Source of the DNA: Chloroflexota bacterium
GTDB taxonomy: Bacteria > Chloroflexota > UBA11872 > VXOZ01
Direction: 5' to 3'
DNA length: 64,000 nt
Assembly: GCA_012270555.1 (NCBI GenBank)
Contig: JAAXIC010000031.1
Location: 59,350 to 123,349, forward strand
The translations under genes were made by a program, and so were the position numbers. The notes below the pieces were generated by a model. It was not told the DNA's origin. It saw nothing but the letters and a program-made list of their open reading frames with translations, and made no database searches. Shown here one piece after another: positions 1 through 64,000 of this stretch; positions within the stretch are counted from its first letter, which is position 1; each line of letters begins with the position of its first letter.

Positions 1-1113
1 CTCGGCAGCCTCGCCAACCTGGCAAAGCTGGGGCTCGGCGGCAACCAGCATCTGATGGCGTGCATTCCGAAAGCCCTGCGCAAATTACGCGCAACCTCGC
101 CACAAGCTGCAATCAGCCTCAACGGTTTGGCGGACTGTACAGGGATGGAAATCATCCACGCCGCCAGCGAAGACCCTAAAATCTACAACCAAAACGTACT
201 CGTGCTACCGGTTGCGGAAGACATTACTGCAACGACTCTTGACGACATATTGCCAATTCGGGATTATGCGGTGCGCTTCTACAAGCACTTCCACGATGAC
301 TTTGACTTCCTGATCTTCGTTTCTAATCTGTACTGGTTCAACAGGTCTCCCGACTGGAAGATTGGCTATGGTGGCATTTACTATGGTGTAAGCAACGACG
401 TGCGGGGCATTGGCGAAAGTCTATTCTCCGACACTAGGCGGTGGGGATCAAAAGGCGCGCTCCAGGGAGTGATCCATGTTGCACTCGCAGGTGGTCTATA
501 TCCTACTGTCGCGCATGAGATCATGCATCGATGGGGAAATTCAATCGTGCCAACTGTAGACCCCGCACATTGGGGATTCAGCAGCGCGAACGGAGTAATT
601 GGTGGGTTTGACATTGCGGACCTCGTAGACCATGGCGGCGGCCGGCATACGGTCGGTGAGTTTGGCAGCGTCGCGCATGGCAATCCCACAAGACCCTACA
701 GCCCCATCGAACTGTACATAGCGGGCCTCATTCCGCCGGAGGAGGTCCCAGACCTGTGGGTGGCGGAAGACGGCGAATGGCTCGACGAACACACCGACGA
801 CGGCCATAGGCTGTTTACCGCAAGCAAGGTCAGGACATACACCATCGAGGACATCATAGCAATGAATGGAGTGCGGGTCCCCAATCACACGTTGTCTCAG
901 AAGGAGTTCCGCGCGGCGGTCATTCTCCTGATCGACGAGAACCACCCGCTATACAAGTGGCAGTTGGACAGGCTGAGCGACGCCTTTGAATCGTTCAGCC
1001 ACCCCGGCCCGAGCGCATTCTATGCGTACAGCTACGATACGTACAACTTCTGGGAAGCAACGGGCGGCAGGGCCACGATCACCATAGACGGCCTGTCGCG
1101 GTCTCTGAAATAA
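1..1113 (+). CDS. LRR-containing metalloprotease-like protein, 5' truncated by window edge
   Basis: The frame is open from base 1, so the start lies upstream of the window. The first translated residues (LGSLANLAKLGLGGN) and the following IPKALRKL read as one leucine-rich repeat. A globular domain of about 330 residues follows. It carries HEIMH (nt 514-528), the HExxH zinc-binding pattern of metallopeptidases, then an AHWGF segment that could supply a third ligand, and a YSPIELYIAGLIPPEE segment of the kind seen in secreted zinc proteases beside HExxH. Inference: a surface or secreted protease whose LRR part gives target binding. No peptidase family can be named with certainty. An ATG at nt 55 could be a false internal start; the LRR reading of nt 1-54 argues the gene begins earlier. 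Confidence 0.7.
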   Translation, partial: LGSLANLAKLGLGGNQHLMACIPKALRKLRATSPQAAISLNGLADCTGMEIIHAASEDPKIYNQNVLVLPVAEDITATTLDDILPIRDYAVRFYKHFHDDFDFLIFVSNLYWFNRSPDWKIGYGGIYYGVSNDVRGIGESLFSDTRRWGSKGALQGVIHVALAGGLYPTVAHEIMHRWGNSIVPTVDPAHWGFSSANGVIGGFDIADLVDHGGGRHTVGEFGSVAHGNPTRPYSPIELYIAGLIPPEEVPDLWVAEDGEWLDEHTDDGHRLFTASKVRTYTIEDIIAMNGVRVPNHTLSQKEFRAAVILLIDENHPLYKWQLDRLSDAFESFSHPGPSAFYAYSYDTYNFWEATGGRATITIDGLSRSLK

Positions 1114-1285
1114 GCTGTCCAGCAGCGTGACCACCGGAAGACTGACCTTGCGAGCGGATACGAATCTCTGCAATGCTCCAAGGACACGAGTACACTCCGC
1201 CGTTACACTATAGGCCCATCTGAACTTGATCCGTTTAGCTCCAACGCCCTGATCGCCACTGTCGTTGCTTTCATCGGTGATGCAG

Positions 1286-2491
1286 TCATTCCGCATTTGG
1301 TTCGTCTGGTTGGCCGTCCTCTTGGATGCGCAAGTTTTCCAGTTTCAGCAGTTGACGGTCCAGCGCGCGGCGGCGGGTGCCGGTGAGGGTGTCGAAGTCG
1401 TTGCTGAGGCGCTGGAAGTCGGCTTCCAGTTTTTCGAGCGCGTCGGCGTAGCGCGACCACTCTTTGGAGAACGCGCCCAGGAGGGTGAGCATCTCACCCG
1501 CAGTCTGCTGGAGGGAGAAGAACTCGGCCGCCTGGCGAATGACGCTGAGCACGCCGAAGAGACTGAAGGGCGAGCATAAGACCACGCGGCTCTCCAGGCT
1601 GTTCTCCAGGAGCGTGCTATCACGCTGGAGGATGAAGCCGTACACCTGCTCCAGCGGAATGAACAGTAAGGCGCACTCCACCGTGCCGGCTTCCGGGTCG
1701 ATATAGTCGCGTGAGGCTACCGCCTTCACGTGGCCGCGGACGTCGCGAATGAATTGCTGCTCGAATTGCTCTCGGTCGCTGTCCCCATCTGCTTCAATCG
1801 CTCGTAGGTAGTTATCGAGCGGGAACTTGACGTCCATATTGAGGTAGAGGTCTTTGGGCAGCGTGAAGGTGAAGTCAGGACGCGTTCCCGCCGCGGTTGT
1901 CTCCTGCTTGGTGTAATGGATATTGGGGAGCAGGCCGGCGGCGCGGAGCACGTCCTCGGCCATACGTTCGCCCCAAGCGCCGCGGGCGCGGCTGTTGGCA
2001 AGGGTTTCCCGCAGCGAATTGGTGGTTTCTGTAAGTAGCTTTGTCTGGTCGGCGGTATTGCGGATCTCCGTTGTCAAGGCGCTGAGCCGCTCTCCGCTCC
2101 GCGACTGCATGTCCGTCATGAGTGTGCGCACTTGTTCCAGAGTCGCGCCCATCTGATTAAGCTGTTGGTCGATCAGGCGCTTCTTGCTGTCGAGTTCCTG
2201 GGAGGTCTGCGTCTGCTGTGCGCCAAGCTGGCTCTGTGCGAGCTGCACCAGTTGACTTGTGCTCTGATTGAGCGCCTGTAAGGAGAGACTGCTGAACTGG
2301 TCGGCCATGTGGTTTAAGAGCGTCTGCACTTGCTCTTGCTGGGCCCGCTCCGTCTGCGCCCGCAGCCGCTCGCCAATAACCTCGGCAGTGCGCTTGCGCC
2401 ACAGGCCAAAGAGCGCAGCAAGCACAAGACCGAGGATCAGGCCCGCCACGCCGCCAATGATGAGTTCTGCGTAATCGGAAACGCTATCCAT
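1286..2491 (-). CDS. rmuC: RmuC family DNA recombination protein
   Basis: A 401-residue protein with one N-terminal membrane segment (about residues 10-32), a long coiled coil rich in Gln and Leu (about 35-170), then the RmuC nuclease-like domain with the segments RGAWGE, DFTFTLP and NMDVKFPLDNY. This layout and length fit RmuC, which in E. coli limits inversions at short inverted repeats; the fold is related to restriction-type endonucleases. The C-terminal tail beyond residue 370 is polar and probably disordered. The gene stands alone: downstream lies the convergent end of the LRR protease gene, upstream is the SDR gene with about 210 bases between. No clear Shine-Dalgarno sequence precedes the ATG. 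The family assignment is firm; the biochemical activity is known only poorly for the family. Confidence 0.88.
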   Translation of the reverse strand: MDSVSDYAELIIGGVAGLILGLVLAALFGLWRKRTAEVIGERLRAQTERAQQEQVQTLLNHMADQFSSLSLQALNQSTSQLVQLAQSQLGAQQTQTSQELDSKKRLIDQQLNQMGATLEQVRTLMTDMQSRSGERLSALTTEIRNTADQTKLLTETTNSLRETLANSRARGAWGERMAEDVLRAAGLLPNIHYTKQETTAAGTRPDFTFTLPKDLYLNMDVKFPLDNYLRAIEADGDSDREQFEQQFIRDVRGHVKAVASRDYIDPEAGTVECALLFIPLEQVYGFILQRDSTLLENSLESRVVLCSPFSLFGVLSVIRQAAEFFSLQQTAGEMLTLLGAFSKEWSRYADALEKLEADFQRLSNDFDTLTGTRRRALDRQLLKLENLRIQEDGQPDEPNAE

Positions 2492-2604
2492 AGCAATATC
2501 CCGGTGGGAAGTGGGATTGTCCCCTCTCCTGCTGGAGGCCTTTGCGTAACTGCTCTAACCAGTTGGCATCGGGCGGAATTGGCACGCGTTTCCCCTCACC
2601 CCGA

Positions 2605-2624
2605 CCCTCTCCCCAGTGAGAGGG
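2605..2624. repeat. Intergenic hairpin CCCTCTC/GAGAGGG
   Basis: Between rmuC and the SDR gene (2492-2700) the sequence holds a C/T-rich stretch with a 7-bp inverted repeat, CCCTCTC at 2605-2611 and GAGAGGG at 2618-2624. A second CCTCTC...GAGAGG pair follows at about 2642-2672. This style of sequence is often dispersed in bacterial genomes as a REP-like element. Only this copy is clear here, so the repeat claim is inference. Confidence 0.4.
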
Positions 2625-2700
2625 AGCCGCAACTGCGAGATCCTCTCACCTGGCCCTTTTCACATAGAGAGGGAGGTATGCGTGCGCCCGATTGGGCGTG

Positions 2701-3495
2701 TCATGCCAGGCCCCGGCGCGCTCCGGCGTCGATGTCGATAGATGTGCCCGTGATCATAGCTGCCTGTTCCGAGACCAGGAACGTCACCAGATTGGCTACA
2801 TCTGCCGGCAGCGTCACACGCCCTAACGGGTTTGGAGCGCGCATCTCAGCCGCCGCTTGTTGCGCCGGAACGCCCCGCAACCGCTCGGTCTGTGCGGCCA
2901 TGTCGTCAATCAGGCCGGTTTCCGTGAGGCCGGGGTTGACCATGACGATGCGGATGCGGTCCTGGGCGACCTCATCGGCAAACGTCTTGGTGAATGCCAA
3001 GAGACCGGCGTTCATCACGCTGGCGATGGCCAGCCGCGTCGAGGGATCGTGGGCGGAACCGCCGCCGATGAGCACAATTGCGCCGCCCCCATTCCGGCGC
3101 ATATAGGGCACCGCCTCCCGCGCGCAGCGAATGTAGCCAAGCAGCTTGAGACGGATTTGCTCCTCCCAGGCCGCGTCCGGTACGTCCAAGGTGCCGCCGA
3201 CAGTGCCGCCGCCCGCACAGGCCACCACGATGTCCAGCCGACCCAACGCCGAATCTGCCCTACGCAGCCCGGCCTGAATCTCGCTTAGTTGCGTTACGTC
3301 GGTGGCAATACCGATGGCGCGACGGCCGGTATCGCGCGCAATGGCGTCGGCGGTCTTGCTCAAGTCGCCGGACGTGCGCGCTAGGAGAGCCACGTCGGCG
3401 CCCAGACCGGCCAGAGCGCGACCAATCGCTCTGCCTATCCCGCGGCTACCGCCGGTCACTACGGCTACACGGTCCTCAAGGGCAGGCGATCCCAT
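2701..3495 (-). CDS. SDR family protein, atypical active site
   Basis: A 264-residue Rossmann protein of short-chain dehydrogenase/reductase length. The N-terminal dinucleotide motif TGGSRGIG (residues 14-21) and the CAGGG segment (about 93-97, NNAG position) are present. At the catalytic site the family expects Ser, then Tyr-x3-Lys. Here the Ser (GGGSAHD) is present, but the YxxxK segment reads AIASVMNAGLLAF, so the Tyr and Lys positions appear to be Ala and Asn. The protein may therefore bind NAD(P)H without classical SDR catalysis, or belong to a divergent SDR branch. The ATG has a good ribosome site (AGGAGA). It stands alone, divergent from the efflux operon. Confidence 0.82.
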   Translation of the reverse strand: MGSPALEDRVAVVTGGSRGIGRAIGRALAGLGADVALLARTSGDLSKTADAIARDTGRRAIGIATDVTQLSEIQAGLRRADSALGRLDIVVACAGGGTVGGTLDVPDAAWEEQIRLKLLGYIRCAREAVPYMRRNGGGAIVLIGGGSAHDPSTRLAIASVMNAGLLAFTKTFADEVAQDRIRIVMVNPGLTETGLIDDMAAQTERLRGVPAQQAAAEMRAPNPLGRVTLPADVANLVTFLVSEQAAMITGTSIDIDAGARRGLA

Positions 3496-3621
3496 GTGAC
3501 TTCTCCTGGATTCGCAGCGTGGGGCAAACGATACTCTGTATTGAAACTACTTGGCTAAGCATGTTCATGTTGTAATTGTCAAAGATAATCCGTTAAGAAT
3601 ATCACGTAAATCAAGTTGTTC

Positions 3622-3685
3622 TTGCAAATATTCAATCCATACTCTATACTTTACGGAAAGAACGCGCTTGCTCAGTGTGAGCAAG
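3622..3685 (+). promoter_or_regulatory. Candidate promoter plus operator dyad of the efflux operon
   Basis: TTGCAA (3622-3627), a 17-base spacer and TATACT (3645-3650) form a good sigma-70-type promoter. A perfect 8-bp dyad, CTTGCTCA (3667-3674), gtg, TGAGCAAG (3678-3685), lies just past the predicted transcription start. This is where a repressor of an efflux operon would bind; the repressor gene is not adjacent. The stretch 3496-3898 holds nothing else I can support except a roughly 240-base leader before the GTG start, with a weak GACGCTT/AAGCGTC hairpin near 3810-3832. Confidence 0.5.
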
Positions 3686-3898
3686 TAATGAGGATTTTGG
3701 CAGAGGCTAGGAGTGTGATTCCTCGTAACCGTCGTGGGTCTTCCTAGAAACCTCTTGGGTGAGATTGATACAATGGGTTTAGCGTAGCATATTCTCCCTT
3801 GGTTATTCTTGACGCTTGGATGCGCAAAGCGTCGGGCACGACCGCACGCATACAAAAACCCAAGTCTTCTTTGTAGCTGAAGGGATGGAGAGAAAGCA

Positions 3899-5914
3899 GT
3901 GGTCAGATGGCAGAAGATCGCTCTGCTGATCGTTATCGTGGCAGCGCTCATTATCGCTGGCAGGTTCGTCGTATTCCCGCGCCTCACCGGATCTTCCGGT
4001 GATGCCGCAGTAATCCAAGAGACGGAGTTCGTGACGGTAAGCCGGGGGACGATCATGACCACGGTCAACGCCTCCGGTAGCATTGTGTACCCGGAGCAAG
4101 TGGGTCTCGGTTTCTCCACGTCGGCGGATCTGCGTGAGATTTTCGTCGCTGTCGGGGATGAGGTGGCAGAGGGCACCCCGCTGGCTTCTATAGACGACAT
4201 CGACCTCCGGCTGATGGTGCAGGAAAAAGCAGCGGATTTGCGGACCGCCGAGGTGAACTTGGAGAGGCTGGAGAGAACACGGCCTGAAGACATCCGGGCG
4301 GCAGAGCTTGCGGTTGCCGACGCTGAAACCAAGCTTGCCGAGCTACTGGATGGCCCGTCGCAAACCGAAATCAACGACGCGGAAACAGCCGTGATTAGCG
4401 CTGAAGTTGCCTACGACAGAGCCCTGAAGGCGCTTGCGGCTCTGCGCAGTCCCGAGGAAAGCGACATCGCGGCAGCCCGCAACGAGGTCAAGAACGCGGA
4501 AGCCGCCCTGGCGGCAGCGCAGGAGAATCTGGATGCGCTGCGCGCCGGCGGCAGCGAGGCCAGGATCCAAGCGGCCGCCAATGCGCTCCTCATAGCGCAG
4601 AATCAGTACCATGATGAGCGTGAGCGCATAAAGGAAGGGATCGAGAATCTCGTCGAAGAGCTGGAAGACCCGGAAGAACGCGCGGAAAACCAATACGACA
4701 ACATAAAGGAGGAGATTGAGAGTCTCGTCACAGAGTTGGCAAACGCGGAAAGGGAGCTGAAAAGCGCCAAAGAAGCGCATGAAGCGATCGATAGCTCCTC
4801 GACCCGGAGCAAACTAGAGGATGCGCAGGAGGACTACGATAAGATAAGGGAGGAAGCGAAGGAAAAGGTAGATGAGTTGGTTCTGCAACTCTTGCCAAAC
4901 CCGCCGAGAGGCACGAAGGCGGGAGAACTCCTCGGTGCGATGAGAGAGGCGCAGCATTCGTACGACAGCGCCCGTGTATCGGTTACGGATGATGATCAGG
5001 CCGCCCAGCGCAACGTGGAAAGCGCCGTGCGGACCCTCACGGCCGCGCAGGATAAGCTCGCAGCCTTGCTCAACCCGTCACCGGAAGACATTACAGCCGC
5101 CGAAAGAGAGGCGCAAAGCGCCCGGTTAAGCTTAGAAAACGCCCAGCGCAAGCGGGACGAAATCCTGGAGGGGCCAAAGAGCGAGGACGTCGCCAGGGCG
5201 CGCAACGAACTGGAACTCAAGCGCCTGGACCTGCAGGATAAGCGCACCGGCGCCAGCGCCCAAGACCTGGAACTGGAACGGCTGAAGGTAGAGCGGGCGC
5301 AGCGGAGCCTGGAAACGGCTCAACAGGACCTGGCGGACGCCACCTTGCGCGCGCCATTTGCCGGAGTGGTGGCGACAGTGGAGGGCACCGTCGGCCAAGA
5401 GCCGGATGCCGTTGTCGTTACTCTGGTGCGCACGGAGCGGGTTGAAATGCACGCCCGGGTGGACGAGGCGGACGTGGGGTTCGTGGCGAAAGGGCAGCCG
5501 GTGGTCGTTACCACGTATGCATCCCCCGACGTCGATATTCCCGGCGCGGTGGAAACCATCTCGCCCATTTCCACCACGGAGCAGGGCGTCGTGCTCTTTC
5601 CGATTACCATCCGTCTGGAACCTGGCGACCAGCGTTTGCGCGGCGGTCTCTCGGCTAACGCTCTGATAGAGGTGTCGAGCCGCGAGAACGTCCTGCTAGT
5701 GCCGAATCGGGCAATACGGCGTGAAGGCGAGGATCGGGTGGTCTACGTACGGCAGGAGGGAGATGCGCTGGAGCGGCGCGTCGTTGAGATCGGCGTGCGG
5801 GGCAGCGAAGTCTCTGAAATCTTGAGCGGCATCAGTGAAGGGGAAGAGGTCGCCGTGACGTTGCGGGCGGGCGGCAGCATTGGCGGTGGCCCCGTGGACA
5901 TCCGCACGCGGTAG
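3899..5914 (+). CDS. HlyD/MacA-like efflux adaptor with very long coiled coil
   Basis: A 671-residue periplasmic-adaptor-type protein. It has an N-terminal membrane anchor (residues 7-25), a first half-lipoyl segment (about 45-95, ending DEVAEGTPLASIDD), a very long helical region rich in Ala, Glu, Arg and Lys (about 100-470), then the returning lipoyl half (LRAPFAGVVATVEGTVGQ), a beta-barrel part and a membrane-proximal domain (VPNRAIRREGEDRVVYV). Adaptors of this class link an inner-membrane ABC or RND pump to the outside; usual length is 350-450, so the hairpin is unusually expanded. The start is GTG at 3899, preceded by a GGAGAG ribosome site. It is the first gene of a three-gene operon with a MacB-like ATPase and permease, which supports a role in export of drugs, peptides or lipids. 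Confidence 0.88.
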   Translation: MVRWQKIALLIVIVAALIIAGRFVVFPRLTGSSGDAAVIQETEFVTVSRGTIMTTVNASGSIVYPEQVGLGFSTSADLREIFVAVGDEVAEGTPLASIDDIDLRLMVQEKAADLRTAEVNLERLERTRPEDIRAAELAVADAETKLAELLDGPSQTEINDAETAVISAEVAYDRALKALAALRSPEESDIAAARNEVKNAEAALAAAQENLDALRAGGSEARIQAAANALLIAQNQYHDERERIKEGIENLVEELEDPEERAENQYDNIKEEIESLVTELANAERELKSAKEAHEAIDSSSTRSKLEDAQEDYDKIREEAKEKVDELVLQLLPNPPRGTKAGELLGAMREAQHSYDSARVSVTDDDQAAQRNVESAVRTLTAAQDKLAALLNPSPEDITAAEREAQSARLSLENAQRKRDEILEGPKSEDVARARNELELKRLDLQDKRTGASAQDLELERLKVERAQRSLETAQQDLADATLRAPFAGVVATVEGTVGQEPDAVVVTLVRTERVEMHARVDEADVGFVAKGQPVVVTTYASPDVDIPGAVETISPISTTEQGVVLFPITIRLEPGDQRLRGGLSANALIEVSSRENVLLVPNRAIRREGEDRVVYVRQEGDALERRVVEIGVRGSEVSEILSGISEGEEVAVTLRAGGSIGGGPVDIRTR

Positions 5915-5979
5915 CGTGATGTGAGATCGCAACTCGGATCAACTATGGCTTGTCACATATCAATAGGGCGGGGCATTCC

Positions 5980-6936
5980 ATGCGCGAGAGCGTAATCGAA
6001 ACAACAGACCTCAGGAAGACCTACGTGATGGGCGATTCTGAGATTCATGCCCTCGACGGTGTTTCGCTTCACGTTGAGCGGGGGGAATTACTGGCGATCA
6101 CGGGGCCTTCCGGTTCCGGTAAGTCCACGCTCATGAATATCTTAGGCTGTTTGGACCGCCCGGACGCCGGCGACTACCTGCTGGATGGCGAAGATGTAGC
6201 CACACTTGATGACAATCGCTTGGCTGAGATACGCAACCGCAAGATTGGGTTCGTCTTCCAGTCCTTCAATTTGCTGCCGCGCGTGAGCGCGTTGGAGCAA
6301 GTAGAGCTTCCGTTGCTCTACGGCGGCGGGAATACGCGAAGCCACTCCGCGAAGCGGTCTTACCAAGGAACCGAGTCGACACTCCGCACGGGCAACAAGA
6401 CGCCCGAATTATCCGGGGCCCAGCAACGGGTTGCGGTCGCGCGGGATCTGTTGCTTCAGAGAGGCGGCGCCGAGTGGCGTAACCGCGCGCGGGAGGCTCT
6501 GGTTGCCGTGGGCCTGGAAGACCGCATGTCTCACAAGCCGACGGAGCTTTCCGGCGGTCAGCAGCAGCGTGTCGCCATCGCCCGCGCCTTGGTAACCGAC
6601 CCTGCTATCATTCTGGCAGACGAGCCGACCGGAAACTTAGATTCGCGCACCAGCGAAGAACTCATGGCGCTGCTCTTGCGGCTCAATGCCGACCGCGGGA
6701 TTACGGTGGTCTTCATCACCCACGAGGAAGAGATCGCGCGCCGCACCAACCGCATTATCCGCATGCGCGATGGCCGCGTTGCCGCTGAGGAGCGCGGTGA
6801 GATGAGCGGCAGTGCACTCTCCCCGGTGGGGGCAGAAGCGGATCGCGCACCCAGCGGTTCCTTGAGACGCGCCGAACCATCGTCCGACCAGCGAACGGCG
6901 CGGCCAGCGTCGCGTCCTGATGAGGCAAAGCCGTGA
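5980..6936 (+). CDS. MacB/LolD-type ABC ATPase with extra degenerate signature motif
   Basis: ATP-binding subunit of the efflux operon. In numbering from ATG 5980: Walker [10 protein letters not shown] (about 42-50), Q-loop Gln (about 94), signature LSGGQQQ (about 190-196), Walker B ILADEP (about 211-216) and H-loop His after VVFIT. Between Q-loop and signature there is an insertion of about 45 residues (nt 6325-6468) that contains [16 protein letters not shown], a second imperfect copy of the signature and following helix. The C-terminal tail of about 50 residues is polar and extra. An upstream in-frame TTG at 5950 would add ten residues; ATG 5980 fits the family better. The stop overlaps the start of the permease gene (GTGA), a sign of coupled translation. 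Confidence 0.88.
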
Positions 6937-8189
6937 ATTTTGCGACATTGAAAGTGGCAATCAGCGCGCTGGCTGCCAACAAGCTGCGCACCAGCTTGAC
7001 GCTACTTGGCATGATCATCGGCGTGGCCTCGGTTACGGCGCTGATGTCCATCGGGCGGGGGGTGGAGAGGCAAATTACGACTGAGTTGCAAGCAGCCGGT
7101 ACAAATGTCCTTTTCATTTTCAGCGGGCGTCCCGGCGGTTCCGATAGCGACGATCCCATCGTGCCGCTGACGTACGAAGATGCGCTCGCACTTGAAGAGT
7201 TGAAGTGGGATGGAACAGTAATAGAGATCGCCGCGGAAGGAAGCAGCCGCAGCATGGCTGTTGTGGCCCAAGGCAGAGATTCCCAAGCCTCAATTCGCGG
7301 CGTAACCGCAAGCTACATTTCAGTGAACAATTATGAATTGGCTTACGGTCAGCCTCTTACGGAAACAGACTTGAACTCCCGGGCGTTAGTTGCCGTATTG
7401 GGCTCGAATGTCGCCGCAGACTTGTTCCCAATTGATGATCCGATCGATCAGAATATTCGCGCCGAAAACCTGCGGCTGCGCGTGATTGGCGTGCTGGAAG
7501 AACAGGGCAGCGGCGCTTTCGGTCAAAGTGCCGACGACATGGTGCTGATACCCATCACGACCGCCCACGCCCGCCTGAGCAGATTTGTGACTGCGCGCGG
7601 TGGACAGCCCATCAATACGATCAGCGTTGAGTTGCCGGATGAGCGGGAAGAGACAATCGACGTGGGGGCGGCCGGCATCCGGCAGATTCTGCGCGAACGC
7701 CATGAAATCCCCGAGGAAGAGGACGACGACTTTATCATCATGAGCCCCAAGGACCTTATCGAGGCGGTGAGCGCCGCCCTGGGCGTCTTTACCCTGTTCT
7801 TAGGCGCGATTGCCGGCATCTCCTTGTTGGTGGGTGGCATTGGCATCATGAACATCATGCTCGTATCCGTCACCGAACGCACGCGCGAGATTGGCATCCG
7901 CAAGGCAGTGGGCGCAAAGCGACGGGACATTCTCATCCAGTTTCTTGTCGAGAGCGTGGTGGTGAGCGTGCTCGGGGGTCTGCTTGGAATCTTGCTTGGC
8001 GCTTTGATTTCGTTCGGTATTGCACAGATTCCACTGGGTGACGATGGCGAGGGACTTCAGACTGCGGTCACGCTCGATATAGTCTTGCTTGCCGTAAGCG
8101 TTGCGGCGTCGGTGGGCATCTTCTTCGGTATCTATCCGGCCAATCGCGCGGCACGCCTTGATCCCATTCAGGCCCTGCGCTACGAATAA
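6933..8189 (+). CDS. MacB/FtsX-type ABC permease
   Basis: A 418-residue permease of the MacB class: N-terminal membrane segment ([20 protein letters not shown] region), a large extracytoplasmic domain (about residues 45-270), then three membrane segments, with the conserved [25 protein letters not shown] stretch following the second. The C-terminus ends [15 protein letters not shown], the classic end of this family (pattern PxxALRxE). It starts with GTG overlapping the ATPase stop by four bases. With the adaptor and the ATPase it forms a complete tripartite-type export operon; no outer-membrane channel gene is present, which would fit either a monoderm cell or use of a shared channel elsewhere. 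Substrate unknown. Confidence 0.92.
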
Positions 8190-8285
8190 GACCGCAAAGC
8201 GCGGCGTGGACGCGTGAAGGCACGGAGCAGGGCTATTTCTCTACGAGAGGCACTTTTCCCGGACTGCTGCTGAGGAGGGACCGGC

Positions 8286-8897
8286 ATGAAACAAGAATCG
8301 TCGTACGACGAGCGGTACGCTGCCGAGGAGTACTATTGGGGCGCGAAACCGTCTGCAATCTGCCAACGCGTTCTGCAACTATTGCCGCCGGAGCGACCGC
8401 TATCGCTGCTCGATATTGGCTGCGGGGAGGGCAGGAATGCCGTCTACTTTGCACGCAACGGCTACGGCGTCACGGCGTTCGATCTCTCAGCAGCGGGGGT
8501 GGCGAAGACAGAGCGTTTAGCCGAAATGGCGGAGGCGCCAATCACGGTCCTTCAGGCAGACATGAATGAGCATAGACTGGGGCAGGACTTCGACATCCTC
8601 TTCTCAACGGGTGTCTTCCACCTCATTCCCCGAACGCTGAGAGAAGAGATCTTCGGTCATTACAAGCAGCATACGAACCTTGGCGGTCTGAATGTCTTCT
8701 CAGTCTTTGTTCGCAAGCCCTTCATCGGTAAAGCGCCGGACAGCGATCCCGGCGCGGAGCCTTGGTTGTCGGGAGAACTCCTCACGCCCTACCACGACTG
8801 GAAGATCGAATACTGCACCGAAGAGATCTTCGATTGTATGTCCGGCGGCATTCCCCATCAGCACGCGATGAGCCGGATGATTGCGCGGAAGGTATAA
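8286..8897 (+). CDS. Class I SAM-dependent methyltransferase, TehB-like
   Basis: A 203-residue methyltransferase. The SAM-binding motif I is LLDIGCGEGRNAVYFA (about residues 40-55), with the acidic motif II residue in VTAFDLS and motif III near LQADMN. The arrangement CGEGRNAVYFARNGYxVTAFDLS resembles tellurite-resistance TehB and related small-molecule thiol or metalloid methyltransferases, but also many uncharacterised enzymes. A strong ribosome site (GAGGAGGGA) stands before the ATG. It lies about 95 bases after the efflux permease on the same strand, so it may be read from the same transcript; no terminator is evident between them. Substrate cannot be told from sequence. Confidence 0.8.
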   Translation: MKQESSYDERYAAEEYYWGAKPSAICQRVLQLLPPERPLSLLDIGCGEGRNAVYFARNGYGVTAFDLSAAGVAKTERLAEMAEAPITVLQADMNEHRLGQDFDILFSTGVFHLIPRTLREEIFGHYKQHTNLGGLNVFSVFVRKPFIGKAPDSDPGAEPWLSGELLTPYHDWKIEYCTEEIFDCMSGGIPHQHAMSRMIARKV

Positions 8898-8991
8898 CAC
8901 GAGTGTTACATGCTTCGCGTAAGAGCTGCGCGACCGCTCATTGCTTCTTCTTTTCCCCTGCTTGCCCAATTGAGTGCTGTTACATCCGGTA

Positions 8992-9012
8992 GCGCAGGTT
9001 TCAAACCTGCGC
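8992..9012. repeat. Palindromic repeat-like hairpin between convergent genes
   Basis: GCGCAGGTTT (8992-9001), c, AAACCTGCGC (9003-9012) is a perfect 10-bp dyad with a one-base centre. It lies between the convergent methyltransferase and ABC permease genes. It may act as a bidirectional terminator in RNA or be a copy of a dispersed palindrome; no T-run follows on either side. Confidence 0.5.
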
Positions 9013-9088
9013 CCACCTGTCGGTAGGGGCATCCTTGTGATTGCCCTAGCGTATGCGGCACCATTGCCGGTTGTTGGCATCCTTTCCC

Positions 9089-9931
9089 CTATAGGTCTTT
9101 GCGCGCAAACACGCGCACGCCTAGCAGCACGGCGAAGGTGATGTACAGCAGCGCCCAAGCGAGCATAAAGAGAGAGGGTTGACTGAAGCCCTCGAAAGGC
9201 CCGCCGGCCAGGATGGCAAGTTCCTGTACGTTCAACCGTTGCGCAGCCATACGCCACAGCGCGTCGGAGGGCAGCAGCAAGCTGGCAATGATGCCGATGT
9301 TCTGCATGACTTGATTATCCAGCAGCACACCGAGTTGCTCCACCATACCGCCGACCATGGCGAGACCGTAGAGCATAATAACGGTCACGCCCGCCGTGAG
9401 CGTCGAAAGCAGCGTACTGGCACACACGGTAACGCATGAGAGGAGGACACCCAGCAGGCCGAGCAAGAGCGCCGATTGCAGGGCGGACCACGCAAAGAAT
9501 CCTGCAAACAGCCAGGTAAGCATGAGCAGCGCCACGGTGGTTGCAATTGCGAACGCGGCGGACATGGCGCCCAGGCCGCAGCACTTGCCCACGAGCACCT
9601 GCCAGCGCATGAGCGGCTTCGGAATGATGGCATGGAGGGTGTTTTGTTCCACCTCAGTGGCGATTGCGCCGGCTGAGGTGAAAATCGCCACCAGCGCCGT
9701 CAGCATGCCGGCAACGTTGAGCGCCGCGGCGAGGAGTTGGCCGGAGACGGCGTCGCGGAACACGTCCGGGTTCACAAAACGTTCGGGCACGTTCAGGTCG
9801 CGCATGACAAAATACATGCCAAGTCCATAGAGCGTGACGAACGCTGCTGCCAGCAGCACCCCGCCGAGCACGGCTTTCTTGCGTACGCCCTCTTGCAGCG
9901 TAATCTTGGCTATGACGAAAATCGGCAGCAT
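9089..9931 (-). CDS. ABC-2 type transporter permease
   Basis: A 280-residue membrane protein with about six predicted membrane segments, in the order typical of ABC-2 permeases that work with a CcmA-like ATPase: first segment VLGGVLLAAAFVTLYGLGMY, a second after a polar loop (NVAGMLTALVAIFTSAGA), then a cluster of four hydrophobic stretches. The sentence ATEVEQNTLHAIIPKPLMRWQVLVGK is the cytoplasmic loop (pattern E...GTLxxxlxkPlsR) found in this family. It follows the ATPase gene with about 47 bases between them. Together they form an export-type ABC transporter; substrate unknown. The gene is the last of a minus-strand group that begins with the amidohydrolase. Confidence 0.85.
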   Translation of the reverse strand: MLPIFVIAKITLQEGVRKKAVLGGVLLAAAFVTLYGLGMYFVMRDLNVPERFVNPDVFRDAVSGQLLAAALNVAGMLTALVAIFTSAGAIATEVEQNTLHAIIPKPLMRWQVLVGKCCGLGAMSAAFAIATTVALLMLTWLFAGFFAWSALQSALLLGLLGVLLSCVTVCASTLLSTLTAGVTVIMLYGLAMVGGMVEQLGVLLDNQVMQNIGIIASLLLPSDALWRMAAQRLNVQELAILAGGPFEGFSQPSLFMLAWALLYITFAVLLGVRVFARKDL

Positions 9932-9978
9932 TGGCTTTGTCTGTTTTTAGAGGCGATGACGCGCCTTCAAATGGGTTT

Positions 9979-10893
9979 TTAGGCGCCGGTGTCATCCACA
10001 GTACGGACGAAGAGGTCTTCCAGACTCTCGTGGCGTAACGCCACGTGGTGCACCGCAGCGCCTGCGGTAACGAGCATTGACACAATTTGCGGAACGTCCT
10101 CAGGGTCGGTCAGCGCGAGCGTAAGCCGATTGCCCTCGTGCGCCGCGAGTTCCCACCGCGCTTTTACGCGCTCCAGTATGTCTTCACTCATACCCTGAGC
10201 CTGTACGTCCAGCAGGCGACGAGCAGCGAGAAGCTCATCCAGTGTGCCGTCGCGCACGACTTCGCCCCGTTGGATGATGGCTACGCGGTCGCATACGGCT
10301 TCCACCTCGGAAAGCAGATGGGAATTGAGAAAGACCGTCTTCTTTTCGGACTTGAGTTGGCGGATGATGTCTCGCACCAGACGGCGGCCGATGGGGTCCA
10401 GGGCACTGGTAGGTTCATCGAGAAAGACTAACTCCGGATCATGCAGCACGGCCTGCGCGATGCCAATGCGCTGGAGCATGCCCTTGGAAAACGTGCGCAA
10501 TTGCTGGGCGGCAGCGCGTTCGAGGTTGACCAGCGCGAGGACGTCTGCGATGCGCTGCTTGCGCTGCTTGCCGCTCATACCGTAGAGCTGGCCGTGAAAA
10601 TCCAGAAACTCGCGCGCGGTGAACCACTCGTGAAAGCGGAATTGCTCCGGCAAGAACCCAATCCTTGCCTTGATGCGATGATCGCCCAAAGGCGCGCCGA
10701 GGAGCGTGCCGCTGCCGCCTGTAGGAAAGACCAAGCCCAAGAGCATCTTCACGCAGGTGCTCTTGCCCGCGCCGTTCGGACCCAGAAAGCCGAAGATTTC
10801 CCCGGTCGGCACCGCCAGGTCCAGGCTGGCGACAGCCGGGGTTGTGCCATAGACTTTGCGGAGTTGCTGGGTTGTGACTGCAAGTTCGGGCAT
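9979..10893 (-). CDS. ABC transporter ATP-binding protein (CcmA/DrrA type)
   Basis: About 304 residues. Walker A PNGAGKST, signature region FSKGMLQRIGIAQA (a variant with SKGM in place of SGGQ, as in many ABC-2 exporter ATPases), Walker B ELVFLDEPTSALDP and H-loop VFLNSHLLSEVE are all present, followed by a C-terminal accessory domain of about 80 residues. It pairs with the ABC-2 permease just downstream. A TTG at 10905 would sit two bases after the amidohydrolase stop; the ATG at 10893 gives a start at MPELAVTTQQL, which fits the family better. The close spacing suggests one transcript with the amidohydrolase. Confidence 0.9.
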   Translation of the reverse strand: MPELAVTTQQLRKVYGTTPAVASLDLAVPTGEIFGFLGPNGAGKSTCVKMLLGLVFPTGGSGTLLGAPLGDHRIKARIGFLPEQFRFHEWFTAREFLDFHGQLYGMSGKQRKQRIADVLALVNLERAAAQQLRTFSKGMLQRIGIAQAVLHDPELVFLDEPTSALDPIGRRLVRDIIRQLKSEKKTVFLNSHLLSEVEAVCDRVAIIQRGEVVRDGTLDELLAARRLLDVQAQGMSEDILERVKARWELAAHEGNRLTLALTDPEDVPQIVSMLVTAGAAVHHVALRHESLEDLFVRTVDDTGA

Positions 10894-10907
10894 GATTGGC
10901 GTCAAGA

Positions 10908-11684
10908 TTACGCGAAGAAAGTCTGACTGTGGGGCTGCTGTGCAAAGGCGGCCCGCGCATTCTTGTAAAGGATGTTTTCTTTCTCTTCCGGCGAGATGTC
11001 GGCGGCGTAGACTTTCGCAAGCTGGGAGGTGAACGAGCGCCCGGTGCCGTCACTGCCCTGCACAACATGCTCGGCGCCGACGTATTTGACGAGCATCTCC
11101 GTGTAGCCGTTGGTTGCCTCGCAGCCGCCGATGTCCAGGTAGATGTTCGGCAGGCCTCCGGCGAGTTTCACCGTATACTCCACGTCGCCGCTGGCGTGTC
11201 CCCAGAAGAAGTTCACATTAGGGTGACGCAGGGCGGCGGCGCGCATGTCAAAGGAATCAGTCTCGCCGGGCAGGTTGCCCGTAACTTCCAGCCACGTATG
11301 TTGTAAAACAGGCAGCCGATAGGCGGCGCACGTAGCGAAAACCGCATCAGCGCGCGGATCGTTGGCCTTGACCGCCGTCCAAAGCTTTACACCCTGCGGA
11401 CCGCGGTGACTCTTGACCCGCCGCTCCAACTCGTCAACCGCAAACTGCCCGTGGGCAGGGTTGAGGTACCACATGGGGATGACGCGATCGGGATGGGCCG
11501 CGGCAACTTGAGCAGTTTGGTCGTTGCAGCGCGACACAAACTCCCGTGACGGGAAGTTTGGCGAACTGCTGCCCTCCAGGTTGATGCTGTTGAGGCAGAG
11601 TAACATGTCAAGCTGTTCGGCCTGGCGCAATGCGCGGGCAAGCATCGGTTTCGAGCGGATGTGCACGTGGACGTCGATGATCAT
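10908..11684 (-). CDS. Amidohydrolase family protein (TIM-barrel, amidohydrolase-2 like)
   Basis: A 258-residue protein starting MIIDVHVHI, the metal-binding HxH of the amidohydrolase-2 (ACMSD/LigI-like) group. Further likely ligands follow: Lys in GVKLWTA, His in LQHTW, His in FFWGHASGD and Asp in VQGSDGTGR. The last is the usual catalytic Asp after the eighth strand. Such enzymes hydrolyse or decarboxylate small cyclic or aromatic compounds; the substrate is not evident. The frame stays open upstream to 11903, but that extension runs through a dispersed palindromic repeat and has no conserved look, so the ATG at 11684 is chosen. It is closely followed by the ABC ATPase gene. Confidence 0.82.
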   Translation of the reverse strand: MIIDVHVHIRSKPMLARALRQAEQLDMLLCLNSINLEGSSSPNFPSREFVSRCNDQTAQVAAAHPDRVIPMWYLNPAHGQFAVDELERRVKSHRGPQGVKLWTAVKANDPRADAVFATCAAYRLPVLQHTWLEVTGNLPGETDSFDMRAAALRHPNVNFFWGHASGDVEYTVKLAGGLPNIYLDIGGCEATNGYTEMLVKYVGAEHVVQGSDGTGRSFTSQLAKVYAADISPEEKENILYKNARAAFAQQPHSQTFFA

Positions 11685-11767
11685 GGAACGTGGATCTGTG
11701 TCCTTTCGGACCGCGTCTCCGGTCGGACTCTCCCACTGAAGAAAGTGGATTTCGCTCTTCCGCCGCT

Positions 11768-11808
11768 TCATCCGTTCGCCCTGAGCTTGTCGAAGGGTGA
11801 ACGGATGA
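11768..11808. repeat. REP-like inverted repeat
   Basis: TCATCCGTTC (11768-11777) and GAACGGATGA (11799-11808) form a perfect 10-bp inverted repeat around a core that reads gccctgagcttgtcgaagg. The plus-strand reading gives PFALSLSKGERM. A longer relative with the same GTATCCGTTC-like arm lies at 40137-40205. The rest of the 11685-12046 stretch shows no gene I can support. Confidence 0.55.
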
Positions 11809-12046
11809 GCATGCACACAACTCTGGCTCAGTGGTCTCACATCCGTCCGTACCGAGTGGGCTCCGCGTAAACCTTGTCGCAGCGCGAACGGGCGCTTTGG
11901 CAACCAGTCACGGCGAAAGCGCCTGACCCGCTAAAGCAGGATTGGCAGCGTGATCGTTGACACGCAAGCGGAAACATAGCCGGGCCTCTTCCCTCATTCT
12001 ATACTATGCGGTAGCGCAAGCATGAGAAGTGCCTAAGGATTGCTAC

Positions 12047-12796
12047 GTGGAACTACTCTTTGGTTTCCATCCGGTGCGGGAAGCATTACGCGCCGGCCGC
12101 GTGCCTGAGGCCGTGTGGGTAGTGGCAGGCGCGAAGGGTCTGGGTGAGATTGTGGCGTTGGCACGCGCGAGTGGGGTGCAGGCGCGGACGGTCACGCGGC
12201 AGGAGTTGGGCGATCTCTGCCGCAGCAGCTACCATCAAAACGTCGCCGCGAGATTCCCGGACCGCACGCTGCACGCCCCCGACCATCCCCTTGCGGTGGC
12301 AGAACAGCGGGGACAACAGCCGCTTCTCTTGGCACTCGACCATCTGCAGGACCCGCAGAATCTTGGTTCGCTGCTGCGCACCGCCGAGGCCGTGGGCGTG
12401 CACGGCGTAGTGCTGCCAAAGGACCGAAGCGCACCCGTGAACACTACCGTCGCCCGGGCCTCGAGCGGCGCGGTGGAACATCTGGCGCTGTGCGACGTAA
12501 CCAACCTCATGCGCGCGCTGGCGTGGTACAAGGAGCGCGGCGTGTGGGTGGTGGGTCTCGATCCCGCCGGAGAGACCCGCTACGATGCGCTCGCCTACGA
12601 CTGGCCGGTGGCGGTCGTGGTGGGCAGCGAAGAGAAGGGCCTGCGCCCGTTGATACGGCGCGCCTGCGACTACTTGGTGCACATCCCCATGACGGGGAAG
12701 GTGGCATCCCTTAACGCTGCGGTAGCCGGCTCCCTGCTGCTGTATCACATCTGGTGGACACGCGAGCACGCTAGCGCGCGGGGGGGGGGAAAATGA
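12047..12796 (+). CDS. rlmB: 23S rRNA (guanosine-2'-O-)-methyltransferase RlmB-like, SpoU/TrmH family
   Basis: About 250 residues. The N-terminal substrate-binding domain begins ELLFGFHPVREALRAG, the typical RlmB opening. The C-terminal SPOUT knot domain shows the three family motifs: LDHLQDPQNLGSLLRTAEA (motif 1), VVVGSEEKGLR (motif 2) and VHIPMTGKVASLNAAVAGSLLLYH (motif 3, with the usual I-P-M-x-G-x-x-x-S-L-N-x-x-x-A). RlmB methylates G2251 of 23S rRNA in E. coli; TrmH-type tRNA paralogs are close, so the exact target is inferred. GTG at 12047 has AAGGA seven bases upstream; an earlier in-frame GTG at 12029 is less likely. The C-terminus is coded through a run of ten G, a spot prone to indels. 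Confidence 0.85.
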   Translation: MELLFGFHPVREALRAGRVPEAVWVVAGAKGLGEIVALARASGVQARTVTRQELGDLCRSSYHQNVAARFPDRTLHAPDHPLAVAEQRGQQPLLLALDHLQDPQNLGSLLRTAEAVGVHGVVLPKDRSAPVNTTVARASSGAVEHLALCDVTNLMRALAWYKERGVWVVGLDPAGETRYDALAYDWPVAVVVGSEEKGLRPLIRRACDYLVHIPMTGKVASLNAAVAGSLLLYHIWWTREHASARGGGK

Positions 12797-12817
12797 GCAT
12801 AGGTCTGGCGTGTGTGC

Positions 12818-14104
12818 TCACTCGCGGACGTTGCCTCCAGTCCGCTGGTATTCGCTGACGTGGGAGCACCCCTGATTGACGATGGTGGCAACGTCGTCGC
12901 CGCGTATCAGCATTTTCCATACTTCGTGCATGGCATACTGTGCGGCGCCAAACCTGGAGTGCCACTCGCGACCGTGTGCCATGGAATGCTGATAGGCTAC
13001 GACTTCCTCCGGTGAAAGCTCAGGCCGCAGCTCCGCAATGCGTGCCACCGCCTCCTTTTGTGCAGGAACGTATACGCTTGCTTGCATCAAGCCGACTAGC
13101 GCCTTCAGCGCCGTGTAGGCTGCCTCCGGGTGCTTCGTCCGGGAAGCTATGCCTATGCCCATGCTCGACCAAGTCGGCACGGCCTGCACCTTGCCTACAG
13201 GCAGCGCGGCGACACGGTAAGGGTTGTAATTCTGGTGCATTGGATGGTAGGCATAGATCATGGCGGGCGGCTGGCCTAGCGGCTGAAATACCAGCTTCCA
13301 CAGGTCCTCCTCTACCGTGGGCGTCACGCGATGCGTGTGCAGCAGATCGTGAACGAATTGCAAGGCCTCGACGGCGGCCGGCTCCTGCAGCCGGCAGACT
13401 TGCGTGTCCGGATCGACTGCCACTGCCCCGTTCTGCCAGAGCGCCCACCAGAGTCCGTTGAAGTGCGGGATCACCCCCCAGCGGTCTACTGTCCCGTCAT
13501 CCCTTCGCTTCGTTAGCTTTGCCGCGCTTTCCACCAAGTCATCCCAGTCCCAACTACCATCCGGCGGTAACGGCTCTTCTCTGAAATAGGGAGGATGATA
13601 GTTGAGCATAAGAGGCAATGCATCCAAGGGGAGCGCGTAGAGCTCTCCCCGCCGATACTGCTCCAGCACGACGGGATAGAAAGACTGCATAAGAGCGGGC
13701 CCGTCGGCGCCGGTAAACTGGTCCAAGGGCAGCAATATCCCTTCTTCTCCCAGACCTATGGTGCTCCACTGATCCACGGTGAGGAGGTCTATTTCGTTGC
13801 TCTCCATCCATTCCACAAGATACGCCTGCGCAAACGGTTCCCCCTGGTACTTCAGGTTGAGCGTGTAACGCGCGCGTTTTGGCCCCAAGGGGTTTTCCTC
13901 GTCTTCCGCGAAAGTTGCCAATGTCTGCTGGAGATAAGGTTCAGGCATCATGTCCACTGGAGGGTTGAGCCCGGCGACGTAGCGGACTCCCCAGTTCACT
14001 TCCGGTTCGCTGACAATGCCCGGCGCGGAGAAGGAACACCCTACGCCGCTGATACCGGCGGCAAGCGCCGCTGTGCTGCCTATGAGCGTTCTGCGCGATA
14101 GCAT
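12818..14104 (-). CDS. Extracellular solute-binding lipoprotein (family 1), orphan
   Basis: A 428-residue family 1 solute-binding protein. The N-terminus LSRRTLIGSTAALAAGISGVGC has a twin-arginine pattern and a lipobox ending in Cys, so it is probably exported folded by Tat and lipid-anchored. The body has the usual SBP features, for example WSTIGLGEEGILLPLDQF, YALPLDALPLMLNYH, and RDDGTVDRWGVIPHFNGLWWALWQNGA. Such proteins deliver sugars or other solutes to ABC importers, but no matching permease genes are nearby. The neighbours are a convergent rRNA methyltransferase and, upstream, a giant membrane protein on the same strand. The ATG has an AAAGGAA ribosome site. Ligand unknown. Confidence 0.87.
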   Translation of the reverse strand: MLSRRTLIGSTAALAAGISGVGCSFSAPGIVSEPEVNWGVRYVAGLNPPVDMMPEPYLQQTLATFAEDEENPLGPKRARYTLNLKYQGEPFAQAYLVEWMESNEIDLLTVDQWSTIGLGEEGILLPLDQFTGADGPALMQSFYPVVLEQYRRGELYALPLDALPLMLNYHPPYFREEPLPPDGSWDWDDLVESAAKLTKRRDDGTVDRWGVIPHFNGLWWALWQNGAVAVDPDTQVCRLQEPAAVEALQFVHDLLHTHRVTPTVEEDLWKLVFQPLGQPPAMIYAYHPMHQNYNPYRVAALPVGKVQAVPTWSSMGIGIASRTKHPEAAYTALKALVGLMQASVYVPAQKEAVARIAELRPELSPEEVVAYQHSMAHGREWHSRFGAAQYAMHEVWKMLIRGDDVATIVNQGCSHVSEYQRTGGNVRE

Positions 14105-14455
14105 CGTCCCGTTCCTTTCCGTACAGTGGAGTACCTAACCATACGTACTCCTGCACACCCTGCACTTAACTCATGTGCAGTGTCATTACTTTAACCATTA
14201 CACACCAATACAGCATGTCAAGCATTAGAAGTACCTAAGAAATGAGAGAAGTCCCTGGGGAGGCCTTTATATAACCCGTCATGTCGGCGCAAGGCCTGCC
14301 CCGTACGTGATACAGGGTCTCTTGGGCTTGATGCAGCGCGTGAGCTACAGTGCGGCCAAGCGGTGGATACGATTATCTGAAGCAGCGGAGATGAACTACG
14401 TCTGCCAGCATGGAACACGTGATCGGTCTCTTGCGCCAAGCGGAAGGGGTGCGTC
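14105..14455 (-). other. Intergenic stretch with possible promoter for the solute-binding protein
   Basis: No gene is seen. On the minus strand a consensus TTGACA lies at 14221-14216 about 110 bases before the lipoprotein start, but the -10 box is poor (TAATGG or TGGTTA at non-ideal spacing). A short dyad CTGCAC (14160-14165)/GTGCAG (14175-14180) lies between it and the gene and could bind a regulator. The remaining part, up to the stop of the YfhO-like gene, has no visible structure. Confidence 0.3.
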
Positions 14456-17400
14456 TCACACCCAGCCGAGGCGTCTTACCAGAGCGGGGAGGAACCAGAG
14501 AAAGCCCAGGGCAGGCAGCGCGATGAGGGCGACCACAATGCCGAGACGAAAGGCCACCGGTTGGTAGCGGAAGACAATCTCGCGGGTTCCCGCGGGAACC
14601 CAAACCGCTTGGTAATAAGCGTTCGCCCGCCAGATTTCAGCGGGCTCTCCGTCGAGGGTTGCTTCCCAGCCGGGAATGAAGGTCTCCGCGAAGATGAGAA
14701 TGCGCGGCGTTGGCGACTCGAGCCGCACGATGAGGTGTTCGGGCTGAGGGCGTTCCGTCTCGAGAGAAACTGCTGCGGAGTCGTCCGCCAGCGCGTACCG
14801 TGGCATGTTCAATGCGCTTGATTCAGTGCTTTCACCAAAGCGGGCTGCCTGGTGCGGAAGAACGACACCAAGCGGCGGGCCGCCGCCCCACAGGTCCATG
14901 CGCTGGAGCCGGTGCTTCAGAGGCCGGGCAAATCCTGTCAGCGCATTGCGCGGCGGCAGCTCGAGGAAGTCCGTCTCCCGCTCCAGGATCACGTCTTGGC
15001 CGACGCGGAACGCCGGACTACTAAGAGCGAGCCGCGCCAGGTCGGTGCTCTCCGCAAGGTAGACCGTGCCCACCGCGTACACGAGTTCCAGCGCGCGATC
15101 GCGTTGGTAGAGCTTCACGTCACCGCTGAAGAGGAGCGTTATGGGTTCAGTGGTAAGGATGAGCGGCGCGTGGGTATCCGGCCCAATGGCGCTCATGGCT
15201 ACCACGTGCAGCATGCCGCCGGCTGCCTGATACTCTAGGACGACCTCTTTGAGGGAAACGGTCTCGCCGAGATCGATAACGGCGTGATAGTGGCGACCCT
15301 GAGGGTTATCCGGCCACGCGCCAACGATCCGCACCGCTTGGTGCGCCGGCGTTGATTTTTCGTATTCACCCTCGGCGGTGTGCACACCAACGTGAATTGG
15401 ATGCTCAATCATCCGGTTATCAGTGGTCGTGATGCGGAGGGTGGCGACAGGCTGCTCCTGCGGAAGCGTCGCCGCGTCGGTGAGGTACGAGATGATACCG
15501 ATGCGGTTGGCAACGAGGCCCGGCACGTTAGGAATGGCGACGGTCGGATTTTCCGCCGAAATCGCTTGGGTAAACGTGGTGTCATAGTACACGTCGTCAA
15601 TCCATGGATCGCGTATCTTGTCATCGAGCAGATAGGCAACGCCAAAGAGGTCGAGAATGCGCGGCGGCGGCACGGCGCGGAGTTGGTCGCGCAGAATGGC
15701 GTCCGGCTGCGCCGACGCGCCCGGCTGGAGCACTTCCTTCATGCGCACAAAGCCATCCAAGGGGAGCACGCCGCCGTCGTAGCCGTCCACGGTCGCGATC
15801 TGAAACCCCTGCGGTATGTTCGGCGTCATGACCTCGAAGTATTTCTGCGTGACGAGCAGATTGTACGTGCTGCCGGTTCCCAGATGGGCGAACTGCTCCC
15901 GCAATTGCGGCTCTACGCCGGGCGCGTAGGCGGTACCGGCCAGGCTGAGGATGCGCCCTCCCTGGTAAACGTCGCGCAGGGTAGCGGTGACGGGTCCCGG
16001 CTCGGTGTAGGCAATGGGAGGCGGCGCTTCGTTGTATTCCAAGTGACGGGAGGCCCAGAAGAGTTCCAGCGCGAGAAAGAACGGCAAGAGCAAGAGGAGG
16101 GACGGCACGCGTATTGCGAGGAAAATGAGACCTACGCTCGCAACAGTGAGACCGAGCCAGATGATAGGAAGCTCGGGAGAAAGCGCTTGCTGAAGCGGCG
16201 TAAGCGCGGCAACAGCGAGCGCCAAGAGGAGAACGCCGCCGCCAAACCGCAGCAGTGTTGCGCGCACGTGGGCGTGATTTTGGGATGCGGACGCTATCCA
16301 GTCGATACCGATGCCGACGAGCACGCTGGCGGCAAATGTGTAGAGCAGTAGCCAGCGGGCAGGAACGCGGAAGAGGTCCAAACCTGGAAGGATTGCAAAC
16401 AAGGCCTGATAGGTCGGAATGTATGCGCCCAGTGCGAGAAGGAGCCCTATAAGAGCAAGACCGGTGAAGCCGCACGTGGCCGGGCGGCGAGACGTCGCGA
16501 CCACCGCGAGCAGCGCAAGACAAATGGCGAGGATGCCAATGAAGCCGTAGTACTCATCCGTGCTCACGAAACCGTCAGGTGTGGGCAGTATACCGGCCAA
16601 GAACTCGCGCGGCGAGAGCGAGAACGCGGTGGCTTCAGCGTAGCTCAAACCTCCCTGGCGAATGGAGTGATGCGTGAGTTGGAGCATGGGCAGGAGCTGG
16701 GGCGCTGCCAAGGCCACCGTACCGGCAAACGCTCCGCCAAGTAAGACGAGGGCCACAATGGGGCGCCAGAGCGCTCGTGTATACCAATCTTTGAGGTACG
16801 CAAACCAAGCCGGTGCCGATGACGGCTCTGACCTGATTGCGCGTGACCGTGCAGTGGGAGTGTCCGTCGCTGCAAAGAACGCAGGGCGGTAGCCCGTGTA
16901 GCCGAGCCAGTCCCACACGGCGTGTCCCAGCCAATAGAGCATGATTGCGGCAAGGGTCATGTATGAGGGTTGGGCGTGTCCGGCGAGGAATTGCAGCGCA
17001 AGCAGACAACTTAGCGCCACCGCCCACTGCACACTGCGCTTGTAGTAGACGTGGTGTGCGACAAAGAGAGCCCAGGGCAACCACACCGCAGCGTTGACTT
17101 GGTTGACGTGTCCGACTTGCGCGCCCAGGAAGCCGCTGAGACCGAACGTTATGGCAGCCCCGATGGCGGCAGGCCAAATGAGCGCTGTCACGCGACGGGT
17201 GTAAACGTAGACGCCAAGGGCGCCCCAAATGAGGTGCAGCGCGATAGAGAGCGCCAAACCCGTCTCGGCAGAAAAGAAGAGGTACAGCAGGTTTGGTGGA
17301 TAGAGCACTGCCGTCTGTTGATTGGCGAGGAAAGGGACGCCCTGAAAGAGGTAGGGATTCCATAGCGGCAGGTTGGCTTGCCGCAATGCGGCGGCGGCGT

Positions 17401-17578
17401 ACTGGCGATAGGGGTAGAAGTAGGTGGAGAGGTCGTAGCCGGCCAGTACCCGGTCGGTGAGGAGCGCTTTCCAGAAGAAGGCGGTAACGACCGCAGTGAG
17501 AACGAGCGCGGCGCCCAACCATGGCCCGTGACGTCGGATGAATGGATTTGCTGAAAGTGCCTGCAACGAAAATGCCAT
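14456..17578 (-). CDS. YfhO family giant membrane protein
   Basis: A 1040-residue membrane protein. After a first segment at residues 18-36 comes an Asp-containing loop (GYDLSTYFYPYRQYAAAAL), then NLPLWNPYLFQGVPFLANQQTAVLYPPN, the highly recognisable luminal motif of YfhO and related GT-C-like proteins. About eleven to thirteen membrane segments fill the first half (to about residue 510). A long extracytoplasmic part with beta-rich character follows (about 515-1000), then one last membrane segment. In Bacillus YfhO is linked to glycosylation of lipoteichoic acid; for this protein a glycosyltransferase-like envelope function is inference. It stands alone; the downstream gene is a solute-binding lipoprotein 350 bases away. 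Confidence 0.85.
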   Translation of the reverse strand: MAFSLQALSANPFIRRHGPWLGAALVLTAVVTAFFWKALLTDRVLAGYDLSTYFYPYRQYAAAALRQANLPLWNPYLFQGVPFLANQQTAVLYPPNLLYLFFSAETGLALSIALHLIWGALGVYVYTRRVTALIWPAAIGAAITFGLSGFLGAQVGHVNQVNAAVWLPWALFVAHHVYYKRSVQWAVALSCLLALQFLAGHAQPSYMTLAAIMLYWLGHAVWDWLGYTGYRPAFFAATDTPTARSRAIRSEPSSAPAWFAYLKDWYTRALWRPIVALVLLGGAFAGTVALAAPQLLPMLQLTHHSIRQGGLSYAEATAFSLSPREFLAGILPTPDGFVSTDEYYGFIGILAICLALLAVVATSRRPATCGFTGLALIGLLLALGAYIPTYQALFAILPGLDLFRVPARWLLLYTFAASVLVGIGIDWIASASQNHAHVRATLLRFGGGVLLLALAVAALTPLQQALSPELPIIWLGLTVASVGLIFLAIRVPSLLLLLPFFLALELFWASRHLEYNEAPPPIAYTEPGPVTATLRDVYQGGRILSLAGTAYAPGVEPQLREQFAHLGTGSTYNLLVTQKYFEVMTPNIPQGFQIATVDGYDGGVLPLDGFVRMKEVLQPGASAQPDAILRDQLRAVPPPRILDLFGVAYLLDDKIRDPWIDDVYYDTTFTQAISAENPTVAIPNVPGLVANRIGIISYLTDAATLPQEQPVATLRITTTDNRMIEHPIHVGVHTAEGEYEKSTPAHQAVRIVGAWPDNPQGRHYHAVIDLGETVSLKEVVLEYQAAGGMLHVVAMSAIGPDTHAPLILTTEPITLLFSGDVKLYQRDRALELVYAVGTVYLAESTDLARLALSSPAFRVGQDVILERETDFLELPPRNALTGFARPLKHRLQRMDLWGGGPPLGVVLPHQAARFGESTESSALNMPRYALADDSAAVSLETERPQPEHLIVRLESPTPRILIFAETFIPGWEATLDGEPAEIWRANAYYQAVWVPAGTREIVFRYQPVAFRLGIVVALIALPALGFLWFLPALVRRLGWV

Positions 17579-17786
17579 GTGTAAAGATCGCGCCCGGTTG
17601 GCTCCCTACTTCCCTATTTCAATGATAGGAGAGGATTATTGTCGGAGCAAACGAGCGCAGTGCCGGAATCAGTGGATGGAGGTTTGACCTTTTTGGTGTG
17701 TTGGTATGCCTGTCATGCCGAAATGCGATCGGCTATGACGCTACTCCGCGCAACATGCAACCCATACTACCGGTGACAGATACAAC

Positions 17787-17817
17787 TTGACACACTGCAA
17801 CATGTGTGTCATATACT
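17787..17817 (+). promoter_or_regulatory. Promoter with dyad in the spacer
   Basis: TTGACA at 17787-17792 is followed by CATATA at 17-base spacing (17810-17815) or TATACT at 19-base spacing (17812-17817). A perfect 7-bp inverted repeat, GACACAC (17789-17795) and GTGTGTC (17804-17810), fills the spacer, so a bound protein would cover both boxes. The small membrane protein gene starts about 90 bases downstream. The rest of 17579-17905 holds no gene I can support. Confidence 0.5.
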
Positions 17818-17905
17818 GGCTTGGCCTAGTTTGTGGCTGGGGACAATCGCGCAATGAAGAAAAGCGATGGAGCTATTTGACTCAACCCAAGGGAGGTTTG
17901 GCAGC

Positions 17906-18340
17906 ATGGCACTCGTGCACAAAATCTTGGCGGTCTTTCTTTTTGTCGTAGGATTCTTGGCGTGGGGCCTCCTGATGGCAACACCGCTGTATCATGACGG
18001 GTCGCCGGAGTATCCACATTGGCAGATTCTCAACTACTTCATGGCAGCCGGCGTGCTCATCCTGCTGGTCAAGGGCTTCCTAATGCGGCGCGCGCATGCC
18101 GCGCAGGAAGCCGACGGCCGCGACACAATCGAGCACCTGCGCGTGAGTATTGCCTTCTATGGTAGCGTCGTGCTGGCGATGCTCTTCTACTGGGAGTGGT
18201 TCTGGACTTTGAATCCTGAGAGCGAGACCGGCGACGCGGTGACCTCGCATCTGGTCTACTTCCCGATTGTCGATGCGCTCTTTGTGGTGCTCTGCGTGCT
18301 GATTGGACGCCGGTTCTGGCAAGAGGGCAGCAGCGCCTAA
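17906..18340 (+). CDS. Small four-helix membrane protein, unknown
   Basis: A 144-residue protein not recognised. It has four hydrophobic segments: the first at residues 5-28 (ILAVFLFVVGFLAWGLLMA), then at about 40-56, 80-100 and 115-135, with a charged loop between the second and third (MRRAHAAQEADGRDTIEH). The start is ATG 17906 with GGGAGG nine bases before it; an in-frame ATG at 17867 has no ribosome site. Promoter-like boxes with an internal dyad lie upstream, suggesting a regulated, single-gene unit. The downstream neighbour is convergent. Function cannot be assigned from sequence. Confidence 0.7.
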   Translation: MALVHKILAVFLFVVGFLAWGLLMATPLYHDGSPEYPHWQILNYFMAAGVLILLVKGFLMRRAHAAQEADGRDTIEHLRVSIAFYGSVVLAMLFYWEWFWTLNPESETGDAVTSHLVYFPIVDALFVVLCVLIGRRFWQEGSSA

Positions 18341-18424
18341 GCCTTCACAGTTTGCGGCAAGCTAGAGGTTGTGAGTAGCAGCACTCACTTGGGAACATAC
18401 GCATGTCGCGCAGAGAAGGTGGAT

Positions 18425-18440
18425 CCCACGCCCCCGTGGG
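18425..18440. repeat. Short GC-rich hairpin
   Basis: CCCACG, cccc, CGTGGG forms a 6-bp hairpin between the small membrane protein gene and the convergent dioxygenase gene. No T-run follows; it may help end transcription but this is weak. Confidence 0.3.
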
Positions 18441-18511
18441 GCGCGGGCGTGCGCGGGAATGACGGTCCCTTCTTTGTCACTCTCTGGGCGATAGTTGCGC
18501 ACCAACCCTGC

Positions 18512-19900
18512 CTAGTAGAGGCTGTCCTTGTTCGTGGAGTAGCACCACTGCGAGGTCAGCAGGAAGTGCACCAGCGCATCTTGCGCTGCCGGTGTGCCGA
18601 TGCGCTGGAGCGCATGGACGGCCTTGCCGCGCACGTAGCGGTTCTCGTCGTTGAGTGCATGCGTGAGCGCTGGCGTGGCCTCTTCCGCCTTTTCGCCAAT
18701 GCGTGAGAGGGCCAGCGCGGCCCCACGACGCATTAATTCGTCCTCATCACCGAGCGCCTCAATGAGGGCCGGTACGCCGTTGGCGGAGTCTTGTAAGGAG
18801 ATGCCAAGCGCATCCACAGCGTGGCGGCGCACTTCGATGGAGTCATCATTCAATGCCCCCGTCAGTGCCGGCATGGCCTCATCTCCCAGAAAGCCGAGGT
18901 CGGCCAGGGTCTCCACCGCCATGCTGCGCGTACCCTCATTCTCGTCTGCTACGGCATCCAAGAGGGCGGGCACGGCGGCGGCGCCGATAGTGCTCAGAGC
19001 GTAGCTGGCGTTGCGCCGCACGGCTTCATTCTCGTGCTGGAGGGTATCGATCAAGGCGGGCACAGCCGCCTCGCCCAGCGATCCTAATGTGTAGGCAGAC
19101 GCTAGGCAGGTGGTCTCGTCGTCAACCTTGATGTTCGCGATCAACTCCGGTATCGAGCCATTGCCATTGCCGTTGGCCGGCGGCGCGCCGTTGCTGGCCG
19201 CCCCTGAGTACCAGCGCCACATTTGGCTCCAAACACCGTTCAGTGCGCTAGCGTCATCGTCAGGCCACTCGTTGTCCTGGCTATTCCAACTCGGCGCCTG
19301 CGGCTCTTCGATGCGGGCGAACATGAACTTCATCATGTAGCGCTTCTTGTCGGTGGAGTTGCCCATGCCCCGGTGCCAGAGATCATAGTGAACCATCAAT
19401 ACGGTGCCGGCCTCGACCACCACCGGGACCTCGCCCTCGGTGGTATCCAACCGCATGTTGAGGCCGATGGGGCCGACCAGCCAGTTGTAATAGTGGGTGC
19501 CCGGCAGCACGCCGGTCGGGCCCATCTCGACGGTCGTATCCTGGGGATAGTACATGGCCAGCAGCCAGCGGGTGCGGTGGCGGCGGCGCGTGAAGGAGTC
19601 CCGGTGAATCTGCTGACCCTCGCTGTGCGGCGGCCGATAGTGGCAGTGACGGTGGGGGTGAATGAAGTAATTGTTACCTAGCACGCCGGCCAGCGCGCCG
19701 TCCACGGCCGGGTCGTCGAGGATTTGGCGGATGGCGGGAATCCTGGCCATCAGATTGTTGCCGGGATTGCCATCCTCCTCGAAGAGGGCCTCCGTTTGGT
19801 TCCAAACGTCCTGATGGAACTCGCGGGGATGTCCGGTCTTGACGGCGACATACCCATTGCGAATGAAGTCGCGCATCTGCTCGTCGGTTAGCCTAATCAT
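18512..19900 (-). CDS. Phytanoyl-CoA dioxygenase family protein fused to HEAT repeats
   Basis: About 462 residues. The N-terminal 210 residues form a PhyH-type Fe(II)/2-oxoglutarate oxygenase: the metal ligands appear as H99-x-D101 (in QQIHRDSF) and H176 (in DLWHRGMG), with an Arg about twelve residues later (KKRYMMKF) for 2-oxoglutarate. The C-terminal part (about 250-450) is built of five to six HEAT/PBS-lyase-type repeats of about 31-38 residues, such as AVPALIDTLQHENEAVRRNASYALSTIG and AMPALTGALNDDSIEVRRHAVDALG. The fusion suggests the oxygenase acts on, or is scaffolded with, a protein partner. ATG 19900 is chosen because an AGGAGG site lies upstream; the open frame to 19984 is low-complexity. 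It is monocistronic as far as seen. Confidence 0.88.
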   Translation of the reverse strand: MIRLTDEQMRDFIRNGYVAVKTGHPREFHQDVWNQTEALFEEDGNPGNNLMARIPAIRQILDDPAVDGALAGVLGNNYFIHPHRHCHYRPPHSEGQQIHRDSFTRRRHRTRWLLAMYYPQDTTVEMGPTGVLPGTHYYNWLVGPIGLNMRLDTTEGEVPVVVEAGTVLMVHYDLWHRGMGNSTDKKRYMMKFMFARIEEPQAPSWNSQDNEWPDDDASALNGVWSQMWRWYSGAASNGAPPANGNGNGSIPELIANIKVDDETTCLASAYTLGSLGEAAVPALIDTLQHENEAVRRNASYALSTIGAAAVPALLDAVADENEGTRSMAVETLADLGFLGDEAMPALTGALNDDSIEVRRHAVDALGISLQDSANGVPALIEALGDEDELMRRGAALALSRIGEKAEEATPALTHALNDENRYVRGKAVHALQRIGTPAAQDALVHFLLTSQWCYSTNKDSLY

Positions 19901-20326
19901 TGTCGTTCGTGACCTCCTGTGGTGCTGCAGGCGTGCCCGTGATGCGGGCGCTGTCCTTCTCAATTTGCCGGTGCTGGTTGGCAAGCAGGTACTGGACGTA
20001 GAGAGGAATTTATATGACTCTAGTACGGTGGACGATTGCTGTCAAAGGTCGATGACGTGCAAAATGTGAACGTCTTACTACGGTGCTCCATTGAGAACAG
20101 TGCGACGGACCGTTCGTATGGGCGCGGTGGATTCACGCGCGGTAGCAGCGACCGCGGAAGGTATCAACCTTAACAGACTGACAGATGATGATGCAATTGT
20201 ATTTGAGTGTACGGTATCTCCAGACATCCGAATTCTTATGGCACTGCCCTTTCGCGAGAATCTGGACGGACGAGAATTCAGAAGTTGGTTTGGTAGATCA
20301 ATTTTTACCCAGGGAGCAAGCGGCCA
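19901..20326 (+). other. Intergenic stretch with a doubtful small reading frame
   Basis: Between the dioxygenase and the HExxH protein genes. A plus-strand frame from ATG 20119 (or 20091) to 20465 has protein-like sequence in its first half (GINLNRLTDDDAIVFECTV and IRILMALPFRENLDG) but its second half overlaps the next gene in another frame and looks random. It may be a small gene, or an exon-like 5' part separated from 20327 by a frameshift. I cannot decide; a consensus promoter is not evident. Confidence 0.25.
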
Positions 20327-21118
20327 ATGTGGATGGAGGTTGATTTTCACAATTACCGCCAAACGCACCACTGGCGGATTGAAGAAACAGACGAATGCCT
20401 GTTTCTCATTGATGTTGCCCAGCCAAGTCCATACGACACAGACATACGACGACTCTTTGAAATAACCGACCAACTACACCAGCGTGTGCGTGTCGCTTTG
20501 GAAATAGACTCGGGCATTCTCAAAGAGAAGGAGCGGCAGCGAAAGGTCAATGTTTGGCTTTATGCCCCGGAGCTACTTGCACGGGCCGAATGCGTTTCCC
20601 CAGCGAAACCGCGACAGTGCTACGGCGTCGCGGACGCCGCTGGCCTGCATCTCGTCAAACATGAAATCGCTTGGGATGCCCCGGCTGTCATTGAGATAGT
20701 GCTCCATGAATCGATCCACCTTTGGTGGGCGGACCAGGTGGGTAAGGCGCCGTCCCTCTTGAATGAGGGCATTGCAATGTATTTTCAGTCTGTGCTCGGA
20801 GCCAATGCGGTACCTGAACGTGAAGAGCTAAGGAGCTCCTGGCAAGAGTATGCCACTAGGGCTGAGCCCGGATTCTTGCGTCAACTCTGCAAGGACGAGG
20901 TCTTTTGGAGACAAGATGCCGTACGTGAGCCAGTTTTTAAGGTCGGGGGACATCTCATTTCATTCCTGTTGGAGACCTATGGAATGTCAAGTGTACGGGA
21001 AATCTTTCTGAAGTCGCATTTCAATGACCCCAAGCTAGTGGATCACATAGAGGACGTGATCGGTGAGTCGATTGAGCAATTAGAGCAACGGATCAACGAA
21101 TCGACCGCTAGCGCATAG
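20327..21118 (+). CDS. HExxH metallopeptidase-like protein
   Basis: About 263 residues. The central motif is VLHESIHLWWADQVGKAPSLLNEGIA (sequence split here: HESIH as HExxH, followed by the NEG of the third-ligand region). HExxH at about residue 126-130 with a Glu about 19 residues later is the gluzincin/peptidase MA arrangement (as in M1 and M61 proteins). No signal peptide is visible, so it may act in the cytosol. The first 80 residues look folded but I do not recognise them. The gene stands upstream of an SDR gene with five bases between the stop and the earliest SDR start, so the two may be co-transcribed. Two ATG codons (20327, 20333) are close; the ribosome site is weak. Confidence 0.75.
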   Translation: MWMEVDFHNYRQTHHWRIEETDECLFLIDVAQPSPYDTDIRRLFEITDQLHQRVRVALEIDSGILKEKERQRKVNVWLYAPELLARAECVSPAKPRQCYGVADAAGLHLVKHEIAWDAPAVIEIVLHESIHLWWADQVGKAPSLLNEGIAMYFQSVLGANAVPEREELRSSWQEYATRAEPGFLRQLCKDEVFWRQDAVREPVFKVGGHLISFLLETYGMSSVREIFLKSHFNDPKLVDHIEDVIGESIEQLEQRINESTASA

Positions 21119-21165
21119 AACAGATGGAAACATGGACTGTCCAAGCAAGAAATAGAGGGACCCAA

Positions 21166-22041
21166 GTGATCGATACCGGGATTGAAGGTAAAGTCGCGCT
21201 GGTGACCGGCGGCAACCACGGCATTGGGGCTGCGATAGCGCAGGCGCTGGTGGCGCAGGGCGCAAAGGTGTTTATCACCTATTTCCGCCTAGAAACTGAC
21301 TATGACGCGAGTAAACTGCAGGCTGCCCAGGATGCGGGTGTCGGCGGCGATCAACTCTATCGGGCAAAGCAGCAGCAGAGCGCCGACCATGTTGTTTCCG
21401 CGATCAGGAAAGCTGGTGGGACTGCAACGGCGCTGGAAGTGGACCTCGCTGATGCCGAGGCGATCCCTAGCCTCTTTGACCGCTGTGGGGCTGAACTGGG
21501 CCCGGTAGAGATACTCATCAACAATCACGCGTACTGCGCTCCTGAGACATTTGATCCTGCTAACGTTGGGACCAACGAGTCGGGAGGTGGCATTGCGCTT
21601 ACTTCGGCTGAGGGAATCGATCAACACATGGCGGTTAATGTCAGGGCGACCGTGTTGCTCATGCGTGAATTCACGCGCCGACACGTTGCGCGAGGAGCGG
21701 ATTGGGGGAGGATCGTCAACATCAGCACCGACGCGGCCCACGCCCATGGCAGCAACGTGAGCTACGCCGCCAGCAAGCACGCCATAGAGTCGTACAGCCG
21801 CTCCGCCGCCTCGGAATTGGGCAAGTACGGCATTACGGTGAACATCGTGGCGCCGGGCCCCATTCAGACCGGCTACATCACGCCGGAAATGGAGCGCGAG
21901 ATTGAAGCGGAAACCCCGCTGGGGCGTGTGGGCCGGCCGGAGGACATTGCGAATACCGTGGTCTTCTTGGTCTCGGAGCGGGGCGGCTGGCTGACCGGCC
22001 AGTTGCTCTATGTCGGCGGTGGGTACCGCATGCACCAGTGA
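21166..22041 (+). CDS. SDR family oxidoreductase
   Basis: About 291 residues with intact SDR features: cofactor motif VTGGNHGIG near the N-terminus, NNHAY at the NNAG position, catalytic Ser in IVNISTDAA, and Tyr-x3-Lys as YAASK. The C-terminal GGWLTGQLLYVGGG is the usual dinucleotide/substrate-lid end. A long insertion near residues 55-90 (DYDASKLQAAQDAGVGGDQ and following) is somewhat unusual. The GTG at 21166 has GAGGGA five bases upstream; an ATG at 21124 would add fourteen residues without a ribosome site. Substrate not predictable. It contrasts with the SDR at 2701-3495, which has lost the Tyr and Lys. Confidence 0.85.
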   Translation: MIDTGIEGKVALVTGGNHGIGAAIAQALVAQGAKVFITYFRLETDYDASKLQAAQDAGVGGDQLYRAKQQQSADHVVSAIRKAGGTATALEVDLADAEAIPSLFDRCGAELGPVEILINNHAYCAPETFDPANVGTNESGGGIALTSAEGIDQHMAVNVRATVLLMREFTRRHVARGADWGRIVNISTDAAHAHGSNVSYAASKHAIESYSRSAASELGKYGITVNIVAPGPIQTGYITPEMEREIEAETPLGRVGRPEDIANTVVFLVSERGGWLTGQLLYVGGGYRMHQ

Positions 22042-22124
22042 AGAACGGGGACTGCGCTGGATAGTGATACGATGTAGAACTATATCTACACACCAGGAGC
22101 AAATGTAGAGCGAGAGAGCATCGC

Positions 22125-22853
22125 ATGCTAAAGCGAATATCCGCTAACGTCCTGAGTTGGTCCGAAATCCACGGAGCAGCGAGGAACGAGCCGTATCCTT
22201 GGAACAGCTACCTCATTCTTGTACCGCGACAGGACGTCTTGGCTCTCGTAGACCCACTACCGCTGTCTCCAAAAAAGATGCGAGAAGTTGAAGCTATCGG
22301 CACCCCTACGCACATCTTGCTTACCAACAACTACCACCTCCGAGAATCGCCAGCACTCAGGCAGAGATGGGGCTGTGAAATCCGGCTTCACGAGAGTGGA
22401 ATAGAAGATGCAGAGGTGCGAATAGACAACCAACTTCAGGACAGGGATGTGTTATGGGAAATGATCGATGTCATCCATATTCCTGATATGAGCTTTGCGG
22501 ATGAAGTCTCGTTTCTGGTTAAGGGAGAAGGAGGCACGCTGATTGTGGGGGACGCGCTCTGCGGAGGAAGAAAAGACAGAGGTGTTCCTGACGGCAGTCT
22601 CTGGATAAACCATCCGGAGTACTTCCCGGATCTTCAGGCCGCCCGGATGGGTCTCCGCAAGCTGGGGCAGTACTCTTTTGAGAGACTGTGCTTTGCACAC
22701 GGGTCTCCAATCACACACGCGGCGAGTGAACTCTTCGCCGAAGTCATCGAGAACGATGACATTTGGACAAAGCTGAAAGTGGAACAAGGTGAGAGAGCAA
22801 GTCCTCATTCGCGGGAGTTTCTGAAGTATAGAGCAGCAAACAGGAGTCTATAG
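22125..22853 (+). CDS. MBL-fold-like protein lacking the full metal motif
   Basis: A 242-residue protein with the beta-lactamase fold signature in outline: an N-terminal strand pair (NSYLILVPRQDVLALVDPLPL), a THILLTNNYHLRES segment at the position where HxHxDH should be, FLVKGEGGTLIVGDALCGG with the usual GD of the metallo-hydrolase fold, and LCFAHGSPI near the C-terminus. The HxHxDH metal motif is replaced by NNYHLR, so the active site probably binds fewer metals or another ligand. It resembles the small MBL-fold family sometimes annotated as hydrolase without catalytic proof. Gene stands alone, with an ATG and a modest GAGAG upstream. Function open. Confidence 0.65.
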   Translation: MLKRISANVLSWSEIHGAARNEPYPWNSYLILVPRQDVLALVDPLPLSPKKMREVEAIGTPTHILLTNNYHLRESPALRQRWGCEIRLHESGIEDAEVRIDNQLQDRDVLWEMIDVIHIPDMSFADEVSFLVKGEGGTLIVGDALCGGRKDRGVPDGSLWINHPEYFPDLQAARMGLRKLGQYSFERLCFAHGSPITHAASELFAEVIENDDIWTKLKVEQGERASPHSREFLKYRAANRSL

Positions 22854-23041
22854 GCAGCGCCTAATGTTTGACTACTGCGCAATTTGGCAGGGGGGCTAGC
22901 GGGCGAATAGCGTACGATCGGTTCATTGAGGGCGTTGAGTTCGTTTTCTGATCCTTTGATCATCACCCGCGAACCGCATTATCATGGCCGTAGCATTGGC
23001 AAAAAGAGCCGAGACTCGCATTTACATAAAGGAGAGTAAGC

Positions 23042-23365
23042 ATGTACATTATCGTCGCACCGATCAAGATTAAGGAAGGCTACAAGGAGGCCTTCATCGA
23101 GGCGATGTTGGGCGACGCCAAGGGCTCGGTGAATGACGAGCCCGGGTGTTTGCGTTTTGACGTGGTCCAGGACGGCGGCGACCCCAATCGCATCTGGCTC
23201 TACGAGGTCTACGTGGACGAGGCCGCGTTCCAGGCGCATCTGCAGACGCCGCACTTCATCAAGTGGCGCGATACGGTGAAGGACTGGATGGAGGAGCGGC
23301 CCGAGGGAGCCGGCGCCGGAGCGGGGAGCACCAACATCTGGCCTTCAGACGATGAGTGGCAGTAG
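23042..23365 (+). CDS. Antibiotic biosynthesis monooxygenase (ABM) domain protein
   Basis: A 107-residue single-domain protein of the ABM (quinol monooxygenase YgiN-like) ferredoxin-like fold: MYIIVAPIKIKEGYKEAFIEAM at the N-terminus, the central EPGCLRFDVVQD, and YEVYVDEAAFQAHLQTPHF, the family's most conserved stretch. Members act as cofactor-free monooxygenases on quinols or aromatic polyketides, or as heme-degrading enzymes; neither can be chosen here. The ribosome site AAAGGAGAG precedes the ATG. The tail after residue 85 is short and Gly/Ala-rich. The stop lies 35 bases before the preferred start of the GNAT acetyltransferase gene, so the two are probably in one transcript. Confidence 0.85.
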   Translation: MYIIVAPIKIKEGYKEAFIEAMLGDAKGSVNDEPGCLRFDVVQDGGDPNRIWLYEVYVDEAAFQAHLQTPHFIKWRDTVKDWMEERPEGAGAGAGSTNIWPSDDEWQ

Positions 23366-23400
23366 GTTCTTTAGCTTGTGAACTCTGGACTGGAATTGCT

Positions 23401-24093
23401 ATGGCAGATTCGTTTCTACCGGTTGGGGATGCCGTAGAACTCATCGCGCATGTTGACGTCCCGCGCAGAACGGACTACAAAGGCGAGTTTGTCACGTTGT
23501 CGCCGGTGAATCCCCAGGCAGACGCGGAGCAACTCTTCGCAGGCACGCAGGGCTCTGCTGCCAAGGAGCAGGTGTGGACATACTTGCCGTATGGCCCATT
23601 TGACAGCGTGAAGTCCATGCAGGAATGGCTTGCGCTGTGTGCAGCGTCAGATGATCAACTGTTCTTTACCGTTCACCATAACGAGACCCAGCGGCGCATA
23701 GGGATTGTGAGCTTTATCAACATGGCTGAAGAGATGCGACGCTTGGAAATCGGGAACATCTGGTATACGCCGGAGGCGCAGCGGACGCAAGCAAACACGG
23801 AAGCTGTGTGCCTGATGCTGTGTGAGGCGTTCGACCGGCTGCATTATCGGCGGGTCGAGTGGAAGTGCGATTCCCTGAACGCGCGGTCACGTGCGGCGGC
23901 CCTGCGTCTCGGTTTCAGCTTTGAGGGCATATTTCGACAACACATGATTCGCAAGGGACGCAATCGCGATACGGCGTGGTTCGCCATGCTGGATAGCGAG
24001 TGGCCACTCATCAAACGCAACTTCGAGACTTGGTTGTATCGCAATCCGGATTGGAAGCTATCGCTTGCCGAGCTCAATAGCAGCAGGATCTAA
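23401..24093 (+). CDS. GNAT family N-acetyltransferase (RimJ/RimL-like)
   Basis: About 230 residues. The GNAT core shows RRIGIVSFINMAEEMRRLEIGNIWYTPEAQRT (strands 2-4 with the acetyl-CoA-binding turn), then a helix AVCLMLCEAFDRLHYRRVEWKCDSLNARSRAAALRLGFSFEGIFR, which is the hallmark of RimJ/RimL-type acetyltransferases. Such enzymes acetylate protein N-termini, aminoglycosides or small amines. ATG at 23401 begins MADSFLPVG; an in-frame start at 23356 would overlap the ABM gene and is less likely. It is close behind the ABM gene, which hints at a shared operon. Substrate unknown. Confidence 0.87.
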   Translation: MADSFLPVGDAVELIAHVDVPRRTDYKGEFVTLSPVNPQADAEQLFAGTQGSAAKEQVWTYLPYGPFDSVKSMQEWLALCAASDDQLFFTVHHNETQRRIGIVSFINMAEEMRRLEIGNIWYTPEAQRTQANTEAVCLMLCEAFDRLHYRRVEWKCDSLNARSRAAALRLGFSFEGIFRQHMIRKGRNRDTAWFAMLDSEWPLIKRNFETWLYRNPDWKLSLAELNSSRI

Positions 24094-24198
24094 GGGAACT
24101 AGCGCAAGACGCCACGGCTTGCTCGTGAAGCCCTTAGTGGTGAATGACCGCAGATAGCTCTTCCCGAAAAGAGCGAGTCTTTTAGCCCCTGCTTGTGG

Positions 24199-24867
24199 TC
24201 AGCTCGCTGTCACGGCAGCCGGTGCGAGCGCGCGGGTCATTTCTTCTCTGGTTGCCAATGTAGCCCAATGCTGTCCGACCAGGGCGGGGAAGAGGTGCTT
24301 GTTGACCTCGCTGCTGTAGAGGATGCAGTCCTCCAGCCAGACCCGCTGCTTGAAACCGAATTCCCTGCTCTGAATAAGGGAATAGAAGACACAGGCGCTG
24401 CCGTATTGCCCGCACAGCACCACGTTTTCGACGCCGGCTTGGTGCAACAGGTATTCCAGCCCCGTGCCCGTAAAGACGGAGCCGGTAGTCTTGCGGATGA
24501 GCATCTCGCCCGGTAGCGGCGCCAACTGATCGATCACCGACATGGCGGGGGTATCGAAGAGGTCATAGTCCCTTTCACGCATGTGGAATGGCGCATCGCG
24601 CTTGTCAAGAGTCCACCTGGCGCAAACGGCATGGACGACGAGCCCACCGGCCTCGCGAAAGATGCGGAGCGCGTCGGTGACGTTGGGGATTACGTGATCG
24701 AGTTCCCGGGCGAACCACTCGGCTCGTTGGTGGTCGCCCTGAGCCAGCCACACCGGATTGCAGAACCGGTTCATCATGTCAATGATGATGAGGGCGGTCT
24801 TTTCGGGTGCGAGGACTTCATCTGCAGCGATGCGCTGCGTTACGAAGTTGTCTGTGTCAATGAGCAT
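24199..24867 (-). CDS. Isochorismatase-like cysteine hydrolase
   Basis: A 222-residue protein of the isochorismatase/nicotinamidase superfamily. The catalytic triad is visible: Asp30 (LIIIDMMNRF), Lys126 (LIRKTTGSVF) and Cys159 (CGQYGSACV), with the family's nonprolyl cis-bond context. Such enzymes hydrolyse isochorismate, nicotinamide, ureido or carbamoyl compounds. The absence of nearby siderophore or pyridine genes leaves the substrate open. The ATG has an AAGGAG site eight bases away. It is convergent with the GNAT gene; its upstream region (24868-25002) holds no feature I can name. Confidence 0.86.
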   Translation of the reverse strand: MLIDTDNFVTQRIAADEVLAPEKTALIIIDMMNRFCNPVWLAQGDHQRAEWFARELDHVIPNVTDALRIFREAGGLVVHAVCARWTLDKRDAPFHMRERDYDLFDTPAMSVIDQLAPLPGEMLIRKTTGSVFTGTGLEYLLHQAGVENVVLCGQYGSACVFYSLIQSREFGFKQRVWLEDCILYSSEVNKHLFPALVGQHWATLATREEMTRALAPAAVTAS

Positions 24868-25002
24868 CAGTTTATCTCCTTAGTCTGAGATCGAATCATA
24901 TATTTAGCGTGCGACTAAGCACTCTGGCGCAAGGATGTGGGAAGGTAGGGATGGTGAGCACAGTAGCTTCCTGTCTATTCACATGTGGCTGCATTGTACT
25001 CA

Positions 25003-25052
25003 CCCCCGTATCGGTGTACGGGGGCAGACTCCGGCCCGCTCCCATGAGCGGG
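25003..25052. repeat. Pair of adjacent perfect hairpins
   Basis: CCCCCGTA (25003-25010)/TACGGGGG (25017-25024) with a six-base loop, and CCCGCTC (25035-25041)/GAGCGGG (25046-25052) with a four-base loop. They form two hairpins ten bases apart, in a gene-poor stretch 24868-25519. They look like a dispersed palindromic element or a two-stem RNA; no T-run follows either stem. Confidence 0.45.
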
Positions 25053-25066
25053 GATAAGCCAGAGGT

Positions 25067-25252
25067 TTGCTAACAACTGGATCCAGAGGTAGACGCGGAA
25101 TCTGGCCTATAGTCTGGAGATTATATACGAAAGTGATAAAGTTATTGATGTCCTGCCTGTGCTGGCCTAGGCTAAAAGCCATGTTCGATCAGGGGCTAAT
25201 CTCTGAAGCGGAGTACGAAACTATCGAGGCTAGGGTCTTGCAGGATATGTAG
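25067..25252 (+). pseudogene. Short frame ending in a SHOCT-like segment
   Basis: An open frame of 61 codons from a TTG ends in LKAMFDQGLISEAEYETIEAR, which resembles the short C-terminal SHOCT domain (pattern L..L.dqGlIseeEfe..k..lL) found at the end of many bacterial membrane proteins. The upstream part is not recognisable and contains no membrane segment of normal length. It is probably the tail of a degraded gene, or a very small protein starting at ATG 25180. Low certainty. Confidence 0.3.
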
Positions 25253-25268
25253 ATGTGCTATACTACAG

Positions 25269-25393
25269 GCAAGGTTCCCCTTGCAGGAGCCGTGCGTAGA
25301 GCCGCAGCGGACGGGCGGTTTTCCCCGAAAAGGACTGAAAAAGGGAACGCCGCCCGGCACCAATCGTACACATTGGCGCACCACTGCGGCTCT
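25269..25393 (+). ncRNA. Candidate structured RNA with nested stems
   Basis: The stretch folds on paper into a compact set of helices. A 10-bp closing stem pairs AGAGCCGCAG (25298-25307) with CTGCGGCTCT (25384-25393). Inside it lie a long stem with CGGGCGG (25312-25318)/CCGCCCG (25350-25356), extended by a further CCC/GGG and A/T pairs, and a hairpin CCAAT (25360-25364)/ATTGG (25372-25376), giving a three-way junction. A separate hairpin GCAAGG/CCTTGC lies at 25269-25284. No known RNA family is recognised. The strand is unclear: both readings fold. No gene lies directly downstream on the plus strand. Confidence 0.35.
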
Positions 25394-25519
25394 CGCATTG
25401 TAGCAACCGTCAATGCTTTTGTCACTTTCATTTATAAATGGATCCCTATGTCTTTCTCTCGCGGGAGGAAGCACAGACTTGCGAAGCTCGAGAATTCCCA
25501 GAGCAAGGTTGAAATGCTT

Positions 25520-26449
25520 CTAGGCCTTTACTTCAGCGGGCTGCACGGCCCCATCCTTGCGCGGTTTAGTTGCCCAGTACCCATGCTCCAAGAGCTCTTG
25601 GTAAGTATCAGGGCGCCGGTGGTTCCAGGCGTCTTCGCGGAAGCTGGCTAAGCCGGTTGAGCCGCCGCGGTAGACCATGCGCGGGCGGTCGAGGTCAAGC
25701 GTGGCCATGGCCATGCCCCAGTAGCGGCCGCGATCGACAACAGGGATGCCGTCCGGGCCGATCACGCTGCTGCGGTTCAGGCACATGCCGGGCATCCAGG
25801 GCTCGTGGTCCGTGAAGCCGTAGTTCACCGGGCAGACGTAGACGCAGTTATCGATGGCGCGGGACTGGATTACGGCCTCCCAGCCGACCTCGCCGTACAT
25901 GCTGTACATGGTGGGGTGGTAGATGATGTCGGCGCCCTTGAGGGCGAGGATACGGTACCCCTCCGGGAAGAAGACGTCGTAGCAGATGGTGATGCCGATC
26001 TTGCCGAAATCGAGGTCGAATGCCGGCCAGGAGTCCCCGGGCGTTATGCCCCAGACTTCGTCCTCGGTGACGGTGATGTGGACCTTGTTGTAGCCTCCGA
26101 CGTACTCGCCCTCGCGGTCGATGACCATACCCACGTTGCGGCGCAGGCCGTCCTCCAGGCCGAGAATCGGAGCCACGACGTACATGCCGTGCTGCCGCGC
26201 GACCGCCGCCATGCGCTGATACGTCTCTCCCCCGGGCACGGGTTCGTACCACCGGTCGTCGGTGCCGCCGGAGTTGATGCCGCGCACGGGGAAAGCCTCG
26301 GGCAGGCAGGCAATGTCCGCCCCTTGCGCGGCAGCCTCGTGGAGCAGTTCCTCGGCCTTGGTTAGGTTGAACTGGTAACGCTCCTCGTCGCTTTCTCCAA
26401 TGACGGTATTTGGCGTGGAACAGACGGCAACTCTCACCAAGCGAGCCAT
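25520..26449 (-). CDS. Carbon-nitrogen hydrolase (nitrilase superfamily)
   Basis: A 309-residue nitrilase-superfamily hydrolase with all three catalytic residues: Glu51 (CLPEAF), Lys122 (GGYNKVHIT) and Cys156 (ITICYDVFFPE). The start of the protein, MARLVRVAVCSTPNT, is typical. Members hydrolyse amides, carbamoyl groups or nitriles; branches include ureidopropionase-like and N-carbamoyl-amino-acid amidases, and this sequence looks closest to the aliphatic amidase/beta-ureidopropionase style, but that is inference. A GGAGAAGGG ribosome site precedes the ATG. The next gene upstream on the same strand is a solute-binding lipoprotein, separated by a clear terminator. Confidence 0.88.
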   Translation of the reverse strand: MARLVRVAVCSTPNTVIGESDEERYQFNLTKAEELLHEAAAQGADIACLPEAFPVRGINSGGTDDRWYEPVPGGETYQRMAAVARQHGMYVVAPILGLEDGLRRNVGMVIDREGEYVGGYNKVHITVTEDEVWGITPGDSWPAFDLDFGKIGITICYDVFFPEGYRILALKGADIIYHPTMYSMYGEVGWEAVIQSRAIDNCVYVCPVNYGFTDHEPWMPGMCLNRSSVIGPDGIPVVDRGRYWGMAMATLDLDRPRMVYRGGSTGLASFREDAWNHRRPDTYQELLEHGYWATKPRKDGAVQPAEVKA

Positions 26450-26545
26450 GTTTCCCTTCTCCCCAATTTCAGGATGCCAGGCACAAGCTGGACCGGTTTC
26501 TTTTGCCGCTGAAAGCGTGCATGAGGGTCCAGTTCATACATTGTA

Positions 26546-26585
26546 TAAAAAGAACCAGGGGAGCGGACCTCGCTCCCCTGGTTCA
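26546..26585 (-). terminator. Rho-independent terminator
   Basis: A perfect 14-bp stem, GAACCAGGGGAGCG (26552-26565) and CGCTCCCCTGGTTC (26571-26584), with a five-base loop, followed on the minus strand by a run of T. It ends the solute-binding lipoprotein transcript just after its stop. Confidence 0.85.
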
Positions 26586-26595
26586 CCGGTCTGGT

Positions 26596-27945
26596 CTACC
26601 AGAGACAACCGCGATCGTCCAACCAACCTTGGACTTGATCCTGCGTCTTCTGTAGCGCCTCCGGCACCGTTATGGCGCCTTCCAAGATTGCCGGCCACGT
26701 CTCATTGCGCCAGATATCGTTGAAGTCACCCTGTTGGATCAGCGTGGGCGTTGCATTGGCGATTGACGCCATCGTCTTATAGACGCTGGCGTCCTCGTAG
26801 TCCTTGGTCGTGATCGGTTCGCGGCGCAAGTCCGCCGGATAGCGTCCGCCGCCCTGCGGCACCCAGATCTCTTGCAGGTCGCCGATTACAGTGTGCTTGA
26901 TGAAGTCCCAGCCGCCCTCGGCGTTCTCCGCCTGTGAACCGAGGTGGATGGCGACCACGGCATAGGCGGCTTTACGCCCGCCGGGCCCATTTGGAGTCGG
27001 CGCCATGCCGACTTCAAACAGGTTCGTCGGCGTGACTTGCTCGTTGATGCGCCGGATCTGGAAGTGACCGGTGTGATAGATGGCCGTATTGCCCTCGAAG
27101 TAATTGCCGCCTTGGACGCGGTGCTTGGTAAAGGTATCCGCCTGAAACTGCACCGCATCGCGGAAGGCATCGCTGCCAAAACCGCCTTGGCTACAATCCG
27201 GATTCCAGAATTCGGCCCCCCAAGCCCAAGAATAGTACGTCAGCACAGAGGGAACGTGCGGCTGGGTGCCCATGCCGCCTACCACTACTTCATCGCCTTC
27301 GACCTTGGTCAGCTTTATGGCCGCTTCCAAAGCGGCATCCCAGGTCCAATTGCCCTCAGCCTCGAGCTCGGTCGGGGTCTTGAGACCGGCATTGACGATG
27401 AGGCTCTTGTTGTACCAGATCTCCCGCGAGTTGATCCACCAAGCCACGCCGTAGTTCTGGCCCTTGTGGATCCACTTGGCGGCCTCGTGGAAGTTAGCGG
27501 GATCGATATCGGGGTCCGTGGCAATGATGGGATCGAGCGGCTGGACAATGTTGCCCGCCACAAAAGTTCCTACCCATCCAAAGTAGCCGTAAATGATGTC
27601 GAATTTGATTCCGCCGGCTTGCGCCGCTGCCGCTTTGGTTGGCAGTTCACCGAACGCGGAGTCAGCGATTGCAATCTTCTGATCCGGGTTCTTCGCCTCG
27701 AACGTCTCTACCACCTCCGCCCAACCATTGCGCCAGGTCTCGTTCTGGCCTTCCAGCACGTGGAGGAAGTTAACCGTCTTGGGGCCTTCGTCTTTGGGTG
27801 CGGCCTCTGCTGCCTTCGGGGCCTCGCCCTCTTGTCCCGAATCGGCAGGTGTTGCCGGCACCGCGCCGCAGGCTGCCGAAATCGCGACCGCACCGCCTAC
27901 CAGCGCGCCGCGTAGAATTGATCGCCGAGATAGTGTATCCGCCAT
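26596..27945 (-). CDS. Extracellular solute-binding lipoprotein (family 1), orphan
   Basis: A 449-residue family 1 solute-binding protein. The N-terminus SRRSILRGALVGGAVAISAAC combines a twin-arginine start and a lipobox; an acidic, Ala/Pro-rich linker of about 25 residues follows the lipid Cys. The body contains EGQNETWRNGWAEVVETFEAKNPD, IQPLDPIIATDPDIDP and GGWDFIKHTVIGDLQ, matching ABC sugar-binding proteins. No ABC permease genes accompany it; neighbours are a nitrilase and a divergent toroid protein. A strong GGAGGG ribosome site precedes the ATG. A terminator sits directly after the stop, so it is its own transcription unit. Confidence 0.88.
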   Translation of the reverse strand: MADTLSRRSILRGALVGGAVAISAACGAVPATPADSGQEGEAPKAAEAAPKDEGPKTVNFLHVLEGQNETWRNGWAEVVETFEAKNPDQKIAIADSAFGELPTKAAAAQAGGIKFDIIYGYFGWVGTFVAGNIVQPLDPIIATDPDIDPANFHEAAKWIHKGQNYGVAWWINSREIWYNKSLIVNAGLKTPTELEAEGNWTWDAALEAAIKLTKVEGDEVVVGGMGTQPHVPSVLTYYSWAWGAEFWNPDCSQGGFGSDAFRDAVQFQADTFTKHRVQGGNYFEGNTAIYHTGHFQIRRINEQVTPTNLFEVGMAPTPNGPGGRKAAYAVVAIHLGSQAENAEGGWDFIKHTVIGDLQEIWVPQGGGRYPADLRREPITTKDYEDASVYKTMASIANATPTLIQQGDFNDIWRNETWPAILEGAITVPEALQKTQDQVQGWLDDRGCLW

Positions 27946-28057
27946 CGTTTCCCTCCTCTAATAGAAGGACTCTGATAATGGGAAAACTCCGGAAGTTGTG
28001 CGGCCGATGCTGTGCTGTACCCCGCCTCCTTTCGCTCCATCAAGCCGCTTCGCCCGT

Positions 28058-28087
28058 AGTATAGCAGTTAGTTGCAGTCTGGCGCAA
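28058..28087 (-). promoter_or_regulatory. Candidate promoter of the solute-binding lipoprotein
   Basis: On the minus strand an extended -10 (TGC before TATACT, plus-strand 28058-28063) lies 18 bases from TTGCGC (plus-strand 28082-28087), about 113 bases before the lipoprotein start. A TTGACA also lies further upstream but at a poor distance. Confidence 0.4.
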
Positions 28088-28207
28088 TTGTCAAGCACTT
28101 GACCATCAGAAAGGTAGTTCAAAAGTGAGCGAATTACGTTGCAAAACGCTGCTGAGATGCAATTGGATAGACTAAGGAGGAATAATGTATGGTATCTCCG
28201 CAATCGT

Positions 28208-29194
28208 ATGGCGGACAGCGACAGATTGAATCACTCATCACGAGCAATTGCAAAGCCGAGGGCAGATGTGAAAACACTTTCGCGAGCGGCGTTTCAGGAT
28301 GCCATTTCTTTCGTAAAGGAAAAGGGCAGAGACTTGGACCGCGCGCTGCTGGCATATCACTTTGAAGATGGCGCTGCCGATGAAGTCTTGGCGGCGCTCG
28401 CGGCGTATCAGAACGACGACGGAGGATTTGGTCACGGACTAGAGCCGGACCTCAGAACGTCGGCGTCGTCAGTGATTGCGACCACCGTAGCGTTTCAGAA
28501 CTTTCGGTCTCTGGGCGTCCCTGCCGAACATCCGCTCGTGCGCAGGGGACTTGATTATCTGCTCGAGACTTACGATGAGTCCCGGCAGGTGTGGCCGATC
28601 ATTCCGCCCGAGGTCGAAGACGCGCCCCACGCGCCGTGGTGGGACTACGCCAGCAGTGAAGCGGGCTTTGGTGGGTTCTTGAGCAACCCGCGGGTGGAGA
28701 TTGTGGGGTACCTGCACGACTATTGTGCTGTGGTGCCGGCGGACTTACTGGAATCGGTGACGACGGCGGTTTTTGCGCACTTGGACTCTCTGCCCGATGA
28801 AATGGAGATGCACGACCTCATCTGCTTCGTCAGCCTTGCGGAGACGGCAGCGCTGCCTCAATCCCGCAAGGACCGCATCTGGGAGAAAATCGCCAAAGCG
28901 GCTGAGCTTGGCGTCGCACGGGAACCGGAACAGTTGACCGGCTATGTGCTGAAGCCCTTGTATGTGGTTTCTTCTCCAGACGCGCCGCTGGCGGAGCAGT
29001 TCGCGGAAGAAGTGGCAATGAATCTGGACTTCGAAATCGAGCAGCAGGGCGCGGACGGCGCGTGGTCGCCGAATTTTTCGTGGGGAGACCAGCATCCGGA
29101 GGCCTGGGAGATAGCCAAACGCGAATGGCAGGCTCGCATTACCTTGAAAAATCTGAGAGTGCTGCGCGACTTCGACCGCATTGAGACTGGCTAA
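28208..29194 (+). CDS. Alpha/alpha-toroid (prenyltransferase/terpene cyclase-like) protein
   Basis: About 328 residues. The sequence has repeated helix pairs with the Gly/Asp-rich turns of the toroid fold: YQNDDGGFGHGLEPDLRTSASSVIATTVAFQ, then HPLVRRGLDYLLETYDE, and GADGAWSPNFSWGDQHPEAWEIA at the C-terminus. This resembles squalene/terpene cyclase and prenyltransferase-beta repeats, but the DxDD or DDxxD catalytic motifs of cyclases are not obvious, so enzyme activity is uncertain. The start is unclear: the strong AAGGAGG at 28174-28180 leads to ATG codons in other frames, and ATG 28208 lacks a ribosome site. The final 230 bases are repeated at 30013-30245. Confidence 0.65.
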   Translation: MADSDRLNHSSRAIAKPRADVKTLSRAAFQDAISFVKEKGRDLDRALLAYHFEDGAADEVLAALAAYQNDDGGFGHGLEPDLRTSASSVIATTVAFQNFRSLGVPAEHPLVRRGLDYLLETYDESRQVWPIIPPEVEDAPHAPWWDYASSEAGFGGFLSNPRVEIVGYLHDYCAVVPADLLESVTTAVFAHLDSLPDEMEMHDLICFVSLAETAALPQSRKDRIWEKIAKAAELGVAREPEQLTGYVLKPLYVVSSPDAPLAEQFAEEVAMNLDFEIEQQGADGAWSPNFSWGDQHPEAWEIAKREWQARITLKNLRVLRDFDRIETG

Positions 29195-29268
29195 GACTGG
29201 GCAGCTATAGCGGGAGAGAAGAGATTGGTGACATGTGGACGGATGCCTCTCTCTAATGTAGAAGCAAG

Positions 29269-30006
29269 ATGACGCTGAGGCTGTACGTGAAACGAGTGTG
29301 CGCGCTTCTTCTTGATTTGGACGATACACTGCTGGACGGTAGCTCATTTCCGCAATCTGTTACTCGCACCTGCGAGGAGCTCTCGTCGCTGCGGACAGGG
29401 CTAGAGGCCAAGCAATTGCAGGAAGCCAATTACGCAGTGTTCCGTACCTACGGGCAAGAGAGTCATGACGCTTGGACGCTGGGCAGATTGAGCGGTGCAG
29501 AACTTGCTGTCGAGGCCTGGCGTAGGACGCTTCAGGCCTGTGGCAACCATGACGACGCGCTCGCTCAATTTGCAGCCAAGACACACTTGCGCTTTGCCTG
29601 GGAATCCTATCAGCCTTTCCCTGACGTAGCGGGACTCATGAGTGCAGTGCGGCAGGCACGCGTCCCGATAGCCCTGGTAACGAATGGCGCCGCCGACACG
29701 CAGCGAATTAAGATCGAGGCTTTAGGTATTGCTAGCAGTTTTAGTGCTCTTTCCATCTCAGGTGAGACCGGCGTGGCCAAACCGGATAAACGTGCGTTTA
29801 CTGTTTTGCTCACGGCGCTGGGTGTATCCGGCAAAAGTGTATGGCACGTGGGAGATAGCCTGGCGTCTGACGTTGCCGGAGCAAACGCAGCCGGACTTAG
29901 CTCGGTGTGGCTGAATCGGGACGGGACAGTACGGAGCAAGAATGATGCCCAACCTGATTTGGAAATCACATCACTTTCTGAATTAACTCCCTATCTCTTG
30001 CAATGA
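29269..30006 (+). CDS. HAD superfamily hydrolase (phosphatase-like)
   Basis: A 245-residue HAD phosphatase with all motifs: I in LLLDLDDTLLDGS, II at IALVTNGA, III Lys in GVAKPDKRAF and IV in HVGDSLASDVAGANAAG. The cap is of the C1 helical type. The closest named relatives are YjjG/REG-2-like nucleotide or sugar phosphatases, but the substrate cannot be told. The gene lies between the toroid gene and a repeated fragment of that gene's 3' end, and its stop overlaps the fragment's ATG (ATGA at 30003-30006). This placement suggests insertion into, or replacement within, a tandem duplication. Confidence 0.87.
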   Translation: MTLRLYVKRVCALLLDLDDTLLDGSSFPQSVTRTCEELSSLRTGLEAKQLQEANYAVFRTYGQESHDAWTLGRLSGAELAVEAWRRTLQACGNHDDALAQFAAKTHLRFAWESYQPFPDVAGLMSAVRQARVPIALVTNGAADTQRIKIEALGIASSFSALSISGETGVAKPDKRAFTVLLTALGVSGKSVWHVGDSLASDVAGANAAGLSSVWLNRDGTVRSKNDAQPDLEITSLSELTPYLLQ

Positions 30007-30245
30007 GTACGAATGTGGTTTCTTCCCCAGACGCGCCGCTGGCAGAGCAGTTCGCGGAAGAAGTGGCAATGAATCTGGACTTCGAAATCGAGCAGCAGGG
30101 CGCGGACGGCGCGTGGTCGCCGAATTTCTCATGGGGCGATCAACACCCCGAGGCGTGGAAGATTGCCAGACGTGAGTGGCAGGCCCGCATCACGCTGCGT
30201 ACCTTGAGAACGTTGCGGGATTTTGGCCGTATCGAAACGGTCTGA
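30003..30245 (+). pseudogene. Duplicated 3' fragment of the toroid gene
   Basis: An 80-codon frame that starts with ATG overlapping the HAD stop and repeats the last 77 residues of the toroid protein (VVSSPDAPLAEQFAEEVAMN... to the end). At DNA level, 30013-30127 differs from 28962-29076 at only two positions, while the remaining part to the stop differs much more, mostly at silent positions. It may be a truncated paralog whose protein is still under selection, or a dead remnant. It has no promoter of its own but could be made by coupling to the HAD gene. Confidence 0.7.
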
Positions 30246-30289
30246 GCAAGCACGCGGCACAGCGGCGCTGAAGCGAGGCGCGTACCGCA

Positions 30290-31102
30290 TTATTCTTCTC
30301 GCCACGGCAGACGCCATAACCCCAACGACATGCTGACTAGCGCGAAGCCTGCCAGTACGGCGAGTTCGACCAAGATATCGGTACGACCGGACAGTGACTT
30401 CGTGATCCCATCAGCGGCATACCGAAGCGGTGAAACGTAGCCCAGCGCCTTCAGCAGCAGGGGCGCTTGCTCCATGGTGAAGTAAACGGGCGACAAGGCT
30501 GCAAGCACGAGTGCCAGCAGAGCGGTGCTGATATTACCGGCCTGAAGCGTGGGGGCGAAGCTGACGACGAACATGGTCAAGCCGGCCATCGTAAGCACCG
30601 TCAGAAAAAGTGAGGGTATGAGACCCCAAGTGATGTTTACATCCACTCCCGACGCGAATCCGAAGCCAAGCAGCATCACCACCGTTATGACGCCGGATAT
30701 GGACGAATAGGCCAGTGTGCCAAGGACGTACGCGCCTTTCGATACCGGCATGGTAATGAGCAGCTTGAGATTTCCCATGAACCGTTGCGCGACCGCGTTC
30801 TGTCCGACGAGCATGCCGATAGACATGGCCACACCGAAAACCAACGTGCCCGCGAGCAGGCGGCGGACCACCGCCGGATCGTCCGGCGCAATCGCTTTGG
30901 TTACGTAGAACCATGGGATAGGAAAGGCAGCGGCCAAGAGCACCATTAGATACCACTGTCTCAAAGTTGGCAGGAGATTAATCTCGAAGACCGAGACGGC
31001 GTCGGACATGAACTTCATGACGCCTCCGGTTCGATAGTGGCCTCCGGTGGTGTTCAGGTTCCGGTTTAGCCGGTCTCTGCTTTGCCGCGGCGAATCATCC
31101 AT
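30290..31102 (-). CDS. ABC-2 type permease
   Basis: About 270 residues with six predicted membrane segments; the first begins RQWYLMVLLAAAFPIPWFY, and the family region FMGNLKLLITMPVSKGAYVLG (the EGT/xxLPVS-like cytoplasmic loop) precedes the third. A short polar N-terminus precedes an alternative start, ATG 31018. The start at 31102 overlaps the ATPase stop (TAATG), arguing for coupled translation. It pairs with the ATPase just upstream and is the last of six genes in the cluster. It resembles DrrB-like drug or lipid export permeases; substrate unknown. Confidence 0.85.
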   Translation of the reverse strand: MDDSPRQSRDRLNRNLNTTGGHYRTGGVMKFMSDAVSVFEINLLPTLRQWYLMVLLAAAFPIPWFYVTKAIAPDDPAVVRRLLAGTLVFGVAMSIGMLVGQNAVAQRFMGNLKLLITMPVSKGAYVLGTLAYSSISGVITVVMLLGFGFASGVDVNITWGLIPSLFLTVLTMAGLTMFVVSFAPTLQAGNISTALLALVLAALSPVYFTMEQAPLLLKALGYVSPLRYAADGITKSLSGRTDILVELAVLAGFALVSMSLGLWRLPWREE

Positions 31103-31980
31103 TAGCTTGCCCCATCTTCGTCTAGTGTACGTTTATCACGGGTGAGACCGAGATAGACGTCTTCCAACGTTGTCCTTGCAACGGCGTACTGACGAATGCC
31201 TTTGGCTTGCACCTGTGCGACCAACTCTCTGTCGCTGGCGCCATAGAGCGTTTCGGTCCTAGCGCCCGCGTCGAACATAATCTTGTATGCGAACCCATGT
31301 CCGGCCTTTAGATTATCCACCGTATCGAGCGCCAACAACCTGCCGTCTTGGATGATACCTACTCTATCGCACAAGACTTCGGCCTCCTCCATGTTGTGGG
31401 TCGTGAGCAGAATGGTTGAGCCTTGGCGTCGGTAGCCAAGCAGCAGGTCCCACAGGTCGTGGCGCGCCTCGGGATCGAGGCCGGCGCTGGGCTCATCCAG
31501 GACCATGAGCGGAGGGTCGGCCAGCGCGGCGATGCCGATCAATAGGCGGCGCTTGAGGCCGCCGGACAACTCGTCGGCGAGCTTATTACGGTGCTCCTCA
31601 AGCCGCAGGTCGGCTATCAACTCCTCGGCCCGGCGCGCTGCCATCCTGCCAGATAAGCCGCGCAATTTGCCGAAGATGCGCAGGTGGTGGCGCACGGATA
31701 GCCCGTAGTAGAGTTGGGCCTCTTGAGGCATGACGCCCATATAGCCCTTAGCTTCGTTGTAGTTAGCCACCGCATCGATGCCGAAAACACGGACTTCGCC
31801 TGAGGTCGGTATCAGCTCCGTGGTGATCTGCCGCACGAGGGTGGTCTTGCCCGCGCCGTTGGGCCCCAGGATGCCCAGCAACTCTCCCGGTTCAACGGTG
31901 AGCGAGATTTCGCGATTCGCCCAGACGCCGTTCTTGTAGCGCTTGCTGAGCTGCTTGACGTCAACCGGTGGCGCTTGCAT
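31102..31980 (-). CDS. ABC transporter ATP-binding protein (DrrA-like)
   Basis: A 292-residue ATPase: Walker A PNGAGKTT, Q-loop near MGVMPQEAQLY, signature ELSGGLKRRL, Walker B MVLDEPSAGLD and H-loop LLTTHNMEEAEVL. The C-terminal 70 residues form the short accessory domain seen in DrrA/NodI-type proteins (ARTTLEDVYLGLTRD is the typical end). The permease follows with a TAATG overlap. About 187 bases separate it from the upstream permease gene (32168), so it may have its own promoter in that gap; no clear -10/-35 pair is seen there. Confidence 0.9.
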   Translation of the reverse strand: MQAPPVDVKQLSKRYKNGVWANREISLTVEPGELLGILGPNGAGKTTLVRQITTELIPTSGEVRVFGIDAVANYNEAKGYMGVMPQEAQLYYGLSVRHHLRIFGKLRGLSGRMAARRAEELIADLRLEEHRNKLADELSGGLKRRLLIGIAALADPPLMVLDEPSAGLDPEARHDLWDLLLGYRRQGSTILLTTHNMEEAEVLCDRVGIIQDGRLLALDTVDNLKAGHGFAYKIMFDAGARTETLYGASDRELVAQVQAKGIRQYAVARTTLEDVYLGLTRDKRTLDEDGAS

Positions 31981-32167
31981 AGGGATAATTTCCCAACGCT
32001 ACTACGGTGAATGGTTCTGCAGTAAGCTCTTGAATTGCTGCCGGCAATGTTGATTCATCGCACGACTAAAGTATCAAGAGTGCCTATACACCGACGCGGT
32101 TCTTACGGGTCAACAACCTCAACACGTGAAGGGTGGTGACAATGGGCAGCGCCTGTCGCGCCCGGTT

Positions 32168-32890
32168 CTAGGGCACGTCCATGGTGCGCAGGCGATACAG
32201 CGCCAGCAGGAAGAAGGCCACGATCACGACACCCGTGCCGACAATGGCGGCGGGAAACTCGATCACGCGCTGCTCGAAAGCGGCAAAGCTCTCCTCATCG
32301 AGGCCGTGGAGCAGCGCGAGCGTGTAGCCGCGCACGCTGAGGTAGCGTACGCCGCTCACGATTGTACTGAGCAACCCTTCCCAGACGAGCACATATACCA
32401 GACCGTAGGCCAGCGCCCGTGGGGTCAGGAGACCGGCTAAAGTGAAGATTGAGGCGTAGGTGGTTACACTCGCCGCCAGCGCAAGCGCGAGCGTGCCGAG
32501 GGTCTGCGTCTCAGCGCCTACTAGGGCGGACGCCACGACTCCGCTCGCCACCACCAAAGGCACGGCTACGACCAAGGTGGCGAGCAGTTTTGCCAGCACG
32601 ATGGACACCCGCGAGACCGGTTTCAATACAAGATAATACAGCGTCTTGTCTTCGAGCTCGTTGCCGAAGGCGGCGGTCGCCAACGTCATTGTCACGATGG
32701 GCAGGATGCCGCCGATTACCATGCCGTCAATTATGAGGTCAATGACCTCACCTTCGAAGGCAAGCTCTGCCTCGCCTAGAGCTCTGATCAGCAGGATGAG
32801 CAGCGTGGGCATAGCGGCGAGGAGCAGGATGACGAGCACGCGCCAGCGGCCGAGAAGCTGCCTGAGCGATAGCGTGAAGATTTCAGTCAT
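32168..32890 (-). CDS. ABC-2 type permease
   Basis: A 240-residue permease with about six membrane segments, starting with RVLVILLLAAMPTLLILLIRAL and ending LFLLALYRLRTMDVP. The conserved loop ELEDKTLYYLVLKPVSRVSIVLAKLLAT matches the ABC-2 family. The ATG comes directly after the stop of the ATPase gene (TAG then ATG). It forms an exporter pair with 32891-33820. Compared with the other permeases of the cluster it is shorter. Substrate unknown. Confidence 0.86.
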   Translation of the reverse strand: MTEIFTLSLRQLLGRWRVLVILLLAAMPTLLILLIRALGEAELAFEGEVIDLIIDGMVIGGILPIVTMTLATAAFGNELEDKTLYYLVLKPVSRVSIVLAKLLATLVVAVPLVVASGVVASALVGAETQTLGTLALALAASVTTYASIFTLAGLLTPRALAYGLVYVLVWEGLLSTIVSGVRYLSVRGYTLALLHGLDEESFAAFEQRVIEFPAAIVGTGVVIVAFFLLALYRLRTMDVP

Positions 32891-33820
32891 CTAGCCCTCC
32901 ACGATATAGCTGAAGACGCTCTCGAGCGAGTCATCCAGCGGTTCCACGCGCTCGAGGCGCAGGTTGTGATCTTTGGCGATGCGGGACAGCGACCGCTGCA
33001 GCATGGCCACGTTAGTACTGAGGACGACCACGTCGTTTTCCGCGCCCAGCGAGACCGATGCGATGCTATCCAACGCGACCAGCGCCGCGGCTAAGCGCCG
33101 GGGGTCGCTGGAGACGATGCGCACGTTGTAAGGTTGCTCGTCGAGCTTGGCGCGAATCGCCCGATAGTCGCCGGAGGCGGCCAGCTTGCCGCTCACCATG
33201 AGCAGAATGCGGTCGGCCAGCGTCTCTACCTCTTCCAGGATGTGCGAGGAAATCAGGATCGTGCGGCCTTCGTCCGCTAGGTGGCGCATGAGATCGTGGA
33301 ACTCAATGCGTTGGCGGGGATCCGTTCCATTCAATGGCTCGTCGAGAATAATGGCCTCCGGCTCGTGCACGATGGTTGCCGCCAGCCGCATGCGCTGGCG
33401 CATGCCGCGCGAGTAGGTGCCAAGCGGCCGGTTCTGCGCATCAACCAGCCCCACCCGCTCGATAGCACGCGCCGTTGCCTCTGCGACGGCGGTGACGCCG
33501 TGCAGCTTGGCCGACCACTCCACGAATTGTCTGCCGGTCTGAAAGCCGTACACGGCCTCGTGCTCAGACATGACGCCAACGCGGCGATGGAGCGCCGGGT
33601 TGTTGCGCGGCGTTTCCCCAAAGATGGTCACCGTGCCGTCTGATGGCGCGGCAAGACCCTCGATCATCTTGAGGAGCGTAGTCTTGCCGGCACCGTTCGG
33701 TCCCAGCAGACCGGTAACCCCCGGCTCAATTCCGAGCGATACATCGTTTACGGCCACAACACTGCCGTACCACTTCGAGATGCTTTCCACGGCAATGACA
33801 GGGACAGTGGGGCTGTTCAT
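32891..33820 (-). CDS. ABC transporter ATP-binding protein
   Basis: About 309 residues starting MNSPTVPVIAVESISK. Walker A PNGAGKTT, a Q-loop at GVMSEHEAVYG (Gln replaced by a polar residue in the loop, as in several ABC-2 ATPases), signature TYSRGMRQRMRLAA, Walker B IILDEPLNGTDP and H-loop LISSHILEEVE. The signature has SRGM instead of SGGQ, a common variant among exporters. ATG 33820 overlaps the upstream permease stop (ATGA), whereas the frame could be extended to 33844. The C-terminal domain of about 90 residues is accessory. Confidence 0.88.
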   Translation of the reverse strand: MNSPTVPVIAVESISKWYGSVVAVNDVSLGIEPGVTGLLGPNGAGKTTLLKMIEGLAAPSDGTVTIFGETPRNNPALHRRVGVMSEHEAVYGFQTGRQFVEWSAKLHGVTAVAEATARAIERVGLVDAQNRPLGTYSRGMRQRMRLAATIVHEPEAIILDEPLNGTDPRQRIEFHDLMRHLADEGRTILISSHILEEVETLADRILLMVSGKLAASGDYRAIRAKLDEQPYNVRIVSSDPRRLAAALVALDSIASVSLGAENDVVVLSTNVAMLQRSLSRIAKDHNLRLERVEPLDDSLESVFSYIVEG

Positions 33821-34770
33821 ATCTTCATGCTCCAATACCGCCACAGCAGCAGTGCGCCCGGTCCGATAACCAGCAGGCCATACCAGGCAATGGGCACGGC
33901 CGGAGGCAATTCTGCTACGAGGATGGAGGCGTCATCCGGCGTGTCGTCTTCGAATACCATGTCGCTGATGTGCGTAGGCGCGCGGCCGACGTCGAGCAGC
34001 ACGAACCACTTGGCGTAGTCGCCGGTTATGCGCCGGCATTCTTCAGGTCCCGCCTCTTCGACAATTTCGCCGCTTTCGACGGCAAACGTGACCGACCGCT
34101 CGCACCATTCTGTCGTGAGCAGTCCGGACATGGGCGTGGTGATCACGAAAACGGCAATGACGAACGCGGCGGCATACGCCCGCCGCTCCGTAAACGCCGC
34201 AACCGCCATCGGGATTGTTGTGACAAAAGCGGTAATGATGACGCCTGCCAAGATAAATCGCGGTATGTCGATCCAGTTTTCTTGCAGGAATTCGCGCGCT
34301 TGTTCAGCCGCCAGTGAGTTACCGATAAGAACGAGCACTTGCCCGAATAGCGTGACTAGAAGCGCAACCGTGAGAAAAGCAGACCAGCGCGCAGCGACGT
34401 AATCGAAAGCGGTCAATGGGCGCACCAGGTAGAGGGTGGTGACACCGTTTCGCCTATCAGGTATGAGTAGTTCCGGGGCGATGATGGCTGCAAAGAGCAG
34501 CAGGAGGATTGACGTAGCCTCGTAGAAATCGGCGTGGCTCAACTTTCCGCTGCCGACTACCGCCGCCAGCACGAGGAAGACGGCTGGTGGGGCAATGACG
34601 ACGAGTGACATGAGCACCGGCAGGATCTTGGCCCGCGCGCCCCGTCCTAGACCTACGGTTGTGCGGAAGCTGTTCACCCACAGCGACCTGACGGCCTGCA
34701 TTCTGCCGCCGCGCGGGCCGTCGTAGTGCTGATAACCAAGATCGTAGATTTCGCCTTGCGCTTGGCTCAC
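33817..34770 (-). CDS. ABC transporter permease
   Basis: A 317-residue membrane protein with about six hydrophobic segments, distributed as one N-terminal pair (LMSLVVIAPPAVFLVLAAVV and TSILLLLFAAIIAPELLIPD) and four more. The stretch RRNGVTTLYLVRPLTAFDYVAARW is the ABC-2-like cytoplasmic loop. A roughly 70-residue extracytoplasmic loop (LTTEWCERSVTFAVESGEIV to PPAVPIAWYG) stands before the last segment. It starts with GTG overlapping the upstream ATPase stop (GTGA). It pairs with the ATPase 34767-35687 and is unlike the two other permeases in its long external loop. Confidence 0.83.
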   Translation of the reverse strand: MSQAQGEIYDLGYQHYDGPRGGRMQAVRSLWVNSFRTTVGLGRGARAKILPVLMSLVVIAPPAVFLVLAAVVGSGKLSHADFYEATSILLLLFAAIIAPELLIPDRRNGVTTLYLVRPLTAFDYVAARWSAFLTVALLVTLFGQVLVLIGNSLAAEQAREFLQENWIDIPRFILAGVIITAFVTTIPMAVAAFTERRAYAAAFVIAVFVITTPMSGLLTTEWCERSVTFAVESGEIVEEAGPEECRRITGDYAKWFVLLDVGRAPTHISDMVFEDDTPDDASILVAELPPAVPIAWYGLLVIGPGALLLWRYWSMKI

Positions 34771-35687
34771 CCCGTGCTCCTTCGAAAGATGTCTGAAAGC
34801 TCGCCGCGGCTGGGAGCGAGTCTGCGTAAACGAGCCTGCACCTCCGCGAGCGCGTCGCGGATGTCGTCCAGTTGCTCGTCACGATGCAGCCGGACGACCA
34901 CCGATCCTCCGCTAATCCTTGTTTTGATCCCGCGGGCCTCAAGCGCGGCGATCACTTCTTCCCTGCGGTCATCCACGTCGATGTAGAACGTCTCGGTCTC
35001 CTGCGTAAACTCTGAAACGGCGCCCTCTTCGATGATGGCGCCGCCCTCGATCACGATGATGCGGTCGCAGGTGGTCTCGACATCGCCCATGAGGTGGGAG
35101 GAAAGCATGATGTTGATGCCAAAGTCTTTGCCTGTACGCCGCACGAGTTGCAGCATCTCTTCACGCCCGCCTGGGTCGAGACCGGCGGTCGGTTCGTCCA
35201 GCAGCACCATCACCGGATCGTGCACGAGGGCTTGCGCCAGCTTTACGCGCTGCTTCATGCCGGTGGAATACTCTTTGATGTGGCGGTAGCGTTCCTCGTC
35301 GAGACCGACGTGCCGGAGCATATCCGCCGCACGTGTGCGGGCGTGCTTCGCTGGGATGCCGCTCACCTGCGCCATGTGGCTGAGGAACTCGGACGCGGTC
35401 ATGAAGTCCGGGAGGCAGTCGTGTTCCGGCATGTAGCCGAGACGCATGCGAATGGCGATATTCTCGTAGGGCTTCTCACCCAGGACCGTGGCTGAACCGG
35501 CCGTGGGCTGAAGGAGCCCTAAGAACAACTTCATAGCGGTGCTCTTGCCGGCGCCATTGGGTCCCAGCAGACCGGTTATGCCCTCGCGCACGTGCATGTC
35601 AACATCGTGCAGGGCGATCGTTTGGCCGTAATGCTTGGTGAGGCTATGTGCTTCGAGAAGGGGTTGGCTCACTGTCGGTCCGCTCAT
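34767..35687 (-). CDS. ABC transporter ATP-binding protein, first gene of the cluster
   Basis: About 306 residues beginning MSGPTVSQPLLEAHSLTKHYG. Walker A PNGAGKST, Q-loop near LGYMPEHDCLPD, signature EYSTGMKQRVKLAQ, Walker B MVLLDEPTAGLDP, H-loop MLSSHLMGDVE. The C-terminal accessory domain follows. ATG 35687 is preceded by AGGAGC; a TTG at 35699 is less convincing. It is the promoter-proximal gene of a six-gene minus-strand unit: ATPase/permease, ATPase/permease, gap, ATPase/permease. Most joints overlap by four bases, a strong mark of co-translation. Confidence 0.9.
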   Translation of the reverse strand: MSGPTVSQPLLEAHSLTKHYGQTIALHDVDMHVREGITGLLGPNGAGKSTAMKLFLGLLQPTAGSATVLGEKPYENIAIRMRLGYMPEHDCLPDFMTASEFLSHMAQVSGIPAKHARTRAADMLRHVGLDEERYRHIKEYSTGMKQRVKLAQALVHDPVMVLLDEPTAGLDPGGREEMLQLVRRTGKDFGINIMLSSHLMGDVETTCDRIIVIEGGAIIEEGAVSEFTQETETFYIDVDDRREEVIAALEARGIKTRISGGSVVVRLHRDEQLDDIRDALAEVQARLRRLAPSRGELSDIFRRSTG

Positions 35688-35763
35688 TTGCTCCTGCAAA
35701 GTGCAACACCTGGACTTCCGGCGAATCCACTCATTGCTGACAGGTATAAATCTATTCTTTAAG

Positions 35764-35792
35764 ATTATAGACTAGTTCTTGGACATTAGCAA
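35764..35792 (-). promoter_or_regulatory. Promoter of the ABC cluster
   Basis: On the minus strand TTGCTA (plus-strand 35787-35792), a 17-base spacer and a consensus TATAAT (plus-strand 35764-35769) stand about 70-80 bases before the first ATPase start. The surrounding 35700-35924 is AT-rich and holds no gene. Confidence 0.6.
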
Positions 35793-35924
35793 GTCATATC
35801 GAGAAGAAAATGAAATTAATGCATTATAATATTGAAGACACGCTTGACAGCTATAGTGTAGGGGCGATATTGTTCCGAGAGCTTTCTTGGCAAGGCTGGT
35901 CGGAAATGGGTTCTTCAACCGGCC

Positions 35925-37805
35925 TTACTGATACCAACTCGCCTGCATCGCGTAGAGCGTTGCGTAACGGCCGTTTGCGGCTATGAGTTCTGCGTGGGAG
36001 CCGCTTCCGATGATGGAACCGTCTTCGAGGACGAGGATATTGTCCGCCATGCGCACGGTAGAGAAGCGGTGGGAGATGATGAGGGCGGTCTTGCCGGCCA
36101 CCAACTCGCGGAAGCGTTGGAACAGATGGTATTCGGCCTCGGCGTCTAGGGCGGCGGTGGGCTCATCCAGAATGACGAAGGCGGCATCGCGCATGAAGCC
36201 CCGCGCCAGTGCTACCTTCTGCCACTCGCCACCGGACAGTTCGACGCCGCCGGAGAAGCGCCGGGTAAGTTGGGTGTCATAGCCCTGCGCTAAGTTAGCG
36301 GCCACCTGGTCGGCTCCGGCCCACGCCGCCGCTTGCCGCATGCGCTCATCGCTCGTGTCTAGACCGCCTGCGCCTACCGAGATGTTTTCGCCCAGGCTCA
36401 AGGCAAACTGGGCAAAGTCTTGGTAGACTACGGCAATGCGCCGCCGCAGGCTCTCCAAGTCATAGGCATGCAAGGGCTTGCCGTTGAGCAGGATTTCTCC
36501 TGCAGTAGGATCGTACATGCGGGTGAGCAGCTTGACGAGCGTGCTCTTGCCCGCGCCGTTCACGCCCACCAGTGCCGTCACCTTGCCCGCGGGCAGCGTT
36601 GCACAGACCTTGTGCAGGACATCTGATTCGCCTTCTGGGTATTGGAACGTGACGTCTTGGAACGCAATGCCCTCTTGAAGGAGGTGAGGCGCGTCGAGGG
36701 CATCTGCAGCCGGGGCGAGTGCAATGTGCGGACGGCTATGGTCGAGGAAGCTGAAGATAGTGTCCAGTCGCAGTGTCATTTCGTAAAGCCTCCCTACCCA
36801 CTGGCCGATGTACTTAAGCGCCGTTTCGGATTGAGTAATGGCCCCAAGATAGAGGGCGATGTCGCCCACGGTCAGTTGTCCGGCGCCGGCTTGGGCTGCC
36901 ACGTACCAGAAACCGCCGCCCAGGGCCAGGGCATAGAGAGCGCCAAAGAACCCGTTGCTGCGCAGGTGGATCAAGCGTACCCGATCAAGCTCACGGAGCG
37001 CTTGTATGCGTCGTTCCTCGAAGCGCTGCAGAAAGAAGTCACCTAGGCCAAAAACACGCACTTCCTTGGCCGGCTGTGGCTCAGTGGTGACTTGTGTGTA
37101 GTACTCCATCTCCCGGGCGGCGCGAGACTGCTTTGCAATAACCGTTTGGCGGTTCTTTGCCATGCGCCGCTCGCTAATCAGGTAGGGCACGGTTGCGAGC
37201 ATGAGGACGAGCGGGATGAGCGGGTGCAGCCGTGCGAGGAGGAAGAGCAGACCGGCCAACGTGAGGGCGGGGCGCAAGCCGCTCTGCAGAAAGGTCGGCA
37301 GCCGCGGCACGGTGTAGCTACCAAACTGGACAACGGCAAGATCATCCTGGAAGGACGGGCGCTCGACTTGGTAGAGATCTATCAAGCGCCCGCCTGCCGC
37401 CATGAGCCGACGGTCGAATGCCCCTACTGCCCGGTCTTCCATCCAAGCGGTAAGCACTTCTTGTACAGGCTCCAGGGCTGTTTGCAATCCCATCGTCAGC
37501 CCGTAGAGTGCGGCGGTGAGCAGGATGACAGAGAGCGCAATTGCTGCGCCGCCCACTACCAGCGCGAGTTGGTCCAACAGTATTTTGCCGAGCCACACCT
37601 GTGCCACCGGCATGGCTGAGGTCAGTACCGCCAGCGCTACGTAGATCGTCGCCGCGGCCGGGGCTGGGGCCAAGCCCATATAAAGTCCACGCGTAAGGAG
37701 AACAACGGTGGGCCACACGTCCCGGAGTTGCTTGCGGACCCTCACCCTCACCCGCTGGGAGAGGAAAAAGAAGGCATCCCAGAATTGTCTTAATAGTGTG
37801 TTCAC
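35925..37805 (-). CDS. Heterodimeric ABC exporter subunit (permease-ATPase)
   Basis: A 626-residue half-transporter: five to six membrane helices in the first 330 residues, then an ATPase domain with Walker A GVNGAGKST, signature ELSGGEWQKVALARG, Walker B VILDEPTAALD and H-loop LIISHRFSTVRMADN. All catalytic motifs look intact. It starts with GTG overlapping the stop of the upstream half-transporter gene (GTGA), so both are co-translated and should form a heterodimer. This pair resembles exporters of peptides or lipids found next to peptide natural product genes; no precursor peptide gene is seen nearby. Confidence 0.92.
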   Translation of the reverse strand: MNTLLRQFWDAFFFLSQRVRVRVRKQLRDVWPTVVLLTRGLYMGLAPAPAAATIYVALAVLTSAMPVAQVWLGKILLDQLALVVGGAAIALSVILLTAALYGLTMGLQTALEPVQEVLTAWMEDRAVGAFDRRLMAAGGRLIDLYQVERPSFQDDLAVVQFGSYTVPRLPTFLQSGLRPALTLAGLLFLLARLHPLIPLVLMLATVPYLISERRMAKNRQTVIAKQSRAAREMEYYTQVTTEPQPAKEVRVFGLGDFFLQRFEERRIQALRELDRVRLIHLRSNGFFGALYALALGGGFWYVAAQAGAGQLTVGDIALYLGAITQSETALKYIGQWVGRLYEMTLRLDTIFSFLDHSRPHIALAPAADALDAPHLLQEGIAFQDVTFQYPEGESDVLHKVCATLPAGKVTALVGVNGAGKSTLVKLLTRMYDPTAGEILLNGKPLHAYDLESLRRRIAVVYQDFAQFALSLGENISVGAGGLDTSDERMRQAAAWAGADQVAANLAQGYDTQLTRRFSGGVELSGGEWQKVALARGFMRDAAFVILDEPTAALDAEAEYHLFQRFRELVAGKTALIISHRFSTVRMADNILVLEDGSIIGSGSHAELIAANGRYATLYAMQASWYQ

Positions 37806-39637
37806 GCTTCGCCTCCTTTTTGGCTCGCATCCGCATACTGCGCGGCCTGCAAACGGTAGAGGTGAGCGTACTCACCGTCCTGCGCCATCAGCGCATCGTG
37901 GGCGCCAGCTTCAGTTATGCGCCCATCAGCCAGATATAGGATGTGATCGGCCATGCGCACCGTGGAGAAGCGATGGCTGATAAGAACGGTGATTTTACCC
38001 CGTGTTAGCGCGTGGAAGCGCTGGTACACCGCGTACTCAGTCTCCACGTCCAGGGCAGCCGTGGGTTCATCGAGAACGATCAAGAGGGCGTCGCGCATGA
38101 AGCCGCGCGCGAGCGCGAGTTTCTGCCACTCACCGCCTGAGAGTTCACGTCCGCCGAACTGGCGGCCCAACTGGGTACTAAGACCGTCCGGCAACCTGTC
38201 GATGACCTCGTCTGCGCCGGATTGAGCCGCGGCGGCCGCAATACGTTCTCTGTCATTCAGCATCTCCACCCCACCCAGCCCAACGTTTTCGCCAGCCGTC
38301 AGCTCGTATTGAACAAAGTCCTGGAAGATCACGCCCATTTCGCGGCGTAGGTCGGCCAGGGCGTACTCACGAAGGTCGACACCATCCAGCAGGATTCTGC
38401 CGCCGGTAGGATCGTAGAACCTAAGCAACAACTTGATGATCGTGGTCTTGCCGGCCCCGTTGTGTCCCACGAGCGCCGCGGACTCACCGGGCTTGAGGCA
38501 GAACGAGACATCGTTTAGCACCGGGGTGTCGCTGCCGGGGTAAGCGAAACACACGTGCTCGAAGACAATCCCTTGTCGGATGGGGCGGGGTACCGGTTGG
38601 GGCCTGCTTGGCAGCGGCAGGTCTGGCGGTGCTTCCAGAGCACGCTGGAGAGCACGCAGTGAGCCAAAGTTAATCGGGAGAAACCCCAAGTCGAACCCGA
38701 TGGAAAGTAACTGCGCGTGGAGTAGCGCAGCCGCGCCCCCATAGAGTACGAACGCGCCGAGCGACTCCTCGCCTTGAAAGATGCGCCAGGCCAGCCAGAC
38801 CCAGAGGCTGCCGACGGCCAGCGCCGCGAGCAGGCTGGCCGAGGTGACCCGCGGTGCCATCGAGCGGCGCACGTGGTCCAGTTCCGTCATGATATGGCTG
38901 AAGGTAGTGTCATACCGCTGCTCGAAGAACTGTCCCAGCCCATAGAGACGCACGTCCTTGGCGGTTGCCGGCGTAAGCATGACCTCCCGGTTGTATTCTA
39001 ACCGGCGTGTCTCCGAGGTCTGCACGTAGAGGTGGCTGCCCATACGGTCGCCAAAATCCCACCGCTGTGCGAGTGCGGGCAACGTGAGGAGCACGAGCGC
39101 CAACGGCACGAGAGGATGAAGCGCTGCCAACACCAGCGCCGTCCCAGTGGCTGTGAACAAGGCAAGCGCTGCCCGCGCGCCATAGCTCATGATATACATG
39201 CCACCGCCTTCCACGTACCAGCGGGCACGTCTCAGGTCATCGGCAACCTGGGGGTCCTCGAACCGCGCCAGGCCCTGCCAGCGATTGGCAGCGCGGATCA
39301 GTTCACCGGCAAGAAAGCCCGTGATGCGGTCACCGGTCATGGTCTGCAGCGTGGCGGAGAGGGGCTGCAGGAACTGGGCAACCGCTACTGCCCCGGCGGC
39401 AAGCCCGATCCAAGCAGCGAGGGGAAGCATACGCACCAGGCTTGGAACTTGGGGAATCAAACCGAGGTCAAGGCTGAGGCGGTCCACCAAAGCCTGCGAA
39501 AACCAGAGTTGCAGAGGTGGCAGCACTGCCTGCGCGACCAAGAGCAACAGGGTAGAGCCGACCAATACCGGTTGCGCCAACCATGCCAGCCGCAGGGCCA
39601 GACGGCACAGACGCAGCGTCTCCGGTGCCCGCCGCAA
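37802..39637 (-). CDS. Heterodimeric ABC exporter subunit (permease-ATPase)
   Basis: A 611-residue half-transporter, about 30-40% similar in layout to its neighbour. Membrane helices fill the first 320 residues (first helix from PVLVGSTLLLLVAQAVL), followed by Walker A GHNGAGKTT, signature ELSGGEWQKLALARG, Walker B LLIVLDEPTAALD and H-loop LISHRFSTVRMAD. Motifs in both partners are canonical, unlike heterodimers with one dead site. Start is a TTG at 39637, with no better start nearby. It is the first gene of the pair; the intergenic stretch upstream holds a vapC remnant and a repeat. Confidence 0.92.
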   Translation of the reverse strand: MRRAPETLRLCRLALRLAWLAQPVLVGSTLLLLVAQAVLPPLQLWFSQALVDRLSLDLGLIPQVPSLVRMLPLAAWIGLAAGAVAVAQFLQPLSATLQTMTGDRITGFLAGELIRAANRWQGLARFEDPQVADDLRRARWYVEGGGMYIMSYGARAALALFTATGTALVLAALHPLVPLALVLLTLPALAQRWDFGDRMGSHLYVQTSETRRLEYNREVMLTPATAKDVRLYGLGQFFEQRYDTTFSHIMTELDHVRRSMAPRVTSASLLAALAVGSLWVWLAWRIFQGEESLGAFVLYGGAAALLHAQLLSIGFDLGFLPINFGSLRALQRALEAPPDLPLPSRPQPVPRPIRQGIVFEHVCFAYPGSDTPVLNDVSFCLKPGESAALVGHNGAGKTTIIKLLLRFYDPTGGRILLDGVDLREYALADLRREMGVIFQDFVQYELTAGENVGLGGVEMLNDRERIAAAAAQSGADEVIDRLPDGLSTQLGRQFGGRELSGGEWQKLALARGFMRDALLIVLDEPTAALDVETEYAVYQRFHALTRGKITVLISHRFSTVRMADHILYLADGRITEAGAHDALMAQDGEYAHLYRLQAAQYADASQKGGEA

Positions 39638-39835
39638 GAAGAGCCTGTCACGAGGGGTATGCGTATCTATAGACGTGCCTTCCGATCACGGGACCACGGG
39701 ACACAGTGGTGCCTGGATGTCAGAGTACTGCAATCACCCTGTATCCCAAAACATTGATTTTATCACAGGCTCAGTGATGGCGAAGGCGTTGGGCGTGAGG
39801 GAAAGGAGCAATGTGCTGACTAGAGGTAATCCCGC

Positions 39836-40036
39836 CTATGCGCGCGAGGCCGCGCAAAAGCGACTGCGGAATCTGGCGTTGTTTCGGTACGGATGGGCAG
39901 TTCGCTCAAGGCGTCGAGGTACGCCGCTCTGCAACAAGGAACACATTGCACACTTCCAGGCGCCAAAGCTGAGGCATAAACGCGCCATCTTCCTCAGCCG
40001 CGCGAGTGCTGGCTTCGTCAAAGACGCTGCATCGGC
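39836..40036 (-). pseudogene. vapC-like PIN toxin remnant
   Basis: This stretch matches the intact vapC at 41987-42388 at DNA level over its two halves: the segment near 39845-39925 aligns with 42118-42198 (many identical bases, for example tcggatgggca/tacggatgggca), and 39926-40036 aligns with the 5' half (ttgcacacttccaggcgcc versus ttgcgtatctctaagtgcc). Insertions and deletions break the reading frame, and the central part is missing. No antitoxin remnant is evident next to it. The rest of 39638-40309 holds only the inverted repeat listed separately. Confidence 0.65.
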
Positions 40037-40136
40037 TTATGGCTCGTTTCCGTCCCTTAGAAGGTGTGTGAAAAGGGTTTCCGCTCGTCCTTTGAGAGGC
40101 TCAGCACAAATGGATCGAAAGGGGGACTCTGTAGAA

Positions 40137-40205
40137 AGTCACGTATCCGTTCGTGGTGAGTGGGATTCGCGAAGCCCTTGTCGAACCATGAACGGATACG
40201 TGACT
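40137..40205. repeat. Long inverted-repeat element, MITE/REP-like
   Basis: Two 21-base arms, 40137-40157 and 40185-40205, are inverted complements with one mismatch (AGTCACGTATCCGTTC and GAACGGATACGTGACT at the outer ends). The 27-base core includes cgcgaagcccttgtcga. A related shorter element lies at 11768-11808 and a decayed one near 51881-51897. The minus-strand reading of the flank gives PFVLSLSKDER. No target-site duplication is clear. Confidence 0.65.
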
Positions 40206-40309
40206 GAGAACTTTGCACACACCCTCTAAGCGAAGGATTGTCTGAATCTGTCTTGGTGTAGCATGCCCGTTTTACCTGACGGGGCATGCATACAGCAGCT
40301 CAGGCAGCA

Positions 40310-41674
40310 CTACTGATAGACGTAGCTGCGCAGCCAGTTCGTGGCTTGCTGGATCGCTTGCTCAATCGTCACTTCTTCGCGAGCGAGCGGAAACGTAACA
40401 TTGTGGTGAAGCCATTGATTGATCTTCCAACCGCTGGCCACGTGGGAGGCTTTCGCTCTGGCCATGGACTCCAGGGCCGTCGCTTTCACCGGCTCGGGGA
40501 AGACCAGGTCGAAGTGATCGCCATCCGGCTTTGCGACAAATTGCCAGCCCGCAGTCGTGGTCGGTAGGACCCGGCGCTCGCCCAGCCAAAGCGCCAGCGG
40601 TACCAGCGCCGCATACGCTTTCTCCCCTTGTGCGCTAGGCGGCATGCCCAGGGCCTCCACAAGACCGAGCGGCGTGGTGTTTGAGGCACCGCCGGGCAGC
40701 GGGGTTACGTACCCGAAGGGTTCATACGTGTGTCCAAAGAATGGGGTAAAGTGCATACCTCTCTCATAGTAGTCGTCCAGGGCTTCCAGTTGATCTAAGG
40801 TGACTTTGGGACCATGAGGTAAAATGCCGTGGACTCGTCCGAACTCATCCCAGGCGCTCAGCGCGCGAAATGTGGCTGGCTCATCCATATCGATCTTGCC
40901 GGTATTGAGATCAACGACGATGCCGCCTTCTTGCATCACAAGCGGCAGCCAGTCGGGAAACCACCCAAGCGACGCGAAACCCCACCGGTTTATGGCGCCA
41001 TCACCATCGGTATCCACGGTGAGCTGCGTTGCCGCCGCGATGAAGTTCTCCCACGTCCAATCGTGTGTTGGCGCCTCGAGTTCGGCGCGCCGGAAGCGCA
41101 CGGCATTATGCTCGAGAACTGCCGGGGCGATTCTTATTGGCAAAGCCTGCGTCTCTCCTCGCACGCGCACCAGACTGCGGGCCTCTTCTACGAAAGCTTC
41201 TAAAGGTTCGTGCTTGTCGGCCTGTAGCCAGCGGTCCAGTGGCGCCAGCGTCCTCATCATAAAGAGGTCCATGATGTCTACGTAGAATGGCAGCCAGACT
41301 ACATCGGCGGTGACGCCACCTGCCTCGCCGGCAGCCAGAAAGTCGCGGAAGCCATAAGTCGCCTGGTCTGGATAATAGTCGCCTTCTGCAAGCGGGATGG
41401 TCACATGCTCTAGAGCCAATCCCTCCGGCACGCCGGGGATGTTGTCTCTCTCCCACTCCTTTAAGACCTCCTCGGCGTCGCGAATTGTCCCTTCGTAATC
41501 GAGGACCGCCAATGTGATGGGCTGGGTCTCCTTGACTGCATCACTGCCTGTACCTGTGCGACTGGACGGCGCTAGGTCCGCAGGCTGATCGTCGTCCTCG
41601 TCGCCGCCGCAGCTTGCGATCAGCAAAACCTGAGCGCCGAGCAGTGCCAGGGAAAGCCATTCACGACGTGTCAT
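40310..41674 (-). CDS. Extracellular solute-binding lipoprotein, paralog of the 52-57 kb array
   Basis: About 454 residues starting MTRREWLSLALLGAQVLLIASC: twin-arginine start and lipobox, then the acidic tract GGDEDDDQ. The Ca-loop-like segment DTDGDGAINRWGFASLG, the EFGRVHGILPHGPKVTLDQ segment and the C-terminal PLAREEVTIEQAIQQATNWLRSYVYQ match the three tandem paralogs at 52185-56767, so the four belong to one family. No permease adjoins it. ATG 41674 has AGGAAAG upstream; the longer frame to 41839 is not conserved in the paralogs. It lies between a vapC remnant and an intact vapBC pair. Confidence 0.88.
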   Translation of the reverse strand: MTRREWLSLALLGAQVLLIASCGGDEDDDQPADLAPSSRTGTGSDAVKETQPITLAVLDYEGTIRDAEEVLKEWERDNIPGVPEGLALEHVTIPLAEGDYYPDQATYGFRDFLAAGEAGGVTADVVWLPFYVDIMDLFMMRTLAPLDRWLQADKHEPLEAFVEEARSLVRVRGETQALPIRIAPAVLEHNAVRFRRAELEAPTHDWTWENFIAAATQLTVDTDGDGAINRWGFASLGWFPDWLPLVMQEGGIVVDLNTGKIDMDEPATFRALSAWDEFGRVHGILPHGPKVTLDQLEALDDYYERGMHFTPFFGHTYEPFGYVTPLPGGASNTTPLGLVEALGMPPSAQGEKAYAALVPLALWLGERRVLPTTTAGWQFVAKPDGDHFDLVFPEPVKATALESMARAKASHVASGWKINQWLHHNVTFPLAREEVTIEQAIQQATNWLRSYVYQ

Positions 41675-41986
41675 AGCAGAACTTTCCTGGTTGTGGTCTT
41701 GCGGTGTTCGCTTTTTCACAGAGGCCGCATCGGTGACTGTGTGATTGCATGATAGCAAGCAAATGGTTATACGACTAGCGGTATCGCAATCTTGTCCAAC
41801 CGCGAACGTGGCCTTGCTTTGCCACGTACCTGACGGCATGGAGGCGAAGATCGTCCGTTGGGGCGGTCTTCGCTTGAAGGTCAGGTCTTCTCTACGAGCT
41901 GGCCGCTGCGTTGTGCCCGGTTAAATCTAGATACTTCCGTGACGAATGGGGGCCATACCCATCTACTGCGGCGCGAACGATAGTAG
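41675..41986 (+). other. Intergenic stretch with terminator-like hairpin
   Basis: Between the divergently unlinked lipoprotein and vapC genes (both minus). A 13-bp hairpin, GCGAAGATCGTCC (41844-41856)/GGGCGGTCTTCGC (41861-41873) with two G-T pairs, is stronger when read on the plus strand. No plus-strand gene lies upstream, so its role is unclear; it may be a relic. Nothing else is seen. Confidence 0.35.
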
Positions 41987-42388
41987 CTACTTCACAGAAA
42001 GCGACAGACCTGCGGCTGTTGCGGCGCGTGCGAGAGCAGCGTCCAGAGTGGCGAGTGTCCCATCGCGCCGTTGCGCCAGTTCAAGATAGACCGCATCGTA
42101 GAAAGAGAGGCCGTGCGCGCGAGCCAGCGCGAAAGCAACCGCGAGGTCCGGCGTGGTGTCGGTTCGGATGGGCAATTCACTCAAGGCATCGAGGAGCTCC
42201 AGCGCATGCTCCGCTGAGATTCGACCGCGCCGTTCCGCGACAAGCAGCACATTGCGTATCTCTAAGTGCCAGAGTCGCGGCACGAATGCGCCTTCTTCTG
42301 CCAGGCGCGCGAGGGCTGCATCCGCGCGTGGCTCGGTCTCGTCGCTGAAGAGCCATGCTGCGGCGACAGACGCATCGAGAATCAGCAC
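41987..42388 (-). CDS. vapC: VapC-type PIN-domain toxin
   Basis: About 134 residues of PIN domain. The expected acidic residues are present: Asp in VLILDASVAAAW, Glu in LWHLEIRNVLL, Asp in LSFYDAVYLELA and Asp in LATLDAALARA. VapC proteins are site-specific RNases (tRNA or rRNA) neutralised by a cognate antitoxin. The start is GTG 42388 two bases after the antitoxin stop, or TTG 42394 overlapping it (TTGA); longer frames to 42457 lie within the antitoxin gene. The pair is intact, in contrast to the remnant at 39836-40036. Confidence 0.87.
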   Translation of the reverse strand: MLILDASVAAAWLFSDETEPRADAALARLAEEGAFVPRLWHLEIRNVLLVAERRGRISAEHALELLDALSELPIRTDTTPDLAVAFALARAHGLSFYDAVYLELAQRRDGTLATLDAALARAATAAGLSLSVK

Positions 42389-42390
42389 AC

Positions 42391-42642
42391 TCAAGAGCGA
42401 TGACCCTCGTGGCGCGCAGCCAGTATCTCTTCCGTCGTCATAGCGACTCGGCGCCACCCCGCGCGGCGTTGCCGGAAGCGCTCTACCGCCAGCTTACGGG
42501 AGTCGCTTTCTTGCACATGAGCCGGCACCAGATGGGCTATCGTCTTGCCGTGGCGGGTGATCGCAACGGTCTCGCCGCGTTCGACCGCACGCAGCAGGTC
42601 CGCGAGACGCGCCTTGGCCTCGGTAGTTTGGATCTTTCTCAT
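42391..42642 (-). CDS. vapB: Phd/YefM-type antitoxin (VapB role)
   Basis: About 83 residues starting MRKIQTTEAKARLADLLRAVERGETVAITRHGKTIAHLVPAH, a clear Phd/YefM DNA-binding N-terminal domain. The variable C-terminal tail (FRQRRAGWRRVAMTTEEILAARHEGH) would wrap the toxin. It binds its own promoter and neutralises the VapC encoded directly downstream; the two genes are adjacent or overlap by four bases. The ATG is at 42642; four residues upstream (MDIA) belong to a weaker start. The promoter should lie in 42643-42763, but no clear boxes stand out. Confidence 0.88.
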   Translation of the reverse strand: MRKIQTTEAKARLADLLRAVERGETVAITRHGKTIAHLVPAHVQESDSRKLAVERFRQRRAGWRRVAMTTEEILAARHEGHRS

Positions 42643-42763
42643 AGCAATATCCAACCAGTCGGAATAACCGGTTAGATAGTACCATGGATGCCTGACTTTG
42701 GCAAAGGCAGACGTAGCATTGCTGCAATAGAGCGAAGCTCAGTGAGCATCACTATCCGCTCTA

Positions 42764-42798
42764 TGTATGAAGACCGCCCCAAGGGCGGTCTTCATACA
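42764..42798 (-). terminator. Strong hairpin, terminator-like
   Basis: A perfect 16-bp stem, TGTATGAAGACCGCCC (42764-42779) and GGGCGGTCTTCATACA (42783-42798), with a three-base loop. It lies between vapBC and the holin-like gene. No T-run follows on either strand, so transcript ending is likely but not textbook; it may also shield the vapB promoter from readthrough. Confidence 0.55.
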
Positions 42799-42885
42799 CG
42801 CTTTATCGTAGACGACTCCCGCGACAGCTTGTTGTCAGGCTCGTGCATAGGCCTGGCGAGAGCGCATTGGCCGGGCTTACAGTGA

Positions 42886-43146
42886 CTATTCCGGCCGGTG
42901 CTTAGTCGCTTGGCGGCCGATCTCGTAGAGGCCGACGGCTGCGCCGCCGGCCAATATGCCCAGCACCAGGCTCGTGTACCAGTCCGCACCGGTCACGTTG
43001 CCGCCGACGCTGCCGGCAATCGCGCCGAGCGCCACCGCCGTAATGGGGGCAAACCGCTTGGGTAGTCCCGCTTGCTTGAGCGCGGAGACGATGATGCGTA
43101 CACCGACGGTGATGCCACCCAATCCGGCCAACTCAATCCCAGTCAT
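42886..43146 (-). CDS. Small holin-like membrane protein
   Basis: An 86-residue protein with an N-terminal hydrophobic helix (GLGGITVGVRIIVSAL), a short basic stretch (KQAGLPKRF), then two further hydrophobic helices (ITAVALGAIAGSVGG and LVLGILAGGAAVGLYE), ending in a charged tail (GRQATKHRPE). Size, Gly/Ala-rich helices and the charged C-terminus fit phage-type holins, though the sequence is not diagnostic. It lies just downstream of an N-acetylmuramoyl-L-alanine amidase on the same strand, an arrangement like holin/endolysin pairs. No phage genes are present. Confidence 0.5.
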   Translation of the reverse strand: MTGIELAGLGGITVGVRIIVSALKQAGLPKRFAPITAVALGAIAGSVGGNVTGADWYTSLVLGILAGGAAVGLYEIGRQATKHRPE

Positions 43147-43270
43147 TTACTTTCTCCTAAGTTCCTAAATAGTGATTTCAATGCGACGGGCACGAGACAA
43201 TTGCGGAGCAGATTCGATAAGAGAATGGAAACCGCACGGTCTTCTTAGGCGAGCTTGCGCCTGATAGCGA

Positions 43271-44059
43271 TCAGATCTTGCCAGCCCACTTCTCATTGAG
43301 CTCGCGCAGCCGGTCGTCTCTCGTCATGCCGCCCAGATCGTCGGGGAGTCTGGCGCCGTTGGCGATGCGGATCGCATAGGCCAGGTCGGTGCGGTCTGAC
43401 ATCAATTCCCCGTACATTTGCTGGAGCATTGCATCCCGTTGGGCGATGAGCTGCTGCTTCTCCACCGCGCATTGCGCGTGCGCGTTGGTATCAAGTGGAA
43501 AGTGCGCTCGAATTGCCTTCACGATGCCCTGGGCAAAGCGGTCCGGGTGCTGTTGAAGCTGCAATGCGTCGCTCTCGTGGTCGAGAAACGCTAATTCCAG
43601 GAGCACGTCGTTGGAGAGTTGCGAGAAGGTGTACCAGTTAGTGCGCGTGGTTGAACTTCCCACCTTCAACCCGCGGTTTGGTACCAGATTCATTTCGCAC
43701 ATTCCCTTCTCCAGCGCCGCGGCAAGCGCGCGTGAAGAATCGTCGCCTTCCTGGTACCAGACCTCACAACCCGTGCCGCCGCCGGCATTGGCGTGAATGC
43801 TAATGAAGGCGTCTACCTGCTCTGACAGAGCCATGCCGGTGCGCGCATAGAGCGGGACGTCAACGTCCGTTTCGCGGGTCAGCAGCACGGTATAGCCGTG
43901 CTCGCGGAGCGCCGCCGCAGCTCGTTGCGCCACTGCGAGCGTGACGTCTTTCTCTTGCAGCCGCTCCAATGGTTTAGTGTCTGACGTTGACTTTGGCAAC
44001 GCTAATCCAACTGCGCCTGGGTCGCGGCCGCCGTGTCCCGGGTCTAAGAGAATCTTCAT
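43271..44059 (-). CDS. N-acetylmuramoyl-L-alanine amidase (Amidase_3)
   Basis: A 263-residue zinc amidase: His in LDPGHGGRDPGAVG, Glu in LQEKDVTLAVAQ, His in AFISIHANAGGG and the catalytic Glu in LLELAFLDHESD. It cleaves the lactyl-amide bond between MurNAc and L-Ala of peptidoglycan. A C-terminal extension of about 60 residues (from HAQCAVEKQQL) is helical and could bind the wall or another protein. There is no signal peptide at ATG 44059, so export would need a holin or another path, which is consistent with the small holin-like gene 124 bases downstream. The ATG has a GGAG site; the frame up to 44323 is not convincing. Confidence 0.88.
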   Translation of the reverse strand: MKILLDPGHGGRDPGAVGLALPKSTSDTKPLERLQEKDVTLAVAQRAAAALREHGYTVLLTRETDVDVPLYARTGMALSEQVDAFISIHANAGGGTGCEVWYQEGDDSSRALAAALEKGMCEMNLVPNRGLKVGSSTTRTNWYTFSQLSNDVLLELAFLDHESDALQLQQHPDRFAQGIVKAIRAHFPLDTNAHAQCAVEKQQLIAQRDAMLQQMYGELMSDRTDLAYAIRIANGARLPDDLGGMTRDDRLRELNEKWAGKI

Positions 44060-44621
44060 CTTTGCACGCTCCTCAGTGAATTGATTGGGATGAACTTCAG
44101 GTGCGGCTGCGCGGAGTGGAGCGCTAATTTGGAGAAGGCCGAGGAATTCGCGCGCTTTGCTGCACACTCTTAGACATTCGCCGTCCGCTGCCGGTCGCAA
44201 GGGTGATGCGTGTAGGGCGTAGTTAGCGGTCCCGGCATGGTATGACTGACATGCTGCGCTGTCTTGACGAGATGGCCGAGAATTGCTGACGTACTTCATG
44301 TATTCTGGAATTAAGGGGGGCATAGCTTACGGCGTAGCGAGACGTGCGCGGCCCAAATGGGAAATACCCAGAGCATTACGCACTGCCGCGCTACTCAGCG
44401 GTATGCGCGGATGGAATGCAGCGCGACGCAACTTAGTGATGAAATCACGGCTTTGCTAGCTATTCCCTGACTGCCCGTCTGCCATGTGGCTCACGTACAC
44501 TTTCTGAAGCAAGTGGAGGTTGCGCCTATGATTCCACGTGCTGCAAGTGCAACAAACCGGAAAATATCGTGTATACTCTAAGTATGGAAGACTATATACA
44601 ACAACATCTGCGGAGGCTGCC
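44060..44621 (+). other. Intergenic stretch with possible RND promoter
   Basis: Between the divergent amidase and RND genes. TATACT at 44572-44577 is a likely -10, with only a weak -35 (TGCAAC 44548-44553). A small dyad, ATACT (44573-44577)/AGTAT (44581-44585), covers it and may be an operator. The remaining sequence has no gene I can support. Confidence 0.35.
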
Positions 44622-47600
44622 TTGATCGCATTCATCACCAATCTCGCATTACGTCGCCGCTCGGTTACGGTATTGGCGGTTATTCTGATACTCGTATCGG
44701 GCATGTTTACCTACACCAGACTGCCGGTAGAGCTTTTCCCGGAAGTGGACTTCCCAATCGTCACGGTTACAACCTTCTACCCTTCTTCCAATCCAGAATC
44801 GGTCGCTGAAAACGTAACCATCCCAATAGAGGACGCGATTGCCGGAACTGATGGCTTAGACACAATCCAATCCATTTCCACGGAGAACCTGTCCGTCATC
44901 ATTGCTACATTCGAATTCGGCACCGACATGGAGGAGGCGGAGAACATCGTCAACTCCAAAGTGAGCGGCATCTCTTTTCCAGATGGCGTGAATGAGCCGG
45001 AAGTTGGTCGCATCAACCCGGATTCGATTCCCTCTATGCGCATCAGCGTCACGGGCGAGAGGGAAGTCATCGAGTTACAGGAAATACTCGAGACCAGCAT
45101 CCTCCCAAAGATCTCCGGTATCGACGGCATTGCAAACGTTGAGGTCGCCGGAGATGTGCAGCAGCAAGTTCTCATCACCGTAGATCCGGCTCGTCTCTTG
45201 GAAGAGCGTATTTCGCTGTTCCAGATCTCTCAAGCGCTGCGGGAGAACAACATCGCGTTTCCCGGTGGTGCGATAACGAGCAACGGCCAGGTTCTGCCGG
45301 TGAAGACAATCAACAGATTCGGGTCGTTGGACGAGCTGAGGCAGCTAGTCATTCCACGTACGCCCGTCGGGCCACCGTCGCAGACCGGCGCCCCGCCGCA
45401 GCCGTTGCGGTTAGCTGACGTCGCTGACGTGCAGCTAGGCGCGAGTACTGCCCGCAGCATCTCGCGCACAAACGGCAAGCCCAGCATAGATATTTCCGTT
45501 TTCAAGGAGCCGGACGCCAATACAATCGACGTCACAACCGCCGTGGAAGAGGCCTTGGCAGACTTGGACATTCTGCCGCCGGGCGTGGATGTGGTAATCG
45601 TCTACAACGACGGCCCCCAGATCCAAGCGCAGATAGATACCTTGGAGCGGGAGGCGATTTTGGGTCTGACGCTCGCTACTATTGTCGTCTTCGCCTTCTT
45701 CCTCACCGTGCGCCCAAGTGTACTTAGGGGAGTATTTCGGACTCTGCGACCGACCCTGGTAATCGTTCTTTCGATTCCACTCAGCATCTTTACCGGCGTT
45801 TTGCTCATGAACTGGCAGGGCTTGACGCTTAACTTCATGACGTTGGGAGGATTGGCCATATCGGTCGGCCGTGTGGTGGATGACAGCATCGTGGTGCTGG
45901 AGAATGTCTACCGAAATATCGAGGGCGGCAGGGAGCGCTGGCGCGCGGCGTTGGATGCAACCGTGGAAGTAGGTCCCGCCATCACCGCCTCCACGTTGGC
46001 GACAATTGTCGTATTTGCGCCTCTGGCCTTTATCCAGGGTCTGGTTGGGGCATTCTTCTTCCCCTTTGCGCTGGCAGTCAGCTTTGCCTTGATCGCCTCG
46101 CTCTTGGTGGCGCTAACCGCAGTGCCCGTGCTGGGAGCGTACTTGCTGCGCCCGGGCGATCTGCCCGAGGGCACCGGCGAGGAAGAGGAGATCCCCGAGA
46201 CGAACACCTGGATGCAGCGCATCTATGTGCCCATGCTGCGGTGGTCTCTCAGCCACAAGACGCTTACCCTGTTGGCGGCCATCGTCATCGCCGGGGGCAG
46301 CTTGGGGCTGCTGCGCTTCATTCCCATAAACCTCTTCTCATCAGGCGGGACTCAATTCGTCACCATCAACATGGAGCTGCCTCCAGGCACACGCGCTGAG
46401 GCAACCCTTGCAGAGATGGTCGCTCTTGAGGAGCAAATTAGTGAGTTCTCGGATGTCTATAGCACTACTGCCGGCGCAGCTGCCGGCGCCGGCGCGCAAA
46501 GTTTTACGACGGGATTCAATGAATCTTCCACGTTCGTCCAACTAAAGGATGATGTACCGGAAGACATCGTTGATATTCTGCGACAAAGGCTGCCCACCAC
46601 GGCAGACCGCAAGGTTACTATTGTTGATGTCGGTGGCGGTCCTCCTGCCGCCGGCTTGGAGATCAGTATCACTGGGAACGACTATGACGAGATTGCGTCT
46701 ATCGCGCTGCTGCTCGCGAGCGAGTTGGCAACTATTGACGGCATTGAGGATGTCACCAGCAACGTCAGCGAAGCGCGGGACGAGGTAATCGTCAACGTTG
46801 ACCCGGAACGTGCCGCGGCGCTCGGCTTGAGCACTCAGACGGTGGCCTTTCAAATCAACCAGTTCCTGGTGGGTCAAACTGTCACCCAGATCAACGTGGA
46901 CGGTGGCCCGGTTGACGTGATCTTGAGCGGACCTGCTGATAGGATCAATAGCGTCGAGACCATTCGATCGCTCATGATTGCCGGTCCGGCGGGTATCGCT
47001 CCCCTGAGCGACATCGCCTCGGTACAGGTGGTGGAAGGACCTGTTGCTATCAATCGTACTGATCGCTTGCGTTCGGCGGGCATCAGCGGTGACATTACGG
47101 TGGATGACACCCAGGCAATTGGCGAACTGATTCAGGAGAAAATCGATGCTCTTGACTTGCCCCCAGGCGTAACGGTGACCAATGCCGGTGTCTTTGCCCA
47201 GATCACCGAGGGTTTCGAGGACATATTCATCGCTATGGCGGTCGGCATCATCTTGGTGTACTTGGTCATGGTCGGCAGTCTGGGTTCCCTGAGAAATCCG
47301 TTTGTCATTGTCACGAGCCTGCCCCTTGCGTTGATTGGCGCCTTGGCGGCGCTGGCGATCACCGGCCGTTCCCTCGGTCTGCCGGGAATGATGGGGATTC
47401 TGCTGTTGATAGGCATCGTGGTGACGAACGCGGTCGTGCTCGTCTCCTTTGTGGAACAACTGCGCGAGCGCGGTATGAGCGTCTTTGAGTCCCTGGTGCA
47501 GGGCGGGCGCATCCGGCTGCGGCCTATCTTGATGACGGCGATTACCACGAGCTTCGCCCTGATCCCGTTAGCCGCGTTTTCTGAAGACTCGGGCGGCATC

Positions 47601-47786
47601 CTGGGCGCTGAACTGGCTACCGTAGTTATCGGCGGCTTGGTGAGCTCGACGTTCTTGACCCTGCTGGTGGTGCCCGTGGTCTATACGCTGGCTAACCAGA
47701 GCATCCCCGGCTTGTTCGGCCGACGTCCCCGGCGGCGGTCTCCCATTGAGCGGGTGGATGTCTTGGAAGAGGTAGAGGCCGGTTGA
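44622..47786 (+). CDS. RND superfamily efflux pump (HAE1/AcrB-like)
   Basis: About 1054 residues, the normal length of RND pumps. It has two membrane bundles (first segment LAVILILVSGMFTYTRLPVELFP, where the family motif LPVELFPEVDFP stands), two large external loops, and the proton-relay region ISVGRVVDDSIVVLENVYRN with the Asp-Asp pair of TM4. The end of the second bundle, LLVVPVVYTLANQ, is typical. The TTG at 44622 with GGAGG six bases upstream is the preferred start. It has no adaptor or outer-membrane gene beside it. Substrates of such pumps are drugs, lipids or metals; this one is undetermined. Confidence 0.9.
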   Translation: MIAFITNLALRRRSVTVLAVILILVSGMFTYTRLPVELFPEVDFPIVTVTTFYPSSNPESVAENVTIPIEDAIAGTDGLDTIQSISTENLSVIIATFEFGTDMEEAENIVNSKVSGISFPDGVNEPEVGRINPDSIPSMRISVTGEREVIELQEILETSILPKISGIDGIANVEVAGDVQQQVLITVDPARLLEERISLFQISQALRENNIAFPGGAITSNGQVLPVKTINRFGSLDELRQLVIPRTPVGPPSQTGAPPQPLRLADVADVQLGASTARSISRTNGKPSIDISVFKEPDANTIDVTTAVEEALADLDILPPGVDVVIVYNDGPQIQAQIDTLEREAILGLTLATIVVFAFFLTVRPSVLRGVFRTLRPTLVIVLSIPLSIFTGVLLMNWQGLTLNFMTLGGLAISVGRVVDDSIVVLENVYRNIEGGRERWRAALDATVEVGPAITASTLATIVVFAPLAFIQGLVGAFFFPFALAVSFALIASLLVALTAVPVLGAYLLRPGDLPEGTGEEEEIPETNTWMQRIYVPMLRWSLSHKTLTLLAAIVIAGGSLGLLRFIPINLFSSGGTQFVTINMELPPGTRAEATLAEMVALEEQISEFSDVYSTTAGAAAGAGAQSFTTGFNESSTFVQLKDDVPEDIVDILRQRLPTTADRKVTIVDVGGGPPAAGLEISITGNDYDEIASIALLLASELATIDGIEDVTSNVSEARDEVIVNVDPERAAALGLSTQTVAFQINQFLVGQTVTQINVDGGPVDVILSGPADRINSVETIRSLMIAGPAGIAPLSDIASVQVVEGPVAINRTDRLRSAGISGDITVDDTQAIGELIQEKIDALDLPPGVTVTNAGVFAQITEGFEDIFIAMAVGIILVYLVMVGSLGSLRNPFVIVTSLPLALIGALAALAITGRSLGLPGMMGILLLIGIVVTNAVVLVSFVEQLRERGMSVFESLVQGGRIRLRPILMTAITTSFALIPLAAFSEDSGGILGAELATVVIGGLVSSTFLTLLVVPVVYTLANQSIPGLFGRRPRRRSPIERVDVLEEVEAG

Positions 47787-47892
47787 GCGTGCCGGCGCCT
47801 CCTGGCCGATGCTGATGCGCAATGAGTTTGTCGCTTGCAAACCGGGCTCAGTCGGTCTGCCGAGACTTTTCATACGTGGGCGGAGATTACGC

Positions 47893-47926
47893 AAAGAGCT
47901 CTTCCTGGTTCCAGGAAGAGCTCTTT
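47893..47926. terminator. Bidirectional terminator hairpin
   Basis: A perfect 16-bp stem, AAAGAGCTCTTCCTGG (47893-47908) and CCAGGAAGAGCTCTTT (47911-47926), with two loop bases, between the convergent RND and DUF2231-like genes. The stem contains A/T ends giving a short T-run on each strand. Confidence 0.8.
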
Positions 47927-47984
47927 CAACGCTCAAGAGTAGCCTCGCGGGCAATCTCGCTGCGTTGTGATACGAGATTGCTGC

Positions 47985-48488
47985 CTACTGTTCCAACAGG
48001 GGATTGATGCCTCTGACGTTGATTCCGTAGTCGTACACCAAGTCGCCTCCGGTCAGCCCCGACATTGTCAGGGCCGCTATGCCGATGAGTACGACGAGCA
48101 AGTAGAGCGGCGATGTTCCCGCATCCGTTTGGCGCCGGCGGGAAAGCCACCGCCAAAGGGTCACGGCAATGAAGAGAGCGGTGACGCCGAAGCTCCAGAA
48201 TTGATGTGTCTCGATCACGCTGTGCAGTTCCGTTTCTTCATAAGGGAAGTGAGAAATCAGGCCGGTCACTGAAGAAACAGCGGCGCTTAGCGTTCCAACC
48301 CACAGCAAGACCCATGTAGCCTGCTGCAAAGCGGCGTTGGGCCTGATGAAGAGAAAGACGCTCAAGCCCGCGCTAAAGACGAGCAATGCAATTGGAAAAT
48401 GAACCGTGATCGGATGAAGATCCTGCACCGTATCTGATAAGAGACCCAACCTGTTCCTCCTTGCCGCAATCTGCTCTTCCCGCTGCAC
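47985..48488 (-). CDS. DUF2231-like small membrane protein
   Basis: About 167 residues with four membrane segments; the first follows the diagnostic LHPITVHFPIALLVFSAGLS stretch, the pattern HPxxVHFPIA that marks DUF2231 proteins. The family is annotated as predicted membrane protein, possibly related to redox or heme-bound quinone proteins, but its role is unknown. The first residues (MQREEQIAARRNRLGL) are charged. The start is GTG 48488. It is convergent with the RND gene and divergent from the secreted protein gene at 48807. Confidence 0.78.
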   Translation of the reverse strand: MQREEQIAARRNRLGLLSDTVQDLHPITVHFPIALLVFSAGLSVFLFIRPNAALQQATWVLLWVGTLSAAVSSVTGLISHFPYEETELHSVIETHQFWSFGVTALFIAVTLWRWLSRRRQTDAGTSPLYLLVVLIGIAALTMSGLTGGDLVYDYGINVRGINPLLEQ

Positions 48489-48806
48489 TTGAATTGCTCA
48501 CCACCGGTTGCCCCGGCCGCCAGGGCACAGCAGTTACCCGCAGTATGCATTCACAGGCGACGGCACGTGCCCTAAGGTTACACTGCTTCTTTCCCTAAAG
48601 TACCAAGAACTTTCTAACAAAGTGTGAATCTTTGCCGTCACCGGGCATCGAGGAGCTAGCCGCGCAGGCGCGCCTGGTTCCGCAAGGAGATTCTGCGCAA
48701 GACAGTCATCTGGCCTTAGTTGCGTCTTTTTCGAAATTCCTTGACATTCCTTCAGTACGCTCGAATCAGAGGCGGACAAGGTTGGTTGCAGTACTGGAGG
48801 TACCGT
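48489..48806 (+). other. Divergent intergenic stretch
   Basis: Upstream of both the DUF2231-like gene and the secreted-protein gene. TTGACA at 48741-48746 is a candidate -35 for the plus-strand gene, but no good -10 follows at 16-18 bases. On the minus strand TTGGTA/TGTAAC at an 18-base spacing is possible for the DUF2231-like gene. No other feature is seen. Confidence 0.25.
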
Positions 48807-49337
48807 ATGAGAAAGAAGCATTGGATCATCGGATTGGTCGCGCTGCTGGCTTTGACCCTTGGCATTGGCGGCGGCACAGCACTGGCACAGGAGAATGAGG
48901 AGGAAGGAGAGAAGCCTATCCAAAGCGTAATTGCGCGGGTCGCTACGATCTTGGGCCTGGAAGAGCAACAGGTCCAAGACGCCTTCGACCAAGCGCGCCG
49001 AGAGTTCCGCGACGAAAAGTTCGAAGAGATGGTCGGACAACGGCTGGACGCATTGGTGGAGAGCGGGCGTATCACGCAGGAACAAGCCGACGAAATGCGC
49101 GCGTGGTATGCGGAGCGGCCGGATTCCTTCTGGCTGGCCGCGGGTTCCGACCGCGGCAAGGGCTTTGATCGACATAGAGGACGAGCGTCCCGGGGGCCGG
49201 GCCACTTCTCAGCCAAAGGACACCACTTCTCTAGAGGCGACTGTCCTGGCAAGGGCGAGATTGCCCCAGCAGACGCAACGCCAGAGGCACCTGCGGCAAC
49301 ACCAACAGCACCCGCCGGCTCCTCGGACGACAACTAG
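48807..49337 (+). CDS. Secreted small protein with DUF2680-like segment
   Basis: About 176 residues starting MRKKHWIIGLVALLALTLGIGGGTALAQ, a standard signal peptide (cleavage likely after ALA). The mature part begins with an acidic stretch, then VIARVATILGLEEQQVQDAFDQARRE and VESGRITQEQADEMRAWYAERP, which match DUF2680/YckD-like short repeats found in exported proteins of sporulating and related bacteria. A Gly/His/Arg-rich segment (RGKGFDRHRGRASRGP to HFSRGDCPGKG) and a Pro/Ala/Thr linker end the protein. ATG 48807 has GGAGG six bases before. It lies 380 bases before an OmpR/HK pair, a place often held by the sensed or regulated envelope factor; this link is inference. Confidence 0.78.
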   Translation: MRKKHWIIGLVALLALTLGIGGGTALAQENEEEGEKPIQSVIARVATILGLEEQQVQDAFDQARREFRDEKFEEMVGQRLDALVESGRITQEQADEMRAWYAERPDSFWLAAGSDRGKGFDRHRGRASRGPGHFSAKGHHFSRGDCPGKGEIAPADATPEAPAATPTAPAGSSDDN

Positions 49338-49407
49338 CGCTGGAGGTCGGAGCACTGTCAACCGCCTCGCAAGACGCAGTGCTCGAGACCTCACACCGCA
49401 ACACATG

Positions 49408-49450
49408 AGCCCCTGGCAAGCGGCACTCTCGCTGGCTTGCCAGGGGCTTT
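49408..49450 (+). terminator. Terminator hairpin
   Basis: AGCCCCTGGCAAGC (49408-49421) and GCTTGCCAGGGGCT (49435-49448) form a perfect 14-bp stem followed by TTT. It ends the secreted-protein transcript. The rest of 49451-49717 up to the response regulator shows no clear feature, though the regulator's promoter must lie there. Confidence 0.8.
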
Positions 49451-49717
49451 ACTATGGGAAGGCGTCTTCATAATTTCTTCAAACTTGTGGTTATCCTTTA
49501 AGCTAGGGGATCAAGTGATTACAAAGTATCCTTGCTAACCAATTCACCGTACTTGCTTGAAGCGCGTTGTCGTTGAATGAGGAATTGCAGCTTTTCTCAT
49601 GCGCGATGGTCGCAATAGAAGGTGTGCCACCGGCTTTAGCATAGGGCACAGGGGCAAGCAAGTACCGCAGCAACAGCATTTGCAAATCCGATTACAAGAA
49701 TGTGGAGAGAAAAACCT

Positions 49718-50404
49718 ATGGCCAGCACCGTACTGATAGTCGAAGATGATCGCGACACCGTCCGGCTCGTGAGCCTCTACCTGAAGCGCGACGGGCATAG
49801 GGTTCTCTGTGCCCACGACGGAGTTGAAGGCTTGCGCCTCGCCAGAAAGGCGCGCCCCGACCTCATAGTTTTGGATTTGATGCTACCCAAGTTAGATGGT
49901 ATCGAGGCCTGCCGTAGGCTACGCGAAGAGTCGAGCGTGCCAATCGTCATGGTGACGGCTCGCGTCGAGGAAGAGGATCGACTAAGAGGGCTGGAACTGG
50001 GCGCGGATGATTACGTGACCAAACCTTTCAGCCCACGGGAACTGGCAGCGCGCATTCGGGCCGTGCTCCGCCGCACTGCCAAGGATGAACTCGAGCGCGG
50101 GCCGGCGGAGGTGGCGTGGAATGGTGTCACTGTCGACCTTCATCGCCGCACGGTTCTGGTGGACGACCAAAAGGCGTCCCTCACACCCACTGAGTTTCGC
50201 ATCCTTGTCATGCTCATCAAAGAGCCGGAGCGGACGTTTTCGCGTGAGCAGATCATCGACCGGGTCTTTGGGTTCGACTTTCAGGGGTTCGACCGGACGG
50301 TAGACGCCCACGTGGCCAACATTAGACGCAAGATCAGGCCGCTGGACGGCCCCGATCACATTCAGACCGTTTACGGCGTAGGGTATAGATTTAGCAATGA
50401 CTAG
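49718..50404 (+). CDS. OmpR-family response regulator
   Basis: About 228 residues. The receiver domain has the acidic pair (VEDD), phospho-acceptor Asp53 ([13 protein letters not shown]), Thr80 (VMVTAR) and Lys102 ([11 protein letters not shown]). The C-terminal winged-helix domain shows [14 protein letters not shown] and the recognition part [11 protein letters not shown] followed by VYGVGYRF, the typical OmpR/PhoB ending. ATG at 49718 is preferred over 49700. The stop overlaps the kinase start by eight bases, so the two form one operon. Target genes cannot be read directly, but the neighbouring lipoprotein array and secreted protein are candidates. Confidence 0.93.
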
Positions 50405-51818
50405 GTGGTTCTTCAGCCTCCAGTTTCGCCTCATCGTCGCATTCGCTTTCGTACTCATGTTGGCGTTGGCTGCCGTGGGCACGTATAGCGGCCTCGCGGC
50501 GGAACGCGAGGTGCGGAATGTGCGTAAGGCTTCGGACGAAGCGCTCATTGCCAGAATTCACGAAGCATTCACTGAGTACTATGCGGCCAGGGGAAGTTGG
50601 AGCGGCGTTGGAAGCACGGTCGAACGGGTGAGCTACCTGACAGGACGAGAAATCGCCATCCTCAACACGGAAGGCGAGCCCATTGTTGCTAGGAGCCGGT
50701 CGGATAGAGGTGAGCGTAACCGCGATACACAAGATTTCACGTCAGCGCGCATTATGGTAGACGGCGATCACGTGGGCTCCGTCCTCGTCGGGCCGGTTGC
50801 ATCACGACCGACGTTCAGGCCGTACCGAGGTCCGGCACGGTCCCCTGTCCAAGGAGAAGCGTTACGTGAGATACAAGAGCCTTCGCTGCGGCAGTTCACC
50901 GATACTGCCTTCCGCTCGCTGCTGTGGTCGGGTCTTGGCGCGGGATTGGGAGGCATTCTGCTCGTCTCGTTGCTATCGCGCAGGATGCTGCGGTCGGTGC
51001 GTACATTGACGAAAGCGGCCCAAGAACTTGGGAAAGGCGATCTCTCGCAACGGGTTGCCGTCTCCGGACGTGACGAAATCGGAGAACTGACAAGCACGTT
51101 CAATGCTATGGCCGAGGGCCTCGAAAGCGCCGAGCGACAGCGCCGCAATATGGTCGCTGACGTGGCCCACGAACTGCGGACTCCCTTGACGAACATTCGT
51201 GGCTACGTCGAGGCGGTGCGTGACGGCGTTCTGAAGGCCGATGAGGCGACAATTCAGAACATCCACCAACAGACGATGTATCTCTCGAATCTGGTGGAAG
51301 ACTTGCGCTTGCTTGCCGAGACCGAGGCAGCCGACTTTCAGCTTGACCTTGAACTGGCGTCTCTCGTCGAAGTGGTTTCGCGCTCGGTGGAGGCGTTTCG
51401 GCCGCAGGCGCAGGCAAAAGGGGTACATATCGCATTCGCTCCAGGCCCTGACCGCGCGACGCCAGAACGCCAGGTGGACATCGACCGCACGCGCATCGAG
51501 CAAGTCATGAGCAATCTCCTGCAGAATGCGATTACGCACACGCCCGCTGAAGGACGCATTGACGTGGCTATCGAAGAGAGTGAAGAAGCCGTCTCTGTAA
51601 CGGTTGCCGATACCGGTGAGGGCATTCCGAGTGATGACCTGCCCCACGTGTTCGATAGGCTCTACCGCGTCGACCCTTCACGCACCCGCAGCACCGGTGG
51701 CGCGGGTCTGGGACTGACTATCGCCAAGCAGTTGGTCGAGGCGCACGGCGGAACCATTCGCGTGGAGAGCACTCTGGGTGAAGGCAGCCGGTTTATCTTT
51801 TCTTTGCCACGCTCCTAA
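50397..51818 (+). CDS. Sensor histidine kinase
   Basis: A 473-residue kinase. Two membrane segments (about residues 10-29 and 175-193) flank an external domain of about 145 residues with an Arg/Pro-rich stretch, then HAMP (194-247), HisKA with His258 ([14 protein letters not shown]), and the HATPase with N-box [15 protein letters not shown]1 DTGEGIP and G2 [13 protein letters not shown]. Overlap with the regulator gene (ATGACTAG) means coupled translation. The external domain is not a recognised PAS/Cache fold by eye; the ligand or envelope cue is unknown. Confidence 0.93.
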
Positions 51819-52184
51819 GGGTACGCTGCCCGTCTGGGAAAGCTGGATTCCTCAAACTACGCGCACCATTCGTACTGAGCGCTGAGACAAGCTCAGCACA
51901 GGCTTGTCGCATCACGATTGGGCTCGCGCACCTGCGCTTGCCAAAAGATCGTCTTTGGTGCCGGGAGGGTGGAATCTCTTCACAGTGGCTTCTCTGCATA
52001 CACGGACATAGGGTACGTGTATGCGGAGCGTGGGTGCGCAGCAACGCTCATCTGGCTAACTGCAAGGGAATCAGGGTACTCCAAGATGTCGTGAATCCTC
52101 TTGACTGTGAGCCCATACCGTTAGATACTCGAAGTTGGGGGTTTCTTCAAACTCGGAGAAATGCGTGCGATAAGGAGGTTCCGC
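51819..52184 (+). other. Intergenic stretch with decayed palindrome
   Basis: Between the kinase and the first tandem lipoprotein gene. GCTGAG (51881-51886)/CTCAGC (51892-51897) forms a small hairpin in a segment resembling the REP-like elements at 11768 and 40137 (shared gctcagcaca and cttgtcg). A strong ribosome site (AAGGAGG) stands at the end, before ATG 52185. No convincing promoter boxes are seen. It may carry the promoter of the lipoprotein array, possibly regulated by the adjacent two-component system. Confidence 0.35.
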
Positions 52185-53633
52185 ATGACTGCGGTACGAC
52201 CGCTTAATTCGACTTTGCCGGAAATTGCGGCAGAACCTCGGCCTACGGCAAAGACACTGACACGGCGGGCAGTGTTTGGGCGTGCTCTACTTGGTGCACA
52301 GATACTGCTCCTGGCTGCCTGCGGGGGCGATGACGAGGACGACACGGAGCAGCCGCGCGCCGCGCCAACGGCGCCGCAGGCGGCGGTGCCGCCGGCGCGA
52401 GAGCCGACAACACTGTTGGTCGCCTCAATGCTGGTTGAATTCACTGCGGTGGTAGATAGGGCCGTTGATGAGTGGAACCGGGGCGAGTTTCCCGGCGCGT
52501 CTGAGGACATCCGGCTGGAGCGCCTCACGATTCGAATATCCACGCGGCGCGATCCGCTGGAGTCTCTCCAACATATACAAGAACGAGTTCAAGCATTCCT
52601 GGCCGAGCGGGAGTCTGCCGGCACGCCGCTGGACGTGCTCATGGTCAATCGTCTCTTTGATTTTCCCTGGGCATTCCGCAGCGGCATTATCCAGCCGCTT
52701 GATCGACTTCTGCAGCAGGACGGCAACGATCCGTTAGCGAGATTCTTGCCGCCGGCCTTGGAATTGGTGCGCTTTCGGGGTCAGATGATGGCGTTGCCCG
52801 TTGTCCTGGGCGCCGGCGTAGCGCGGTACAACCCCAGGCACTTCGCCGATGCGGGTCTGCCTGTGCCCGATAACGGCTGGACCCGTGAAGAGTTCATTGC
52901 CGCCGCCCAGCGGCTCACGCAAGACACCGACAATGACGGCAAGGTGGATAATTGGGGTTTTCGTCCCATAGATAACTTCATGAACTGGCTGCCATTCGTC
53001 TTGCAGGAATTGGATAGGGACGTCATTGACCTGAATACCGGCGAGGTGCGCCTCATGGATCCGGCGGCCCTGCGCGGCCTGCAGTTCTGGGATGATTTGG
53101 GGAGCACACATGGCGTTATGCCCCATGGCGCCGAGGTGACGGCAGATCTCTACAGTTTTCCATTCTGGTTTCGGCATCCCAGCACATTCTTCTATTACTT
53201 TGCGTCCCCCGCCAGCATCTCTACGGGCAAACAAGCCCCGCTTCCTGCCGGACCGCGCGACGTTACGCCCCTAGATTTAGGCGCTTCCCTGGCTATACCC
53301 GTTAGCGCCCGTGATACCGCCCAGGCCTACGCTGCGCTAGCCCCGCTGGCAATTTACCTCGGTGAGCGCTTTTTGCTCCCGCCGGTAATTTCCGGACAAA
53401 AGTACATTGAGACTCCGCAATCTGACCACATCAATCTCATGCTGCCGGAATATGACCGGCAGCTTGCGCTCCACGCATTGGAAACTGCCCGCCCCTCACC
53501 ACTTGCCAGTAGCAGTATGATGCTCTATCAACTGTTCGAGAAGCTGTCACTGCCCCTTGCGCGCGGTGAGATGGCGGTGGAGCAAGCCGCGCAAGAAGCG
53601 CAGCTCTGGCTGCAGTCCTATGTGAACGAATAG
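52185..53633 (+). CDS. Tandem solute-binding lipoprotein 1
   Basis: About 482 residues. The N-terminus has a Tat-type signal (LTRRAVFGRALLGAQILLLAAC) after a 25-residue lead, the lipobox Cys, an acidic tract (GGDDEDD) and an Ala/Pro linker. The body is a family 1 extracellular solute-binding domain, with the Ca-loop-like TDNDGKVDNWGF (nt about 52926-52961), DLGSTHGVMPHGAEVTADL, and the shared C-terminal LPLARGEMAVEQAAQEAQLWLQSYV. The start is set by AAGGAGG five bases upstream of ATG 52185. It is the first of three paralogs, with 182 bases to the next, and no permease follows. Confidence 0.9.
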   Translation: MTAVRPLNSTLPEIAAEPRPTAKTLTRRAVFGRALLGAQILLLAACGGDDEDDTEQPRAAPTAPQAAVPPAREPTTLLVASMLVEFTAVVDRAVDEWNRGEFPGASEDIRLERLTIRISTRRDPLESLQHIQERVQAFLAERESAGTPLDVLMVNRLFDFPWAFRSGIIQPLDRLLQQDGNDPLARFLPPALELVRFRGQMMALPVVLGAGVARYNPRHFADAGLPVPDNGWTREEFIAAAQRLTQDTDNDGKVDNWGFRPIDNFMNWLPFVLQELDRDVIDLNTGEVRLMDPAALRGLQFWDDLGSTHGVMPHGAEVTADLYSFPFWFRHPSTFFYYFASPASISTGKQAPLPAGPRDVTPLDLGASLAIPVSARDTAQAYAALAPLAIYLGERFLLPPVISGQKYIETPQSDHINLMLPEYDRQLALHALETARPSPLASSSMMLYQLFEKLSLPLARGEMAVEQAAQEAQLWLQSYVNE

Positions 53634-53815
53634 GTGAACGTGCTGCCAATTGGCGCAAGTTCGCGTAGGAAGTGTGCAGCAGTTGAGGACAATAGTCTGC
53701 TTAAACGTGCAGCCAATGCAGGAACCGATCTAATTCCGGTCTAACGACTGCTTAGAAGCGCCGGCGATTCTACCGGTGGTCAGCGGCTTCAAACTGAGAA
53801 ATGGGGGAATCTCTC

Positions 53816-55222
53816 ATGACGAGACGTGAAATACTCGGCGGCGCCTTGCTCGGAGCGCAAGTCGTCCTCTTGGCTGCCTGCGGCGGCGATGACGATGAAG
53901 ACGCGGCTCAGCCCCGCGCGGCGCCGGATGCTCCGCAGGCTTCGGCGCCGGAGGCGCCGCAGGCCTCTGTGCCAAAAGTCGCGCGCACGCCGGTCACACT
54001 GAGGCTGGCCGCCACGTTGGACGGGTACGGTACGCCTATCGACGATGCCATTGAGCGGTGGAATGCAGGTGCAGTGCCAGGTGCGCCGGAAGACGTTCAA
54101 TTGGAGCGCGTCCGGGTAAACATCGCGCGACCGCGCGACCCATTGGAACTCATCAAAGGCGCGCAGGTCGCACTCTCGGCGTTTCTGAGCGAGCAGGACT
54201 CTGCCGGCACGCCGCCGGACCTGCTCTTGGTCAGCATCTTTTTCGATATTCCCTGGGTTTTGCGCAGCGGGCTTGTCCAGCCGATTGACCGGTATTTGCA
54301 GCAAGATCGCTCGGAGCCTTCAGAGAAGTTCCTTCCCCCTGCCCTGGAGTTGGTCCGCTATCAAAGCCAGACGATGGCCCTGCCCATTGCGCTGGAGGCC
54401 GGCGTGGCACGGTACAAAGCTAAGCAATTCGCAGATGCCGGACTGCCTTCTCCTGAAAAGGGCTGGACCCGTGAGGAATTTGTCGCCGCCTCTCAAGAAT
54501 TGACCGAGGATACCGACAGTGACGGCACAGTGGACAAGTGGGGATTCAATCCGAACAAATACTTTGTAAGCTGGTTGCCGTTTGTCTTGCAAGAACTGGA
54601 CAAGGATGTCTTCGACCCAAATACTGGCGCTGTGCGCCTTACGGATCCGGCGGCGCTGCGCGGGCTGCAATTTTGGGACGAACTGGGGCGCGTGCACGGC
54701 ATCATGCCCCATGGCGCGACGGTGACGGCAGACCAATTTGATGTTGACTTCACATTCCTGTTAAACGGCATTCTGTTTTATCGATACGTTCCTCCCAGCA
54801 ACATGCTGGCGGGCCAACAAGCCCCGTTGCCGGCCGGACCGCGGGACGTAACGCCGCTATCAGTGTCACGGGCTGTGGCAATTCCGTCGGTTGCGCCCGA
54901 TCCCGCTCTCTCCTACGAGGTGCTAAAGCCCTTTGCGCTTGACCTTGGCTCGCGTCTGCTCATGCCGCCCGTGATCGCGGGTCAGCAGCATATTGAAAAG
55001 CCCAGCACCGGCTATTTGGAGCTCATGCTGCCGCCCGAGGACCGGGGGCTCGTCTTCCACCTCCTCGATACCGCCCGACCATCGCAACTAGCAAGCAGCT
55101 TCTCCATGGCAATTGAATTATTCGAAAGGCTGACGCTACCCCTCGCACGCGGCGAGATGGACGTTGTGCAGGCAGCCCAGCGGGGGCAGGATTGGCTGGA
55201 GTCCAACTTGAATGAGCCGTAG
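53816..55222 (+). CDS. Tandem solute-binding lipoprotein 2
   Basis: About 468 residues, paralog of its neighbours. It begins MTRREILGGALLGAQVVLLAACGGDDDEDAA: twin-arginine, lipobox and acidic tract almost identical in form to the others. Internal landmarks are TDSDGTVDKWGF, ELGRVHGIMPHGATVTADQ and the C-terminal LPLARGEMDVVQAAQRGQDWLES. An in-frame ATG at 53801 is possible, but 53816 has GGGGA at a good distance and matches the paralogs. Body sequences differ more between copies than signal and C-terminal helix, suggesting ligand sites have diverged. Independent promoter not evident. Confidence 0.9.
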   Translation: MTRREILGGALLGAQVVLLAACGGDDDEDAAQPRAAPDAPQASAPEAPQASVPKVARTPVTLRLAATLDGYGTPIDDAIERWNAGAVPGAPEDVQLERVRVNIARPRDPLELIKGAQVALSAFLSEQDSAGTPPDLLLVSIFFDIPWVLRSGLVQPIDRYLQQDRSEPSEKFLPPALELVRYQSQTMALPIALEAGVARYKAKQFADAGLPSPEKGWTREEFVAASQELTEDTDSDGTVDKWGFNPNKYFVSWLPFVLQELDKDVFDPNTGAVRLTDPAALRGLQFWDELGRVHGIMPHGATVTADQFDVDFTFLLNGILFYRYVPPSNMLAGQQAPLPAGPRDVTPLSVSRAVAIPSVAPDPALSYEVLKPFALDLGSRLLMPPVIAGQQHIEKPSTGYLELMLPPEDRGLVFHLLDTARPSQLASSFSMAIELFERLTLPLARGEMDVVQAAQRGQDWLESNLNEP

Positions 55223-55378
55223 GTGGTCCTTTTGTCTGGACCTCATTCAATGAAATGCCGGTGCCCAAATGTGGATCGGTCTCAAACAGTTTCCTGAACA
55301 CTCATTAAGCAACGCAGTGCATTTTAAAGAGTGACGCTTTAACGCAATTTACGTGGCTACGCTAGCCGGAGGATTCGA

Positions 55379-56767
55379 GTGACTACAGCTAAACGACTGA
55401 CAAGGCGAGAATGGCTCGGAGGCGCGCTGCTCGGTGCTCAGCTTCTATTGCTGGCCGCTTGTGGCGGGGATGATGAAGACGACACCCAGGAAGCGCGGGC
55501 TGCGCCGACTGCGCCACAGGGCTCCGTACCGCAACCCTCAAAAGAGAAAGAAGTACTGACGCTTGCCATGTTTCGCAGACAGGGCCCGATGTTGGAGGCA
55601 ATTCGTCAGTTGAATGAGGGTAGAGTGGCCGATGTCCCGGCCAATATTGAATTGCAAGATGCCGAACTGACGTTTTCGAGCACTGGAAACCTTGAGACCA
55701 CACAGGATGCAGTAGCTGCTGCACTTTCCGCTCGAGTCTCTGCAGGCACCGTGCCGGACCTGATGGTCTTTGCCTGGCTAGCTGACTTTCCGTGGCTCTT
55801 CAAGAGCAATCTCTTGCAACCCTTAGATCGGTTCATCCAGAACGATGCGAACCAACCCTTGGAGCAGTTCTTCCCTCAGTCCGTCAAGCTTGTGAGATTC
55901 CAAGGGCAGACGATGGCACTGCCAACCAGGGTAACCGCTGGTGTTGCCCAGTACCTTCCCGACCTTTTCTCCCAAGCGAATATTGCCCCACCGCAGCTAG
56001 GATGGACGCGTGACGACTTTGCCGCTGCCGCGAAGCAGCTCACGCAGGATACGAGTGGCGATGGCACGGTTGATCAATGGGGCTTTGGCGTAAGCCACTT
56101 CTATGCTGACTGGCTGCCCTTCGTAATGCATGAGACAGGCAGAGACGTAATCGACCTAGAGACCGGTGCGGTTAACCTGACTGATCCGGCGGCATTGCGC
56201 GGGCTTCAATATTGGGATGATCTTGGACGGGTGCACAAGATTATGCGCTATGGACAAGAGATTTCATCTCACCCACCGGGAATACGCCGCCCGTATCGTG
56301 CCAGCCGGACCGGCATCCTATTCCAAACAGCCTTTGAGATAAGCAGTACAGGCGACCGCGAGTCGGCGCCTATCCCCGCAGGGCCGATGGCGGGCACACC
56401 GCTTATGCTATTCGATGTCACTGCGATTCCCGCGGGTGCGAGAGACCCCGGTCTCTCTTACAGCACTCTCGTCCCACTTGCGTTGCACTTTGGTGAGCGC
56501 AGCCGGCTGCCAACGGTGAAGACGAGCTTAGAACACATCACTACGCCGGGATCTAGAGATCACCTCAATCTCCTGTTTCTCGAGCATCAGCGGGAAGTCA
56601 TCCTCGACATTCTCAACAATGCGCTCCCTTCTTACATGGCGAGTAGCAACGCCATCAATAGCTGGCTCCTTAGCAATCTGACACTGCCATTGGCGCGCGG
56701 GGAAGTGACAGTGGAGCAAGCCGCGCGGCAGGCACAAAACTGGTTGCAATCCTACATCAGCGAATAG
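55379..56767 (+). CDS. Tandem solute-binding lipoprotein 3
   Basis: About 462 residues, GTG start at 55379 with GGAGG six bases upstream. The signal reads LTRREWLGGALLGAQLLLLAAC with the acidic GGDDEDD after the Cys. Landmarks: TSGDGTVDQWGF (one Asp of the loop replaced by Ser), DLGRVHKIMRYGQEISS and C-terminal LPLARGEVTVEQAARQAQNWLQSYISE. It is the most divergent of the three in the ligand-binding part (an inserted PGIRRPYRASRTGILFQ segment). A membrane protein gene with RDD domain follows 92 bases later. No importer permease is present, so these proteins may act as surface binders or sensors. Confidence 0.9.
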   Translation: MTTAKRLTRREWLGGALLGAQLLLLAACGGDDEDDTQEARAAPTAPQGSVPQPSKEKEVLTLAMFRRQGPMLEAIRQLNEGRVADVPANIELQDAELTFSSTGNLETTQDAVAAALSARVSAGTVPDLMVFAWLADFPWLFKSNLLQPLDRFIQNDANQPLEQFFPQSVKLVRFQGQTMALPTRVTAGVAQYLPDLFSQANIAPPQLGWTRDDFAAAAKQLTQDTSGDGTVDQWGFGVSHFYADWLPFVMHETGRDVIDLETGAVNLTDPAALRGLQYWDDLGRVHKIMRYGQEISSHPPGIRRPYRASRTGILFQTAFEISSTGDRESAPIPAGPMAGTPLMLFDVTAIPAGARDPGLSYSTLVPLALHFGERSRLPTVKTSLEHITTPGSRDHLNLLFLEHQREVILDILNNALPSYMASSNAINSWLLSNLTLPLARGEVTVEQAARQAQNWLQSYISE

Positions 56768-56859
56768 CGGTGATTTCATCTGGATTTGCTTGACCTGGAA
56801 CGCATGGACTGTAGAAAGATGCGGTAAGATAGGCACAGAAGAGATGCAGCGCCTACACA

Positions 56860-58389
56860 GTGGGGAGCCCGCACCCAGTGCGAAACTTTAACCGGCGAGA
56901 GTTGGTAGCGGCGAACCAAGACGACGTACTCATTATGGTGTCGGATATCCGCTCGACCCTGCTAGCGGGGTTTGTGGGGGGTATAGGCATTATGAGCGCC
57001 TTCATTGGGGCTGCCGTGATTTTCGCCAGCCTTTGGGAACTCTTGCGCCCCTTCTACTTCGGCATTCTCATTGCCGCGGTTGGGCTTGTGATCTTTATCG
57101 CATTTCTCGGCCTCACGGGGTACTTCGTCCCGGAGCTTCTCAATGCGAGGGTTGTGGCAGTCTTCATTGCCATCATGCTGGTGCTGATATTTGCCGTGGC
57201 TGCGCTTATGGCAGATACGACGGGTCCGACCGTGTTGACCGATACCGGGGGATTGCTACTCAAGATGGCGCTCGGCATCCCGGTACTCATTGGCCGGCTG
57301 TGGGTGGTTGTGCTGGCCGGAGGGATACTTGGGACTGTGGTAGCCGTGGTGCAGCGGGACGCCTTGCAGCACGAAAAGCGCATGCGCCTCTACTTCACCT
57401 CGGTCCTCACGATCGATGTCGAACCCCATACTTTTCTCGCGATTATGGGCGGCAATGTGCTCGCGATCAGTGCGATAACCGCCGCCTTCTCGCCGCCGCT
57501 CACGAGCGGGCTCGCGGCCTCTGTGGTATTGACGCCGGTGTGGGTGCAGGCCGGCTTTCTCTTTCAAACATACTGGCGGCCGCTCATGCTGCGCGTGCTG
57601 GACAGACGCGTTGGTCAGGAAGTCTGGTTTCGCCGGAACATCGGTCTGATGGAACTTCTGCAGGGTGAGGACTCCGATCTCACGGGCGCTACCTTCATGT
57701 CGGCGGGTGTGGATTCGGACAGAATGGTGGCGCAGGTAAAGGGATACTTCCGGCACCCGTATCAGATGAAGCGCGTGCAAGAGAGTGCCATGCGCATACG
57801 CGGGCTAACTGCGGTGGAGGTTGAAGACCTTGCCGTCAAAGAAGCCGAGGAGGAATTGGCACTTGAAGATGGGGCTATCGGCTTGCTGCGCTGCCCGAAG
57901 TGCCGCGCTCCGGTACCCGATGAGCGCTTGTTCTGCCAGGAGTGCAAGACGTTTGTGCAGAATGAAGACCTCGGCCACCGCGCCCACTTCTTTCCTCGCT
58001 TTCTCGCGGCGTCGCTGGACCTGAGTGTGCCGGTAGGGCTCATCCTTTTGTTCGGACTCACCGGCTTTAATCCGGCGGACGGGTACAACTTTCTCACCGT
58101 TTTCTGGCAATACATCTTCATGCCCCTCGTCTACGGCATATTCTTCGTCACTTTCTTGGTTCGTGGTACTACGCCGGGCAAGTCATTATTTGGGTTGGAA
58201 GTGATCCTACTGGGACAACAACGATACCCTGGTTTCAAGACCATGCTGCGGCGTGAGGTGGTCGGCAAGTTCGTCAGCCTGCTGCCCCTGACGTGGGGCT
58301 TCTTGTCAGCGTTCTGGGACAAGAACGCCCAGACGTGGCACGACAAGATGGTCGGCACGGTCGTCGTGCGCGATCCGGACGTGTGGTAG
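56860..58389 (+). CDS. Multi-domain membrane protein with zinc ribbon and RDD domain
   Basis: A 509-residue protein. The first part has about six membrane segments (from LLAGFVGGIGIMSAFIGAAV). A cytoplasmic region with a charged stretch follows, then a four-Cys zinc ribbon, CPKCRAPVPDERLFCQECK (about residues 347-365), and a C-terminal RDD-like domain with HFFPRFLAASLDLSVPVGL and GTTPGKSLFGLEVI. RDD domains are thought to help transport or ion homeostasis. The combination is unusual. GTG 56860 has no ribosome site; ATG 56935 is an alternative that loses 25 residues. It follows the lipoprotein array but shares no evident function with it. Confidence 0.75.
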   Translation: MGSPHPVRNFNRRELVAANQDDVLIMVSDIRSTLLAGFVGGIGIMSAFIGAAVIFASLWELLRPFYFGILIAAVGLVIFIAFLGLTGYFVPELLNARVVAVFIAIMLVLIFAVAALMADTTGPTVLTDTGGLLLKMALGIPVLIGRLWVVVLAGGILGTVVAVVQRDALQHEKRMRLYFTSVLTIDVEPHTFLAIMGGNVLAISAITAAFSPPLTSGLAASVVLTPVWVQAGFLFQTYWRPLMLRVLDRRVGQEVWFRRNIGLMELLQGEDSDLTGATFMSAGVDSDRMVAQVKGYFRHPYQMKRVQESAMRIRGLTAVEVEDLAVKEAEEELALEDGAIGLLRCPKCRAPVPDERLFCQECKTFVQNEDLGHRAHFFPRFLAASLDLSVPVGLILLFGLTGFNPADGYNFLTVFWQYIFMPLVYGIFFVTFLVRGTTPGKSLFGLEVILLGQQRYPGFKTMLRREVVGKFVSLLPLTWGFLSAFWDKNAQTWHDKMVGTVVVRDPDVW

Positions 58390-58501
58390 GCTGTTCCTCT
58401 AGTGTGTTTGGGTTGCTCGCGGCTCCCTTGCGTCAGTCTGCTGGATGCGTCACACTTAACGCAGGTCAGGCACAAGGTTTCTGCGTAATTAGGGTGTTCC
58501 T

Positions 58502-59614
58502 ATGATCCCCCGACGTGTTTCCAAACAACTCAAAGTTGGCGACGTTACCATTGGCGGCGGCGCGCCGATTCGTGTGCAGTCCATGACCACCGCCTTTACG
58601 CGAGACGTGGAAGCGAGCGTGAAGGAAATCCTCGGTCTGGCTGAGGCCGGTTGCGAGATCGTGCGGGTGGCCGTGCCCCACAAAGAAGACGCTGACGCGC
58701 TGCCGGAAATTCGCAAGCGATCCCCTATTCCGGTGATAGCCGACATCCACTTCGACTACCGCCTAGCGTTGCGCGCACTGGAAGCCGGCGTGGACGGGTT
58801 GCGTCTTAACCCCGGCAACATCGGCAGCAAAGAGAAGACTCGCATGGTGGTCAAAGAAGCGAAGGACCGCCAGGTGCCGATGCGTATTGGCGTGAACGTG
58901 GGCTCTCTTGAATCCCGCCTCATTCCCGAACTCATGATGCTGGAAGGCGATGAGAAGATTGAGAAGACGGCGGCGGCAATGGTGGAATCCGCGCTCGACC
59001 ACGTGAAGATCCTGGAAGACATGGACTTCACCGACATCAAGATTTCCTTGAAAGCATCGGACGTCCCGACGACGATTTTGGCCTACCAACTCATCGCCGA
59101 CCGCGTTGAATACCCGCTCCACTTGGGCATCACGGAGGCGGGCACGCCCAAGGCCGGGATGGTGAAGAGCGCCGTGGGACTTGGCGTGCTGCTGTACCAG
59201 GGTATTGGCGACACTTTGCGTGTTTCATTGGCTGCCGAGTCGACGGAAGAGGTATTTGCCGGATACGAAATCCTCAAGTCGCTTGGTCTCCGCGAGCACG
59301 GACCGACCCTCATCGCTTGCCCAACCTGCGGTCGCTGCGAAATCGAACTCATCGAATTGGCGGAACGGGTTGAAAGCTTCCTCCAGAACGTCAAGGAACC
59401 GGTGAAGGTTGCTGTGATGGGGTGCGTCGTTAACGGCCCTGGCGAGGCCCGCGATGCCGACGTCGGCATCGCCGGCGGCCGCGGCAAGGGCGCCCTCTTC
59501 CGCAAGGGCAAGCCGGTGCGCAGTTGCAAAGAGGAAGAACTCTTCGACTTGCTCATCGAGGAAGTTGACGAGATCGTGGCGCAGAAGCAGGCGGAGCGGG
59601 CCGTTGCGAATTAG
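58502..59614 (+). CDS. ispG: 4-hydroxy-3-methylbut-2-enyl diphosphate synthase
   Basis: A 370-residue IspG (GcpE), the penultimate step of the MEP isoprenoid pathway. It shows the N-terminal TIM barrel (IRVQSMTTAFTRDVEASV, VPVIADIHFDYRLAL, RLNPGNIG) and the iron-sulfur domain: Cys273 and Cys276 (ACPTCGRC), Cys308 (VAVMGCVVNGPGE) and the nearby Glu315. This is the short two-domain bacterial form. It uses a [4Fe-4S] cluster to open the cyclic diphosphate. The ribosome site is weak. The stop overlaps the start of a small gene (see next). No other MEP genes are in the window. Confidence 0.96.
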   Translation: MIPRRVSKQLKVGDVTIGGGAPIRVQSMTTAFTRDVEASVKEILGLAEAGCEIVRVAVPHKEDADALPEIRKRSPIPVIADIHFDYRLALRALEAGVDGLRLNPGNIGSKEKTRMVVKEAKDRQVPMRIGVNVGSLESRLIPELMMLEGDEKIEKTAAAMVESALDHVKILEDMDFTDIKISLKASDVPTTILAYQLIADRVEYPLHLGITEAGTPKAGMVKSAVGLGVLLYQGIGDTLRVSLAAESTEEVFAGYEILKSLGLREHGPTLIACPTCGRCEIELIELAERVESFLQNVKEPVKVAVMGCVVNGPGEARDADVGIAGGRGKGALFRKGKPVRSCKEEELFDLLIEEVDEIVAQKQAERAVAN

Positions 59615-59855
59615 ACCACGATGGGAGTCGCTGAGGGTAGTCATCGATACGCACGGAGCATTTGAGCGTCTGACCGCAGCCGGCTTTGATAAGGAAAAGG
59701 CGGAGGCCATACTGGATACTCTTGGCGAAACAGGGGAATCACTGGCTACAAAGGCTGACCTCCGAGATTTGGATCAACGCATGACAATCCGCTTGGGTGG
59801 GCTTGTGGCAGCGGGGGTGGCAATTTTGGCCGTTTTGGAGGTATTCACCCAATAG
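59604..59855 (+). CDS. Small DUF1640-like coiled-coil membrane protein
   Basis: About 84 residues: IDTHGAFERLTAAGFDKEKAEAILDTLGETGESLATKADLRDLDQRM then a C-terminal membrane segment (LGGLVAAGVAILAVLEVFT). The pattern DTxxxxxxLxxAGFxxxxAEA with LATKxDL is that of small coiled-coil, membrane-anchored proteins related to DUF1640 and MCUR1/CCDC90. The in-frame TTG at 59604, with GGAG seven bases upstream, overlaps the ispG stop by eleven bases; an ATG at 59621 is out of frame. The start is uncertain, but the protein part is convincing. Confidence 0.65.
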   Translation: MRIRPRWESLRVVIDTHGAFERLTAAGFDKEKAEAILDTLGETGESLATKADLRDLDQRMTIRLGGLVAAGVAILAVLEVFTQ

Positions 59856-59929
59856 GAGTAGCCGGTTGGGAACGTGTAAGTAGACAGGCGATCGACTTGA
59901 ATGCTGCAAGGCATTGGTGAGGATGTGTC

Positions 59930-60907
59930 ATGGCAAATCAGATTTACGTCGGCACCGAGCAAGGAATCTTCCGGCTTACGCGTGCAGGTGACGATTGGTC
60001 ACTGCAGGCATCCGGTCTTGGCGACAAAGAGATCGAGGCGGTAGCCGCCCATCCTGACGGACTTCACGCAGTTGTCGGGACTCACGGAGCCGGCTTGTTC
60101 TCCACGGCCAACGCCGGAGAAAGCTGGGAAGTCATCCCCGGGTGGGAGGGCAGCCCGTACATCCGCTCGATCTCCTACCATCCACACGATCCGCAAATCG
60201 TCCGCGTTGGTACGGAACCCGCACGTGTGTGGTGCAGCCGCGACGGCGGCGTAACCTGGGCTGAAGAGCATGGCTTTACCGCGCTTCCCGGCTGTGCGGA
60301 GTGGTTCTTGCCCTATTCACCCCGTGCTGGCGCCGTGCGCAAGATCGTCATGCTCGACGGCGCTGACCCTGCAGTTTGGGCCGCCATCGAAGTAGGCGGC
60401 TTAGCGGAAAGTCGTAATGACGGTGAAACCTGGGGCATCACTGAGAAGGTCGGCCAATGGGAGTATCCCGCCGACGGCCTCCACCCGGACGTGCACAGCA
60501 TCGACCTCCATCCCGGCCAACCGGATACGGTCATGGCTGCCACGGGCGGCGGCGTATTTCGTTCCACTGATCGCGGCCGGTCGTGGCAGCATCTCATCGA
60601 TGACTATACCCGCGGCGTGTGCATCAAGGCGGACGATCCAGCCACCGTTGTCGTGGGGCCTTCCCGCCGTGTGGGTCGGCTCGGCCGCATGATGGTGTCA
60701 AGTGACGGCGGTGACACCTGGCGTGATGCGGAGCAGAACCTCACCTTTCCCCTCGACCGCATGTGTGAGCACATCATCTGCGACGCTCAGGACGTCTTCG
60801 CGGTGGTGTTGGACGATGCGGTCTACCACGCGTCCTTCACTAATCTCGCCTGGAAACCGGTCGGAGATGATCTCCCGTCTCCCACCTGCGCCGCCATCGT
60901 CTCCTAG
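59930..60907 (+). CDS. BNR/Asp-box repeat beta-propeller protein
   Basis: A 325-residue cytoplasmic-looking protein built of Asp-box-like repeats: STANAGESWEVIPGW, CSRDGGVTWAEEHGF, ESRNDGETWGITEKV, RSTDRGRSWQHLIDD and SSDGGDTWRDAEQN (S-x-D-x-G-x-T-W pattern). Six blades can be counted. Repeats of this kind make sialidase-type propellers and the WD40/YVTN-like HCF136 assembly factor, but no catalytic Asp/Tyr set of sialidases is seen. There is no signal peptide. GAGG precedes the ATG. Neighbouring genes suggest no pathway; function unknown. Confidence 0.82.
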   Translation: MANQIYVGTEQGIFRLTRAGDDWSLQASGLGDKEIEAVAAHPDGLHAVVGTHGAGLFSTANAGESWEVIPGWEGSPYIRSISYHPHDPQIVRVGTEPARVWCSRDGGVTWAEEHGFTALPGCAEWFLPYSPRAGAVRKIVMLDGADPAVWAAIEVGGLAESRNDGETWGITEKVGQWEYPADGLHPDVHSIDLHPGQPDTVMAATGGGVFRSTDRGRSWQHLIDDYTRGVCIKADDPATVVVGPSRRVGRLGRMMVSSDGGDTWRDAEQNLTFPLDRMCEHIICDAQDVFAVVLDDAVYHASFTNLAWKPVGDDLPSPTCAAIVS

Positions 60908-60928
60908 TGCCCTACCCGTAAAGCGGGT

Positions 60929-61909
60929 CTAGGTGTTTGCGGCAGTGCGACCCTCATTCTGTGGGCCATTTCTTGCGGTGTCAGAACGCTGCAAGAAGCC
61001 GTTCACCGTCTCCAGGAGTGTCTCCGGTTCTTCCTCGTGAGGACAGTGCCCGCACTTGGGAATGACGACGAGTTCGGCATTGGCGATGTCTTGCTGGAAG
61101 CGATAGCCCCAGTGCATGGGAATCACGGCGTCATACTGTCCCCACATGATCAGGGTTGGCGCTTGTATCTCCTTGAGGCGATGCGCGATGCTCGTTTGCC
61201 CAAAGTCGCGGGCAAGCGGGGCTATGACGCCGCTGGCGCCCGGTGTCAGAAGCGGCAAGAAGTAACCGTCGATGACGTCGGGCGTGCACGTGCGGTCCGG
61301 TTCGTAGTAGCAATTGCGCAGTAGTCTCGCGGAAAGACCACGGTGGGGGGCGCTGCGGCGGAACACGAATCCCGCCGCCGCACTGCCGGCGACGCGGGTC
61401 AGCAACGGCATAATGTGGTAATTGAGCGCGTATCCGGCGGCATCCACCAGCACCAACCGTTGCACTCGTGTTGGGTGCCTCACAGCCAGTGCCGCCGCAA
61501 TAGCGCCTCCCATTGACTGGCCGATGACAGCGGCGGAGTCTACGCCCAAGGCATCCATGAAGTGCGCAACCAAGTCGGCCATGCCGAACGGTGAGTAGTC
61601 GCCGCTGGCGGGCTTGTCGGAGAGACCATGCCCCTTGAGATCAAGGGCGTATACGGTATGCTCTTGGGCAAGTTGGTCGAACACATGCCGCCAGCCGAAG
61701 AGGTTGGCAAAGATGCCGTGGATTAAGATCAACGGCGGCCCGGAGCCGGCGACGCGGTAGTGAATCTGCAGCCCTTCTACCGAGACGAATTGACCGTCTG
61801 TGTGTAGCGACTCCGTAGAAATCGGCCGCGGTTTGAGGCGCGTATAGGCCACGTAGGCAATGACGGCTGCGATTGTCACTATGAAGCCGCGTCTTAACCA
61901 ACTAAGCAT
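60929..61909 (-). CDS. Alpha/beta hydrolase with N-terminal anchor
   Basis: A 326-residue hydrolase. Residues 7-23 are a membrane anchor (GFIVTIAAVIAYVAYTRL). The hydrolase domain has the oxyanion segment LIHGIFANLFGW, nucleophile Ser132 in VIGQSMGGAIA, acid Asp in WGQYDAVIPMHWG and His in PKCGHCPHEEEP. It resembles haloalkane-, ester- or epoxide-type hydrolases; the substrate is not visible. It is convergent with the propeller gene, with a small dyad CCCG/CGGG near 60916-60927 between them. Confidence 0.87.
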   Translation of the reverse strand: MLSWLRRGFIVTIAAVIAYVAYTRLKPRPISTESLHTDGQFVSVEGLQIHYRVAGSGPPLILIHGIFANLFGWRHVFDQLAQEHTVYALDLKGHGLSDKPASGDYSPFGMADLVAHFMDALGVDSAAVIGQSMGGAIAAALAVRHPTRVQRLVLVDAAGYALNYHIMPLLTRVAGSAAAGFVFRRSAPHRGLSARLLRNCYYEPDRTCTPDVIDGYFLPLLTPGASGVIAPLARDFGQTSIAHRLKEIQAPTLIMWGQYDAVIPMHWGYRFQQDIANAELVVIPKCGHCPHEEEPETLLETVNGFLQRSDTARNGPQNEGRTAANT

Positions 61910-62084
61910 GCGTTATCCCCACTCACCTTCATAAGTTGATTGAAAGAAATTGCGATGTCGTGGCGCTCGATACCGGTCAGTTACGGCCCTTGTTGCTTCT
62001 TTGAGGACGGTATCTTTATGGTACACTATAGCCTTCGCAGGCAGGCCGCTCACCAGATTGCACGCTCTTTCGAGGTAGTTCTCT

Positions 62085-63005
62085 ATGGCAAGTGACTTTC
62101 CCGATATTCGCGTGCGCGTGCCGGCGAGCACCGCCAATCTGGGGCCGGGTTTCGATGCGTTCGGCATGGCGCTAACTGTCTACAATGAGTTCATGCTGCG
62201 CACCGCAGAGAGCGGGTTGCACATAACCATCGCAGGTGAAGGTGAAAATGAACTGGCCGGCAATGAGGATAATCTCTTTGTGCGAGCCTTCACTCGTGTC
62301 TTTGCGGAGGTAGGCCAAACCCCTCCTGCATTTCACTTGCACATGAAGAACTGCATTCCGCTCTATCGGGGGTTGGGCAGCAGCGCAAGCGCGGCGGTCG
62401 GGGGTCTCGTGGCGGCCAATCATCTGCTGGGTAACACCCTTTCGCATGATCGCTTGCTGCAACTGGCGTGCGACATCGAGGGTCACCCCGACAACGTGGC
62501 CGCCGCCCTGTTCGGGGGCTTAATTGTCTGCGTGGCGGAAGGCGGAGACATGCCGGCGTACGCGCGTGTGCCCGTACCACCGGACCTCCACGCGGTGGTC
62601 TGTGTTCCCGATCAGCACCTGCCCACAGAGCTCGCCCGCAGTGTTGTGCCGCAAGAGGTGTCGCTCGGCGATGCGGTCTACAATGTCAGTCACGCTGCGT
62701 TGCTGCTCACCGGCATCATGCGTGCGGATGAAGAGTGTATTCGTGCCGGCATGAGTGACCGCCTCCATCAGCCCTATCGCGCTACCATCTTCCCAGCGAT
62801 GACGCCCATCATGGAGGCCGCGCTTGGAGCGGGCGCGTGCGGCAGCGCTCTCTCCGGGGCCGGGTCTTCAATCTTGGCACTAACTTTCCGCAATCCTGAT
62901 GCCATTGCGGATGCGATGGTCAAGGCTGCGCATGACCACGACTCGCCGGCACGTTCGCTCGTACTTTCTTGCGCGGAAGAAGGCGCTTGCGTGGAGCCGC
63001 ATTGA
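62085..63005 (+). CDS. thrB: Homoserine kinase
   Basis: A 306-residue GHMP kinase. N-terminal VRVPASTANLGPGFDAFGMAL, the ATP motif IPLYRGLGSSASAAVGGLVAANHLLG (PxxxGLGSSA), and C-terminal ALSGAGSSILAL match ThrB, which phosphorylates homoserine to O-phosphohomoserine in threonine synthesis. The length is usual. A GAGG ribosome site stands before the ATG. Promoter-like elements (TTGAGG and CACTAT at 17-base spacing) lie about 55 bases upstream. No other threonine genes are nearby. Confidence 0.93.
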   Translation: MASDFPDIRVRVPASTANLGPGFDAFGMALTVYNEFMLRTAESGLHITIAGEGENELAGNEDNLFVRAFTRVFAEVGQTPPAFHLHMKNCIPLYRGLGSSASAAVGGLVAANHLLGNTLSHDRLLQLACDIEGHPDNVAAALFGGLIVCVAEGGDMPAYARVPVPPDLHAVVCVPDQHLPTELARSVVPQEVSLGDAVYNVSHAALLLTGIMRADEECIRAGMSDRLHQPYRATIFPAMTPIMEAALGAGACGSALSGAGSSILALTFRNPDAIADAMVKAAHDHDSPARSLVLSCAEEGACVEPH

Positions 63006-63089
63006 CCCAGAGGCAGGGCTAGCTGGCCGATTCTTGACCGGCCTCTCTCGGCAGGCACGAAACGCGTTCTCATACTCATGGAGTTCCGT

Positions 63090-64000
63090 TTATTCCACCA
63101 GAAGGGGCACCGGTGCAAAGGCGTCCACGTCCACCAGGCCGCGATTGGTGATCTTGAGATGAGGGATCACGGGAAGGGCGAGGAACGAAAGCAGCAGGAA
63201 GATGTTCTTGCTCGTCGTGCCCGTCAGTTTCGCCGCAGCCAGCAGCGAGCGGTAGTCCGCCACAACGGCATCCACACTTCCTGTTGACATAAGTCCGCCA
63301 ATGGGTAGAGGCAGCGCGGTAAGTGTACCGCCGACTGCGACGGCCATGCCGCCGCCGATCTCGATCACGTGATTGGCCGCCTGCGCCATGGCATGCTCAT
63401 CGACGCCGGCTACGATGAGGTTGTGGCTATCGTGGCCTACGGTTGAAGCAACCGCCCCCCGTTGCATGCCCAGCCCGCTGACGAAGCCGACCGAGCGCAG
63501 ACCGGTGCTTTGGTGACGCTCAATCACCGCAATCTTTATGGCGTCTTGTGAAATGTCAGCTTGGACGGCTCCGTCTTTGACCGGCAATCTGAGTACGCGG
63601 TTTTGCGTCGTCAGGCTTCCATCCACCGCGCCGATTATGCGAACGGCGGCCTCTCGCCCTGCACCGTCATAGGGAACCGCAAAGTCGGCAGCGGCCGGTG
63701 GGTATTTGACCGCAACCGAATGCAAAAGCCTGCCGTAGTCACAGGGAGCTTTGGACCACTCCGTGTTATTTCCGTCCCAGACCACTGTGCCGCGCTTGAT
63801 GACGGTAGTGCACTCAATGCTATCCAACGAGTCAAGAACCACAAGGTTGGCGATCTTGCCTGGGGCAATTTCGCCCATCTCGGCATGGCCGTGGTGGCGG
63901 AAGAAGCGTGAAAAGTAACGCGCAGGATGCAGCGTGGCCATGGCAATCGCCTGGATCGTCGCTTGCTCGCGGTCCAAGCCCGTGTGTTCCACAAGGATGT
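63090..64000 (-). CDS. ade: Adenine deaminase, 5' part outside the window
   Basis: The 3' portion (about 300 residues) of an amidohydrolase matching adenine deaminase. Landmarks: MGEIAPGKIANLVVLDSLD (the composite-domain segment after the barrel), then the Ade-specific C-terminal domain with VVERHQSTG-like AVIERHQSTGLRSVGF, GAVASTVGHDSHNLIVAG and GGMAVAVGGTLTALPLPIGGLMST. It converts adenine to hypoxanthine. The stop is TAA at 63092-63090. The frame is open to the window end, so the catalytic barrel and the start lie beyond 64000. Confidence 0.92.
   Translation of the reverse strand, partial: ILVEHTGLDREQATIQAIAMATLHPARYFSRFFRHHGHAEMGEIAPGKIANLVVLDSLDSIECTTVIKRGTVVWDGNNTEWSKAPCDYGRLLHSVAVKYPPAAADFAVPYDGAGREAAVRIIGAVDGSLTTQNRVLRLPVKDGAVQADISQDAIKIAVIERHQSTGLRSVGFVSGLGMQRGAVASTVGHDSHNLIVAGVDEHAMAQAANHVIEIGGGMAVAVGGTLTALPLPIGGLMSTGSVDAVVADYRSLLAAAKLTGTTSKNIFLLLSFLALPVIPHLKITNRGLVDVDAFAPVPLLVE

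What the first reader, a model, noticed from the sequence alone, without database searches (positions are those of the whole stretch)
28962..30245. Toroid gene 3' end duplicated on both sides of a HAD phosphatase gene
Seen: 28962-29076 and 30013-30127 differ at two positions of 115, yet the remaining ~118 bases diverge strongly while protein sequence stays alike (silent changes). The HAD gene sits between and its stop overlaps the ATG of the fragment. This fits an old tandem duplication with gene loss, a HAD insertion, and recent conversion of the first half.
Basis: seen in the sequence. Interest (0 to 1): 0.55.

Follow-up and report, generated by a model that had tools for sequence, protein, structure and literature searches.

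The report
Gene-end scar beside an inserted transporter
A short second copy of a gene's end sits next to two transporter genes that this bacterium appears to have acquired; it looks like a scar of ordinary DNA recombination, half from the cell's own gene and half from a relative's gene.

Summary
The repeat is real. 28962-29076 and 30013-30127 differ at 2 of 115 positions; the next 113 positions differ at 34. Comparison with five congeners changes the interpretation. The HAD gene is not an insertion: it directly follows the toroid gene in 4 of 5 congeners, with the ABC permease of 32168 next. What is special to this genome is a ~2.15 kb stretch, 30013-32167, holding the toroid fragment plus an ABC-2 permease and an ABC ATPase. 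The fragment is a chimera: its first half is native-derived; its second half is equally far from all six genus copies (32-36 of 113 differences, against 2-25 among those six) and branches outside them. Best explanation: a 1051-bp tandem duplication (28962-30012), then a homologous exchange inside the second toroid copy with related foreign DNA of layout toroid-ABC-ABC, which replaced the second HAD copy with the ABC pair. Direct insertion with later conversion of the first half remains possible, and an assembly error could not be tested. The ATGA overlap is HAD's ordinary 3' end. A recombination scar of known kind; interest is low.

The parts
28139..29194 (+). native 'toroid' gene, intact; the congener alignment supports a start at 28268 (GTG)
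   Evidence: no Pfam family, weak sub-cutoff NCBIfam match to 2,3-oxidosqualene cyclase E=1e-4
28962..29195 (+). repeat copy 1 (inside the native gene)
29269..30006 (+). HAD-family hydrolase gene, ancestral neighbour of toroid
   Evidence: Pfam PF00702 E=2.2e-23; present next to toroid in G001, G002, G004, G005
30012..30013 (.). left junction: end of similarity to the congeners, join of HAD's 3' end to toroid position 28962
   Evidence: join found in 0 of 5 congeners
30013..30127 (+). fragment, first half: native-derived copy of 28962-29076
   Evidence: 2 of 115 differences from native; distances to congeners as native's
30128..30245 (+). fragment, second half: toroid 3' end of foreign type
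   Evidence: 32-36 of 113 differences from all six genus copies; tree
30290..31102 (-). ABC-2 type permease gene, in the extra stretch
   Evidence: PF01061 E=1.1e-12; 86% DNA relative of the pair in G002 at another place
31102..31980 (-). ABC ATPase gene, in the extra stretch
   Evidence: PF00005 E=7.5e-28
31981..32167 (.). spacer of unknown origin; no match in the loci held other than the window's own
32168..32890 (-). ABC permease gene at which similarity to the congeners resumes (right edge of the extra stretch)

Best explanation
30013-30245 is a recombination scar, not a functional gene part. Shown: the order toroid-HAD-permease(32168) is that of 4 of 5 congeners; this genome alone carries an extra 30013-32167; the fragment is native-like up to 30127 and unlike any genus copy after it. 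Inferred order: (1) a tandem duplication of 28962-30012 (1051 bp) gave toroid-HAD-toroid3'-HAD; (2) DNA from a related lineage, with a toroid gene followed by an ABC permease and ATPase, recombined homologously inside the second toroid copy, within the conserved stretch at about 30087-30127, and joined on the right near the 3' end of the gene at 32168. This replaced the second HAD copy and the old spacer with the ABC pair and left the first toroid and HAD genes intact.
For: Conserved toroid-HAD-permease order in 4 of 5 congeners and the extra stretch only here. Spacing of 1051 equals the distance from 28962 to the end of similarity at 30012. Sharp change in divergence after 29076. Fragment first half has native's distances to the congeners and shares one base (29035/30086) with native alone. 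Second half is outside the six-genome clade, support 95/92, and with it against Poribacteria, 98/98. The left join has no extended shared sequence; the right end falls at a block conserved in all congeners.
Against: No genome with the intermediate (two HAD copies) or with the proposed donor layout was found. The gene at 32168 shows no stretch as divergent as the fragment's second half, so a homologous right-hand crossover is not shown. The tree rests on 113 columns, and a fragment+native clade is not rejected (p-AU 0.158). The ABC pair is 86% like G002's, closer than the toroid half is to any genus copy, so both need not come from one donor. The congeners themselves are mosaics.
Confidence: 0.55

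Rival explanations
1. Direct capture: foreign DNA (toroid 3' end-ABC-ABC) was inserted between HAD and the permease, perhaps by homology-facilitated illegitimate recombination with one homologous and one non-homologous end; later the native gene converted the first half of the fragment.
For: Non-homologous left join; same number of events; a conversion tract that ends at the edge of the homology is natural; the mechanism is known from other bacteria (abstract of PMC3240628; passages of PMC5361080).
Against: Needs an extra conversion that starts exactly at the fragment's left edge; no anchor end is shown.
Confidence: 0.3
2. Assembly artefact: strains in one metagenome were joined into a structure that no cell has.
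For: The genome is a draft of 56 contigs; native and fragment share an identical run of 83 nt (28994-29076); the locus is mosaic against G004 and G005; structure seen in one genome only.
Against: The left join itself has no extended shared sequence on which an assembler would merge reads; the two fragment-specific bases and the foreign half are linked to the ABC pair on a 281,739-base contig.
Confidence: 0.12
3. One reading: old tandem duplication with gene loss, HAD insertion between the copies, and recent conversion of the first half.
For: Two similar copies with a sharp change in divergence.
Against: HAD already follows toroid in 4 of 5 congeners that lack the second copy; the second half lies outside the genus clade; the ABC pair in the same stretch is left unexplained.
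Confidence: 0.03

Closest known systems
Tandem (segmental) duplication followed by homologous replacement or partial loss in bacterial chromosomes (general knowledge, recalled)
   Same: Direct repeat whose spacing equals the duplicated unit, with a join that lacks extended homology
   Different: The second copy is a native/foreign chimera next to foreign-type genes, and the second HAD copy is gone
Homology-facilitated illegitimate recombination (PMC3240628, abstract seen; PMC5361080, passages seen)
   Same: Foreign genes arrive with non-homologous joining at one end; displaced 3' gene ends stay behind, as proposed for the T6SS clusters of Vibrio cholerae
   Different: Here the first half of the fragment is native, which this mechanism alone does not give, and no homologous anchor end is proven

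Membership tests
Tandem duplication scar | Spacing of the repeat equals the length of the duplicated unit | tested here: met
   1051 nt between copies; similarity to congeners ends at 30012/30013, 1051 nt after 28962. By construction this holds for any repeat that starts right after HAD, so it is weak support
Tandem duplication scar | A relative or strain with the complete duplicated unit | tested here: not met
   0 of 5 congeners has the join or a second toroid or HAD copy at the locus
Homologous replacement by related foreign DNA | Sharp switch from native-type to foreign-type sequence within a homologous stretch | tested here: met
   2 of 115 then 34 of 113 differences; distances to congeners switch too
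Homologous replacement by related foreign DNA | A second switch inside homologous sequence on the other side | tested here: inconclusive
   right edge is at the 3' end of the 32168 gene; no strongly divergent tract inside it
Homology-facilitated illegitimate recombination | One homologous end and one illegitimate end on the acquired segment | tested here: inconclusive
   left join is non-homologous; the right end cannot be classed
Homology-facilitated illegitimate recombination | Known donor sequence that shows which part was transferred | tested here: not met
   no donor layout toroid-ABC-ABC among the loci examined

The most novel reading that the evidence does not exclude
The chimeric 80-residue ORF is translated by stop-start coupling from HAD and has a role of its own, for example as a partner or competitor of the full toroid protein.
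Probability: 0.03. Interest if true: 0.5.

Novelty: new member of a known kind. Interest (0 to 1): 0.2.

Why it matters
If right, it shows how an ABC transporter pair can be added to a chromosome while the neighbouring genes stay intact, leaving a scar in which native and foreign halves can still be told apart. It also corrects the reading that the HAD gene was inserted. It is mainly of use to those who study gene exchange in uncultivated Chloroflexota.

Tried and rejected
HAD insertion: rejected from the congeners' gene order. Conversion of native by the fragment: not supported, since native's first half has normal genus distances. Poribacteria as donor of the second half: the nearest of 15 Poribacteria rows is at distance 0.27 and the genus copies at 0.28-0.32, so distances alone do not decide, but the tree places the fragment with the genus against Poribacteria (98/98). 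Among the 15 Poribacteria loci no HAD match at E 1e-10 and no match to the ABC pair above 40% identity lies in the flanks held (up to 6 kb, shorter where contigs end; matches to the ABC proteins at 40% or less were filtered from the print). Translational coupling as an evolved feature: the ATGA at HAD's stop also exists in G001 and G002, which lack the fragment. The ABC pair's site in G002: its two tested neighbour genes have no close ortholog in the other five genomes (best 36% and 34% identity), so it is an accessory site and gives no donor layout. A literature search with six terms on duplication plus transfer gave one unrelated paper. Promoter scan of 28800-32300: no promoter-like site, 0.9 expected by chance. 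The structure prediction tools were not used, as the question is one of origin.

Full report
Observation. The window lies on a 281,739-base contig of a 3.18 Mb draft genome, G000. The direct repeat is 28962-29195 / 30013-30246, 84% identical, spacing 1051. Differences are 2 of 115, then 34 of 113. The change point lies after 29076 (Fisher p 5.6e-10; 0 of 20000 permutations reach the observed max-chi2). In the second half 23 changed codons are silent and 7 replace a residue. The fragment is an open frame of 80 codons that starts on the ATG overlapping HAD's stop.

Relatives. The genus holds six genomes here, G000-G005. The five besides G000 each have one toroid match. In G001, G002, G004 and G005 the HAD gene follows toroid and is followed by the equivalent of the permease gene at 32168; G003 has toroid and then that permease without HAD between. 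Similarity to the four HAD-bearing congeners runs to 30012 or 30013 and resumes at 32165-32169. The extra stretch holds the fragment, an ABC-2 permease and an ABC ATPase. The pair has an 86% DNA relative in G002 at another place, weaker ones in G001 (67%) and G020 (70%); in G003, G004 and G005 only short or weak matches were found (G005 is 69% complete, so absence there is weak evidence). The HAD|toroid join was found in 0 of 5 congeners. That these are sponge-associated lineages is recalled, not tested.

Where the halves come from. In the first half the fragment's differences from G005, G004, G002, G001 and G003 are 13, 15, 19, 24 and 22, and native's are 12, 13, 18, 24 and 21. One base (29035/30086) is shared by native and fragment only (alignment). 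So the first half is native-derived. In the second half the fragment differs from native, G005, G004, G002, G001 and G003 by 34, 33, 33, 36, 32 and 35 of 113, whereas those six differ among themselves by 2-25. A tree of those 113 columns, with 15 Poribacteria and 2 Anaerolineae loci taken from the 59, gives the six genus copies as a clade without the fragment (95/92) and fragment plus six against the rest (98/98). A clade of fragment plus native is not rejected (p-AU 0.158), so on 113 columns the placement is good but not final. The donor of this half is therefore most likely a related Chloroflexota lineage that is not sampled.

Mechanism. The spacing of 1051 is the distance from 28962 to the end of HAD's similarity at 30012, and the join has no extended shared sequence. 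A tandem duplication of toroid end plus HAD would give this. A homologous exchange with DNA of layout toroid-ABC-ABC inside the second toroid copy would then give the observed chimera, remove the second HAD and bring in the ABC pair, without gene conversion. The crossover would lie between 30087 (after the last base shared only with native) and 30127. The right end coincides with the conserved 3' end of the permease gene at 32168. That gene differs from G005 by about a tenth of its positions up to about 32921 and much less beyond, but it shows no stretch as divergent as the fragment's second half, so I cannot show a donor tract there. The rival, direct insertion plus conversion of the first half by native, uses as many events and is not excluded. 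Homology-facilitated illegitimate recombination is described in the abstract of PMC3240628 and invoked for displaced genes and 3' ends in Vibrio cholerae in passages of PMC5361080.

The ATGA overlap. HAD's stop also lies in ATGAGT in G001 and G002, which have no fragment. The overlap therefore existed before the fragment arrived and is no evidence for an evolved translational coupling.

Mosaic background. Native is nearly identical to G005 from about 27825 to 28944, diverges from it over 28945-29895 while being nearly identical to G004 over about 29057-29285 and 29479-29786 (with a mixed patch between), and is again nearly identical to G005 at 29896-30012. Such switches suggest frequent exchange among congeners, or a chimeric assembly, which reads would decide.

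Verdict. The feature is real, explained in outline, and of a known kind. The part I hold with most confidence is that HAD is ancestral and that the fragment is a native/foreign chimera at the edge of an acquired ABC pair; the order of events is less certain.

Noticed in passing
27825-30012: The window's locus switches between near-identity with G005 and near-identity with G004 in tracts of a few hundred bases, which suggests frequent recombination among congeners or a chimeric assembly.
   Followed up: partly
L074-L088: Fifteen Poribacteria loci encode toroid proteins 59-66% identical to this Chloroflexota one, closer than most Chloroflexota relatives found, which hints at transfer between the two phyla.
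   Followed up: no
G003:C59 (L021, 8755-9090): G003 lacks the HAD gene between toroid and the permease, so HAD was lost there or gained in the other congeners.
   Followed up: no
G005:C104:1747-2478: The HAD gene of G005 is reported with one TAA inside the match, so it may be a pseudogene there or the stop may lie at the edge of the match.
   Followed up: no
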